Shown in pieces: positions 1 through 40,721 of a stretch of DNA of 40,721 bases. Source of the DNA: a virus. Both the position numbers and the translations under genes were made by a program. How positions within the stretch are numbered: the first letter of the stretch is position 1; the number at the start of each line of letters is the position of its first letter. The DNA is taken from IMG/VR virus record IMGVR_UViG_3300020471_000132, positions 1-40,721 of that record. One strand, 5' to 3'. The notes beneath the pieces were generated by a model that saw nothing but the letters and a program-made list of their open reading frames with translations, ran no database searches and was not told the DNA's origin.

Positions 1-367
1 CCCACATTCCATTTGAACCTTCACCTGAACCGTGGTTATTTACATAGTCGTCATCGTTTTTAATTAACGTTGCTGTTCCTGATGCTACAGCGTTTTTTGC
101 TGTATCATCATCTAAAACTCTTACGACTTTTAAATTATTACCATAAGCCAAGAACGATGCTGCTGTTAGCCAGCCTGCCGCATTCGCTGTATTTGGCTCA
201 AAGAACCTTTCTACAAGTAGGTTCTCAGAACTTATTGTTGTGATCTCGCCTGCCGGACCCCACTGGAAATCCCCGACAAATGCACCAATAGTTGATGCTA
301 CGCCTGGGACAACGCTAGTAAAATCCTTCTCAGTTACTAGAACACCTGGTGATAGCTGAAATGCCAT
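1..367 (-). CDS. 18: Tail sheath protein gp18, N-terminal part (runs off the window)
   Basis: This is the first 122 codons of a contractile tail sheath protein, cut by the window edge. The protein begins MAFQLSPGVLVTEKD, followed by a VVPGVASTIGAFVGDFQWGP segment; this N-terminus (sequence start, P-G-V, then a short strand ending in G-x-F-x-W-G-P) is typical of T4-like sheath proteins. Sheath subunits stack around the tail tube and contract to drive it through the host envelope. The start is supported by an AGGAG-type ribosome site a few bases upstream and by a late promoter further up. It lies directly downstream of the large terminase gene, as gp18 does in T4. The C-terminal portion cannot be judged. 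Confidence 0.9.
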   Translation of the reverse strand, partial: MAFQLSPGVLVTEKDFTSVVPGVASTIGAFVGDFQWGPAGEITTISSENLLVERFFEPNTANAAGWLTAASFLAYGNNLKVVRVLDDDTAKNAVASGTATLIKNDDDYVNNHGSGEGSNGMW

Positions 368-427
368 GTTTTTCTCCTCGGTTTATATTATCTTATGAAT
401 GACACAAGTTTTTAATATCATCAATCA

Positions 428-435
428 TATTTATA
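428..435 (-). promoter_or_regulatory. T4-type late promoter upstream of gp18
   Basis: The minus strand reads TATAAATA, an exact match to the T4 late promoter -10 element, in the gap between the terminase and sheath genes. With T4 spacing, transcription would start near 422, giving a leader of about 55 nt before the sheath ATG. This suits a very abundant late virion protein. Confidence 0.75.
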
Positions 436-460
436 AATGGCAGATATTAGACATGCCTTT

Positions 461-493
461 TTGTATATACAGTTAAAATTTATTGTATATACA
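461..493. repeat. Two copies of an 11-bp repeat containing the palindrome TGTATATACA
   Basis: TTGTATATACA occurs at 461-471 and again at 483-493. Each copy contains the perfect 10-bp palindrome TGTATATACA. The copies are 22 bp apart, about two turns of the helix, so they would face the same side of the DNA. The second copy abuts the terminase stop codon, and the pair lies upstream of the gp18 late promoter on the minus strand. It looks like a dimeric operator or protein-binding site, but no known regulator is recognised. Confidence 0.5.
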
Positions 494-2179
494 CTACTCT
501 GTTCGACTTCTAGGAGCTACTTGCCCTATCATTCTTTTCAATTTCTTTTGTAAGTTCTTAGGATTGTATGCGTCGTCTGTCAACCATAAGTCTCCGTCTA
601 TAACTTCTGCCTCTTCTTCTTGTCCATCTAATCTAATGAATGGTGTAAGATTAGTTTCTATATCTCCCATTTGTTGTTTATATAGACCTTCTCTCGTATT
701 GATATCTGTCATATCTTTAAAAAATTGTTGACTAGATAACCATCCAAATAATACTAAACACATAACCAAGTCATCATGATAACCCTCATCTGCTTGATAT
801 GTGTTGCCTTTTTCTGTAAATGTAGATATTTCATGTATTATATGTTCATCAAATACCAACATCTTTTGTTCTTCTAACAATGACTTGAATGCAAAACACC
901 CTTGTCTTTTAACTTGTTTAGAAGTTGTAACTCCATGCTTTGTTGATTTACCAAAACCAGGACTTACATATTGTTTCTGTTGTTCGTTTACTGTGCTTAA
1001 TATGTTTTCGTATTCTATTTCCTGATGTAATATCTCTACGACTTGTTGCCCTATGTCATTTACTTCTACCAATATAAAGGCATTATTGTAATCTTTGCCT
1101 ACTTTACCTATTATATCTGGATATAACATAGGTGCTATTTTATTATCTCTGTATTTTGCTACTACTTTATATGGCATTTCTGTTATGTCTACTACGACAA
1201 AAGCAGAATAATCTCCCCCAATACCTCTAGATGTATCTACTGTTATAGCGTAATAGTGGTTTTCTTGAGGTGACTCGTATATATCTAATCCATTATTAGT
1301 AAACTCTGGGTCTTTTGTAGATAGCCTTTGTATTGTTTGTGCGTTTATAAGTGTGTTCGTAGAACCTAAGAACTCACACATAACCTCCTGGTTAAACTTT
1401 ACATCTCCTAATAATTGTTTTTGTTCTTCTAACCACTTATCATCTCTTCCTGGTATCTCATAATAAGGAATGAACATGTTTTCAAAACCATTTACTCCTT
1501 CTAAAGACTCATTCCAGAACTTCCAGAAGTGATTGTAACCTAGTGGTGTAGATGTAAGTAGAATTTTTGTTGTCTCACCAGCAGAAATCGTTGGATAAAC
1601 AGAAGTAAAGAACTCATCTGCAACGTTATTAGGTATGATTGCTGCCTCATCAATGTATAGCCAGTTTACAGATTTACCCCTGATAGCTGCTGCTGTGGTT
1701 GCTGCTGTTAATACTTTACTATTGTTTTCTAGTTCTACGTCACCCTTGTTCCATGTCTTAACACCTTGTTGCATCCATATAGGTAAATTTTCATACATTA
1801 TTTGATATCTGTTTAGAACTTCTCTAGCAGCTGCTGACTTGTTAGCCATTATAGCTACAGTTTTATCCTCTTCAAATATAGTATAATGTAATATACAAGC
1901 CGCTGATGTTACTGTTTTACCCTGCTGTCTACCTTCCATTAACACCACACGTCTATTATTCATTATACAATCTACTTTTTTCTTCTGACAATCGTATAGT
2001 TTAAATGGTTGTAAGCCTGAGTCTAGTGTAATAATTTTAACATAGTTTTCTATAAAATATACAGGATCATTCTTACACTTAATATATTCTTCTATCTCTT
2101 CCTGTGAGAAATCGTGTTGATATGCTAATGGTTTAAGATTAGGATTGCCGTGATAACTATTTCCTTCAGCTTGGGTCAT
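494..2179 (-). CDS. 17: Large terminase subunit gp17 (packaging ATPase and nuclease)
   Basis: The 561-aa product is the DNA packaging motor, which pumps DNA into the prohead and cuts headful lengths. The ATPase half shows a Walker A-like MEGRQQGKT (residues 81-89), Walker B WLYIDEAA (173-180, with the catalytic Glu) and a coupling motif LLTSTPLG (207-214). The nuclease half shows VDTSRGIGGDYSAF (314-327), VEVND (371-375) and YHDDLVM (467-473), which supply the acidic metal-binding residues. Length is close to T4 gp17 (610 aa). The start overlaps the small terminase gene by one codon or so, so the two are probably translationally coupled. No obvious Shine-Dalgarno precedes this ATG, so the exact start is slightly uncertain. 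Confidence 0.96.
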   Translation of the reverse strand: MTQAEGNSYHGNPNLKPLAYQHDFSQEEIEEYIKCKNDPVYFIENYVKIITLDSGLQPFKLYDCQKKKVDCIMNNRRVVLMEGRQQGKTVTSAACILHYTIFEEDKTVAIMANKSAAAREVLNRYQIMYENLPIWMQQGVKTWNKGDVELENNSKVLTAATTAAAIRGKSVNWLYIDEAAIIPNNVADEFFTSVYPTISAGETTKILLTSTPLGYNHFWKFWNESLEGVNGFENMFIPYYEIPGRDDKWLEEQKQLLGDVKFNQEVMCEFLGSTNTLINAQTIQRLSTKDPEFTNNGLDIYESPQENHYYAITVDTSRGIGGDYSAFVVVDITEMPYKVVAKYRDNKIAPMLYPDIIGKVGKDYNNAFILVEVNDIGQQVVEILHQEIEYENILSTVNEQQKQYVSPGFGKSTKHGVTTSKQVKRQGCFAFKSLLEEQKMLVFDEHIIHEISTFTEKGNTYQADEGYHDDLVMCLVLFGWLSSQQFFKDMTDINTREGLYKQQMGDIETNLTPFIRLDGQEEEAEVIDGDLWLTDDAYNPKNLQKKLKRMIGQVAPRSRTE

Positions 2180-2666
2180 CTGGTGTTACGTCTATTGTTT
2201 TGTTTTGTTCGTCTTTAACTGCCTTTAATAGATCTTTTGTGCTACCTACAAATAGATTATTGGTTGTTTTAACTGTTCCTTTTGTTTGTTTATCCTGTGT
2301 TACTCTTTTATGTCTTTCATGAACATCAATCATATCTTTAGCAGTATCTTGTAAGTTTTTTATAAGAGCGCCAGCAACTTCATAAGCACGAGGCTGATCA
2401 GAGTTACGAGCAATGTGCATGATACCTTGTATGGCTTCATCATTGTATGCTTCTGCCTGTTTAAGAATTGATCTAGCATATTGTAAATCCTCTTCTTGTT
2501 GTTTTCTTAGTAAAGCCTCTTTATCTTCTTCAGACATATCAACTGCAGGTAACTGTCTTTCTTCCTGAGTCTTTTTTAGGTTTTCCTCTAGGGCTTTTGT
2601 TACTTCCTTTGTATTGAACTTTTTATCCAAGTCTTCAAAAGGATTCTTATTGTTCGAACGTTTCAT
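2166..2666 (-). CDS. 16: Small terminase subunit gp16
   Basis: A 166-aa, charged, mostly helical protein immediately upstream of gp17, the position and size of T4 gp16 (164 aa). It contains the conserved central segment DQPRAYEVAGALIKNLQDTAKDMIDV-like (about residues 91-116), which in T4-like phages belongs to the coiled-coil oligomerisation core. Gp16 forms rings that recognise DNA and stimulate the gp17 ATPase. I chose ATG at 2666 over a TTG one codon upstream because AGAGGA lies 5 nt before the ATG. The gene overlaps the end of gp15 by about 20 bp. Confidence 0.88.
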   Translation of the reverse strand: MKRSNNKNPFEDLDKKFNTKEVTKALEENLKKTQEERQLPAVDMSEEDKEALLRKQQEEDLQYARSILKQAEAYNDEAIQGIMHIARNSDQPRAYEVAGALIKNLQDTAKDMIDVHERHKRVTQDKQTKGTVKTTNNLFVGSTKDLLKAVKDEQNKTIDVTPDDPS

Positions 2667-3432
2667 CAAATTCCTCTAAGAACGTATATGCATCTGACGG
2701 TGTTGCCGTTGATGGATTGACACTAGCTTGATACCTAGCTCTATCATTTAACGTGCTTAAGGACATGGTAGGATCATTGTATATATCTGCAATTGCTTTC
2801 TTGATAACACCTTGATTTGCTACGTTGCTGTAAAAATTAAGTCTCATAGTAAAATTTAATGTCCATACTATACTTAATCTACTAGCAAACTCACCCTCAT
2901 ACTCGTCTTCATACATTACGTTATCTAATGTTATTTTTATATCTCTTTTTAAACCAAGTTCTGGCAGATCATTAATTGTTACATTAAAGTCTGGATTGAA
3001 GTATGGAATTATTTGTTCCACAGCTTGTAAGCCGTCGTCTTGGTTTTTAGCAAACACATATAAAGCTAGGTTCATGTTATATGGTGTAGAATTAAATGCT
3101 ACCCTAACTGTATTTGTATCGTCGCCTGTTCCAACGGCTTTATTCTTATTTATTATAGTTGTCTTTCTACTTGGGTCATATTGTATTCCTTGTATTTCAA
3201 ATCCCATTCTAGGAAGTGTTATTGCTACTTCTCCCCTTGTAGTAGAGTCTGTAACTCTATTGATTCTTGTTAAGAATTTTTGTTTAGTAGCATAGGCTAA
3301 AGGGACTCTAATTGTTTGAGCCACTGCACCAGAACTATTTTTACGTTCAATATTAATATTATTGAATATAGTTCCAAAGGCAATAACTGCCTTTCTTATA
3401 TGACTGTGATAAAATGACTTATCCTTAAACAT
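2647..3432 (-). CDS. 15: Tail terminator / sheath stabiliser gp15
   Basis: A 261-aa protein, near T4 gp15 (272 aa). It begins MFKDKSFYHSHIRKAVIAFGTIFNNI, which matches the T4-like gp15 N-terminus, and has a central beta-rich segment with IDEG-free strands and RINRVTDSTTRGEVAITLPRMGFEI-like sequence, also conserved in the family. Gp15 caps the completed tail and joins it to the neck. The gene sits between gp14 and gp16, as in T4. A GGGG ribosome site precedes the ATG. Confidence 0.92.
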   Translation of the reverse strand: MFKDKSFYHSHIRKAVIAFGTIFNNINIERKNSSGAVAQTIRVPLAYATKQKFLTRINRVTDSTTRGEVAITLPRMGFEIQGIQYDPSRKTTIINKNKAVGTGDDTNTVRVAFNSTPYNMNLALYVFAKNQDDGLQAVEQIIPYFNPDFNVTINDLPELGLKRDIKITLDNVMYEDEYEGEFASRLSIVWTLNFTMRLNFYSNVANQGVIKKAIADIYNDPTMSLSTLNDRARYQASVNPSTATPSDAYTFLEEFDETFEQ

Positions 3433-3433
3433 T

Positions 3434-4177
3434 CTATGCCCCTATTTCTCCAAATGGATTTTTCTCACTAAAGTCTAATATACCTTCTAATGTAACTAAA
3501 TTATCAAAGTCTGCGTTGTCTATAGGTTCTTGTGTAACAGAATAATCTTCTTTAATTATAGAACCATTTGTTTCGTTCAATATTAACGTTCCATCTTCTT
3601 GTAACATTTGATACTCTAACATGTCCTGAGAGTATTTTGTTTCCAGACTATCTATAGTTGTAATACCTGTATCCAAATCTTCTGAACTGTATTCAAACAA
3701 TTCACAAACCAATCTGTAAACATAGATTTGATTGAGTTGATAAAAAGGATTTTGAAAGTCTACATATTTAATCTCGAATAAAGATTTTGTCTTCTCAAAA
3801 TATATTAGATCACCTTCTGAAGGTCTTGTTGTTTGTGTAAATGTTCCACCGCTGGTTTGAACCATATCCTCCCAACGTCTTTTTGCCATTACAAAAGTTG
3901 CCTGGTCTCTAACTTCTAAACCAAACCTAGTAAATATATCTCCCTGCCCTTCATAACCATTTACATTATCCAAATACATTTCCACAGGATATGCTTGTGT
4001 GAACTTAGACAGTTCATCTTCGTCAAATATTGTGTCTTTGTTTACTAATGTTCTAGGCAGGTAGTAAGTATCATGACCGTAAATTTTTAAACTTTCAATG
4101 ATAAGGTCTTCAACTAAACGTTGTTCGTTAGTTGTGCCTATGTTGTTGCCTGATTGGAAGTAAAAATTTGTAGCCAT
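3434..4177 (-). CDS. 14: Neck protein gp14 (head completion)
   Basis: The 247-aa product matches T4 gp14 in size (256 aa) and position. The N-terminus (NFYFQSGNNIGTTNEQRLVEDLIIESLKIYGHD, then YYLPR) and the later GLEVRDQATFVMAKRRW and GDLIYF segments are family hallmarks. Gp14 joins gp13 to form the neck that receives the tail. A GGAT ribosome site precedes the start. Only one or two bases separate it from gp15, consistent with one late operon. Confidence 0.93.
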   Translation of the reverse strand: MATNFYFQSGNNIGTTNEQRLVEDLIIESLKIYGHDTYYLPRTLVNKDTIFDEDELSKFTQAYPVEMYLDNVNGYEGQGDIFTRFGLEVRDQATFVMAKRRWEDMVQTSGGTFTQTTRPSEGDLIYFEKTKSLFEIKYVDFQNPFYQLNQIYVYRLVCELFEYSSEDLDTGITTIDSLETKYSQDMLEYQMLQEDGTLILNETNGSIIKEDYSVTQEPIDNADFDNLVTLEGILDFSEKNPFGEIGA

Positions 4178-4181
4178 TTTA

Positions 4182-5153
4182 CTATCCTATCATAAACTGT
4201 GGAGGCAGTTCGTATTTTTTCTGCATCTCTTCTTCTATTTGCTGTATCTCCTGAACTGCTTCGCCATATATCTGATCTCCATTTAATATAACACCACCAG
4301 GCATTTGAATGCCTTGGAACTTTTTCAAATTCTCGCCCCATTGTCTTTTAATTAGAGCTGTTGCATATTTTTTAAGGAATAAATCATCATAAACTTCTGT
4401 ATAAGTAGCTGGGTCTAATATAGCAAATGCCTCTGCTACAATAAAGTCTCCTACGTTGTAAGTCTTATCCCAATCTGTATCTATGTAAAGTCTATCTGTT
4501 TTTCTATTCCAACGTATCTGTCTTTCTCCAGCCAGGAGTTTTTCTAATGTTGTTAAATGGGATTGAACGACAGTATAGTAAACCATATCTGCTCCCATTA
4601 AATTATACAAGTCGTTCATTCTAAACTGATACATTAAATCAAATAGTTGTCCGTCTCTTGTATTGTTTGTTGCTGCACCTCCAAAGTTAAATACCCTAGT
4701 TATACCTAAAATATTATTACTAATAGGTATATAACCTTTTTCTATGTCGCCTTGTTCATAGTGGTTTGTTGCATGTAATGTTCCTGTTGTTCCTGATTCA
4801 GAACCTGTTATTTGTTCACTTGCTTGGAATGTTCCTGTTTTAACTTGTTCTATTGTAATAAACTGTCCTGATACAGAGTCTACAAAGGCTGTGGCTCCTG
4901 ATGTAGCACCTGTAATAGTTTCTCCCTTTACAAAACTCTCTGCAATATTAGTTGTAAGTTTTAATTTAGAACCAGTGACTTCGTGTTTTACATAAGTTTT
5001 TTCTGTGCCATCAAAGTGATATTCATTCCAAAACTGCAAGGCATCGTCTACTCTATCAGAGACTTGCTGTTCGTCCACGTTAATTTCTATAACGGGAGCT
5101 CCTAATCTCCTTAAACAATATTCTTGTAAATCTGTTCTACTAGCTAATGCCAT
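4182..5153 (-). CDS. 13: Neck protein gp13 with an inserted repeat domain
   Basis: A 323-aa head-completion protein. The N-terminal SRTDLQEYCLRRLGAPVIEINVDEQQ, the DRVDDALQFWNEYHFDG segment and the C-terminal FLKKYATALIKRQWGENLKKF, MPGGVILNGDQIY match T4-like gp13 (309 aa in T4). Residues about 62-131 interrupt the conserved fold: two short tandem Gly/Thr-rich repeats containing GETITGATSGAT and EQITGSESGTTG. The insertion looks like a surface decoration rather than part of the core. A GGGG ribosome site precedes the ATG. Confidence 0.93.
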   Translation of the reverse strand: MALASRTDLQEYCLRRLGAPVIEINVDEQQVSDRVDDALQFWNEYHFDGTEKTYVKHEVTGSKLKLTTNIAESFVKGETITGATSGATAFVDSVSGQFITIEQVKTGTFQASEQITGSESGTTGTLHATNHYEQGDIEKGYIPISNNILGITRVFNFGGAATNNTRDGQLFDLMYQFRMNDLYNLMGADMVYYTVVQSHLTTLEKLLAGERQIRWNRKTDRLYIDTDWDKTYNVGDFIVAEAFAILDPATYTEVYDDLFLKKYATALIKRQWGENLKKFQGIQMPGGVILNGDQIYGEAVQEIQQIEEEMQKKYELPPQFMIG

Positions 5154-5161
5154 TGTTACCC

Positions 5162-6640
5162 CTAGTTAAGTTTAGTTCCTGCTGCATTATATATTGCTGT
5201 TCCTGTAATAGTTGCAGTTGAACCTTCGCCTTGTGTATGAGAAATTGTAATACCATCTCCTCCACTAACTTGCGCCATATAGTTTCCTGTTGTTTGTGTT
5301 CCTAATGCCACTGCATTATCTGCAATTTGATCTGAACCTACTGCGTCATCTGCTATCATTGATTGTTCTACTGCGTCCGATGCAATAGTAAGAGCTGTTG
5401 CCACGTTAGCACTTCCGTCTACTGAACCTGACCCTGTTACATCTCCTGTAAATGATAATGTTCTAGCAGTTGTCCATTTAGCTGCTGAACCTGTTGTGTT
5501 TTGGTTAAGTGTTCCTACTACTAAATCTATTGTTCCGTCTGCATCTTGATAAGTAGCTGTAATACCTGTTTCAGTATTACTACTAAACATAGCACCTACT
5601 ATGTCTTGAATTTCTTCGTCTGTCTGATCTGCTGTAGCTCCTGATTCTATACCATCTAGTTTACTACCATCTGTTGCTATATCTCTACCATCTACTGTTC
5701 CGCCTACAGTAATATTACCTGAGGTTGAAAGTGAAGCTGCATCTATTGCAGATACATTTAAATTAGCTCTAGTAAATGATAAATCGCCTGTGCTTGCACC
5801 TGTAAATGAACCTGTTCCTATTGCAATTGCATCTGCACTTTCGTCCCAACCTATGAATACATTGTCTGAACTTCCTCTTTCAAAAACAAGACCCATATCA
5901 TTTGCTGGTGTTCCTGTTGTTCCGTTTCCTAACTCAATCAATCTATCTGTTATTGTTGAGTTTGTTGTATCTAAGGTTGTAGTTGTTCCATTTACATCTA
6001 AGTTTCCTGTAATAGTTACATTACCTGTTGCTGCTACATCTGCAAATGTAACATTACTTGATGTTGCTACTGCTTGTCCAATACTAATTGCACCACCTGA
6101 GTATGTAACACCTGTGCCTGCGCTTAAATGTGCTCTAACTTCTGCTGCACTTGGACCTGTGTATGTAATAACTCCTGTAGAACTATTGTAAGCAAGAGAA
6201 CCATCTCCGCCTGAATCTGTTACACTAATAGAGCCTCTTGCATCAGAGTCTGCGTATTGTGTTATTGAACTTGATAAAGTTGTTCCTGATATAGCTAGTC
6301 CTGAGCCTATATCTAAAAATGCTGTTGCTCCAGCACTATCGTCCCAGAATACTATCTGGTCATCATTTGGATCTGATAAACTTTCTAATCCTAAATGACT
6401 TAAATTTAAAGTTGCGCTACCACTTGTTGCACCGCCTGATAATCCTGTTCCTGCTACGACTGCTGTAATATCTCCTGATGTTATCTCAGAAAATTTTGCT
6501 ATTCTAATACCGCCAGCAGTGGAGCCATCATGAACTCTTAATGTATCTAAGGTAGTATCAACAGTTACCTCACCAGCCGCTCCTGTAAAGGAGTTATGCT
6601 GTGTAGTTGTGCCTCTTCTCCATTGAACCTGTGTTGGCAT
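5162..6640 (-). CDS. Tail-fibre / virion decoration protein with Gly-Thr-rich repeats
   Basis: A 492-aa protein that starts MPTQVQWRRGTTTQHNSF, followed by a GAAGEVTVDTTLDTLRVHDG motif. This N-terminal pattern is common in phage fibre proteins that attach to the virion. The rest is Gly, Thr, Ser and Asp rich with few charged or aromatic residues, including VDGRDIATDGSKLDGIESGA and NVTITGNLDVNGTTTTLD, typical of trimeric beta-structured fibres. The second motif recurs in the 7197-8624 protein, so the two are probably paralogues. An AGGAG site precedes the ATG. The receptor or exact role cannot be told. Confidence 0.75.
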   Translation of the reverse strand: MPTQVQWRRGTTTQHNSFTGAAGEVTVDTTLDTLRVHDGSTAGGIRIAKFSEITSGDITAVVAGTGLSGGATSGSATLNLSHLGLESLSDPNDDQIVFWDDSAGATAFLDIGSGLAISGTTLSSSITQYADSDARGSISVTDSGGDGSLAYNSSTGVITYTGPSAAEVRAHLSAGTGVTYSGGAISIGQAVATSSNVTFADVAATGNVTITGNLDVNGTTTTLDTTNSTITDRLIELGNGTTGTPANDMGLVFERGSSDNVFIGWDESADAIAIGTGSFTGASTGDLSFTRANLNVSAIDAASLSTSGNITVGGTVDGRDIATDGSKLDGIESGATADQTDEEIQDIVGAMFSSNTETGITATYQDADGTIDLVVGTLNQNTTGSAAKWTTARTLSFTGDVTGSGSVDGSANVATALTIASDAVEQSMIADDAVGSDQIADNAVALGTQTTGNYMAQVSGGDGITISHTQGEGSTATITGTAIYNAAGTKLN

Positions 6641-6665
6641 TATTGTCTCCTAATTAAATTTATCA

Positions 6666-7007
6666 TTAACTTAGCGCTCCATGGTCTTCTGTTGCAAGTC
6701 TGAATTTAATAGATGGCGTCGCCGCTGTATGATCGCCTAAACAATCATAGTTCACGAATAGTTGTTGGCCAAATGCGTCTTGTGTATTATCTGCCACAGA
6801 CCCAAAGTCAGCATTGGAGGAGCCAGGGTAAATCAAACTCTGATCAAACTCTCCAAACTGTGCAAGTGTTATGATTTGACTACTAGAATTTCTAATGTAA
6901 ATCTTTTTGTCTGCAGTATTTACTGCTATCTCACCTGCTACTAGATCTGATGTTGTAGGAGCACTCCCACTTGTTTCAGATCTTTTTGGCTTTATAACTG
7001 TTGCCAT
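6666..7007 (-). CDS. Short tail-fibre-like protein
   Basis: A 113-aa protein whose N-terminus (KRSETSGSAPTTSDLVAGEIAVNTADKKIYIRNSS) has the same pattern as the larger fibre proteins on either side: a [KR]-[RS]-x-[ST] start, then L-x-x-GE-[IL]-A-[VY]-N and a short strand. The C-terminal half (QSLIYPGSSNADFGSVAD onward) is unlike its neighbours. It may be a small fibre subunit or an adaptor. It lies in the same minus-strand block with short gaps. Confidence 0.65.
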   Translation of the reverse strand: MATVIKPKRSETSGSAPTTSDLVAGEIAVNTADKKIYIRNSSSQIITLAQFGEFDQSLIYPGSSNADFGSVADNTQDAFGQQLFVNYDCLGDHTAATPSIKFRLATEDHGALS

Positions 7008-7010
7008 CTA

Positions 7011-7172
7011 TTATCCTTCTTTTTTAGGCTCTTCTTTCTTAGGCTGTTTTTTCTCAGCCTCTTCTTGTTCGATGATACCTAATCTTGTTTTTAACAGAAT
7101 GTTCTCCATTTGTAATTCTTGAACCTTCTGTGCCAAGTTGTTTATATAACCATTAATTAATTTTTCATCCAT
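7011..7172 (-). CDS. Small charged coiled-coil protein (53 aa)
   Basis: A short gene filling what would otherwise be a 190-bp gap. The product starts MDEKLINGYINNLAQKVQEL and continues with a heptad-like leucine/isoleucine pattern to about residue 34, then a Lys/Glu/Pro tail ending KKEEPKKEG. The first part should form a coiled coil. A GGAT ribosome site precedes the ATG, and its stop lies 4 bp from the next gene start, so it fits the operon. Similar small coiled-coil proteins sit beside fibre genes in marine T4-like phages; here it could be a fibre chaperone or minor virion protein. That role is inference. Confidence 0.7.
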   Translation of the reverse strand: MDEKLINGYINNLAQKVQELQMENILLKTRLGIIEQEEAEKKQPKKEEPKKEG

Positions 7173-7196
7173 TTCAATATCCTTTAATATTATTTA

Positions 7197-8624
7197 TTAG
7201 TATGTTCCTCCGTCGATGGAACCAAATTCAGGAGTTCCGCCTGAGCCTGCTTGTAGGATTTGTCCTTCTGTGCCTGCTGCTGTAACTTGTAAAGCTCCTG
7301 TGCCGTTACCATAGATAATACCTTTACTTGTAAATGAACCTGCGCCTGTTCCACCATCTGCAACTACTAGATCTGTTATGCCTGTAATTGTTCCGCCTGT
7401 AATAGTAGCACTAGAAGATTCTATGTTTGCTACCAATGTGCCAACAGTATAACCTGTGCCACCTGTGTTTACAGTAGTTGTTGGAGCTGCTTGTAAGTCT
7501 TTAAATAACTTCCATTTACCTGAGTCTGAGGCATCTCTAAAGAAACCTGAGTATAAGTCTTGTGAACCTGAAGTATCATATAAGCCGTAAAGACCAATAT
7601 CAACTGCGTCTGCGCCGTTGTTGCCTGATGCTAATATAATAAGTGGGTCTGCAACACTTAAAGTTGTAGAGTCAACAGTAGTTGTTGTCCCATTAACTGT
7701 TAGATTACCTGAAATAGTTACGTTACTAGGTAATCCTATGTTTATTTTGTTGTCAGAAACAGTTGTTTCAATTTCGTTGGCTGTTCCTTCGAAAGTTAAA
7801 GTGTCTGTTCCTACTGTAACAGTATCATTAGAACCACTATCTGCTGCAATGGTTAATGATGAACTGATACTTGCTGTTGAAGCTGCTGTAATACGTCCTT
7901 GTGCGTCTACAGTTAAAACAGGAATAGCAGTAGAGCCACCATATGACCCTGCTGAAACTGCTGTATCGTCTAGGTCAATAGATAATCCATTGCCTGATGC
8001 AGTTGTTGTAATACCTGTATCACCTGTAATAGCCAAAGTTTCTGCTTGTTCAATAACTCCTGAGCCTGAATCTCCACTAAAGTCTAAGTCAAACGAAGCT
8101 GCTGCTGTAGCATCAACATAAGCCTTAACTGATTGTTGAGAAGGAACTTTAGTAGCACTATTACTTGCCATATTATCTTCATCTACAAATACACCTGAAG
8201 ATGAGAATGTAGATTCGTCTAATAATTTGTGCCAAGCACTAGCATGACTAAAGTATGCTCTACCTGTTCCATGAACGTGTGCAAACATACCGTGATATGT
8301 AGAGGCACTAGGTAAGTCTCCTTCGGCAGAATACATGTTGCCGTATAGAATTTTACCAACAATTATGTCTCCGTTAGAATCTCTTTTTACGAGTTTGCTA
8401 GCAGTGTTTGCGTTGGTTGCTCCATCAATAATGTCTGTATAATACTTACCACCAATCTTTTGTATAACTTCTGAAGACCCAGAGTCTATAGAAGAGATAT
8501 AAAGTATGGCAGAAGCACCGTCACCGGATCTATCCTCAGCATACGCTAATTCGCCTTCAACCAAATCAGAAGCGCCTGGAGCTGCTGAGCCCGTGCTTCT
8601 TTTAATCTGAATAGTTGTTGACAT
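7197..8624 (-). CDS. Tail-fibre protein, paralogue of the 5162-6640 product
   Basis: The 475-aa protein begins MSTTIQIKRSTGSAAPGASD, then LVEGELAYAEDRSGDG, the fibre N-terminal pattern. Around residues 297-320 it has NVTISGNLTVNGTTTTVDST, nearly the same as a block in the 5162-6640 protein. A SQQSVKAYVDATAAA segment and Gly-rich tail (GTGAGSFTSKGIIYGNGTGAL) are typical of long marine-phage fibres. It is low in Cys and aromatic residues. AGGAG precedes the start. It probably forms part of an adsorption fibre; the target is unknown. Confidence 0.75.
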   Translation of the reverse strand: MSTTIQIKRSTGSAAPGASDLVEGELAYAEDRSGDGASAILYISSIDSGSSEVIQKIGGKYYTDIIDGATNANTASKLVKRDSNGDIIVGKILYGNMYSAEGDLPSASTYHGMFAHVHGTGRAYFSHASAWHKLLDESTFSSSGVFVDEDNMASNSATKVPSQQSVKAYVDATAAASFDLDFSGDSGSGVIEQAETLAITGDTGITTTASGNGLSIDLDDTAVSAGSYGGSTAIPVLTVDAQGRITAASTASISSSLTIAADSGSNDTVTVGTDTLTFEGTANEIETTVSDNKINIGLPSNVTISGNLTVNGTTTTVDSTTLSVADPLIILASGNNGADAVDIGLYGLYDTSGSQDLYSGFFRDASDSGKWKLFKDLQAAPTTTVNTGGTGYTVGTLVANIESSSATITGGTITGITDLVVADGGTGAGSFTSKGIIYGNGTGALQVTAAGTEGQILQAGSGGTPEFGSIDGGTY

Positions 8625-8646
8625 TATTTTCTCCTATTTAATGTTT

Positions 8647-8898
8647 TTAAAATGTTCCGCCATCTATAGCAGTCACATTAGCTGCAACATCACTAGCAGG
8701 TTTAGCCTGAAAGTTTCCAGATGTTGCATCATAAACTAAAGTATAACCATTTTGAACGCCGCTTGTATCTACTCCAGATAAATTTCCCAGAGTAGCGTTT
8801 GTAGCTATAGAAGATTGGGGAGTTGCACTTGTTACTACTCTTGCTGAACCTATACTTACTGAAATTTTAGGACTTGCGTTTGTAGATACTGTTGCCAT
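8647..8898 (-). CDS. Small fibre-associated protein (83 aa)
   Basis: An 83-aa Ala/Ser/Thr/Val-rich product with no membrane segment. Its end (GYTLVYDATSGNFQAKPASD) resembles the 'output' segments found in larger fibre proteins, so it may be a fibre fragment or an independent short fibre. A clear AGGAG site lies 5 bp before the ATG, and it is closely spaced with both neighbours, which supports it as a real gene. The function is not recognised. Confidence 0.6.
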   Translation of the reverse strand: MATVSTNASPKISVSIGSARVVTSATPQSSIATNATLGNLSGVDTSGVQNGYTLVYDATSGNFQAKPASDVAANVTAIDGGTF

Positions 8899-8907
8899 TT
8901 ATTCTCC

Positions 8908-9240
8908 TTATCTTGTAACTTCTGGTGTTACTGTTATTATACCTTCGACAATTCTAAGCGTTTCTGCAGGACTTGTTGCTGTGATCTCACAATCATATAC
9001 AAATCTTCCTGCTTTTAACGCAGAGGTTTGTGTTGCAGTCAATGATAAAGTAATCTTACCCTCAGCATCTACTTTAGCTGAGGAAAAATCTACAGCTGTT
9101 GTTGCACCATAAGTCTTTCTTATCTGTGCTGCAACGCTATAGTTTGCTAAATCTTTTGCTGTGCCATCATCATTCGTAACGTTTAGATCCATACTGAACG
9201 TTGTTCCCTGATCAATAACTAGATTATTTATTGTTGCCAT
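8908..9240 (-). CDS. Ig-like virion protein (110 aa), first gene of the leftward late operon
   Basis: The 110-aa protein starts MATINNLVIDQGTTFSMDLNV, continues with TNDDGTAKDLANYSVAAQIRKTY and ends with a KAGRFVYDCEITATSPAETLRIVEGIITVTPEVT segment. The pattern is that of small beta-sandwich phage proteins related to baseplate upper-protein N-domains, in which a fibre or decoration is attached. It is the promoter-proximal gene of the leftward block, with a late promoter about 24 bp upstream and an AGAGAG ribosome site. The exact partner is unknown. Confidence 0.65.
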   Translation of the reverse strand: MATINNLVIDQGTTFSMDLNVTNDDGTAKDLANYSVAAQIRKTYGATTAVDFSSAKVDAEGKITLSLTATQTSALKAGRFVYDCEITATSPAETLRIVEGIITVTPEVTR

Positions 9241-9263
9241 GACTGCTAATACTCTCTTTCTCT

Positions 9264-9275
9264 TATTTATAAATA
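9264..9275. promoter_or_regulatory. Palindromic divergent late promoter TATTTATAAATA
   Basis: This 12-bp perfect palindrome contains TATAAATA on the plus strand (9268-9275) and TATAAATA on the minus strand (9271-9264). It lies in the 48-bp gap between the leftward fibre operon and the rightward glycosyltransferase operon. With T4 spacing, leftward transcripts would start near 9258, with an AGAGAG ribosome site in an 18-nt leader. Rightward transcripts would start near 9281, inside the AGGAG site of the first glycosyltransferase. Confidence 0.65.
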
Positions 9276-9288
9276 AAAGGAGTTTAAT

Positions 9289-9939
9289 ATGAAAACGATT
9301 TTGACATTAAAGTATGGACACAAATATGACGCCGGTGATGTGAATTCAATCTACGAACATACAGAAGGCAAGTATAACTATGTTTGTGTAACAGACGACC
9401 CTAAAGGATTAGCAGGAGATATAGGTATTTTGAACCTAGAACATGAACCTGCTGGCAATATGGAAAAGTTAAAATTGTTTCAATTGAACGATTTAGGCAC
9501 TATATTATACCTAGATTTAGATGTAAGAATACAAAAAGACATAGATCACTTGTTTGATTACTATCAAGGCAAGCCTGTTATATGTTATACTTGGTGGAAA
9601 GACAAGGGAGAACGTGAAATGAGTATAGATTTCTTTCCTTATCACGCACAATATCCTTTATCCAATTACAATTCTAGTGTAATACTGTGGGAAGACTGCA
9701 CAGAAATATGGCGTAGATATAATCTAAATCAAGAGTTTTATAATGTTAAGTATCCTTATGGCGACGATACATTCTTGTGGCATGAAGGATTTACATTTCA
9801 ACACTTTCCTGATTATGAGATATATTCTTATATGTTTGCAGGAAGAAAATATAGACCTGAATATACAATAGCACTTTTAAATGGACAAGACGAATACCCG
9901 GAGATAGAAAAAGAATATGATGAACTTTGTATGCATTAA
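9289..9939 (+). CDS. GT-A glycosyltransferase paralogue 1
   Basis: A 216-aa putative glycosyltransferase, the first gene of the rightward operon. It has the family N-terminus (LTLKYGHKYDAGDVNSIYEH, then YVCVTDDPKGL) and an aspartate motif LYLDLDVRI with D76 and D78, the DxD that binds the metal and nucleotide-sugar in GT-A folds. The NSSVILWED and GDDTFLW segments correspond to the acceptor-side motifs of GT8-like enzymes. It is shorter than the next paralogues. AGGAG precedes the ATG. The donor sugar and acceptor are unknown; it could modify virion proteins or host surface glycan. Confidence 0.8.
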   Translation: MKTILTLKYGHKYDAGDVNSIYEHTEGKYNYVCVTDDPKGLAGDIGILNLEHEPAGNMEKLKLFQLNDLGTILYLDLDVRIQKDIDHLFDYYQGKPVICYTWWKDKGEREMSIDFFPYHAQYPLSNYNSSVILWEDCTEIWRRYNLNQEFYNVKYPYGDDTFLWHEGFTFQHFPDYEIYSYMFAGRKYRPEYTIALLNGQDEYPEIEKEYDELCMH

Positions 9940-10687
9940 GTGGGGCGACAAATATGAACCTCACTATGTAAATAATCTCTATAATATGGTTAAGAAAAAC
10001 TATACGAAAAATTTTACGTTTACATGTTTTACAGATGAACCAGAAGGATTAGAATGTGATACAAAACCTATTCCAGATGTAGAACCTTTGCATCCTAAAT
10101 ATTGGTTTGGTAAAGAAGGTTGGTGTTGGGATAGAGCAAAATTTTTAGTATTCAATTCACACAATTGGTTAGGCTATGATGACAAATGGTGTTACTTTGA
10201 TTTAGATGTAATAATACATGGTAATATAAATGACTTGTATGAACTAGCTTTGAAACCTAGACTAATATATTCTAAGTGGGACAATCCTAATAATATACAT
10301 GATAGGTTGTTTATAGATATCAGAGGAACACAATTTAATTCTAGTATGATGTGTTGGAACAAAGATCAATGTGAGGAAATATTCTGGGAAGCAATACAAG
10401 AAGAGCAACAGATATTTAGAACATTTTATAAGGGCACAGATAATTATCATTTTTGGAGACGTAGAAAGTTCTGGACTAACATTCCACACGATTGGGCGTA
10501 TAGTTTTAACAGAGGCAAGTCACATCCTGATGATTTAGAAACACATAAATATAGAAAAGAATGTAAAATTTGTTTGTTTAACGTAGACAATACGCCAAAC
10601 AATAAAGGACAAATTAAAATTGATGAATTACAAAATGAAGAACTTTTGAGAATATGGCATGATAATCCTAGTAGCAAATCTGCTTGA
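9917..10687 (+). CDS. GT-A glycosyltransferase paralogue 2
   Basis: A 256-aa putative glycosyltransferase. It shows FVCIKWGDKYEPHYVNNLY, FTCFTDEPEGL, HPKYWF, CWDRAKFLVFNSHN, the DxD motif YFDLDVII (D95, D97), a GTDNYHFWRR segment and a WAYSFNRGKSHPDDLE C-terminal motif. These all recur in the paralogue at 12361-13173, so the two are clearly related by duplication. The start overlaps the previous gene by 23 bp, and no strong ribosome site is visible, which points to translational coupling. The sugar and acceptor are not determined. Confidence 0.85.
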   Translation: MMNFVCIKWGDKYEPHYVNNLYNMVKKNYTKNFTFTCFTDEPEGLECDTKPIPDVEPLHPKYWFGKEGWCWDRAKFLVFNSHNWLGYDDKWCYFDLDVIIHGNINDLYELALKPRLIYSKWDNPNNIHDRLFIDIRGTQFNSSMMCWNKDQCEEIFWEAIQEEQQIFRTFYKGTDNYHFWRRRKFWTNIPHDWAYSFNRGKSHPDDLETHKYRKECKICLFNVDNTPNNKGQIKIDELQNEELLRIWHDNPSSKSA

Positions 10688-12155
10688 CAACAATTATAGT
10701 CAGACACAAGTCAATGCGTTATATACGCAGGCCAAGAAGCAAATAGAAGACCCTTTCGAGTTCTGGGTATTTACTACTGAAGAGGAATGTATGAATGAAC
10801 AAAAGAACAAAGGATATTTAGACGATATATTGTTCCACGTTCCGAAGTATGGAGAGGATTGGATTGAAATAGATCTAATGGAGAAAACAAAGAAGGGCGA
10901 CACTCTATTACTAATTACGCCTAACACTTTACTTAATAATATATCCGTCATAGAGACTTATAAGACCAACAAGAAGCATAGACTGTCAGACGGTAATCTT
11001 TGTTATTTAATTTTCCATAATAACAAAGTTGGCGAGCTATTAAAAGAATGGGAAGAAAGAGAAGATGAATTATTGTATGAATATGATGCTTTCCATAATT
11101 GGAATATGTTTCCAATATCCGATATGCCTTTCCTACAAGACTCTACATCTGAGTATCCAGAAAAATTAGAAGGCGATATTATTGCATTGCCTGATTGGTA
11201 TGATGACTTTACAGAAGAACAAATAGATATAATGTATAATAAGGAAACAGACTTATATCCTTACTTACCTGAAAGAGTAGAAATATGTTTAACAAGAGAG
11301 GAAACAGAATATCAGGAAGAGGAGTTTCTAGATAAAGAATTAATAAAAGATACATTTAATTCTGAATATCTACTTAAAGCAAAAATGAAAAGAATTAAAT
11401 TTGTTAATGATGTAGGAGACCCTATTTTAAATCCTGAACTTGTAGAAATATCTCATTACTTTATGTCCGATTGGGGCATAGGTGTAGACATGATAACTGA
11501 AGGCAATAAGCACGATATAATGTGGTGGAAAAATATAGGTGTTATGTTCGCAGATTCAGGCAACATAACTTTCAATATAAACACTGGTAATCCAGATAAA
11601 AGAATATTAGAACATGCTACGGCTCTAGTAGAAGTAGGTTGTAGAGTGTTTTGGAGTTATACACATACTAATCAACTAGACAACGATATACAACAAGCAA
11701 AGAAATTATGTAAACAATACAAGTTCTCAGGTTTTGTTTATGATAATAAAGTCCCAGAAGAGAAAACACCTAAGAAGAAAAAGGTGAAACAAGAACTTCC
11801 AGACTATAAACTAATCGAATTGGAGACTCTAGAAACGAGGAAACAAGACGACATATATAAAGAGAGAAAAATAAAATTTTACCCTCACGTTAAATGCGAA
11901 GGTAAAGTAAATAATCAATTTTATTTAGATGCAACGGGTAATGTGTTTCCTAGTAAACATATTGCAGTAACAGTTTGGGCTGCTTTCAATAGTCCAGAAC
12001 ATGTTACAAAAATTTTATATGATTGGGATAAAAACAATATAAATAATTTTTCCTTAGAAGATATTTTTAATAATGATTTTTATAAAGGATACTTCAACAA
12101 TCTATTAAAGTTGAATCCAAAAATAATACACAATGAATTAGGTGGAATATGTTAA
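10659..12155 (+). CDS. Fusion of degenerate glycosyltransferase-like and degenerate radical-SAM/SPASM-like domains
   Basis: A 498-aa protein. Its first 100 residues follow the neighbouring glycosyltransferases (VNALYTQAKKQIEDPFEFWVFTTEEE matches their VNxLY...F-x-F-x-x-F-T-x-E-x-E), but the DxD position reads LLLITPNT (about 83-90), so the metal site is lost. Residues about 203-365 resemble a phage radical-SAM core: DVGDPILNPELVEI (251-264), a TEGNKHDIMWWKNIG segment where TNGS...WW..LG is expected, and NQLDNDIQQAKKLCKQ. The CxxxCxxC cluster motif is missing; only Cys209 remains. Residues about 408-450 resemble a SPASM domain (HVKCEGKVNNQFYLDATGNVFP), again short of cysteines. Overlaps both neighbours. 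It probably has no radical-SAM activity; it may be a scaffold or acceptor-binding partner (inference). Confidence 0.6.
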   Translation: MIILVANLLDNNYSQTQVNALYTQAKKQIEDPFEFWVFTTEEECMNEQKNKGYLDDILFHVPKYGEDWIEIDLMEKTKKGDTLLLITPNTLLNNISVIETYKTNKKHRLSDGNLCYLIFHNNKVGELLKEWEEREDELLYEYDAFHNWNMFPISDMPFLQDSTSEYPEKLEGDIIALPDWYDDFTEEQIDIMYNKETDLYPYLPERVEICLTREETEYQEEEFLDKELIKDTFNSEYLLKAKMKRIKFVNDVGDPILNPELVEISHYFMSDWGIGVDMITEGNKHDIMWWKNIGVMFADSGNITFNINTGNPDKRILEHATALVEVGCRVFWSYTHTNQLDNDIQQAKKLCKQYKFSGFVYDNKVPEEKTPKKKKVKQELPDYKLIELETLETRKQDDIYKERKIKFYPHVKCEGKVNNQFYLDATGNVFPSKHIAVTVWAAFNSPEHVTKILYDWDKNNINNFSLEDIFNNDFYKGYFNNLLKLNPKIIHNELGGIC

Positions 12156-12364
12156 AAATAAATACAGGTATCGTGATAAAAGGCAAATTTGAAAAGCATG
12201 ATACTTACATACAACAAATAAAAGAATCCAATTTTACTACACTAATCGTTGATGCGCCTATAGGCTCTGAATACGATACAAAGTGTATGGAGTTGGTCTC
12301 AAATTTAGCCTCAGAAGGATTTGCATATGGCGAAAAATATGTTATTGCAAGGGGCAGAGAATGA
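12149..12364 (+). CDS. Small protein of unknown function (71 aa)
   Basis: A 71-aa product (MLKINTGIVIKGKFEKHDTY..., ending EKYVIARGRE) that I do not recognise. It is likely real: the ATG overlaps the upstream stop (ATGTTAA), GGTGG lies just upstream, and its stop overlaps the next start as ATGA. It has no signal peptide, membrane segment or cysteine motif. Its place between the fusion gene and the third glycosyltransferase suggests a role in the same process. Confidence 0.6.
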   Translation: MLKINTGIVIKGKFEKHDTYIQQIKESNFTTLIVDAPIGSEYDTKCMELVSNLASEGFAYGEKYVIARGRE

Positions 12365-13173
12365 GAGTAAATATAGTCTGTAGTAAATGGGGAGATAGAT
12401 ATGGTCCACACTTTGTCAACCGTCTTAAAAATATGGCTCGTAGGCATACTGACCCTAAACATGATTTCCATTTTTACTGCTATACAGATGATGCCGAGGG
12501 GCTTGACGAGGACGTTAATGTTATACCATTTCCCGATATCGATACCATACATCCTAAGTATTGGTTCAGGACTGACGACTTTAAGTATGGCATGGCTAGA
12601 TGTTGGGACAGACCTAAAACAATGGTCTTCAATACTCACAATTTTGCAGCAGATAAGCCGACGGGACGCTTTGTCTTCTTTGATCTGGACGTAATAATAC
12701 AGAACAACATAGAGCCTTTACTGACCTACAATATGGAAAGACCAACTAAATTAAGAAGTTGGTGGCAAGACCCGCGCCCGATGAAAAGCAGAAGATTTAA
12801 ATTAGCACATGGAGCATACACTAATGGCAGTTGCCAAGTATGGTCCGACGATCAAGCAGAATGTATATGGGAAGATGTTCTAAAATATAAAGAGAAGATT
12901 TGGTTTACATATACAGATGGAACAGACAATTATCATAGTTGGCGTTGGGGTGATTTCGGAAAGAAACTCTGGGATCATTTCCCAGCAGATTATGCTTACT
13001 CCTACAATAGAGGTAGAAGCTGGGACGACGATGATTTAGAAACTGAAATATACAGAGAAACACCAATACTCTGTGTTTTCAATATAGACTTGTTACCGTT
13101 TGAAGACGCAACAAGAGGACAAGTTAAACAAGAACAATTGGTAGACCCGAGGTTATTAGCACATTGGCAATAA
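12361..13173 (+). CDS. GT-A glycosyltransferase paralogue 3
   Basis: The 270-aa product is the largest intact paralogue. It has VCSKWGDRYGPHFVNRLKNM, YCYTDDAEGL, HPKYWF, CWDRPKTMVFNTHN, the DxD motif FFDLDVII (D108, D110), TDGTDNYHSWRW and YAYSYNRGRSWDDDDLE. The first and last motifs match paralogue 2 closely. I start it at ATG 12361 rather than at upstream codons because the conserved N-terminal strand begins there and the ATG overlaps the previous stop as ATGA, with a GGGGCAGAG ribosome site. The role is a sugar transfer of unknown specificity. Confidence 0.85.
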   Translation: MRVNIVCSKWGDRYGPHFVNRLKNMARRHTDPKHDFHFYCYTDDAEGLDEDVNVIPFPDIDTIHPKYWFRTDDFKYGMARCWDRPKTMVFNTHNFAADKPTGRFVFFDLDVIIQNNIEPLLTYNMERPTKLRSWWQDPRPMKSRRFKLAHGAYTNGSCQVWSDDQAECIWEDVLKYKEKIWFTYTDGTDNYHSWRWGDFGKKLWDHFPADYAYSYNRGRSWDDDDLETEIYRETPILCVFNIDLLPFEDATRGQVKQEQLVDPRLLAHWQ

Positions 13174-13844
13174 ACGTTTATACAGTTAAGTGGGGCAGTA
13201 AATATTCTGCCAAACATGTAAACAAGATATTAGAATCTTGTAAGGAGTTTATGTCTGATGATTTTAACTTTTATTGTTTAACTGAAAATCCAAAAGGATT
13301 AGAGGAAGAAGTAAATGTCATTCCATTACCTAAGAATAATACCTTAGAGAAATGGTGGAACAAAATGTATCTATTTGATGATAATGTTGTAAGACAAAAA
13401 GGAGAAAATTTATTCTTTGACTTAGATATTATTATACAAAAGAACATAGATGATATTGTAAACTTTGACCCTGAAGATTGTTTATGTTTTGGCCAAACAC
13501 ATTGGCACGATTTAGAAACACAAGCAAAAGAAACAGAACATGTTCCTCATAGATATACAGATTTAAATTCTAGTATTCTAAGATGGAATGATAACTTAGA
13601 TAAAGAGAACATAACTCTTTATTTTAAATCACACAAAGAAAAAATATTATGGTATTACAGAGGTATAGATAACTTCTTTATGCACAAAGGAGTAGCAAGA
13701 ATAAAATACTTTCCTATAGGTTGGTTTTATTCTTATAACCAAGGTTATATTTATCCTCATGATGTAGAGAAACATGTCTTTAGACAGATACCATATGTTT
13801 GTTTATTTGATTCAATGGGAAGAAAAGAAGATGTTAAATTTTAA
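13164..13844 (+). CDS. GT-A glycosyltransferase paralogue 4, TTG start
   Basis: A 226-aa member of the same family, with NVYTVKWGSKYSAKHVNKI, FYCLTENPKGLEEEVNVIPLP, FFDLDIIIQKNIDDI (D86 and D88) and a GWFYSYNQGYIYPHDVEKH C-terminal motif. No ATG lies near the conserved N-terminal strand; the only usable start is TTG at 13164, which overlaps the stop of paralogue 3 by 10 bp. The next in-frame ATG (near 13250) would remove the first strand. The C-terminus is followed at once by the methyltransferase gene. Confidence 0.82.
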   Translation: MAINVYTVKWGSKYSAKHVNKILESCKEFMSDDFNFYCLTENPKGLEEEVNVIPLPKNNTLEKWWNKMYLFDDNVVRQKGENLFFDLDIIIQKNIDDIVNFDPEDCLCFGQTHWHDLETQAKETEHVPHRYTDLNSSILRWNDNLDKENITLYFKSHKEKILWYYRGIDNFFMHKGVARIKYFPIGWFYSYNQGYIYPHDVEKHVFRQIPYVCLFDSMGRKEDVKF

Positions 13845-14502
13845 TTTTTTAAATAATATGAGGCATTGGGGCGACGGACTTGCTAAGGTTGAGCATGAAA
13901 TGAAACACAAGCACGACGACTTTAGACAAGCTCTAAATCCTAATACTATGGAAGCTGCTATATGGTTAGTAGAAGAATTACAAAAAGCCTTAAAAGAAAA
14001 CTATATGAAAGAAGAACAATATAATATTCTTGTTCTTAATAGTTGGCTTGGTATTCCTCTCGTTCCTTTATTATGTGAGAATATATCTGTAGGTGAATTA
14101 CACTTGGTAGATATAGATAACGAAGCTTTAGAACTATCTAAAGTATTCAATAAACATTATATAGCAGAAGAATATATCAAAGTTAATCATTGGAATCTAG
14201 ATATTCCATTTGCCTTTGATGAATTAAATCAACTTAAGGTTGATATTGTAATAACTATGGGTGCTGAACAAATGTATCCATTAAAAGATCTTAAGACAGC
14301 TAATAAACATGCTATATTTGCTGTTCAAAATTCTAATGTAATAGAAGAGATGTATGGTATTAATTGTGTAGATAGTGAGAAAGCATTAATAGAAAATGCA
14401 GGACTAAAGAACACATATTATACAGGCAAACAGAAACAATTCTATTATGATTGGAATGGGAAGGTTTACTTTGATAGGTTTATGGCAATTGGCAACAAGT
14501 AG
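13831..14502 (+). CDS. Class I methyltransferase-like protein
   Basis: A 223-aa protein. The segment YNILVLNSWLGIPLVPLL has the position and shape of the SAM-binding motif I, although the Gly-rich loop is degenerate, and LHLVDIDNEALELSK supplies the acidic residue that usually binds the ribose. VDIVITMGAEQMYP fits motif IV. I start at ATG 13831 because the upstream in-frame codons lie inside the previous gene and add no conserved sequence. It is in the glycosyltransferase operon, so it may methylate the sugar or the modified protein. The substrate is unknown. Confidence 0.6.
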   Translation: MLNFNFLNNMRHWGDGLAKVEHEMKHKHDDFRQALNPNTMEAAIWLVEELQKALKENYMKEEQYNILVLNSWLGIPLVPLLCENISVGELHLVDIDNEALELSKVFNKHYIAEEYIKVNHWNLDIPFAFDELNQLKVDIVITMGAEQMYPLKDLKTANKHAIFAVQNSNVIEEMYGINCVDSEKALIENAGLKNTYYTGKQKQFYYDWNGKVYFDRFMAIGNK

Positions 14503-14722
14503 TAAATTAAGACGAGCCTTACACGAAGCAACTGTAGACACCATGATAGGTGCAATAATCATGTTCCCATTGAGTGTATTCATTATTAAGGCTTGCATAG
14601 ACTACGCAGGCACCTCGGCTGAGATGGCTGCGTTTATAAATTTTATGGGACTTACAGGTATTGCTATTGTAAGAAAAGCACTTGTAAGATTAAGATTTGA
14701 AAATAAGTATTCTAAAAAGTAA
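14447..14722 (+). CDS. Small two-helix membrane protein (DUF7220-like)
   Basis: A 91-aa protein with two hydrophobic stretches, about residues 29-54 (TVDTMIGAIIMFPLSVFIIKACIDYA) and 61-82 (AAFINFMGLTGIAIVRKALVRL). The SKLRRALHEATVDTMIG segment followed by the second helix and IVRKALVRLRFE matches small phage membrane proteins of unknown function seen in marine T4-like phages. The start is not certain: ATG 14447 and 14456 are both possible, and both lie within the previous gene's end. It overlaps the end of a minus-strand membrane gene by 11 bp. It is not clearly a holin. Confidence 0.7.
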   Translation: MIGMGRFTLIGLWQLATSSKLRRALHEATVDTMIGAIIMFPLSVFIIKACIDYAGTSAEMAAFINFMGLTGIAIVRKALVRLRFENKYSKK

Positions 14723-14870
14723 GTTGCCACATTATAAATCCTGCAAATATATAAAGTGCAAGATATATAATTGTTAAAGCAATAACTAATTTAAACATAA
14801 ACATTAAAAAGTTAGGCAAAAATTTTATTGCCATATATAATAATGCTATTAGTCCGATGATTTCAAGCAT
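14712..14870 (-). CDS. Small membrane protein (52 aa)
   Basis: A 52-aa almost wholly hydrophobic product (MLEIIGLIALLYMAIKFLPN..., ending IFAGFIMWQLTF) with one or two membrane segments. I start it at 14870, not at the longer upstream ATG, because AGAGGA lies 6 nt before it and the extra N-terminal residues are Arg-rich without any membrane character. It overlaps the end of the upstream gene by 22 bp and the plus-strand operon end by 11 bp, where the two operons converge. Function unknown. Confidence 0.6.
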   Translation of the reverse strand: MLEIIGLIALLYMAIKFLPNFLMFMFKLVIALTIIYLALYIFAGFIMWQLTF

Positions 14871-15142
14871 GCTAGTTCCTCTAAATGTTCTTCTACTTCT
14901 TCCCATAGTAAGTAGCCTTTAACATCATCATGCCAACCTAATTCAGATTGGCCAATGAATTCTTTGCTACTATCCATAGGAGCAATTTCCCATTTATTTA
15001 GTTGATCACGACCTTTGTATGGGCCTCCATAGGAACCGTCATGGCATATTACACTCATGCGATAACCATTCTTAAATTTATATAACTTCTGAATACCATT
15101 ATGAAATGGCTTCTGAGTCATTGTCATTTGCATTACTTTCAT
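14849..15142 (-). CDS. Unknown small soluble protein (97 aa)
   Basis: A 97-aa product with KLYKFKNGYRMSVICHDGSYGGPYKG near its middle and an acidic C-terminus (LLWEEVEEHLEELACLK). The family looks like the short hypothetical proteins common in T4-like phages. Its ATG overlaps the stop of the phosphatase gene as TAATG, which argues for coupling and for this start even though Met occurs four times in the first eight residues. Function unknown. Confidence 0.65.
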   Translation of the reverse strand: MKVMQMTMTQKPFHNGIQKLYKFKNGYRMSVICHDGSYGGPYKGRDQLNKWEIAPMDSSKEFIGQSELGWHDDVKGYLLWEEVEEHLEELACLKSSD

Positions 15143-15588
15143 TAGAAGTTTCCTGGTTCTACCTGTAAAGTTTTAATTCCAATACTTCTCCACATGTCAA
15201 CGATTTGATTTCTATCGTCTAATGCAAAGTCAATATTGTATCCTAAGATCGAGATATTAGCATTGTAGATATCTCTCTTAACTTCAAAGTCTGGTCTGTA
15301 ATCATCACCTGCTCTCATAAAAATATGATCGTATGGCACGTCATGCTTATCTAACCATTCCCTAGTAAGTTCGTAAACATCAACACCTTTTCTACTATCA
15401 GGTCTACCTGTAGTAATTAAGATCTTGTAACCAACAGTTGAGTATAACCTAACCATATTAATAATATGATGATCAGGTCTATCTTCACCAACCAAATGGT
15501 ATTCATGATGTCCTCTAGTTTGATTTCCATCCACATCAAAGTGATGTGCTAAAGTTCCATCAATGTCTACAATTAAAGCGTCGTTCAT
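15142..15588 (-). CDS. Polynucleotide 3'-phosphatase-like HAD protein
   Basis: A 148-aa protein like the C-terminal 3'-phosphatase domain of T4 Pnkp (PseT). It has VDIDGTLAHH (D8 and D10, HAD motif I with nucleophile and acid), ILITTGRPDSRK (motif II), a LTREWLDKHDVPYDHIFMRAG segment where T4 has MTRKWVED, VKRDIY, and FALDDRNQIVDMWRSIGIKTLQV (motif IV), very close to the T4 AIDDRTQVVEMWRRIGV. No kinase domain is present. Its likely reaction is removal of 3'-phosphates from RNA or DNA ends; whether it repairs cut tRNA, as in T4, is an inference. The ATG overlaps the upstream stop as TAATG. Confidence 0.85.
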   Translation of the reverse strand: MNDALIVDIDGTLAHHFDVDGNQTRGHHEYHLVGEDRPDHHIINMVRLYSTVGYKILITTGRPDSRKGVDVYELTREWLDKHDVPYDHIFMRAGDDYRPDFEVKRDIYNANISILGYNIDFALDDRNQIVDMWRSIGIKTLQVEPGNF

Positions 15589-16016
15589 TATGCTGCCTCG
15601 ATTTTTGCTAATCTTTCTTGTCTGTAATCCAGGGCATCTTCAGCTAAGTAAAGGTTGCCGTCTGTGTGTCTGAACAAAGTGCTAAGACTTTTTTCTGAAT
15701 CTTTGTTCTTTTGTATTAGTGAGAACTCTGCTTGTTCCAAAGTTATAGCACCAATTTGAACGAAGTCCAATAACATGTCTGCGAATGGAACTTCTCCGTT
15801 TGATCTCCATACTGTAAGACCATCTACTTGAGCTGTTTTTTCAAACTGCATTTCAATACTCTTATCCCAAATATTACCATTAGGGTCTGGTCTAAGTTGA
15901 TCTGTAAACAGAACATCACCTGTAAAAGTTTTGTTCTCATCATGGATTGATGCCATTCCGTAACGTTGTTTTGTTACTGTTTCGCCTGCTATTTTTACTT
16001 CGTTATCTAGTATCAT
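15588..16016 (-). CDS. Unknown soluble protein (142 aa)
   Basis: A 142-aa product, first gene of the small leftward operon that carries the phosphatase. It has TGDVLFTDQLRPDPNGNIWD and an AEFSLIQKNKDSEKSLSTLF segment, but I recognise no family and see no signal peptide or membrane helix. GAGG lies upstream of the ATG, and a perfect -35 / near-perfect -10 promoter lies about 36-64 bp further up. The next gene starts as TAATG at its stop. It may share the nucleic-acid repair role of its neighbour, but this is only context. Confidence 0.6.
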   Translation of the reverse strand: MILDNEVKIAGETVTKQRYGMASIHDENKTFTGDVLFTDQLRPDPNGNIWDKSIEMQFEKTAQVDGLTVWRSNGEVPFADMLLDFVQIGAITLEQAEFSLIQKNKDSEKSLSTLFRHTDGNLYLAEDALDYRQERLAKIEAA

Positions 16017-16051
16017 AATTTTTAGTCCTCACTTTTTTAAATTATGTGTAT

Positions 16052-16080
16052 ATTATGCAGTCTGGCGAACCAATTGTCAA
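16052..16080 (-). promoter_or_regulatory. Sigma70-like promoter for the phosphatase operon
   Basis: On the minus strand, TTGACA (16080-16075) and CATAAT (16057-16052) are separated by exactly 17 bp. Only one base of the -10 differs from TATAAT. It is 36 bp upstream of the ATG at 16016. Host-type early promoters of this strength are not expected in late structural blocks, so these genes are probably expressed early. Confidence 0.7.
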
Positions 16081-16128
16081 CCCTTTTTTTGAAATCTTTT
16101 GAATCTTTTGCCCTTATAGAACAAGGAC

Positions 16129-16794
16129 TTAGGAGAGATGTTCGGCAGATTCGCCTGAAATATCTTCAACCATGTTGCGCCAAATGTCCAAATGAGGCAC
16201 TACAAAGCCAAATGTGAGCCTAGGTTCATATGTTCCTGCACAATGATAGTAGACTTTTTCTGGCTCTCTGCCCCTACCATAATAACCTACTTTACAACAC
16301 CAACCACCAGGGTCTTGCATATGAACTACTTCATTGACAGATCTATCAGTATTAGGTTTTCTATACTTAAAAAATCCATCACCGTTTTCTGTGTAGGATA
16401 ATAGTATATTGTAACCATGCGCGTTCCAATTATTATGCCAACCCATAAAACCACCTTGAGGATAGTAAACATGAACTGCTTGAAATGCTGCTCCTGTAAA
16501 TGTTATTAACTTATCTGATATTTCTTCGTAAGGCTCCATAAACGGGTCTTCATGTTTTCTCATATTCAAATCATAAGCAAAAGTAACTTCAGGATAACCT
16601 TCATGTTCTCCATCTTTATCTACTATTTCTTTTAGATACTCAGGAGCACAATAATATTCTAAGTCAAATTGTTTAGGATAATTAGGGTGATCGTATGCTA
16701 GTTTGTCTAAAGGTTTAAGATCTTGTTTGAAAAACCAATCAGAGTAGGGAGTTAATATATCTAGTAGTTCTTGTGATATTTCGGTTTTAATCAT
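16129..16794 (-). CDS. 2OG-Fe(II) oxygenase-like protein with H-x-N
   Basis: A 221-aa protein of a type often seen in marine phages. The segment YYPQGGFMGWHNNWN starts the jelly-roll-like core; H120 and the distal pair H184 (YYHCAGTYEPR) and R192 are spaced like the iron His and 2-oxoglutarate Arg of this superfamily. The expected carboxylate of HxD is N122 here. The enzyme may be inactive as a hydroxylase, may use another ligand, or may belong to a variant family. The gene has no clear Shine-Dalgarno. A pair of 9-bp repeats lies just upstream of it. Likely role: modification of a protein, nucleic acid or small molecule, not known which. Confidence 0.6.
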   Translation of the reverse strand: MIKTEISQELLDILTPYSDWFFKQDLKPLDKLAYDHPNYPKQFDLEYYCAPEYLKEIVDKDGEHEGYPEVTFAYDLNMRKHEDPFMEPYEEISDKLITFTGAAFQAVHVYYPQGGFMGWHNNWNAHGYNILLSYTENGDGFFKYRKPNTDRSVNEVVHMQDPGGWCCKVGYYGRGREPEKVYYHCAGTYEPRLTFGFVVPHLDIWRNMVEDISGESAEHLS

Positions 16795-16802
16795 AGTATA
16801 TT

Positions 16803-16822
16803 TTGTAACATGATTGTAACAT
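16803..16822. repeat. Tandem 9-bp direct repeats with 11-bp period
   Basis: TTGTAACAT occurs at 16803-16811 and 16814-16822, so the period is 11 bp, one turn of DNA. The pair is 9 bp upstream of the oxygenase ATG (minus strand) and about 50 bp upstream of the tiny ORF on the plus strand. Spacing like this is used by PhoB-type response regulators (7-bp half-sites, 11-bp period), but the base match to the known PHO box is only partial. Treat it as a candidate operator. Confidence 0.45.
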
Positions 16823-16874
16823 TAGACAACCTGCCCTTATATATAATATATATAAAATTTTTAAGAGGTTACAG

Positions 16875-16967
16875 ATGAAAAAGGTATGGAAAGATTTTCA
16901 TAAGATAATGAAATCTGGTAGACTCCATAAAGTCTGTAAAGCAGCTGGAGTCTCAAATCAAGATTGA
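16875..16967 (+). CDS. Putative tiny ORF (30 aa), divergent from oxygenase
   Basis: The plus strand has an ATG 7 bp after AGAGG, reading 30 codons of a basic peptide (MKKVWKDFHKIMKSG..., ending KVCKAAGVSNQD). It overlaps the 3' end of the minus-strand glycosyltransferase by 10 bp. An AT-rich candidate -10 region (TATATATAATATAT, 16841-16854) lies in front. It is short, so this is a plausible small gene only; a KVCKAAGVS-type stretch resembles the start of a helix-turn-helix, which is weak evidence. Confidence 0.35.
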   Translation: MKKVWKDFHKIMKSGRLHKVCKAAGVSNQD

Positions 16968-17728
16968 TTTTTACTATGAATCTCAAATTCGGGAATCGTG
17001 TAATGATACATTACACGTTCCTGATCACCAAGTTCTTCCTCTTGATACCCATTAACAAAATTCCATCTACAATGCAAATCCTCAGCCCACTTTACTCCGT
17101 GGTCTGAATAATTAAGTAATTTCCACATAGTAAAAGTATCCCACTTTCTTACAGAATCAGGATAGTTTCCTATATCATTTTTTCCATCTTGTTGATATAA
17201 AAATTCTCCATACCAACTATTCATTAATTTTAATGTTTGCTTATTGTTTCTGTATAAGAACATACCACAATGAGCTGTCATTTCTTCTGTGTTTGTTAGT
17301 TTAGTAATCTTAGCATTGTAAGGTCTTATTTTTGTAAATATTAGATCTTTATCTTTAGGAAGTTGTTTGAATATATCTTTTACATCTTCGTGTTCACAAA
17401 CCATGTCAGCATCTAAATAACAAGTTATGCCTTTGTATGGTGTTTGTGCTAATGCCCATAGTTTAGCTCTTATATGATCTGGGACTTCCCATGTTACAAT
17501 CCAATCTGCATGGTTCCAATCAGTAGGTTTTACCCACTCTTCTTTAGAACAATAAACAGTTACATGGGCGTCAGGGTCAAATAGTTTTATAGACTCTGCA
17601 CATTCTATTGCTTTTCTATAAAATATTTCGTAAACAGAACCTACTAATAGGAATCCGTTTTTAGGAAATGTTATGTCTATGTCTGGATGACCTGCCCAAT
17701 CAGGTCTACTTGATTTTTCCTTCGTCAC
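16958..17728 (-). CDS. GT-A glycosyltransferase with DAD motif, GTG start
   Basis: A 256-aa protein with FLLVGSVYEIFYRKAIECAESIKLFDPDAHVTVYCS, KLWALAQTPYKGITCYLDADMVCEHEDV (D106-A-D108, DxD), HCGMFLYRNNKQTLKLMNSWYGEF and a W..CRWNFVNGY segment near the end. The core is a GT8/glycogenin-like GT-A domain but of a different branch from the plus-strand paralogues. The start is GTG at 17728, six nt after GGAGA and overlapping the upstream gene by 23 bp. It lies next to the oxygenase and fibre genes, so it may work on the same surface or virion target. Confidence 0.78.
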   Translation of the reverse strand: MTKEKSSRPDWAGHPDIDITFPKNGFLLVGSVYEIFYRKAIECAESIKLFDPDAHVTVYCSKEEWVKPTDWNHADWIVTWEVPDHIRAKLWALAQTPYKGITCYLDADMVCEHEDVKDIFKQLPKDKDLIFTKIRPYNAKITKLTNTEEMTAHCGMFLYRNNKQTLKLMNSWYGEFLYQQDGKNDIGNYPDSVRKWDTFTMWKLLNYSDHGVKWAEDLHCRWNFVNGYQEEELGDQERVMYHYTIPEFEIHSKNQS

Positions 17729-18194
17729 GCAAGTTCTCCATCAATAATATAGTTGTATAGGCACCTACTTCCATAGGTGTTTTTGCTTTACGAATTAGTC
17801 TTTTTAATTCTGTGTTTTTAGATTCTTTAACTGCTGATATTTCAAACGACTCTAATTTAGAATTGAATAACATTTCTTGTCTGGCTCTTGCCTTCTGACT
17901 TTCAAGTCTTTGGTTACGTTTCTTAATATTCTCATCTCTTCGTTTGATACCATCTGCTGTATTCTTATCTAATTCTTCTTCACCAAACTCTTCCATGATT
18001 CTAAGATAATCTGGATTTTTACCATCTTGATCTTGTATAGATGCTGTTGCTCTTGTGCCATTAGGATACTCTATCGTAGCCATAATATGTTTAGCATCCT
18101 TATTAGACCAATAAGGAAATACAAATTTATATTTTTGTTTGGGTTCTTCTTGTGCTGGTGTAACGTCTAGATCAAGTTTTTTCGCCTTTGCCAT
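17706..18194 (-). CDS. Unknown helical, Lys-rich protein (162 aa)
   Basis: A 162-aa product: a basic start (MAKAKKLDLDVT), a beta-type segment KYKFVFPYWSNKDAKHIMATIEYPNGTRATASIQ and then long helices with RQEMLFNSKLESFEIS. I do not assign a family. It directly follows the fibre block and is preceded by a late promoter at 18216-18223 and a GGAG site, so it is probably a late virion protein. A chaperone or fibre-assembly role would be inference only. Confidence 0.65.
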   Translation of the reverse strand: MAKAKKLDLDVTPAQEEPKQKYKFVFPYWSNKDAKHIMATIEYPNGTRATASIQDQDGKNPDYLRIMEEFGEEELDKNTADGIKRRDENIKKRNQRLESQKARARQEMLFNSKLESFEISAVKESKNTELKRLIRKAKTPMEVGAYTTILLMENLRDEGKIK

Positions 18195-18215
18195 ATTGTC
18201 TCCATAATGTAAATT

Positions 18216-18223
18216 TATTTATA
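18216..18223 (-). promoter_or_regulatory. T4-type late promoter
   Basis: The minus strand reads TATAAATA between the YxG fibre gene and the 17706-18194 gene. T4 spacing predicts a start at 18210 and a 16-nt leader with GGAG six nt before the ATG, which is a normal late-gene arrangement. Confidence 0.75.
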
Positions 18224-18230
18224 CTGCTTG

Positions 18231-19514
18231 TTAGGCAGTTCTTAACCACAGTTTTACCGAAGAAACATCTTCTTCAGAAGTTAATATTGTATCTCCTGCG
18301 TATGTTCCTGAGTAGTAACCTGTGTATGTTCCGGAATATGTTCCTGCGTATGATGAAGTTCCTGTGTAGTAACCTGTGTAACTACCTGAGTAAGCTCCAG
18401 AATATGTGCCTGAATAGTTTTTAGCTCCTGTGTAATATCCTGTATAAGTGCCAGTATAAGTTCCTGCGTATGTGCCTGAGAAGAAGCCTCCGGAATAACC
18501 TGAGAAGAATCTTTGGTAACCGCCCGTGTAATTGCCAGTGTAATTACCTGTATAACTTCCTGCGTATGCCGAAGTTCCTGTATATGCTCCTGTATAACTC
18601 CCTGTGTAACTGCCTGAATATGCTCCTGCATAAACTTTAGCTCCTGTATAACCACCTGTATATGTGCCTGAGTATGAGCCTGCATAAGCTCCTGTATAGT
18701 TTTGAGAACCTACTTCTTGTCTTGTGTCCTTAAACTCATCTCCCATCTGTGTCCATGTTCCTGTTTCGGAAGGAGCGGAAGATTGTAATTTATAAGTTCC
18801 AACACCTTGTGTTGTTGCAAAGTTTTCTACAATTCTATTTCTAAAGTTAGGAACTATTTGTTCCATTTCAGCAACACTCATTTCTTTTATACCGTTAGAG
18901 CCTTCTACTTTGCAGGGCTTGTAGTTGTCTACGGCAGAACTTGTAGCTGCTGTCTTTTGCCAAATATATTTTGTATCTTCTGTTTCGTCTACCTGTGTAT
19001 CAACTAATGTATATCTAGCAGTCCATGTGCCTCCACTTGGTGCACTTGTAGATAAATGATATTGTCCTACAGTATAGTTTCCTAAACCTACCATATCTGC
19101 TATTACTTTATCAATAATATCTGTATCAAGTTCTGCATCTGTAAATTCGTTTATACCAACATTACCTGAGGTTTCGTAACCTACCATTCTGTTAGTAATA
19201 CTTTCTGATGCTGCTGCTGTTACTTGTTTAGCTGTGTAAACGTTTACATTGGAAGTTGCACCGTCTGTTGGGTGAGTTCCAATTGCGTCGTCTCTTTTTG
19301 TGTCTGTTATTGAACCAATCGTAGTTCCTGCACCGGAGCCATCAGTAGTAACATTCAGTTCTGCTGTTCCTGACCCGTTAGTGTTATCTGCAAAATCTTT
19401 TGTAATGATTGCTGATATATATTGTTCTATTTCGCTATCCGTCATCTCCTGCAAACCTTGAAAGTTTGAAGAGCTAACCGGGTATGCCGATGCTTTTATA
19501 CGAAGTGGTCTCAT
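18231..19514 (-). CDS. Adhesin-like fibre with N-terminal triplicate and Tyr-x-Gly repeats
   Basis: A 427-aa protein. The first 230 residues contain three copies of a GLQEMTDSEIEQYI-type helix (about 20-33, 120-133 and 209-222), each followed by a beta-rich segment (TSAPSGGTWT, SSAPSETGTWT). Residues 273-407 are almost entirely [YF]-[STA]-G-x tetrads with no charged residues except two Lys of AK insertions, an Arg, and a Gln-Arg. The tetrads group in 22-residue blocks (five tetrads plus AKx or TSx). It ends in a short charged tail. This is a repeat-rich adhesin design; it is likely a tail-fibre tip or decoration, with the receptor unknown. It is adjacent to other fibre genes. Confidence 0.75.
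   Translation of the reverse strand: MRPLRIKASAYPVSSSNFQGLQEMTDSEIEQYISAIITKDFADNTNGSGTAELNVTTDGSGAGTTIGSITDTKRDDAIGTHPTDGATSNVNVYTAKQVTAAASESITNRMVGYETSGNVGINEFTDAELDTDIIDKVIADMVGLGNYTVGQYHLSTSAPSGGTWTARYTLVDTQVDETEDTKYIWQKTAATSSAVDNYKPCKVEGSNGIKEMSVAEMEQIVPNFRNRIVENFATTQGVGTYKLQSSAPSETGTWTQMGDEFKDTRQEVGSQNYTGAYAGSYSGTYTGGYTGAKVYAGAYSGSYTGSYTGAYTGTSAYAGSYTGNYTGNYTGGYQRFFSGYSGGFFSGTYAGTYTGTYTGYYTGAKNYSGTYSGAYSGSYTGYYTGTSSYAGTYSGTYTGYYSGTYAGDTILTSEEDVSSVKLWLRTA
18294..18698. repeat. 66-bp superrepeat made of 12-bp units in the YxG fibre gene
   Basis: The DNA encoding residues 273-407 of the fibre repeats a 12-bp unit (tetrad Tyr-x-Gly-x). Five units plus two codons make a 66-bp block; four full blocks are clear (22 residues each), alternating AKV/AKN and TSA/TSS at the block ends, with a less regular central block containing Phe. 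Because of the repeats, another reading frame also stays open across this region. Confidence 0.85.
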
Positions 19515-19516
19515 TT

Positions 19517-20017
19517 TTAATTTACTCTAGTTCCGCTACTATTATAAATGATAACAGGACTTGTCCTATTCCATTTAGTTGCACTTACGCCTACCAGTCT
19601 TAGAGAATGTCCAGCTCCTAAACTAACTGCTGTGTTAGCTCCTTCGCCGTCTATTTGTTCTCCTGATGCTGGGTAAACCTTAATACTTACCGATGTGTCA
19701 TTTAATACGCATGCTTCTAATCCTGTAGAAGTGTCTGGTAATTTTACGCCTTGGTTTGCTGTGCCGCTTGTAACAATGTTGTAAGACTTTGTAAGTGCTG
19801 TAGCACCTGCTTGATCTGAACCTGCTGCTGCAACCGATGCACTTGTAGACAGTATTGAACCTCCGCCAACTGTTAATGTTGAAGTGGTTGTAACTGTTGC
19901 AAATGATGGGCTATCTCCTGACTCATATTTGGCAGTATTAAGAGACGTAAAGTTGCCGTCTACCTCGTTATTGGTAAGCGGACTACCTTTCGATGATCTT
20001 AAAGTTAGTGATGCCAT
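19517..20017 (-). CDS. Tail-fibre-associated protein (166 aa)
   Basis: A 166-aa product with the phage fibre-type start LTLRSSKGSPLTNNEVDGNFTSLN. The rest is Ser/Thr/Gly/Ala/Val rich, e.g. VTTTSTLTVGGGSILS, and ends in LRLVGVSATKWNRTSPVIIYN. It is probably a fibre or a connector. A GGGA site lies before the ATG. A TATAAATA sits 84 bp upstream on the minus strand, but inside the neighbouring coding sequence, so its use is unproven. Confidence 0.65.
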   Translation of the reverse strand: MASLTLRSSKGSPLTNNEVDGNFTSLNTAKYESGDSPSFATVTTTSTLTVGGGSILSTSASVAAAGSDQAGATALTKSYNIVTSGTANQGVKLPDTSTGLEACVLNDTSVSIKVYPASGEQIDGEGANTAVSLGAGHSLRLVGVSATKWNRTSPVIIYNSSGTRVN

Positions 20018-20035
20018 TTAATTTTCCCTGCTTAG

Positions 20036-20269
20036 TTAATTTAATTTATTTACAATTACATCCAAAACGGTTCTCATTTCTTTTATTTCGGATTTTAAAG
20101 TATTTATATCATTTTCATACTCTAGGACCTTCTGCATTTGAATTCTTTTTAATTTATATGCAGCTAGTCCATCCGTATTAGTAGAAAGAATCGCTTTCGA
20201 TGTCTTATCTCTCACAAAATTACGCTCGCCTTCAATATTAATAATATCTTTGTCTTGCTTAATCGTCAT
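20036..20269 (-). CDS. Small coiled-coil protein (77 aa)
   Basis: A 77-aa product. About residues 20-38 are NFVRDKTSKAILSTNTDGL, a motif shared with small virion-associated proteins of T4-like marine phages, and the rest is a helix ending VLEYENDINTLKSEIKEMRTVLDVIVNKLN that should form a coiled coil. It starts 3-4 bp after the DUF4815 protein stop. It probably assists fibre or baseplate assembly; function not proved. Confidence 0.65.
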   Translation of the reverse strand: MTIKQDKDIINIEGERNFVRDKTSKAILSTNTDGLAAYKLKRIQMQKVLEYENDINTLKSEIKEMRTVLDVIVNKLN

Positions 20270-20272
20270 AAT

Positions 20273-23200
20273 TTATACCTGCAACGCTATAGCCCTAACG
20301 TCTTTAAACTTAGGACAGTCTACCGTTGTTGAACTTAACGGCACAATCTTAATAGCATACACCTTGAAACCTCTAAAGGTTGTCGTTGTGGGTGCTGCTG
20401 CTGTTGCCGTTGCCGAACTACCGTCACCTGTTATAGTAACAGTAGGTGTAGAAGTATATCCTCTACCTGGGTCAGTTACAGTTATTGCTGAAATACCACC
20501 ACTACTTATAGTGGCTTTTGCTTTAGCACCGTAACCGCCTCCGCCAGTAATATTTACTACTGCAGAACCATAACCTGATCCTGCGCCTGTAACAGATATA
20601 CTAGGTATTCCTGTTACATCATATTCAAATATATCACTGTTTGAACTCTGTGTTCCCCAACCATTTGATTTTGCTGGAATTTTGAAACTATATTCTGCAA
20701 AACTCTCAGGAGAATTTTCTGCTGGAGTTTTGTCTGCTACCATTTCTTGCCAACTTATATCCTCCTGGAAATCTCCAGGGTCTGCTGCATTTAATAATTT
20801 AGCATAGACTTTAATAGATGCATTGGTTGGTATCTGTGCATCTAAGAATACTTGTAAATCTTCTGCGTCCTGTCCTTCTTCTAGGACTACACGTCTTGTT
20901 ATATATTTAGAACTTGCATTACCACCATTTCTTCCTGCCTCTCCTGTAGAGTCGTTGTTAAGATTATTAAATATACCTAACAAGTCTGCTTGTTCTAAAT
21001 CAATGTATGGTGATACGTTATCATTGAATGCTTGGAATGTTAATTTTACTCTACCTGTGTTAGTAGAAGAATAACTAGCAACCTCATTGGCTCTACTGTA
21101 TATTGTTTTCTCTACTTTCATTGGGTGTGTAGTTTCAAAATCTACTTCTTGGAAACTTGTTGTATTAGCTGAACCTGCTCCTGTTGATGTAAGAGCTAAT
21201 TCTGCTTTTGCCTGTGTTCCATTACCTGGTTTTAATAGACCAATATTAACTGCCATCTCATCAATAATTTTATCTCTAAATGATGATATTGTTGCATATC
21301 CTTCGTCAGTTCCAATGATCATTCCAGTAGTAAATCCACCAGATATAGTTGTTATTGTAGCATAGTTGTTTAATGAATTCCAAGTGTTTACTCTTCCTCT
21401 TGTTAATGAAACTGTTCCTGTTGCCTGTGTTCCTGAACCTGCTGATATTGTTATTGTAGGTGCACTTGTATAACCTGAACCTGGGTTGGTAACTGTTAGT
21501 GCTGATATAACATCTCCTGATACTGTTGCTGATATTGCTAAACCTGTTCCTCCGCCACCAGATACTGATACTGTTGGAGAAGTTCCTGAATAACCTGTTC
21601 CAGCATTTGTAATAGTAGTTGTAAATCCATTTGCTATTTTACCAGGACTAAACTTTTTAGCTGCCATTGACCAACTAGACTCTGTAAAGTTGACCCAATC
21701 TATTGGCTCGTTTACTAATGTTCCTGAGAATGCTGTTCCCTTCTTAAATCTACATCTCCTTACCACGTGCATAATATCTTTGTTCTGATGTGGTGACCAG
21801 GATCTATCGTTAGCAGATGTAAACATCATACCTGCATGAGGTTGTTTTGTAATTCTTTCTGTTGTCCCTTGTTGATTCTCGCCTAGTTCTGCTATCCAAA
21901 TATTATAACCATCATCATCATTTTCTGGTTTAGGAACAAAGCAATATTCTGTATTGTTTCTTAAATATACAGGATTTCTAAATTTAAATGATGTTGGAAC
22001 GAATGTAGTTGAACCACCACTTTCTGTAGATGTATTAATTTCGGAAGGTTGTAAATATTTACTACCGTCAGGGACAATTCTAGGTCCTGGTATTCCATTA
22101 ATTACTTCTCTAATCTGCATTGTAACACCATTGTTACCTGAAGCTGGTTTAGTTTTAAAATATAGTAAGATATCACTTACATACATACCACCATCCATAC
22201 CTTCTACTTTAAATGTTTGTGCTAATGGGTCTCCAAAGAACGGAGAAAAGTTTAAATTTGTAAAATCTATTACAGGCCATTCAACACCAAAGGCAAAATC
22301 TACAGCATTTACTGCTGTTGCCGGAGCTGGGTCAGGCTGTCTAGTATCAGCTGCTGGTGTAGTATCTGCAGGAGGTTGTGGTCCAGGAGCTCCTGTTTCT
22401 CCTGTAGGGCCTGCCGGTCCTGTGTTTCCTGTTGGTCCTGTTGGTCCTGTTTGTCCAACAGGTCCTGGAGAACCTACTGGTCCAGGAGGACCTACAATTT
22501 CTATAGTCTCTTGTATAATTACAGGAGCTGGAGGAGGTGGCATAGGTGTTCCTTGCCCTATAGAAATGTTTGTAGAAACGTCTGTTACTACTCTACTATC
22601 TGAATGTTGCGTAGCATTTACTGTTGCTGTTTTTAATGATATTATTGTGTCTTGTGTTTTTTGTCTTAATCCTGCAGATTCGTAATTTGCTACAGCTGAT
22701 GTTGTAGCTTGTTTGTCATTATTGGCTGCATCATCTGTTAATTTAAATACCTTAACACCTGTTCTAAATTGTCCTTCAGGTATTAAGAATGTTCCTTTAA
22801 TATGTCCTGAGGAATCTGTTGTAAGTGCATCTCCTAATGAACCACCATCAGGTGTAACATGATCTGATACATCTTCTCCGTCAAAGAAAGGATAAACTCT
22901 TGTGTCTGGTTTCATTCTTATTGATGCGAAACCAACATTTATAGATCTCATAAACGGAGCAAAGGATACATCTACTACTTTTTCACCCAACGATTGTTCT
23001 TCTCTGTTGGCACTAATATCCAAGCTAGTTCCTTGTCGGGTTTGCGCTTGTTCTGTTGTAACTGTCGTAAATAATGAATTATTACTTGTTCCTGAGCCTG
23101 TGTTTCCTCTACCAAATGTATTTAATTCTTGTGTAACTGTAGAAACAACATTTGCTGCTCCTGTGTCTTCCCATGAACCCCATTGTGTTCCCCAAGCATT

Positions 23201-26200
23201 TGCCATGTTTTCCCATGCGTCATAGTTACCATCAAAGTTTTTAGTAACTGCTGGTTGAACATCTGTAGCTACAAAGTTATCTACATCTGGTGCTAAAGTT
23301 AAATCTCCAAAGTAATGGAATGTTAATTCTTTAACTAGGTTTTCTGTTTGTGATGCTTTACCTTGAACAGAGTAAGGGACTACTTCATAAGGTAGTGTAA
23401 TTGCTGAACCTGTTTTAACAAGTTTTGTTAGTTCTGAAGGATTACCTATGTCTGTATGTTGTTTTAATGAAATATTTTCTAAGTCAAAGAAAGGTCTAGC
23501 ATGTTTCTTTTTAGGGTCAATAGATATCTTATAGTCTGGGTCTAATACTGCTCCAACATTATGTCCTGTCATTGGGTCAACTAAGATACCATTTTTAAAT
23601 CTGTCTGCTCCGCTAGAGTTTACGATTGTTTGTTCTTTTGCAAATGTTTCTAATAAATTAAGTGATGCGTAATACTCTAAGTTTTTAATTCTGTTTTCTA
23701 ATACACCAATATCTCTCATTGTAAAACGTTTGAAAGATAACTGTTGAACTGATATTGCGTAATCTGGTCTGCCTACTTCCCTAGCTCTATCTGCTGATAA
23801 ACAAGGATAAGGAGGCAAGTTTACAGTTGCCAATGTCATACATTTTTCTGGTTCTACAGGTAATATAGGATTATCTGCGTAAGGTCCTTCTACTTGTCTA
23901 ATATTACCATCAAAGTCTATTATAACTCTTAAACGTTTACCTTGATATCTTATGTAATCAGTTGTAAATGTTTTTACAGGAACAGGATTTGTAAGTCCAT
24001 TACCTGGTCTGTCTATTTCTTCATTTATATCTGGATTTACTGTTGCTGCTGCCAACGTTGATGCTGAGGCAGCTGTGTCTAAAGCTCTAGGTCTAAAGTC
24101 TACAGTATCTCTTAGATCAAAGTCTCCATGTTTTTCTGATCTATATACTGGTATTTCTTCTGTTCTTATTGTAGCAGATGCAGGACTTGCGCTGTCATCT
24201 ACTGGATAACTATCTACAATATTGAAAGTTGCTTCTGTTATTGTTTGTGTAAAGTAAGAAACAGTTACTACAAGATATCTATTTGTTGAAAGATCTAATG
24301 TAGAAGTTGATTTTTTAATAATTTTAGCATGTCCTACTAAATTATCTGATTGACCATTATCAAATCTAAAATCATTTGTGTAATCTACTTGTCCTGTAGA
24401 ATAGTCTGAATTAGAACCTGCTGTAACAGATACTAATTTAAATCCATCTGAAACACCTAATGAGTATTCTCCGCTTGTTCCTGCTGGGTGTGTTCCTGTG
24501 TCTAATTTTACTTTTTTGTTTTCTGCTAATGCTTTTGCTACTGGTGCTGCGTCTGTTTTTAAGACGTTAGCATATATTCTAACATCTGCACTACCTGCAC
24601 CTACTGTAATACCTCCACCTGCTAGTGTTATTGTCATGGATTGTGCACCAGATAGTGTAACTGCTGCTGCGTCTAAATCTATTAGGTCTCCTGCTGCAAC
24701 TGTATTTGTGTTGCCATCTACAAAACCTCCTTTAGATACCATAACAATATTAGCAAGTTTAATTGTATCTGTTAGTTGTGTGCCTGAAGTATCATAAGGG
24801 AATGTTTCATCTCCTGATAATGTTATTGTAATAGCACCTGTTCCTGCTGTTAATGAACCATTAAATTCTTTCTGATATTGGAAAGTGTGATCGTATGTGC
24901 TACCTGTGTCTGCTTTTAATGTTTTTATATTACTATTAGGTAAAGCAAATAACATTTTATTAGCAGACGCTTCTTTTATCTCAGACTTACTGCTTACTAA
25001 TACTGTATCTGCTGTCCCATCTATAACACCATTTTCAAATCTAACACCTTTAATACTTTCTGAATTACCTGCTGTTAGTTGTATATCATACAAATAAAGT
25101 CTGTAAACAGCAGATGTTCCCATAATACCTGAACCTGCTGTTCCACTTTGATATACTAAATGTCTTGCCTTTGCTGTTCCTATTTTATTACCTTGTGCAA
25201 CTGCATTGTTGTTTTGTGCTGCATCGTATAGGTCTATCGTTCCGCCACCATCAATATCATACAATCCTCTTATTTTTGTAATCTCTAAATAATTTCCAAA
25301 GGAAGTTGATACAGGAACACCTTCTAAAGTTTCTGTTCCTTCTGGTTTTCTAATAATTGTATAGTGTGTTGTTCCTAATGTTCTTTTGAATCCGCCTACA
25401 TAAGCTAAACCAGGAGCTGTTCCTATTGCTAAACCATCTCTATTACCACCTTGTGCTGTTGTATAAAGACCGTTATTTGTTCCACTATTAAAATGTTCTC
25501 TAACACCTACAGTCATACCTTGAACAACATAGTTGCCTGATTCGTCGTATGTTCTTGATGCTAGTATTTCTCCTAGTCCTGCTAAAGGATTATCTTTTAC
25601 TCTGTTTCTTACAATACCACCATCTTTAACTTCATAATATAAGTAAAAGTTTTCAGGTATAGTATCTGCTGCGTCTAATGAAACTAATGATACTTGGTAT
25701 TTAAGCCTATCTGCTCCAGGTGCATTAAAGTTAAATGAACCTTGTGCAGGGTCAAGTAAAGATGTATCATTTGCTGAGGTTGCTGCTGATTCTGTTACAA
25801 CAAAACCTATTTTTCTAGCATGTATTCTAGACCATCTATCTTGTAAAACAGATATTTTGTCTGTTCTTATAAATGCTCCTCGAGCATAAATTAATCCAGG
25901 CTCTAATATAACATCACTTGTTATACCATAGTGTCCTTGTGCTGTTCCTGCTGTATTGTTTGCTGCTACTACAAAGGTATCTCCATTTCTACCTGCGTCT
26001 GTAGATGTAACTGTTAATGTTTCTCCACCTTGAAAATAACTATATGTAGTTGAAGAATTTTGATATGCGCCGTAAAGTTGTTTTGTTGCAGGTGCTGCTG
26101 CTTCTGTTCCTGTTTCAACATTTGAAATTTTCATCTTTAGACCTGATACAGAACCTGTTACTGTATCGCCTACATAATTTGTTAATGTAGTATTGTCTAC

Positions 26201-26461
26201 TGAAGATGCTGGACTAGAGGCATCTGTGTCTAAAATCTTTATCCAATCTCTTGTTATTAAGTGTTCTGCACATCCTGTTACTACTGCTCCTTCTTGTAAT
26301 ACAAAACTAAATCCTTTTTCTACCTGATTTTGTAAAAGAGTCTGTAGCTGCGTAAGTTCTCTAGCCTGAACCGCTACGCCTGGTTTAAATAAGACACGAT
26401 GATAATCAGCACTAGCGCTAAAATCGTCGTAGTATGGTGATGCGTTTAAATTTAATGCCAT
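20273..26461 (-). CDS. Giant baseplate/tail-fibre protein (2062 aa, DUF4815, collagen-like, Gly-rich repeats)
   Basis: The N-terminus (NLNASPYYDDFSASADYHRVLFKPGVAVQARELTQLQTLLQNQVEK) and middle (NLPPYPCLSADRAREVGRPDYAISVQQLSFKRFTMRDIGVLENRIKNLEYY) match DUF4815 proteins of marine T4-like phages. Residues about 1323-1362 are a short collagen-like Gly-x-y run. Two Gly-rich repeat domains lie at about 1611-1687 and 1951-2024. The gene is directly downstream of gp8, where T4 places gp9, gp10 and the fibre attachment proteins; this giant may replace several of them as a baseplate periphery or fibre. The role is inferred from position. Its start follows gp8 by 3 bp. Confidence 0.85.
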   Translation of the reverse strand: MALNLNASPYYDDFSASADYHRVLFKPGVAVQARELTQLQTLLQNQVEKGFSFVLQEGAVVTGCAEHLITRDWIKILDTDASSPASSVDNTTLTNYVGDTVTGSVSGLKMKISNVETGTEAAAPATKQLYGAYQNSSTTYSYFQGGETLTVTSTDAGRNGDTFVVAANNTAGTAQGHYGITSDVILEPGLIYARGAFIRTDKISVLQDRWSRIHARKIGFVVTESAATSANDTSLLDPAQGSFNFNAPGADRLKYQVSLVSLDAADTIPENFYLYYEVKDGGIVRNRVKDNPLAGLGEILASRTYDESGNYVVQGMTVGVREHFNSGTNNGLYTTAQGGNRDGLAIGTAPGLAYVGGFKRTLGTTHYTIIRKPEGTETLEGVPVSTSFGNYLEITKIRGLYDIDGGGTIDLYDAAQNNNAVAQGNKIGTAKARHLVYQSGTAGSGIMGTSAVYRLYLYDIQLTAGNSESIKGVRFENGVIDGTADTVLVSSKSEIKEASANKMLFALPNSNIKTLKADTGSTYDHTFQYQKEFNGSLTAGTGAITITLSGDETFPYDTSGTQLTDTIKLANIVMVSKGGFVDGNTNTVAAGDLIDLDAAAVTLSGAQSMTITLAGGGITVGAGSADVRIYANVLKTDAAPVAKALAENKKVKLDTGTHPAGTSGEYSLGVSDGFKLVSVTAGSNSDYSTGQVDYTNDFRFDNGQSDNLVGHAKIIKKSTSTLDLSTNRYLVVTVSYFTQTITEATFNIVDSYPVDDSASPASATIRTEEIPVYRSEKHGDFDLRDTVDFRPRALDTAASASTLAAATVNPDINEEIDRPGNGLTNPVPVKTFTTDYIRYQGKRLRVIIDFDGNIRQVEGPYADNPILPVEPEKCMTLATVNLPPYPCLSADRAREVGRPDYAISVQQLSFKRFTMRDIGVLENRIKNLEYYASLNLLETFAKEQTIVNSSGADRFKNGILVDPMTGHNVGAVLDPDYKISIDPKKKHARPFFDLENISLKQHTDIGNPSELTKLVKTGSAITLPYEVVPYSVQGKASQTENLVKELTFHYFGDLTLAPDVDNFVATDVQPAVTKNFDGNYDAWENMANAWGTQWGSWEDTGAANVVSTVTQELNTFGRGNTGSGTSNNSLFTTVTTEQAQTRQGTSLDISANREEQSLGEKVVDVSFAPFMRSINVGFASIRMKPDTRVYPFFDGEDVSDHVTPDGGSLGDALTTDSSGHIKGTFLIPEGQFRTGVKVFKLTDDAANNDKQATTSAVANYESAGLRQKTQDTIISLKTATVNATQHSDSRVVTDVSTNISIGQGTPMPPPPAPVIIQETIEIVGPPGPVGSPGPVGQTGPTGPTGNTGPAGPTGETGAPGPQPPADTTPAADTRQPDPAPATAVNAVDFAFGVEWPVIDFTNLNFSPFFGDPLAQTFKVEGMDGGMYVSDILLYFKTKPASGNNGVTMQIREVINGIPGPRIVPDGSKYLQPSEINTSTESGGSTTFVPTSFKFRNPVYLRNNTEYCFVPKPENDDDGYNIWIAELGENQQGTTERITKQPHAGMMFTSANDRSWSPHQNKDIMHVVRRCRFKKGTAFSGTLVNEPIDWVNFTESSWSMAAKKFSPGKIANGFTTTITNAGTGYSGTSPTVSVSGGGGTGLAISATVSGDVISALTVTNPGSGYTSAPTITISAGSGTQATGTVSLTRGRVNTWNSLNNYATITTISGGFTTGMIIGTDEGYATISSFRDKIIDEMAVNIGLLKPGNGTQAKAELALTSTGAGSANTTSFQEVDFETTHPMKVEKTIYSRANEVASYSSTNTGRVKLTFQAFNDNVSPYIDLEQADLLGIFNNLNNDSTGEAGRNGGNASSKYITRRVVLEEGQDAEDLQVFLDAQIPTNASIKVYAKLLNAADPGDFQEDISWQEMVADKTPAENSPESFAEYSFKIPAKSNGWGTQSSNSDIFEYDVTGIPSISVTGAGSGYGSAVVNITGGGGYGAKAKATISSGGISAITVTDPGRGYTSTPTVTITGDGSSATATAAAPTTTTFRGFKVYAIKIVPLSSTTVDCPKFKDVRAIALQV
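20389..20611. repeat. Gly-rich repeat domain, C-terminus of the giant protein
   Basis: Encodes residues about 1951-2024 with [46 protein letters not shown]. The same pattern (A-I-x-V-T-x-x-G-x-G-Y-x-x-x-P-x-V-x-I-x-G-x-G) occurs in gp7 and gp8 and elsewhere in this protein. Confidence 0.8.
21400..21630. repeat. Gly-rich repeat domain inside the giant protein
   Basis: Encodes residues about 1611-1687: two consecutive repeats with ITNAGTGYSGTSPTVSVSGGGG and LTVTNPGSGYTSAPTITISAG. They match the repeats found in gp7, gp8 and the C-terminus of the same protein. Confidence 0.8.
22376..22495. repeat. Collagen-like Gly-x-y run
   Basis: On the minus strand this codes GPPGPVGSPGPVGQTGPTGP and continues in Gly-x-y to GAPGPQPP, about 13 triplets. 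Short collagen-like runs in phage fibres hold three chains together. It lies within the 2062-aa protein and is flanked by Pro-rich linkers. Confidence 0.85.
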
Positions 26462-26464
26462 TTG

Positions 26465-28060
26465 TTAAAACCTAATCAATGCCTTTACTTGTTCTACTTG
26501 GTCTACCGATCTTGTAACAGGAGATCTATTATCCAAATAAACTATTTCTCCTGTAGCATTATCGACTTCTGGACTCGTAACACTATTTATACTCAAACTC
26601 GTAATGTTTTGAGTAGTATTTGTTAATGTTGATGAATTAGTTATCAACGGAATCTCTGCCGTAACGTAGATGTTATTATTATCTGAATCTATTTGTATAA
26701 CTTGGAAACTTCCTCCGTCATTACTTGTTATTAGATCGTCTACCGCGTAATTACTTGTTTGTCCTGATGCCACATTTATTATATGACATGCTGTTCCTGT
26801 GTTCGTTGTAAATACAGCAGGTGTTCCTGCTGTGTCATACATGTTTTTAATTAGTGCAATCTGTCTAAAGTCGTTGCCTAATATTAAATCTCTGTTATCG
26901 TTATCTGAAAACGATACTGTTAGTCCTAAATTGTGTGCAAACAATTCTCTGGTTGCATTTGAACCATGTCCTCCTTGTGGACTTACAATTGCTCTTGCTG
27001 CTGCGTTTGTTCCTGGTGCTGCTGTGTTTGTGATGTTAATAGTTGCATAAGAATACCCTGAGCCAGGGTTCGTAACTTTTATACTTGTAAGAGCTCCTGT
27101 TGCAGTATTTACATATGCACTTGCTTCTGCTCCTGTGCCATCTCCTACTATACTTATGTTGACATCTCCTTCTATATAATCTTGTCCTGCGTTTGTAATA
27201 ACTATTCTATCCAATGTGCCACTTACAGACGCTCCTTCTACAGCACTTTGTAATGCTGGTAAACTATCTGCGTCTCCTAAATTAGCTTTGGCAGTTGCTC
27301 CTGAACCGCCTCCTCCGACAAATGTTATAAATGCAAAACTGTAACCTGAGCCTGATGTATTAATTGTAACACCTGTTACTGCTCCACTACCTACTGTTGC
27401 AGTAGCAGTAGCCCCTGTTCCATCTCCTGCAATAACAACGGTAGGAACAGAGGTATAACCTGTCCCACCAGCTGTAATTGAGACGCTATCTAATTCTCCT
27501 GTAACATCGTGTGTTGGATTTCCTGTAAGTTTCCTTACAGGAATAAAATCTGCGTCTAAAAATTTGTTTTGATCTGAGGCAGATACTTGGAACATAAATT
27601 TCCAATTATACCCATCTGCCAATTCAAAGACTGAAGTCCCTGTGCTAGTTGGTTTATTTTGAGAAGTAGCATTTGAATTATTAGACATACATTTATATAC
27701 CTTAAATTCATCTGTCATTACATAAAAGTTAGAATCTGCTAATGTAGTAGCTTGAGAATATGATTGGTTATCAGAATCATATGAATCATCATATTCATCA
27801 TATACTGTTCCTTGTGTCCAATCTACTCTTCTTGCTAACATACATATATCTGCAGAGTCGATTCTTTGTGTAAACATCATGCTTCTTCTAAACTTTGATA
27901 CATAAGAATCAGAGTCAATAGGAGACTCGGGCACGGTATCATCATCCCATGATGTTGTCCTGCCTACTGCAAAATGAAAATAGTCGTTATTATTTCTAAT
28001 ATCTCTTAGAAATGAACGAGCTAATTCTACTCTACCAAGTCTCCTTAAAACTAGCGCCAT
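26465..28060 (-). CDS. 8: Baseplate wedge protein gp8 with Gly-rich repeat insertion
   Basis: A 531-aa protein; T4 gp8 is 334 aa. The N-terminal half (RSFLRDIRNNNDYFHFAVGRTTSWDDDTVPESP, MFTQRIDSADICMLARRVDW, DGYNWKFMFQVSA) and the C-terminus (FAHNLGLTVSFSDN, NDFRQIALIKNMYD, EIVYLDNRSPVTRSVDQVEQVKALIRF) are conserved in T4-like gp8. Residues about 190-358 are an insertion of three or four Gly-rich repeats, which accounts for the extra length. Gp8 links wedge proteins around the baseplate. The insertion is probably exposed. GGAT precedes the start. Confidence 0.92.
   Translation of the reverse strand: MALVLRRLGRVELARSFLRDIRNNNDYFHFAVGRTTSWDDDTVPESPIDSDSYVSKFRRSMMFTQRIDSADICMLARRVDWTQGTVYDEYDDSYDSDNQSYSQATTLADSNFYVMTDEFKVYKCMSNNSNATSQNKPTSTGTSVFELADGYNWKFMFQVSASDQNKFLDADFIPVRKLTGNPTHDVTGELDSVSITAGGTGYTSVPTVVIAGDGTGATATATVGSGAVTGVTINTSGSGYSFAFITFVGGGGSGATAKANLGDADSLPALQSAVEGASVSGTLDRIVITNAGQDYIEGDVNISIVGDGTGAEASAYVNTATGALTSIKVTNPGSGYSYATINITNTAAPGTNAAARAIVSPQGGHGSNATRELFAHNLGLTVSFSDNDNRDLILGNDFRQIALIKNMYDTAGTPAVFTTNTGTACHIINVASGQTSNYAVDDLITSNDGGSFQVIQIDSDNNNIYVTAEIPLITNSSTLTNTTQNITSLSINSVTSPEVDNATGEIVYLDNRSPVTRSVDQVEQVKALIRF
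26987..27493. repeat. Gly-rich repeat insertion in gp8
   Basis: Encodes about residues 190-358 with ITAGGTGYTSVPTVVIAGDG, VTGVTINTSGSGYSFAFITF and SIKVTNPGSGYSYATINITN. The pattern matches the repeats in gp7 and the giant protein. It interrupts gp8 between the two halves that are conserved in T4-like phages. Confidence 0.85.
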
Positions 28061-28072
28061 TAAACTATCCTA

Positions 28073-28516
28073 TTAAGAAATAGTTACTGTCCAAGTAATT
28101 GTCATTGAATCACTTGCACCTTTGTTTACGACTGAAAAAACTGTTCTACAAAGTAGAGTTCCACTTGATGCTGCATTTAAAATACCAGCCTCTGTGATAG
28201 CTCCTGTTCCTGTGCCTGCTGCAAATGATGCAACATAAGCAACAGCGTTACTTGTAACTGTTGTAGATGTTAATGCTACACGAGCTGCCTCTGTGCCTAG
28301 AGCAGTATTACCAGCAGCTGCTGCTGATGAACCTGTTCCTATTGCCATGTGAGACATAGCTGTAGCAGATGCGTCTTTCATACGAGATGCAATATAAGCA
28401 AGTCCGGTGTCAACAACCAAGTTTTTAACTTCTTCACGTTGTTTTAATTTACCGTCCTTATCTTTGACTTCAATAGTGAGCTTACCTAAAGCTCTTGTTT
28501 CATCGTTCTTAAACAT
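28073..28516 (-). CDS. Small virion / fibre-type protein (147 aa)
   Basis: A 147-aa product (ALGKLTIEVKDKDGKLKQREEVKNLVVDTGLAYIASRM, then MSHMAIGTGSSAAAAGNTALGTE and a Thr/Ser/Ala-rich tail). The pattern occurs in many marine phage structural proteins near baseplate genes. It is transcribed with gp7 and gp8. GGAG precedes the ATG. The exact role is unknown. Confidence 0.6.
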   Translation of the reverse strand: MFKNDETRALGKLTIEVKDKDGKLKQREEVKNLVVDTGLAYIASRMKDASATAMSHMAIGTGSSAAAAGNTALGTEAARVALTSTTVTSNAVAYVASFAAGTGTGAITEAGILNAASSGTLLCRTVFSVVNKGASDSMTITWTVTIS

Positions 28517-28534
28517 TTTTGTCTCCTATTATGT

Positions 28535-31423
28535 TTATGTGAATGTCCAACCTGTTCCTACATAGTCCTCGCTACAATATAGCGGGTCCCAGTAATCTTG
28601 CATTGAACCAACACCTGAATCGTCTGTTGTTCCTGAGGAACTTGCTGCTTTAGCCAACGATTTTACTGCTGATTCTGTTGCAGTTTCGGTTTCTGTTATT
28701 CCCTTATCTGTATTTATACTGTTTATAGAATCCGTTGCTGATTTTGAGTCCCCTTTTGTTAAAGAATTCGCCTTTGCAACATTTTCTGATACTGTTGCAC
28801 TATTAGATAGTGTCTTACTATATGCTATTGCCGGACTATCTGTGTTCGACGTAGCATTTGATAATGTTTTGCTAATTGCTATAGCATGTGATTCAGTGGC
28901 ATTTGCAGTATCTGTATAAGCTACACTCATTGCTAATACTACTAAACTAGAAGTAGCATTACCTGTTGTAGAGAATGTCCTATTAAATGTTGTTGCCACT
29001 TGTGCAACTTCACTTACTGATACTGAGGTGTTAGGGTCACTAATACCTAATATTCTTTCTATTTGTATAGACTCTGTTGCCGTTGCTGAACCTAAACTTG
29101 TTCCTACATAATACAAGAAGTTACCTTCACCATCTGTATCGTTGGTGTAAGAACTTGCTCCTGTTGCTGGTGTCCAATATTGGTTGACAAATCCATCATT
29201 AAATTGTTTGAAGAAGTGACTTGCCAATGCCTCATTTGCTACTGCTGTTTCTGTAGGTGTTCTAAAGAAGCTAATATCTATATCATCCTCAGTTATTGAG
29301 TCTGTAGCTGTAAGAGCTTCTAAGAATGGTTTGGAAATGTGTTTGATAAACTGTTCATCTCCAATGTTGTAGTTATCTGCTGATACTCCATCAGAGTCAT
29401 CATTCCAATAACCAGACTCACAATAAGGAACTGAACCTTGATCTGTGGCAAGCACAGATTCTGTATGAGTGCCTTGTGTAAATGCAATACCATGACTTTC
29501 TGTTGCTGTTCCTGTATCTGTAAGTATTTTAACAAAATCAATCTTAAATGTTTGTGATGTAATTGCTTCATCATTTGAATCAAATACGTAGAAAGTGTAA
29601 CCTGTGGATTCTATTCGGAATGCAGGTCTAAAATCTACTTCACTTCTTATTAATAAATCTCCAAATACTTCCATACCTGCAGGGTGAACAGTATCTCTTA
29701 TTGCTCTGTTCCATGTAGGTTGTTGTATTGAAGATTTGACAACATAAGAATAAGATTGAAATCTTTTGTTGTCTTGAATTACGTTTACGTCTGATAACTT
29801 ACCTCTATCATCTTTGAATTTACCTTCGTATTCAAACAAGTAACCGGTAGTCATTGTAACTGTTATTGTTTCTCCTGTAGGAGATAACAAAGTTATATCT
29901 GCTGTTTCATTTAAAAATGTAGAACCTGGATTGATAACTGTAAAGCCGTCAGGTAAACCTGCTGTTGTTACAGATGTTACTCTTACATAAGCATCGTTGG
30001 CTCCACCTTTAAATGTATAGTCATCAGATTTGTTAGGGTGTTGAAAGAAGTATCCACCTCCGGAGCCATTAGTTCCATCTCCTATTGTGGCGTATCCTCT
30101 ACCATCATCTCCTGTTTCGTTTATTAAATAAACTTGATTTACTTTAAATCCAGCATCTGCTGCTGAACCTGAGTAAGATTTAAATGTTACACCTGTTAAT
30201 ACTCTAACAAGGTAACCATAAATATCGTCTTGTGTATTAGCTGCTCCGTCATCAACAACATATGATCTGACATCATCAGTATCAAATTCTATTGATGCTC
30301 CTGTATATCCTGAGCCTCCTGTATCAACATTTATAGCAGTTATTTGTCCATTTGCTACTGTTGCTGTTGCTGTTGCGCCTGTTCCGTCTCCGCCTACTTT
30401 AATTTTAGGAACAGCGTTATATCCTGAACCACCACTTGTAACTGTAATTGCTGTAACTGCTCCACCTGAAATAGTGGCCGTTGCCCCTGCTCCTGCTCCA
30501 GGACCTGATACATCTGTTACTACTTCATCAAAATCTAAGATTAACTCAAAACGTTGTAAGGTTAATCCATTTGTTTGATATGAATTCTTTTCTACTCTTG
30601 CTACTGTAGCATTGTGTTGTTTTAGAATCGTTATAGAACCTGTTGTTTCGTGATAACGAATATCAATCTTTTTACCTTCTAAATCTAAAGGTTCTTTAGA
30701 ACCTCCATGTTCTGCTTCTTGTAATTTTACTGCACGTTCTTTAGAATATACAGCATCAGAAGGTCTTAATACATATTTACTAGGATATGTAACCTCAACA
30801 TTCTCATTGAACATAATTCTAAAGAATGCTTGTATTGACTCTCTACTTCCTTTTGCTTCGTAGAAGTCTTTTGCTCTTTTGTAAAAGAATTGTTTATCTA
30901 ATGATATACTCTTAGGAAAGTCTCCTACTAGAGCCCCTCTCCATTTATCTAAGAAGTTTGTAGACGCTGCATCTATATCATTAGTATAGTTTAATATTTC
31001 ATCACCCTGTTTGGACTCTTGGTCCATAAATTCATAATATTTTTTCAGGAATGTTACGAATACAGGATATGTATTTCTAATATAATCTGGAACTTGTTCT
31101 TCTATTTGAAATGCAGTATTTCTTTTTTCGTATTGTATTTGTCCTTGTGCTGAGTCTAATACTGCTGTTGCTGTTGCAGTTGTTGTAATTGTATCATCTG
31201 CGTGAGGTGTTATTGTAACTGTTGGTGTAGATGTATATCCCGAACCTATATTAGTAACGTTTATAGCAGTTATTGCACCACTAAAAACAGTTGCTTCTGC
31301 TGTTGCACCTGTTCCACCACCGCCTGTAATAGTAACTGTAGGAACATTATTATATCCTACTCCTCCGGCAGTTATAGTTATAGATGAAACATATCTATAA
31401 AATGATGGGATATAATCCGACAC
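28535..31423 (-). CDS. 7: Baseplate wedge protein gp7-like with Gly-rich and Ala/Ser/Thr repeats, GTG start
   Basis: A 962-aa protein placed between gp6 and gp8, as T4 gp7 (1032 aa). The conserved core has [28 protein letters not shown] and a long [52 protein letters not shown] segment. Two Gly-rich repeat domains interrupt it (residues about 13-72 and 307-380), and the C-terminal part repeats an [12 protein letters not shown]-type motif. The start is GTG, overlapping the gp6 stop by one base (TAGTG), with GAGGAG upstream. Assignment to gp7 is by position and the typical marine core. Confidence 0.75.
30284..30505. repeat. Gly-rich repeat domain inside gp7
   Basis: Encodes about residues 307-380 with [40 protein letters not shown] and [20 protein letters not shown]. 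It matches the repeats in gp8 and the giant protein and sits between conserved parts of the gp7 core. Confidence 0.8.
31208..31387. repeat. Gly-rich repeat at the N-terminus of gp7
   Basis: Encodes about residues 13-72, [20 protein letters not shown] and [20 protein letters not shown], inserted after only 12 residues of gp7. The conserved gp7 core follows. Confidence 0.8.
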
Positions 31424-33612
31424 TAAATCTCCTCTACTTCAGGAGTTGCATTAATAACAAGACCAGCATTTGTATTGATTGTAGAATTAACTACACTATC
31501 GTCTAGTGTTAAAACTGTATTTCTACTAGGTTTAGCAACGACTGCTGCTATAGAAGTATCAGAAGTTCTAACTAATGCTTGTGTTGTAATGTCTTTGTTA
31601 TCATTTTGCAGTCCAGCTCCTATTCTTAAAGTTGTTTCTGTTCCTGCCAATGCGTTAATTGTTATTGCTGGCAGTTGTATTGTTCCTGAATCGTAGTCTA
31701 TTGTTCCTACTTCTGCGATAATTGTTCCGTCTGTTTTAATGGCATTTATAACACCTGTTCCACTATATTTAGGAGCTACTACTGATGCCGCTGGTTTATC
31801 TTTTAACTGAACTTGTTGTGTAACGTTAGAAGATGTTATATCAAAGAATGTAGAAGTAACTTCTCCTGGCATAAGTCTTTGATTAAATTTAACTGTATAA
31901 TTTTTAGGTTTTGCTAAATCAGGTTTTATTCTTTTTTGTAATTTAGAATTAATATTAACAGATATAATAGAATCTGATGAAGATTTAATTAGATCATGTA
32001 ATTTAGTATTGTAAAAACTTTTATTAAGTTTATTTAATTCTCTATCAAAATATTCATTTACTGATACTTTAGCTGCTGCCTCTATTTGTCCTTTAGCAAA
32101 TGTTGTAAGTTTAGGATTGTATGTTACACCAATGTCTAAAGAAATATATGTAAACTCTGGGTCAACAAATTCAGGTGTAATTGCTACAGGTGTCTTAGGT
32201 TCTATAACCTGTGTTTTAATATTGTCTTTGTCTGCCTCTGTAATAATTGTTCCCAATACAGGATTGAGAGATATAAACACTTTACCATATATAGGCGGGT
32301 CATTCTTTTCTCCTCCCCATACAGAAACAGATTGTATATTACTATTACTTGCTAATATAAGTGATTCGTAATCTGAAGATGTAACTGCTCTATCTTTTGT
32401 AGCATTAAATTTAGGTGCATTGTGTCTTATCTCATCTATAGATTCTTGTATGCTACCTGAAACAGACTTTGTATGTGTTCCTATATTTACTATTTCTCCA
32501 CTTCCTAATAATGTGCCTGACAATGCAAATGTAAGAGCATTGTTAGCTCTTGTTCCTTTTGTTGCTAAGTAATCTACAATAATAATATTACCATTGCTTA
32601 ATTTTTGTCCTATAACACCATCACCAAATCTTATTTGAAATAATCCATCTGCTCCTTCCTCTACGAAGTAAACTTTAGAATCATTTTTAACTTTTAAGAA
32701 AGTAGATTCTTTATTGTATGTTGCTTGTGTTAAATCTATTGAAGAGTTTTGAACTCTTACTCTTAATGTTGTAGTATCTACATCTTTGTTAGGTATTACA
32801 TAAGGGCCTATTTCTGCTCCTGTGTTTACAACAAAACTATTTTCTACTCTTGTTCCTTCTTTTATTGTAAGTCCTGGAAAAACAAATTGTGTCTGTATAG
32901 CAGAATCTGCTGTTTGTCCTATATATTGTCCGTAAGTTAATCCTGAACTTAGAACTGCGTAAGCTCCAGATTGTGTAGTTGTTCCTAAATTTTCTTGTGC
33001 TTCTTTTTTGCCAGTATTGGGCATATAAAATGTTACGCCATTATATTCTGAGAATGTATAAGATGTAACTCCTTGTCCGCCTGTTTCTGCTGCTAGTGCT
33101 GCTGCCTCTGTTAGATATATAGGACAATAAAATCCTTTACCTAATGTTGCATGTGTTCCATATAAAAAGTAAGGACCTGCTCCGCCTGCTGTTGTTGCAC
33201 TTGTAGATACAGATTCGTTAGGATAAAATTTATATGTTGTTCCATCTACTGTTGCTGAAAAAGCAGTGCCTCTATCTAATTGCATTGTAGTAGATGTATA
33301 ACTTGAAGGTGGTGTAACTACTAAATTTACTTTTGCTTGTGCTGCCCTCATACTCCTAGGTGTATAACCTAGTGCTTTTGCTATTGAAACTACTGATTCT
33401 CTTTTAATTGCTGTATCAATAAAGTTTTCATTACCTAACATATGAGCCATCATACCATTGTAATGTGTATTATATGCTAGTATATCTATCAATACTGCTA
33501 GACCAGAGCCTTCAAAGTCATAATCAGAAAATTCTGTTTGACTGTTTAAAAATGTTTTAAGATTTTGTTTTATATTATCAAAATCTAATTCTGTTACGTT
33601 TAATTGTGCCAT
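31423..33612 (-). CDS. 6: Baseplate wedge protein gp6
   Basis: A 729-aa protein (T4 gp6 is 660 aa). The N-terminal half with [64 protein letters not shown] and the [25 protein letters not shown] segment is a hallmark of gp6. The rest is the Baseplate_J-like fold. Gp6 forms the continuous inner ring that holds wedges together and makes the baseplate hexagonal-to-star switch. It precedes gp7, overlapping it by one base. AGAGG precedes the ATG. Confidence 0.95.
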
Positions 33613-34017
33613 CTATCTTAACCTCTTTAGAGCCACTTCTAATTCTTGTGGTTCATTTATTCCTATAACATGGAAAAATATTGTTACTTCGTATTGGTGG
33701 CCGTCAATATCTGCATAACAAAGAATATCATTGACTTGACACCTAGGCTCATAAGTATTGAGAACATCTAATATCCTTGCTTTTAAAGATTGTTCTATAC
33801 CTGGATACGCATTTTCAAATAATAAACCATGTATCTGACTTCCTATCTCAGGATGAAAAGGTCTTTCTCCAGGTTGTGTAAGTATTAAATTTTTTATACT
33901 TTGTTTTACAGCATTTACATCTAATTTAGCATTAAGATCTTTTGAGAAGGCATTGACGCCAAATGCTAAGTCAATGTCCTTATATACTCTACTTCTTTTA
34001 ATACTTTGAGTTGCCAT
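33613..34017 (-). CDS. 25: Baseplate wedge protein gp25, with no Shine-Dalgarno
   Basis: A 134-aa protein (132 aa in T4). The conserved KRSRVYKDIDLAFGVNAFSKDLNAKLD, IKNLILTQPGERPFHPEIGSQI and the EPR motif (residues 90-92 in NTYEPRCQV) identify it as the gp25 sheath-initiation protein that templates sheath polymerisation. The start lies exactly 5 nt after a TATAAATA late element, and the 13-bp spacer has no ribosome site, so a leaderless transcript is likely. It ends one base before gp6. Confidence 0.95.
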   Translation of the reverse strand: MATQSIKRSRVYKDIDLAFGVNAFSKDLNAKLDVNAVKQSIKNLILTQPGERPFHPEIGSQIHGLLFENAYPGIEQSLKARILDVLNTYEPRCQVNDILCYADIDGHQYEVTIFFHVIGINEPQELEVALKRLR

Positions 34018-34022
34018 AATAG

Positions 34023-34030
34023 TATTTATA
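34023..34030 (-). promoter_or_regulatory. Late promoter abutting gp25, predicted leaderless
   Basis: The minus strand reads TATAAATA then CTATT then ATG. In T4 the element spans -13 to -6, so +1 would be the A of the gp25 ATG. The element fills nearly the whole intergenic gap. Confidence 0.7.
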
Positions 34031-34639
34031 CTAGAAATCGAATTCTGGTAATTGTAAATTTAAAAATTCTTCTGCTTGTTTCTTAGATCTTACAGAAGTT
34101 TTGAGTGCAATCTTTCCTGTTCTAACATCTGGTATTTTTCCATACTTAACTAATGCTACAGGGTCTATATCAGGAAATGAAATAGGTGTTCCTTTTACAA
34201 CAACATTCACTCCTTGTTTTTCTGTATTAGGTATAAGTTTACAAATTTTATCTAAATCTAATGCACCACTTCTTAATGCGTTGGCAACATCATCTAAGTC
34301 TTTAAAATCTCCTAAACCTACGTTGCCCCATTTATCTTTTAGCCTACGAATTTCTTGTTCGTATAAAGGTTTAGCAACAATACCTAATAATAGTAATTTA
34401 CCTATCTCACTTATATCCTCATGTAAAGTTCTGTCTGCGATGTCTCCTATTTTTGTTAGTGCTTCAGGTATAGCGTCAGTTAATTTACCCATGACACCAT
34501 TAACAGCATCTCCTGCCTGATTTTTTAAATCATTTAATTTTCCTAACGGAGATTCTGTTATCAATGAATCTATTTTATCATCTAAGGCGTCTACTTGATC
34601 TGCTAATGCTCTTAATTTTTCACTAGGTCCACAGCTCAT
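34031..34639 (-). CDS. Unidentified virion/hub-region protein (202 aa)
   Basis: A 202-aa protein starting MSCGPSEKLRALADQVDALDDKIDSL, with a helical N-half (a likely coiled coil, residues about 8-60), a LLLLGIVAKPLYEQEIRRLKDKWG segment and a conserved PISFPDIDPVALVKYGKIPDVRTGKIALK region near the end. It lies between the PAAR tip and gp25, a place where T4-like marine phages carry a structural protein. It could correspond to a hub or tape-related protein, but I cannot assign it. A strong AGGAGG lies before the ATG. Confidence 0.65.
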   Translation of the reverse strand: MSCGPSEKLRALADQVDALDDKIDSLITESPLGKLNDLKNQAGDAVNGVMGKLTDAIPEALTKIGDIADRTLHEDISEIGKLLLLGIVAKPLYEQEIRRLKDKWGNVGLGDFKDLDDVANALRSGALDLDKICKLIPNTEKQGVNVVVKGTPISFPDIDPVALVKYGKIPDVRTGKIALKTSVRSKKQAEEFLNLQLPEFDF

Positions 34640-34640
34640 A

Positions 34641-34904
34641 TTATCCTCCTGCGTTTACGTTACCTGAGCCAGACGCTGTGTGTCCACACGTTGCTGCGTC
34701 CCCTGCTCTACATACTGCTATGCCATTTACCTTAACTGTTCCTGAACCTGCTGCCATTGTAGGTGCAGCATGTGGTGCCAAACCATGGCCTGCTACTGCA
34801 TCTCCTACTCTTACAGCTCCTGCTCCATTAACATTAACATTACCTGAACCTCCTGTTAATGTTCCTCCTGCTGCGTCTGTTCCTTTTCTAGTTATTCCTG
34901 GCAT
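34641..34904 (-). CDS. PAAR-repeat spike-tip protein
   Basis: An 87-aa protein of PAAR type: GGSGNVNVNGAGAVRVGDAVAGHGLAPH, GSGTVKVNGIAVCRAGDAATCGHTASGSGNV. The repeats and the His/Cys residues suggest a metal-binding conical tip that sharpens the gp5 spike, as gp5.4 does in T4. It follows gp5 directly (stop of gp5 precedes the start by one base), so translation is probably coupled; no Shine-Dalgarno is visible. Confidence 0.92.
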   Translation of the reverse strand: MPGITRKGTDAAGGTLTGGSGNVNVNGAGAVRVGDAVAGHGLAPHAAPTMAAGSGTVKVNGIAVCRAGDAATCGHTASGSGNVNAGG

Positions 34905-34905
34905 A

Positions 34906-36441
34906 TTAGTTTAAGTCTATTTGTGAGGCATCAATATCTAAGTTACCTGATATACTATCTGTTTGGTTACCAGATACTGTATTACTTTCATTACCACCAA
35001 CAGTTTTTGTTTGGTTAGTAGCAACCTCGATTGTTTGATTTGCCTCTGTTTTAAATTTTTGATCTCCTGCTGAACCAAATTCACTTTTGCCTGCTGCACC
35101 AAACATTAGATCTCCTCCTGTAACTTCTACAATATTACCTACGGATTGTCTGAATGTTGATTTATCTACAGTTGTTGTATGTTTACCAAATGATTCTGTA
35201 ACTGATTCAACTACTGTTTCTCTTTTCTTCTTGGCTACTTGTTCTGTTTGATTACCTACTATTGTTTGGTTATCGTCTAATGCTACACGAGTTGTTCTAT
35301 TTCCTTTTATAGAAGTTCCTTGGTCAGTAACTACAGATTTAATATCACTACCTTGTATTTTAGTAATTCTATCTCCGTGTATTGTTTGGAATAAGTCGCC
35401 TTCTATTTCCTCGTATTTGTCTCCTTGGACTAACATTTTACAATCGCCTACGATAGTAACGTTGCAATTTCCTCTTATAAGAACATTTTTATCTTTAGTA
35501 ATAATTTCATAATCATCACCTATAATTTTTTCTACTTTTGTTCCGTCATGATGTATTTCTTTATGTGTTCCTGAAGGATGATATTCGTGATATCTTTTAT
35601 TGCCTTCTGTGTTATCTGTTTCAAATACAAAGCCTGCTCTTGTTTCTTTTACTGTATTGAAAGGATATAATGAAGTATAATCTTCCATATTTCCTTTTTT
35701 ACTTGGGTCGCCATCTCCTCCGTCAATCATATCCTGACGAGGATTAAAATATTTTGCCTCGTCTTTAGATTTACCTCTAGGGTGTGGCTCGTCCCATTCT
35801 ACAGGCTCGTATGCTTTGCCACCTTTATCATCTAATAAACCATCTCCTTCTACTGAAGGTGCTGTTGCTGTTCTTATTTTTTCTTCTCTTATCTCTCTTC
35901 TGTTTATTAGTGAATAATGTTCTTCTGCGTGTTCGTTTCTGGCAAGTCTAGAAGTATCTGGTTCTCCTACTCCTGCAAATCCTTCTTCGTGTCCTTCTCC
36001 CTCTACTGTTCCTTTAATTTTTCCATCTGAGGCTCTAGGAAATTTTCCTGTAGGGTCTGTAAATCCTCGTCTTAAATTATCTGGATTTGTTGTTCCTGTA
36101 GGTTGTCCGTCCTCAACATGGGACATAGGATTACCTGCTACTGTTCCTAAGATCATTGGTATTTGTCCTTCATCACCATCTGCAAAGAAACCTATAACAG
36201 TAGAACCTTGAACTAATTGATGATTTTCCATTATACCATTCATTGCTGCACTTGTAACAGAATTAATTGGAATAGCATAAGGTAAATGTTTTACAGGTAA
36301 AGTTTCTCTATTAGCTGTATGATAACCTGTAATTCTAACTTTGACTCTACCAGCCATTGCTATATCATTGTTGTCTTCTACAACACCTAACCACCAAATA
36401 AAATCTGGTATATTTAATTTTCCATAGTTTTTTGCTTTCAT
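34906..36441 (-). CDS. 5: Tail spike / hub gp5, no recognisable lysozyme domain
   Basis: A 511-aa spike. The N-terminal OB-fold matches gp5 (WWLGVVEDNNDIAMAGRVKVRITGYH, LVQGSTVIGFFADGDEGQIPMILGTV). The C-terminal beta-helix has strings of V-x-G-N/D repeats (IVGNQTEQV, VGGNESNTVSGNQTDSISGN). In T4 a lysozyme domain lies between them (575 aa in total); here residues about 110-260 are a charged, Gly-rich linker with no visible lysozyme motif. Thus it punctures the outer membrane mechanically, and wall digestion must come from elsewhere, if needed. ATG overlaps the previous stop as TAATG. Confidence 0.92.
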   Translation of the reverse strand: MKAKNYGKLNIPDFIWWLGVVEDNNDIAMAGRVKVRITGYHTANRETLPVKHLPYAIPINSVTSAAMNGIMENHQLVQGSTVIGFFADGDEGQIPMILGTVAGNPMSHVEDGQPTGTTNPDNLRRGFTDPTGKFPRASDGKIKGTVEGEGHEEGFAGVGEPDTSRLARNEHAEEHYSLINRREIREEKIRTATAPSVEGDGLLDDKGGKAYEPVEWDEPHPRGKSKDEAKYFNPRQDMIDGGDGDPSKKGNMEDYTSLYPFNTVKETRAGFVFETDNTEGNKRYHEYHPSGTHKEIHHDGTKVEKIIGDDYEIITKDKNVLIRGNCNVTIVGDCKMLVQGDKYEEIEGDLFQTIHGDRITKIQGSDIKSVVTDQGTSIKGNRTTRVALDDNQTIVGNQTEQVAKKKRETVVESVTESFGKHTTTVDKSTFRQSVGNIVEVTGGDLMFGAAGKSEFGSAGDQKFKTEANQTIEVATNQTKTVGGNESNTVSGNQTDSISGNLDIDASQIDLN

Positions 36442-37850
36442 TATATCTCCACCACGTCGTCTTTTCCGCCTGTGCCTTCTGCTAATCCATTTTTACATAT
36501 TTCAACAATCATTTTATAATCTAGAGGACTTACTGTATGTCTTATTGCTGTAATAATAAAGTTTCCTGATATAACAGGGTCTACTACATCATCATAGGTC
36601 ATATCAGGTGCCTTATCTCCTGCTCTAGGATATGCTAACTTAATTAATCTGCCTACTTCTATATCTGTTCTACCTGGAACAATAATTTCAAATTTATTAT
36701 CATTAAAAGAATTAAAATAATTTTGTCTTAGTAATGATGACTCTGCAATATTAGCATTTGCCTTTTCTCCTTTTGCTCCTTCTGCTAGTCCTCCCTGTTG
36801 TCCAGGAGATTGTAACATATTTAAATATTTTATATTTAACATAGAATAAGGATTTCTTTGAATACCTTGAGGTATAGGAACACCTTCTTCTGTATGAACA
36901 AATGAATCAAACTGATTTCTAGAATCTACAATATATTCTCCTTGTTCTTTAGAAAACATATCATAAGCCATTACTGCAGATGCAAAGTAACCACTGTCTT
37001 GTCCGTCTAATATATCTATAGTCCTAGGAACTCTTATTTCTTCTATTTTAGAAAATGATTTAGGCAATCCTGCCCCTACATAAGTATCGCCTGTATCTCT
37101 ATGATTCATATCCATACCTGCTTGTTCATAGAGATAATGTTCAAACAAACCATTATCTAATTGTGTTTGAATCATGTTTTGTATAGATGTAAAATAAAAA
37201 CTTTTATTACTTTCAAAGAAAACGAAATCTGCTCCCCTGTGTTTGTTACCATTTGCTTTTTTGGATATGTATTGTAAATTTTGAAAAGGTGTCCAAAAAT
37301 TAGAAACGTATTGAATTCTAGAACTGTGAGGTGTATCTCCTATTACAAGATTAGATAAATCTTTTTTCTCATCTATTCTTCTATATTCTACACAATGATC
37401 TTCCCATATCTTTTGTGCTATCATATCTGTTGTAGCAGAACTGTCATAACCATATGCTTGTGAAATACTTCTTTGTTGATCACTAACAGCTTCTATAGAA
37501 CAGAACTTTAATGTGTAATAAGACTCTCTGTCATTATTAAGTATTCTATTTTCTATTGCATATATTTGAAAAGATTTGTTTATTACATTAGCAGGAACAT
37601 CTTCTAATGTTTTAGATCTTAATTTAATATTAAGTATTTCTCCTCCTCTAATGTTTGCTGTATTGATCATATCATTAGCATCTGTTACAGATATTTCACC
37701 AAACATAGCAGGCGACCACATGTCCTCACGAATTATTAAATCTATATAAAAGTTTACAAAGTCGTAAATATCTCCATTCTGAGTCATTAACAATAACTCA
37801 TCTATAGAAACATCTCCTGGTTTAAGTATTTTTTCTTCTAGACCAAACAT
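36441..37850 (-). CDS. Baseplate hub protein, gp27-like
   Basis: A 469-aa protein directly upstream of gp5. It has a phage hub style: LLMTQNGDIYDFVNFYIDLIIREDMWSPAMFGEISVTD, IQYVSNFWTPFQNLQYISKKANGN, and a C-terminal FEIIVPGRTDIEVGRLIKLAYPRAG and GNFIITAIRHTVSPLDYKMIVEICKNGL, the 'PG..DI.VG..I....P' pattern of gp27/gpD-type hubs. T4 gp27 (391 aa) binds gp5 and caps the tail tube; the adjacency to gp5 fits. The assignment rests on pattern and position. Confidence 0.75.
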   Translation of the reverse strand: MFGLEEKILKPGDVSIDELLLMTQNGDIYDFVNFYIDLIIREDMWSPAMFGEISVTDANDMINTANIRGGEILNIKLRSKTLEDVPANVINKSFQIYAIENRILNNDRESYYTLKFCSIEAVSDQQRSISQAYGYDSSATTDMIAQKIWEDHCVEYRRIDEKKDLSNLVIGDTPHSSRIQYVSNFWTPFQNLQYISKKANGNKHRGADFVFFESNKSFYFTSIQNMIQTQLDNGLFEHYLYEQAGMDMNHRDTGDTYVGAGLPKSFSKIEEIRVPRTIDILDGQDSGYFASAVMAYDMFSKEQGEYIVDSRNQFDSFVHTEEGVPIPQGIQRNPYSMLNIKYLNMLQSPGQQGGLAEGAKGEKANANIAESSLLRQNYFNSFNDNKFEIIVPGRTDIEVGRLIKLAYPRAGDKAPDMTYDDVVDPVISGNFIITAIRHTVSPLDYKMIVEICKNGLAEGTGGKDDVVEI

Positions 37851-37856
37851 CTCATA

Positions 37857-38372
37857 TTATTTCACTAACTTTTTATATTGTTGTATTATATCACTTAGAA
37901 ATCTTTTATCTAATAAAAATATTTGTCGTTTATTATCATTTACATCTTCTTCGTATTGTAAATTAGTAACTGCTTGATAATCTCCGCTAGCTACTTTAGC
38001 TGCGTCCCAATCAACAATAGTTTCAGTATCTTTAATTACATAATGATGGATATCAGATATATTGTTTTCTCCGTATTTGTCTTTAGCATATCTAATAACA
38101 TTTTCTGTAGACAAAGGCCATTCTCTTTTTACATCTACAATATCATTAGCTAATAAAACTACCCAATGATAGTTTGAATTACCATAGTATTCATGTGCTA
38201 CACTTTCAGGTGTTTCTCCATCATTTAGATATGTGTCTATTAAGGTATTTCTATTTTTAAAAAATCTATCTAATTGAACTCTACGAAATATATCAGGGAC
38301 AGTTGTAAATATTTGATTTTTATCTTTGTCCTTATAAGAATATATGAGTTTTGGTAGTGCTTTAAAATACAT
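37857..38372 (-). CDS. 53: Baseplate wedge protein gp53
   Basis: A 171-aa protein (196 aa in T4). It has FKALPKLIYSYKDKDKNQIFTTVPDIFRRVQL, YLNDGETPESVAHEYYGNSNYHWVVLLANDIVDVKREWPLS and a C-terminal RQIFLLDKRFLSDIIQQYKKLV, all conserved in gp53. Gp53 is a LysM-like wedge clamp that fastens adjacent wedges. The start lies just after the gp48 stop (two-base gap). Confidence 0.94.
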   Translation of the reverse strand: MYFKALPKLIYSYKDKDKNQIFTTVPDIFRRVQLDRFFKNRNTLIDTYLNDGETPESVAHEYYGNSNYHWVVLLANDIVDVKREWPLSTENVIRYAKDKYGENNISDIHHYVIKDTETIVDWDAAKVASGDYQAVTNLQYEEDVNDNKRQIFLLDKRFLSDIIQQYKKLVK

Positions 38373-38373
38373 A

Positions 38374-39612
38374 TTAGAAACCTTGTTCTATCCTCTTCGC
38401 CGTTAGTGTTTCTAGTTCTGCGAAGTTTAATTCCATTGTTATTTCTGATGGCATACCTTCAGAATTTTGGAAAGTGTTAAACAAACCATCAGGACCATGA
38501 ACGACTTTCATACCTTCTAATACACAAGAAGATATTTTAGGCATGTTTTCATTAGTTACAGGCACGCCTTCGCTATTTAGTGTTTCAAATACTATTGAAA
38601 ATTCTGATGGATAAATTAAAAATTGATCTAAGTCTGAATTAGTAGGGTGCATGTGATATTTAAACAGTTGTATAATTCTCATTACCTGTTCTTGTTCTGA
38701 TGTATTCCTAGGAGAGAAAGTATAACTAAATGAAAACTTTCTAAATCCCATACTTTTAAATAATTGTTCTTTAAATGGATTGGCAACCTTTTTACTTGAT
38801 GCCTCTATTGCTGCGTTGAAATCTGCATTAACACCTGCTGCTTTAGGAACGTTTGCCACTGCACCTGCTACTCCTCTTGCAACAGTTTCAGCACCTTCTC
38901 CTGATAAAAAGTCTGTTACTCCTCCTCTACCTGTAGTTAGAAGTCCTGCAAGTCCTAATTCTGCTTGATCGTAATTGGCTTGATATTGTGTAATAACAGA
39001 TTGAGGAACATATAACATAATTTCATCTGCCAATCTAACAGTTGTTATTGTTTTAGAAGCTCCTATTGCTTTACCTCCAAAATAACCTGCTGTTGTAGTT
39101 ACTGCTGTTGTAGCGACTTTACCAAAATTTGTTGCATCCTTTAATATTGTTCCTGATTTTATAGCAGTTGCTGTAGATAAGCCTGTTGCTAAAGCTGCTG
39201 TGTTTGACATAACTTGTCCATATTGTTCTGCCTTAGCTCTATTTTCTTTTGTATATGCTGCTTGATATTCATCTTGATCAGGTAATTGTCCTGCCTGTCC
39301 TTGTGATATTGCTGCTGCTGAATTACTTCTAGCGTTTATATAAAAGTGTATTCCATTAGGTTGACTTGCAGAAAACAATTCTTGAGGATACATACGAGGT
39401 CCAGGAATTGATGCTGGTCCTCCAAAATTCCCTGCGTCTTTTCTATCTTGTCTTTGTTGTTCTACTTGACTTGCAAATGTTTTCTTTCTAGCCTTTGCTG
39501 CTTCCTTTTGTTTTATTTCAAGTTTCCTATACTCACGGTTAGCTTCCCGGCGCCCGTAACGGGTGTCTGGATAATTCTTCATAAATTCGTCTTTATCTGG
39601 AAGATATAGCAT
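38374..39612 (-). CDS. 48: Baseplate tail-tube cap gp48
   Basis: A 412-aa protein. The C-terminal part matches gp48: FKEQLFKSMGFRKFSFSYTFSPRNTSEQEQVMRIIQLFKYHMHP, QFLIYPSEFSIVFE and ISSCVLEGMKVVHGPDGLFNTFQN, ITMELNFAELETLT. The N-terminal region includes a Lys/Arg-rich helix and an Ala/Gly/Thr-rich stretch (ALATGLSTATAIK) that look membrane-like but may be flexible packing. Gp48 caps the hub and nucleates tube assembly with gp54. AGGAG lies upstream, and a minus-strand late promoter is at 39644-39651. Confidence 0.9.
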   Translation of the reverse strand: MLYLPDKDEFMKNYPDTRYGRREANREYRKLEIKQKEAAKARKKTFASQVEQQRQDRKDAGNFGGPASIPGPRMYPQELFSASQPNGIHFYINARSNSAAAISQGQAGQLPDQDEYQAAYTKENRAKAEQYGQVMSNTAALATGLSTATAIKSGTILKDATNFGKVATTAVTTTAGYFGGKAIGASKTITTVRLADEIMLYVPQSVITQYQANYDQAELGLAGLLTTGRGGVTDFLSGEGAETVARGVAGAVANVPKAAGVNADFNAAIEASSKKVANPFKEQLFKSMGFRKFSFSYTFSPRNTSEQEQVMRIIQLFKYHMHPTNSDLDQFLIYPSEFSIVFETLNSEGVPVTNENMPKISSCVLEGMKVVHGPDGLFNTFQNSEGMPSEITMELNFAELETLTAKRIEQGF

Positions 39613-39615
39613 TAG

Positions 39616-39623
39616 TATAAATA
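39616..39623 (+). promoter_or_regulatory. Late promoter for gp4, facing the gp48 promoter
   Basis: TATAAATA on the plus strand, followed by CTCCT. T4 spacing gives a start at 39629 and a 22-nt leader. This leader shows no Shine-Dalgarno before the gp4 ATG at 39651. Confidence 0.75.
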
Positions 39624-39643
39624 CTCCTAGTTAATCTTTTTAT

Positions 39644-39651
39644 TATTTATA
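39644..39651 (-). promoter_or_regulatory. Late promoter for gp48
   Basis: The minus strand reads TATAAATA from 39651 to 39644, overlapping the A of the gp4 ATG. Predicted start near 39638, with AGGAG inside the 26-nt gp48 leader. The two late promoters point at each other, so their first transcribed bases overlap by about 10 nt. Confidence 0.7.
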
Positions 39652-40088
39652 TGGTTTATGCTAAAGAAATCTACAAAGGAAGGTTTATTCCTAAGAATCC
39701 TTTAAAATATTTAGGTGATTTACAGAACATTACCTATCGTTCTAGTTATGAACTAAAGTTTATGAATTGGGCTGATATGAATGATTCTGTAACAGGTTGG
39801 GTATCAGAAGAAATTAAGATACCTTATCGTAATCCATTAGATAACAAAGTTCATAGATATATGGTTGACTTTTATATAGAAGTAGATAATAAGAAACGTT
39901 ATCTAGTAGAGGTAAAACCAGAACGTTTTACAAAACCTCCTAATACACAAAAACGTAAAACAAAAAGATATCTACAAGAGGTTGCACAATACGGAGTAAA
40001 CGAAGCCAAATGGAAGTCTGCAAGAGACTTTTGTAAAAAACAGAATATGGAATTTATGATTATTACCGAGAAGGACTTGGGCATTTAG
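39651..40088 (+). CDS. 4: Head completion nuclease gp4
   Basis: A 145-aa protein (T4 gp4 is 150 aa). It has KGRFIPKNPLKYLGDLQNITYRSSYELKFMNWADMN, SEEIKIPYRNPLDNKVHRYMVDFYIEVDNKKRYLVEVKPER. These include the PD-(D/E)xK-type residues (D/E and E-x-K in VDFYIEV...LVEVKPE) of the family. Gp4 completes packaged heads, probably trimming DNA. There is no Shine-Dalgarno; the late promoter is 28-35 bp upstream. It is on the opposite strand to the adjacent baseplate genes. Confidence 0.95.
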   Translation: MVYAKEIYKGRFIPKNPLKYLGDLQNITYRSSYELKFMNWADMNDSVTGWVSEEIKIPYRNPLDNKVHRYMVDFYIEVDNKKRYLVEVKPERFTKPPNTQKRKTKRYLQEVAQYGVNEAKWKSARDFCKKQNMEFMIITEKDLGI

Positions 40089-40089
40089 T

Positions 40090-40097
40090 TATAAATA
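40090..40097 (+). promoter_or_regulatory. Late promoter abutting gp2-like gene, predicted leaderless
   Basis: TATAAATA then CTTAC then ATG. With T4 spacing +1 is the A of this ATG. The element and 5 nt fill the 14-bp gap between gp4 and this gene, just like the gp25 promoter on the other strand. Confidence 0.7.
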
Positions 40098-40102
40098 CTT
40101 AC

Positions 40103-40714
40103 ATGGCGGATAAGACACCATTTACAGAAATAAGAATTAGAGCAGGAGATACTGATAGATCTGCAACTTGGTATATGCGACAAGTTCAAAACTATGCCAG
40201 ACATCTAACTAATCCTAATGAGTTATATCAATCAGACTTAGGAAAGTTTGTAACAAAGTTAGAAGTAGGCAGAATGTATTTGTTTGAATATGACCCTAAA
40301 TGGAAAAAAGATTTAGCATATTATGATAACTTCCCTCTAATTATTATGGTAGATGCTTTGCCTAACGGTTTTAGTGGTATTAACTTACATTACTTGCCTC
40401 CTATGGTAAGAGCTAGATTGTTAGATAAACTTTTACCTTCTGGAGAAATACAGTCTGATACAGAATTAAAATCTGCTTGGAACAGTATAAGAAACTTTAC
40501 TAGGTTCCCAGAATTAAGAAACTCTGTTAAAAAATACTTATCAGCACAGGCAGGTAGAATGTATGAAGTTCAACCACAAAATTGGAAGTCAGCTATATTC
40601 TTACCTGTTCAACAATTTAAAGGTGGCGTAGGACCACAAGAAATATATAGAGAGTCAACAGAAAGACCTGAAAGAAAAAGAAGACAAACAATATCAGGAG
40701 TAATAGGAAGGTAA
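40103..40714 (+). CDS. 2: DNA end protector, gp2-like
   Basis: A 203-aa protein. It has ATWYMRQVQNYARHLTNPNELY, KLEVGRMYLFEYDPKWKKDLAYYDNFPLIIMVDALPNGFSGINLHYLPPMVRARLLDKL, the pattern of small T4-like proteins annotated as gp2. It ends in a very basic tail (PERKRRQTISGVIGR). T4 gp2 (274 aa) caps packaged DNA ends against RecBCD. Position next to gp4 matches T4 (2, then 4). No ribosome site is seen; TATAAATA is 5 nt upstream of the ATG. The gp2 name is likely but not certain. Confidence 0.65.
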   Translation: MADKTPFTEIRIRAGDTDRSATWYMRQVQNYARHLTNPNELYQSDLGKFVTKLEVGRMYLFEYDPKWKKDLAYYDNFPLIIMVDALPNGFSGINLHYLPPMVRARLLDKLLPSGEIQSDTELKSAWNSIRNFTRFPELRNSVKKYLSAQAGRMYEVQPQNWKSAIFLPVQQFKGGVGPQEIYRESTERPERKRRQTISGVIGR

Positions 40715-40715
40715 C

Positions 40716-40721
40716 ATGGCA
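40716..40721 (+). CDS. Start of the next gene (partial)
   Basis: The window ends with ATGGCA two bases after the gp2-like stop, with GGAAGG just upstream as a ribosome site. Only two codons are visible, so it cannot be identified. Confidence 0.4.

Follow-up and report, generated by a model that had tools for sequence, protein, structure and literature searches.

The window analysed here is the whole of a virus record of 40,721 bases with T4-like genes for terminase, tail and baseplate, a type read from the baseplate matches. A plus-strand block (9289-14502), flanked by minus-strand structural genes and adjoined by tail-fibre genes, holds four glycosyltransferase (GT) genes and a gene for a two-part protein that resembles a glycosyltransferase in its N-half and a radical-SAM enzyme in its C-half, with the hallmark motif of each missing. 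The features are:

7197-8624: tail-fibre genes, beside the glycosyltransferase block
8908-9240: ORF matching 'tail fiber protein assembly', beside the same block
9289-9939, plus strand: GT1, DLDV motif (phrog_1962 glycosyltransferase, E 1.5e-9)
9917-10687, plus strand: GT2, DLDV motif (phrog_1962, E 0.00095), overlapping GT1 and the pseudoenzyme gene
10659-12155, plus strand: probable double pseudoenzyme gene, 498 aa, intact ORF with ATG start and relatives in IMG/VR
10659-11270, plus strand: residues 1-204, GT8-like GT-A domain by AF2 model and VIA structure matches
10917-10925, plus strand: T87-P88-N89 at the DxD position, from the alignment with GT1 to GT4 and invariance in family members
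11271-11765, plus strand: residues 205-369, partial barrel of radical-SAM type by AF2, VIA, Foldseek and profile homology
11292-11324, plus strand: residues 212-222, site of the excised [4Fe-4S] cluster loop, by comparison with CxxxCxxC homologues
11418-11420, plus strand: D254, acidic residue of a G-D/E-P motif, D or E in 54/54 members
11871-12152, plus strand: residues 405-498, SPASM-like end with C413, S432, H491, G495 and C498, from the alignment with relatives
12149-12364, plus strand: SMALL, an ORF of 71 aa with a start codon that overlaps the final two codons and stop of the pseudoenzyme gene
12361-13173, plus strand: GT3, DLDV motif, assigned by profile kinship to GT2
13164-13844, plus strand: GT4, DLDI motif (phrog_1962, E 3.5e-10)
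13774-14502, plus strand: conserved ORF after GT4, labelled MT, with a weak Spermine_synth match (E 0.013) below the cut-off
18231-19514, minus strand: ORF of a Tyr/Ser/Thr-Gly repeat protein, a speculative acceptor

A first, sequence-only reading had described an intact 498-codon gene, and the ORF at 10659-12155 is indeed complete, starts with ATG and encodes 498 amino acids. The full protein sequence found no family match in Pfam or PHROGs, its best match among PDB sequences had an E-value of only 1.2, and two weak NCBIfam matches were both well below their cut-offs. Among 50,697 phage records, tblastn at E ≤ 0.1 yielded zero relatives. In IMG/VR, a single-protein query reached 36 loci and an alignment query 85, of which 80 were kept, and two deeper groups of relatives were reached via a GT3 search. 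One further relative lies on a bacterial MAG contig (L260), which has the same operon and may be phage DNA. The family belongs to marine viruses infecting bacteria.

Most comparisons below use a set of 54 members with 40-100% identity to the window protein, compiled without the frameshifted L033/L104 (also left out of alignments A1 and A2), cut copies and duplicates; another family set held 58 distinct ORFs, from which two of ≤400 aa were removed. Two deep lineages, represented by L259 and L281, have 44% and 40% identity to the window protein and 58% to each other. A midpoint-rooted tree built from 19 rows of the family and 19 relatives puts the family on one side of a branch with support 100/100, and the two deep rows part from the other 17 family rows with support 100/97.

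We first consider the N-half. Folded alone by AF2 from an alignment of 45 rows that included two deep-lineage sequences, residues 1-204 gave a pLDDT of 86.6 and a pTM of 0.84; a full-length AF2 run with 20 rows did not resolve this half (mean pLDDT 51.3). Glycosyltransferases make up the first 44 of 50 listed VIA rows, headed by the GT8 structure 3tzt (Z 10.7, rmsd 4.9, 188 aligned), and TarI enters from rank 45. In Foldseek, two rows of the nucleotidyltransferase RmlA have the best E-values and GT8 enzymes come after them. Compared with solved structures, the predicted N-half thus has a GT-A fold, which it shares with GT8 glycosyltransferases such as glycogenin, LgtC and 3tzt. As the sequence-only reading had proposed, the domain resembles the neighbouring enzymes and has ITPN (residues 86-89) in place of their DxD. 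DxD is retained by GT1 to GT4 and absent from the family, in which TPN (residues 87-89) is invariant in 54/54 members; when hhalign sets the domain against a profile pooled from GT1 to GT4 (E 8.4e-6, probability 83.5), TPN falls under DLD. Matches to single GT profiles are weak (GT4 E 1.4e-4, others E 0.0024 to 0.043), and hence kinship with the neighbouring enzymes rests on the pooled profile and the fold. The local alignment spans only about the first half of the domain, and the link in sequence is modest. The N-half is similar to the neighbouring enzymes, which are of the phrog_1962 type, and the window protein itself lacks a phrog_1962 match. The family differs from both GT8 and phrog_1962 enzymes in having TPN for DxD, in being shorter (204 residues vs 216-270 in the neighbouring GTs) and in its fusion to a barrel. 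Some GT-A enzymes function without DxD. The N-half is therefore likely, rather than proven, to be a dead glycosyltransferase.

The C-half had been read as radical-SAM-like, and both structure and profile comparisons bear this out. AF2 predicts a barrel of alternating strands and helices (block pLDDT 69-90 for residues 221-360), corresponding to the partial (β/α)6 TIM-type barrel of the radical-SAM superfamily. With residues 201-369, VIA matched viperin (6b4c, Z 12.8, rmsd 2.8, 159 aligned), NifB (Z 12.6), SuiB (12.5) and PqqE (12.3). With the full model, the first 15 Foldseek rows are all radical-SAM proteins, with SuiB best (E 8e-5), and methylenetetrahydrofolate reductase appears from rank 16. 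The sequence-only reading had proposed looking for a TIM-like barrel without the cluster loop and had named the lack of any match to radical-SAM barrels as the outcome that would overturn it; both programs returned such matches. Moreover, a profile of 15 C-halves aligned to 32 cluster-bearing phage proteins with probability 99.9 and E 7.1e-32 over 268 columns that take in the barrel and the SPASM part together. Ten of these relatives were scored against Pfam, with 7/10 above the Radical_SAM cut-off and 4/10 above the SPASM cut-off. Pfam Radical_SAM itself matches 8/40 family members at E ≤ 0.1, the best being L039 (E 2.6e-5, 24.9 bits vs a cut-off of 29.5); the curated cut-off is not reached, and the window protein has zero match. 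In addition, 3/40 members match phrog_21308, 'radical SAM domain-containing protein' (best E 6e-10).

Among the closest known systems are phage radical-SAM/SPASM proteins. These have CxxxCxxC and lack the GT-A half, whereas the family shows the reverse on its own branch. One such protein (L115:8961-10229) shares a 170-kb contig with a family member, keeps its cysteine motifs and is homologous to barrel and SPASM-like end (hhalign E 7.9e-10 over 240 columns); its match to Pfam Radical_SAM is weak (15.5 bits vs a cut-off of 29.5, E 0.021), and SPASM is left unmatched. The other 16 of 17 cluster-bearing ORFs on three long records did not match the C-half (probability ≤2.4), so its kinship is with one subfamily. 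Among 888 ORFs examined, none fuses a GT-A domain to a radical-SAM domain with an intact cluster, and the N-half profile matched only a known member and a Mosig glycosyltransferase.

The CxxxCxxC motif is carried by 68/73 distinct homologues, the remaining five of which start at a stretch edge. In agreement with the sequence-only reading, it is absent from residues 1-400 in 54/54 members. That reading had called the site eroded, which is misleading: the segment has shrunk to 1-11 residues, the entire loop having been excised rather than mutated. No member was found with the loop, and its loss is therefore older than the known family. Reductive SAM cleavage is expected to be absent without the cluster. 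The one cysteine that had been noted at 209 is real, but it is residue 210, in the first barrel strand. Its column is mostly E (E/C/N/D = 35/11/6/2 of 54 members), so we rejected C210 as a leftover cluster ligand. D254 belongs to a G-D/E-P motif that occupies the place of GGE in radical-SAM enzymes, and the invariably acidic residue makes a residual ligand site possible. Overall, 14/158 barrel residues are invariant, and 45/204 in the N-half across the 54 members.

The C-terminal region of the family aligns to the SPASM part of the cluster-bearing relatives, and 33/40 members match Pfam SPASM (PF13186) at E ≤ 0.1 (best E 0.0018; the three members with scores seen fall below the curated cut-off). 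This agrees with the SPASM-like end that had been proposed, although the window protein has zero match to Pfam SPASM and the sole AF2 model covering this end gives it low confidence. Of the five cysteine ligands of the auxiliary cluster, the window protein has only C413 and C498, with S432, H491 and G495 in the other places. In contrast, L259 and L281 keep the full set (C, PC, CxxxCxxC) while lacking the barrel cluster; FPC is kept, and the C-termini read CNKKCGGC or CKLKCGAC. This hints that some role depending on metal outlasted the radical-SAM cluster. The other 52 members share the C-terminal motif H-xxx-G/D/E-xx-C, with W for H in one. At position 432, 46 of the 54 members have C, seven have S and one has F, and in a 57-row set the S432 rows are the window, L001, L002, L003, L004, L037 and L038. 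We did not take the invariant C498 to prove that metal is bound, since in the main clade this codon is also constrained at the DNA level by the overlapping start of the following gene. With the relatives taken as outgroup, the simplest order is a staged loss, in which the barrel cluster and DxD would have disappeared before the family diverged, auxiliary ligands in the main clade, and then C432 in the clade of the window.

The proposal that the gene is under selection was examined through dN/dS over homologues, using simple Nei-Gojobori values for pairs with dS of 0.1-1.5 (the pairs are not independent, and the two deep lineages were left out). The median of 0.20 over 697 main-clade pairs indicates purifying selection and hence a protein that is kept. 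By part, the values are 0.21 for the N-half, 0.28 for the barrel, which is the freest part, and 0.126 for the SPASM-like end, the most constrained. The window gene compared with five near relatives gives 0.065-0.098, and 0.19 and 0.17 against L039 and L040. For the neighbours, taking the first 60 genes, dN/dS is 0.131 (GT1), 0.149 (GT2), 0.07 (GT3), 0.092 (GT4) and 0.399 (SMALL). The pseudoenzyme therefore evolves faster than GT1 to GT4, as a loosely held accessory would, and slower than SMALL.

The genomic setting is equally constant. In the window, with the starts listed above, the genes GT1 to GT4 overlap by 4 to 29 bases, and in 53/53 relatives with the stop inside the locus, as in the window, the ATG of SMALL lies at -7 to the pseudoenzyme stop; a profile search of the L257/L258/L259 group did not recover SMALL. 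For GT3, the ATG at 12361 was chosen, the listed ORF beginning at 12283. GT3 matches GT2 by profile (E 2.5e-60) and phrog_1962 with only E 0.053 (none at 0.01 with the 12361 start), and the GT3 proteins of 13 other rows in alignment A3 have 84-98% identity to that of the window. The order GT1-GT2-pseudoenzyme-SMALL-GT3-GT4 is kept in 105 loci as far as each extends, a set that includes several contigs twice and is displayed without ORFs of other kinds between the genes. An earlier co-occurrence count gave 46/58 at a 600-nt limit, where each of six misses inspected had an extra ORF in between, and 57/57 at a 2.5-kb limit. The latter set included loci fetched by the pseudoenzyme itself, and we therefore recounted loci fetched by GT3 only, taking the best 80 of 235 GT3 relatives, which comprise 60 distinct GT3 genes. 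In this sample, the pseudoenzyme lies ≤2.5 kb upstream in 55/55 distinct genes with at least 1.5 kb of upstream sequence; GT1, GT2 and the pseudoenzyme occur together in 34/34 loci with at least 4.2 kb upstream, 33 of which have GT4 too. Beyond these best 80, there may be distant GT3-like genes that lack the pseudoenzyme.

Taken together, the existence of a selected double pseudoenzyme built from GT-A and radical-SAM domains is well supported. Predicted fold, profile homology, selection and constant operon position all favour what had been suggested from the sequence, with the qualification that for the N-half it is the missing DxD that is established. Decay of a single gene, or an artefact of assembly or translation, is very improbable: one contig has a frameshifted copy (L033/L104), but 30/31 loci read open without stops, and dN/dS and the conserved position in the operon led us to reject decay. 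The main competitor is an active, metal-independent glycosyltransferase that uses TPN in place of DxD and has the cluster-less barrel as its acceptor-binding module. A confidently predicted GT8-like fold and the 45 invariant N-half residues, TPN included, fit such an enzyme, but all four neighbours in the window retain DxD, and the N-half is shorter than they are and aligns with them over only about half its length. We regard this as possible at perhaps one chance in a handful.

The barrel might instead have been reused for ligand binding or sensing, for example of SAM or a nucleotide sugar without the cluster, and regulate the glycosyltransferases rather than present an acceptor. The retained barrel fold and the D or E of the GGE-like motif in every member are consistent with this, but conservation is lowest in the barrel, unlike a ligand site under strong constraint, and we rate sensing as rather unlikely. 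Still less probable is that the SPASM-like end binds an auxiliary Fe-S cluster or another metal and passes electrons to an intact phage radical-SAM enzyme, a role that the main clade would be losing. In favour, the deep lineages retain their cysteines, two long records with family members, G001 and G003, contain 10 and 8 matches to PF04055 (E ≤ 0.1), and electron transfer between radical-SAM proteins has been reported for PapB in a passage of PMC10470005. However, the window protein has two of five ligands, and main-clade C498 is also tied to the overlapping start codon. Furthermore, PF04055 is absent from 13 of 17 records, a set made up mostly of fragments; G006 matches through its own family member, which leaves three records with other matches.

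We thus favour, by a little over an even chance, a protein with no catalysis of its own that serves a phage glycosylation complex as a dedicated subunit, docking active glycosyltransferases and holding their acceptor. The subunit role is supported by context; substrate presentation, already suggested from the sequence, is plausible and remains the leading idea. The ancestor would have been a GT8-like GT-A domain fused to a phage radical-SAM/SPASM protein; comparison shows TPN for DxD and an excised [4Fe-4S] loop in all members found. Selection keeps the protein, and its gene overlaps with those of the four glycosyltransferases encoded together with it. Its GT-A-like half may dock on the related active enzymes, while barrel and SPASM-like end would hold an acceptor polypeptide. 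Many radical-SAM/SPASM-class enzymes act on peptides. The idea of acceptor holding leans on an analogy with the GtfA/GtfB pair, in which GtfB of serine-rich repeat adhesins acts as an acceptor chaperone, according to a passage of PMC6973325. The likeness, a partner in a GT pair that binds the acceptor beside the active enzyme, is functional and implies no homology. We know of no GtfB with a radical-SAM half.

Radical-SAM enzymes are described as all binding the cluster in part of PMC10470005, and a search of titles and abstract openings, with most subscription papers outside its scope, found no cluster-less radical-SAM protein of this kind. The host-recognition regions of pelagimyophages (PMC7029224) are alike in having GT8-type enzymes beside tail-fibre genes and radical-SAM cassettes, but differ in that neither the fusion nor a cluster-less radical-SAM protein is described in the portions of that paper used here. 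The family is sizeable, under selection and devoid of the cluster, and its members record which ligands were lost at which stage; it illustrates how a radical-SAM enzyme can become something else, probably a scaffold. The fixed GT operon is a small system for direct tests of a pseudoenzyme role in glycosylation.

In its most specific form, the proposal is of a radical-SAM/SPASM enzyme domesticated by loop excision into an acceptor-holding subunit for glycosylating, in marine T4-like phages, a virion protein with Tyr/Ser/Thr-Gly repeats, with the deep lineages as an intermediate retaining only auxiliary ligands; this version is doubtful, and the repeat protein as acceptor is speculative. Alternatively, the acceptor could be a glycan, as modification of the host O-chain has been proposed for GT8 genes of this kind in part of the pelagimyophage study (PMC7029224). 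Among the best 80 of 235 GT3 relatives, the repeat ORF is present in 9/9 distinct loci that extend 6.8 kb or more downstream, a co-occurrence that shared phage ancestry alone could explain. Tyr/Ser/Thr-Gly repeats are also present in the deep lineages.

Conservation across the operon is uneven. Mean column identity is far higher for the glycosyltransferase GT3 (window 12361-13173; 91%, 14 rows) than for GT2 (81%, 14 rows) or the pseudoenzyme, the product with a glycosyltransferase-like and a cluster-less radical-SAM-like half (70%, 40 rows). Internal stops in the pseudoenzyme gene were found at one of the 31 loci read, namely on the single contig that underlies L033, L104 and L267, where the gene is frameshifted and spread across two ORFs. 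At six further loci (L055, L052, L010, L319, L065, and L063), an extra ORF lies between SMALL, the 71-aa ORF, and GT3. It carries an RHRSFSFQE...SQRY motif, which we take to be reminiscent of the flavin-dependent thymidylate synthase ThyX.

Downstream, the minus strand of the window carries the following genes:

15142-15588, minus: PNKP-type HAD phosphatase (Pfam E 7e-42)
16129-16794, minus: ORF resembling a 2OG-Fe(II) oxygenase
16958-17728, minus: additional, putatively glycosyltransferase-like ORF with a DAD motif
18231-19514, minus: long Tyr/Ser/Thr-Gly repeat protein (YTG, YSG, YAG)

The ORF at 16129-16794, presumably similar to 2OG-Fe(II) oxygenases, had no match in Pfam or PHROG searches, and for the putatively glycosyltransferase-like ORF at 16958-17728 the PHROG search gave nothing better than 0.097. 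The repeat protein, a speculative acceptor candidate for glycosylation, had no PHROG match at 0.001, and phage C48C1 holds its sole N-terminal relative among the phage records searched. A Tyr/Ser/Thr-Gly repeat ORF is present in all nine family loci that reach far enough downstream (distinct GT3 loci, at least 6.8 kb).

In two long records of the family, radical-SAM genes follow one another without interruption, with five such genes in L115 (G001:C1:9000-22000) and six in L120 (G003:C1:55000-69000), and the respective records contain 10 and 8 matches to PF04055 (Pfam Radical_SAM) at E<=0.1. The operon, from GT1 into GT4, also occurs on an 11,980-base contig of a MAG labelled Flavobacteriales (L260), which is possibly phage DNA binned with a bacterium.
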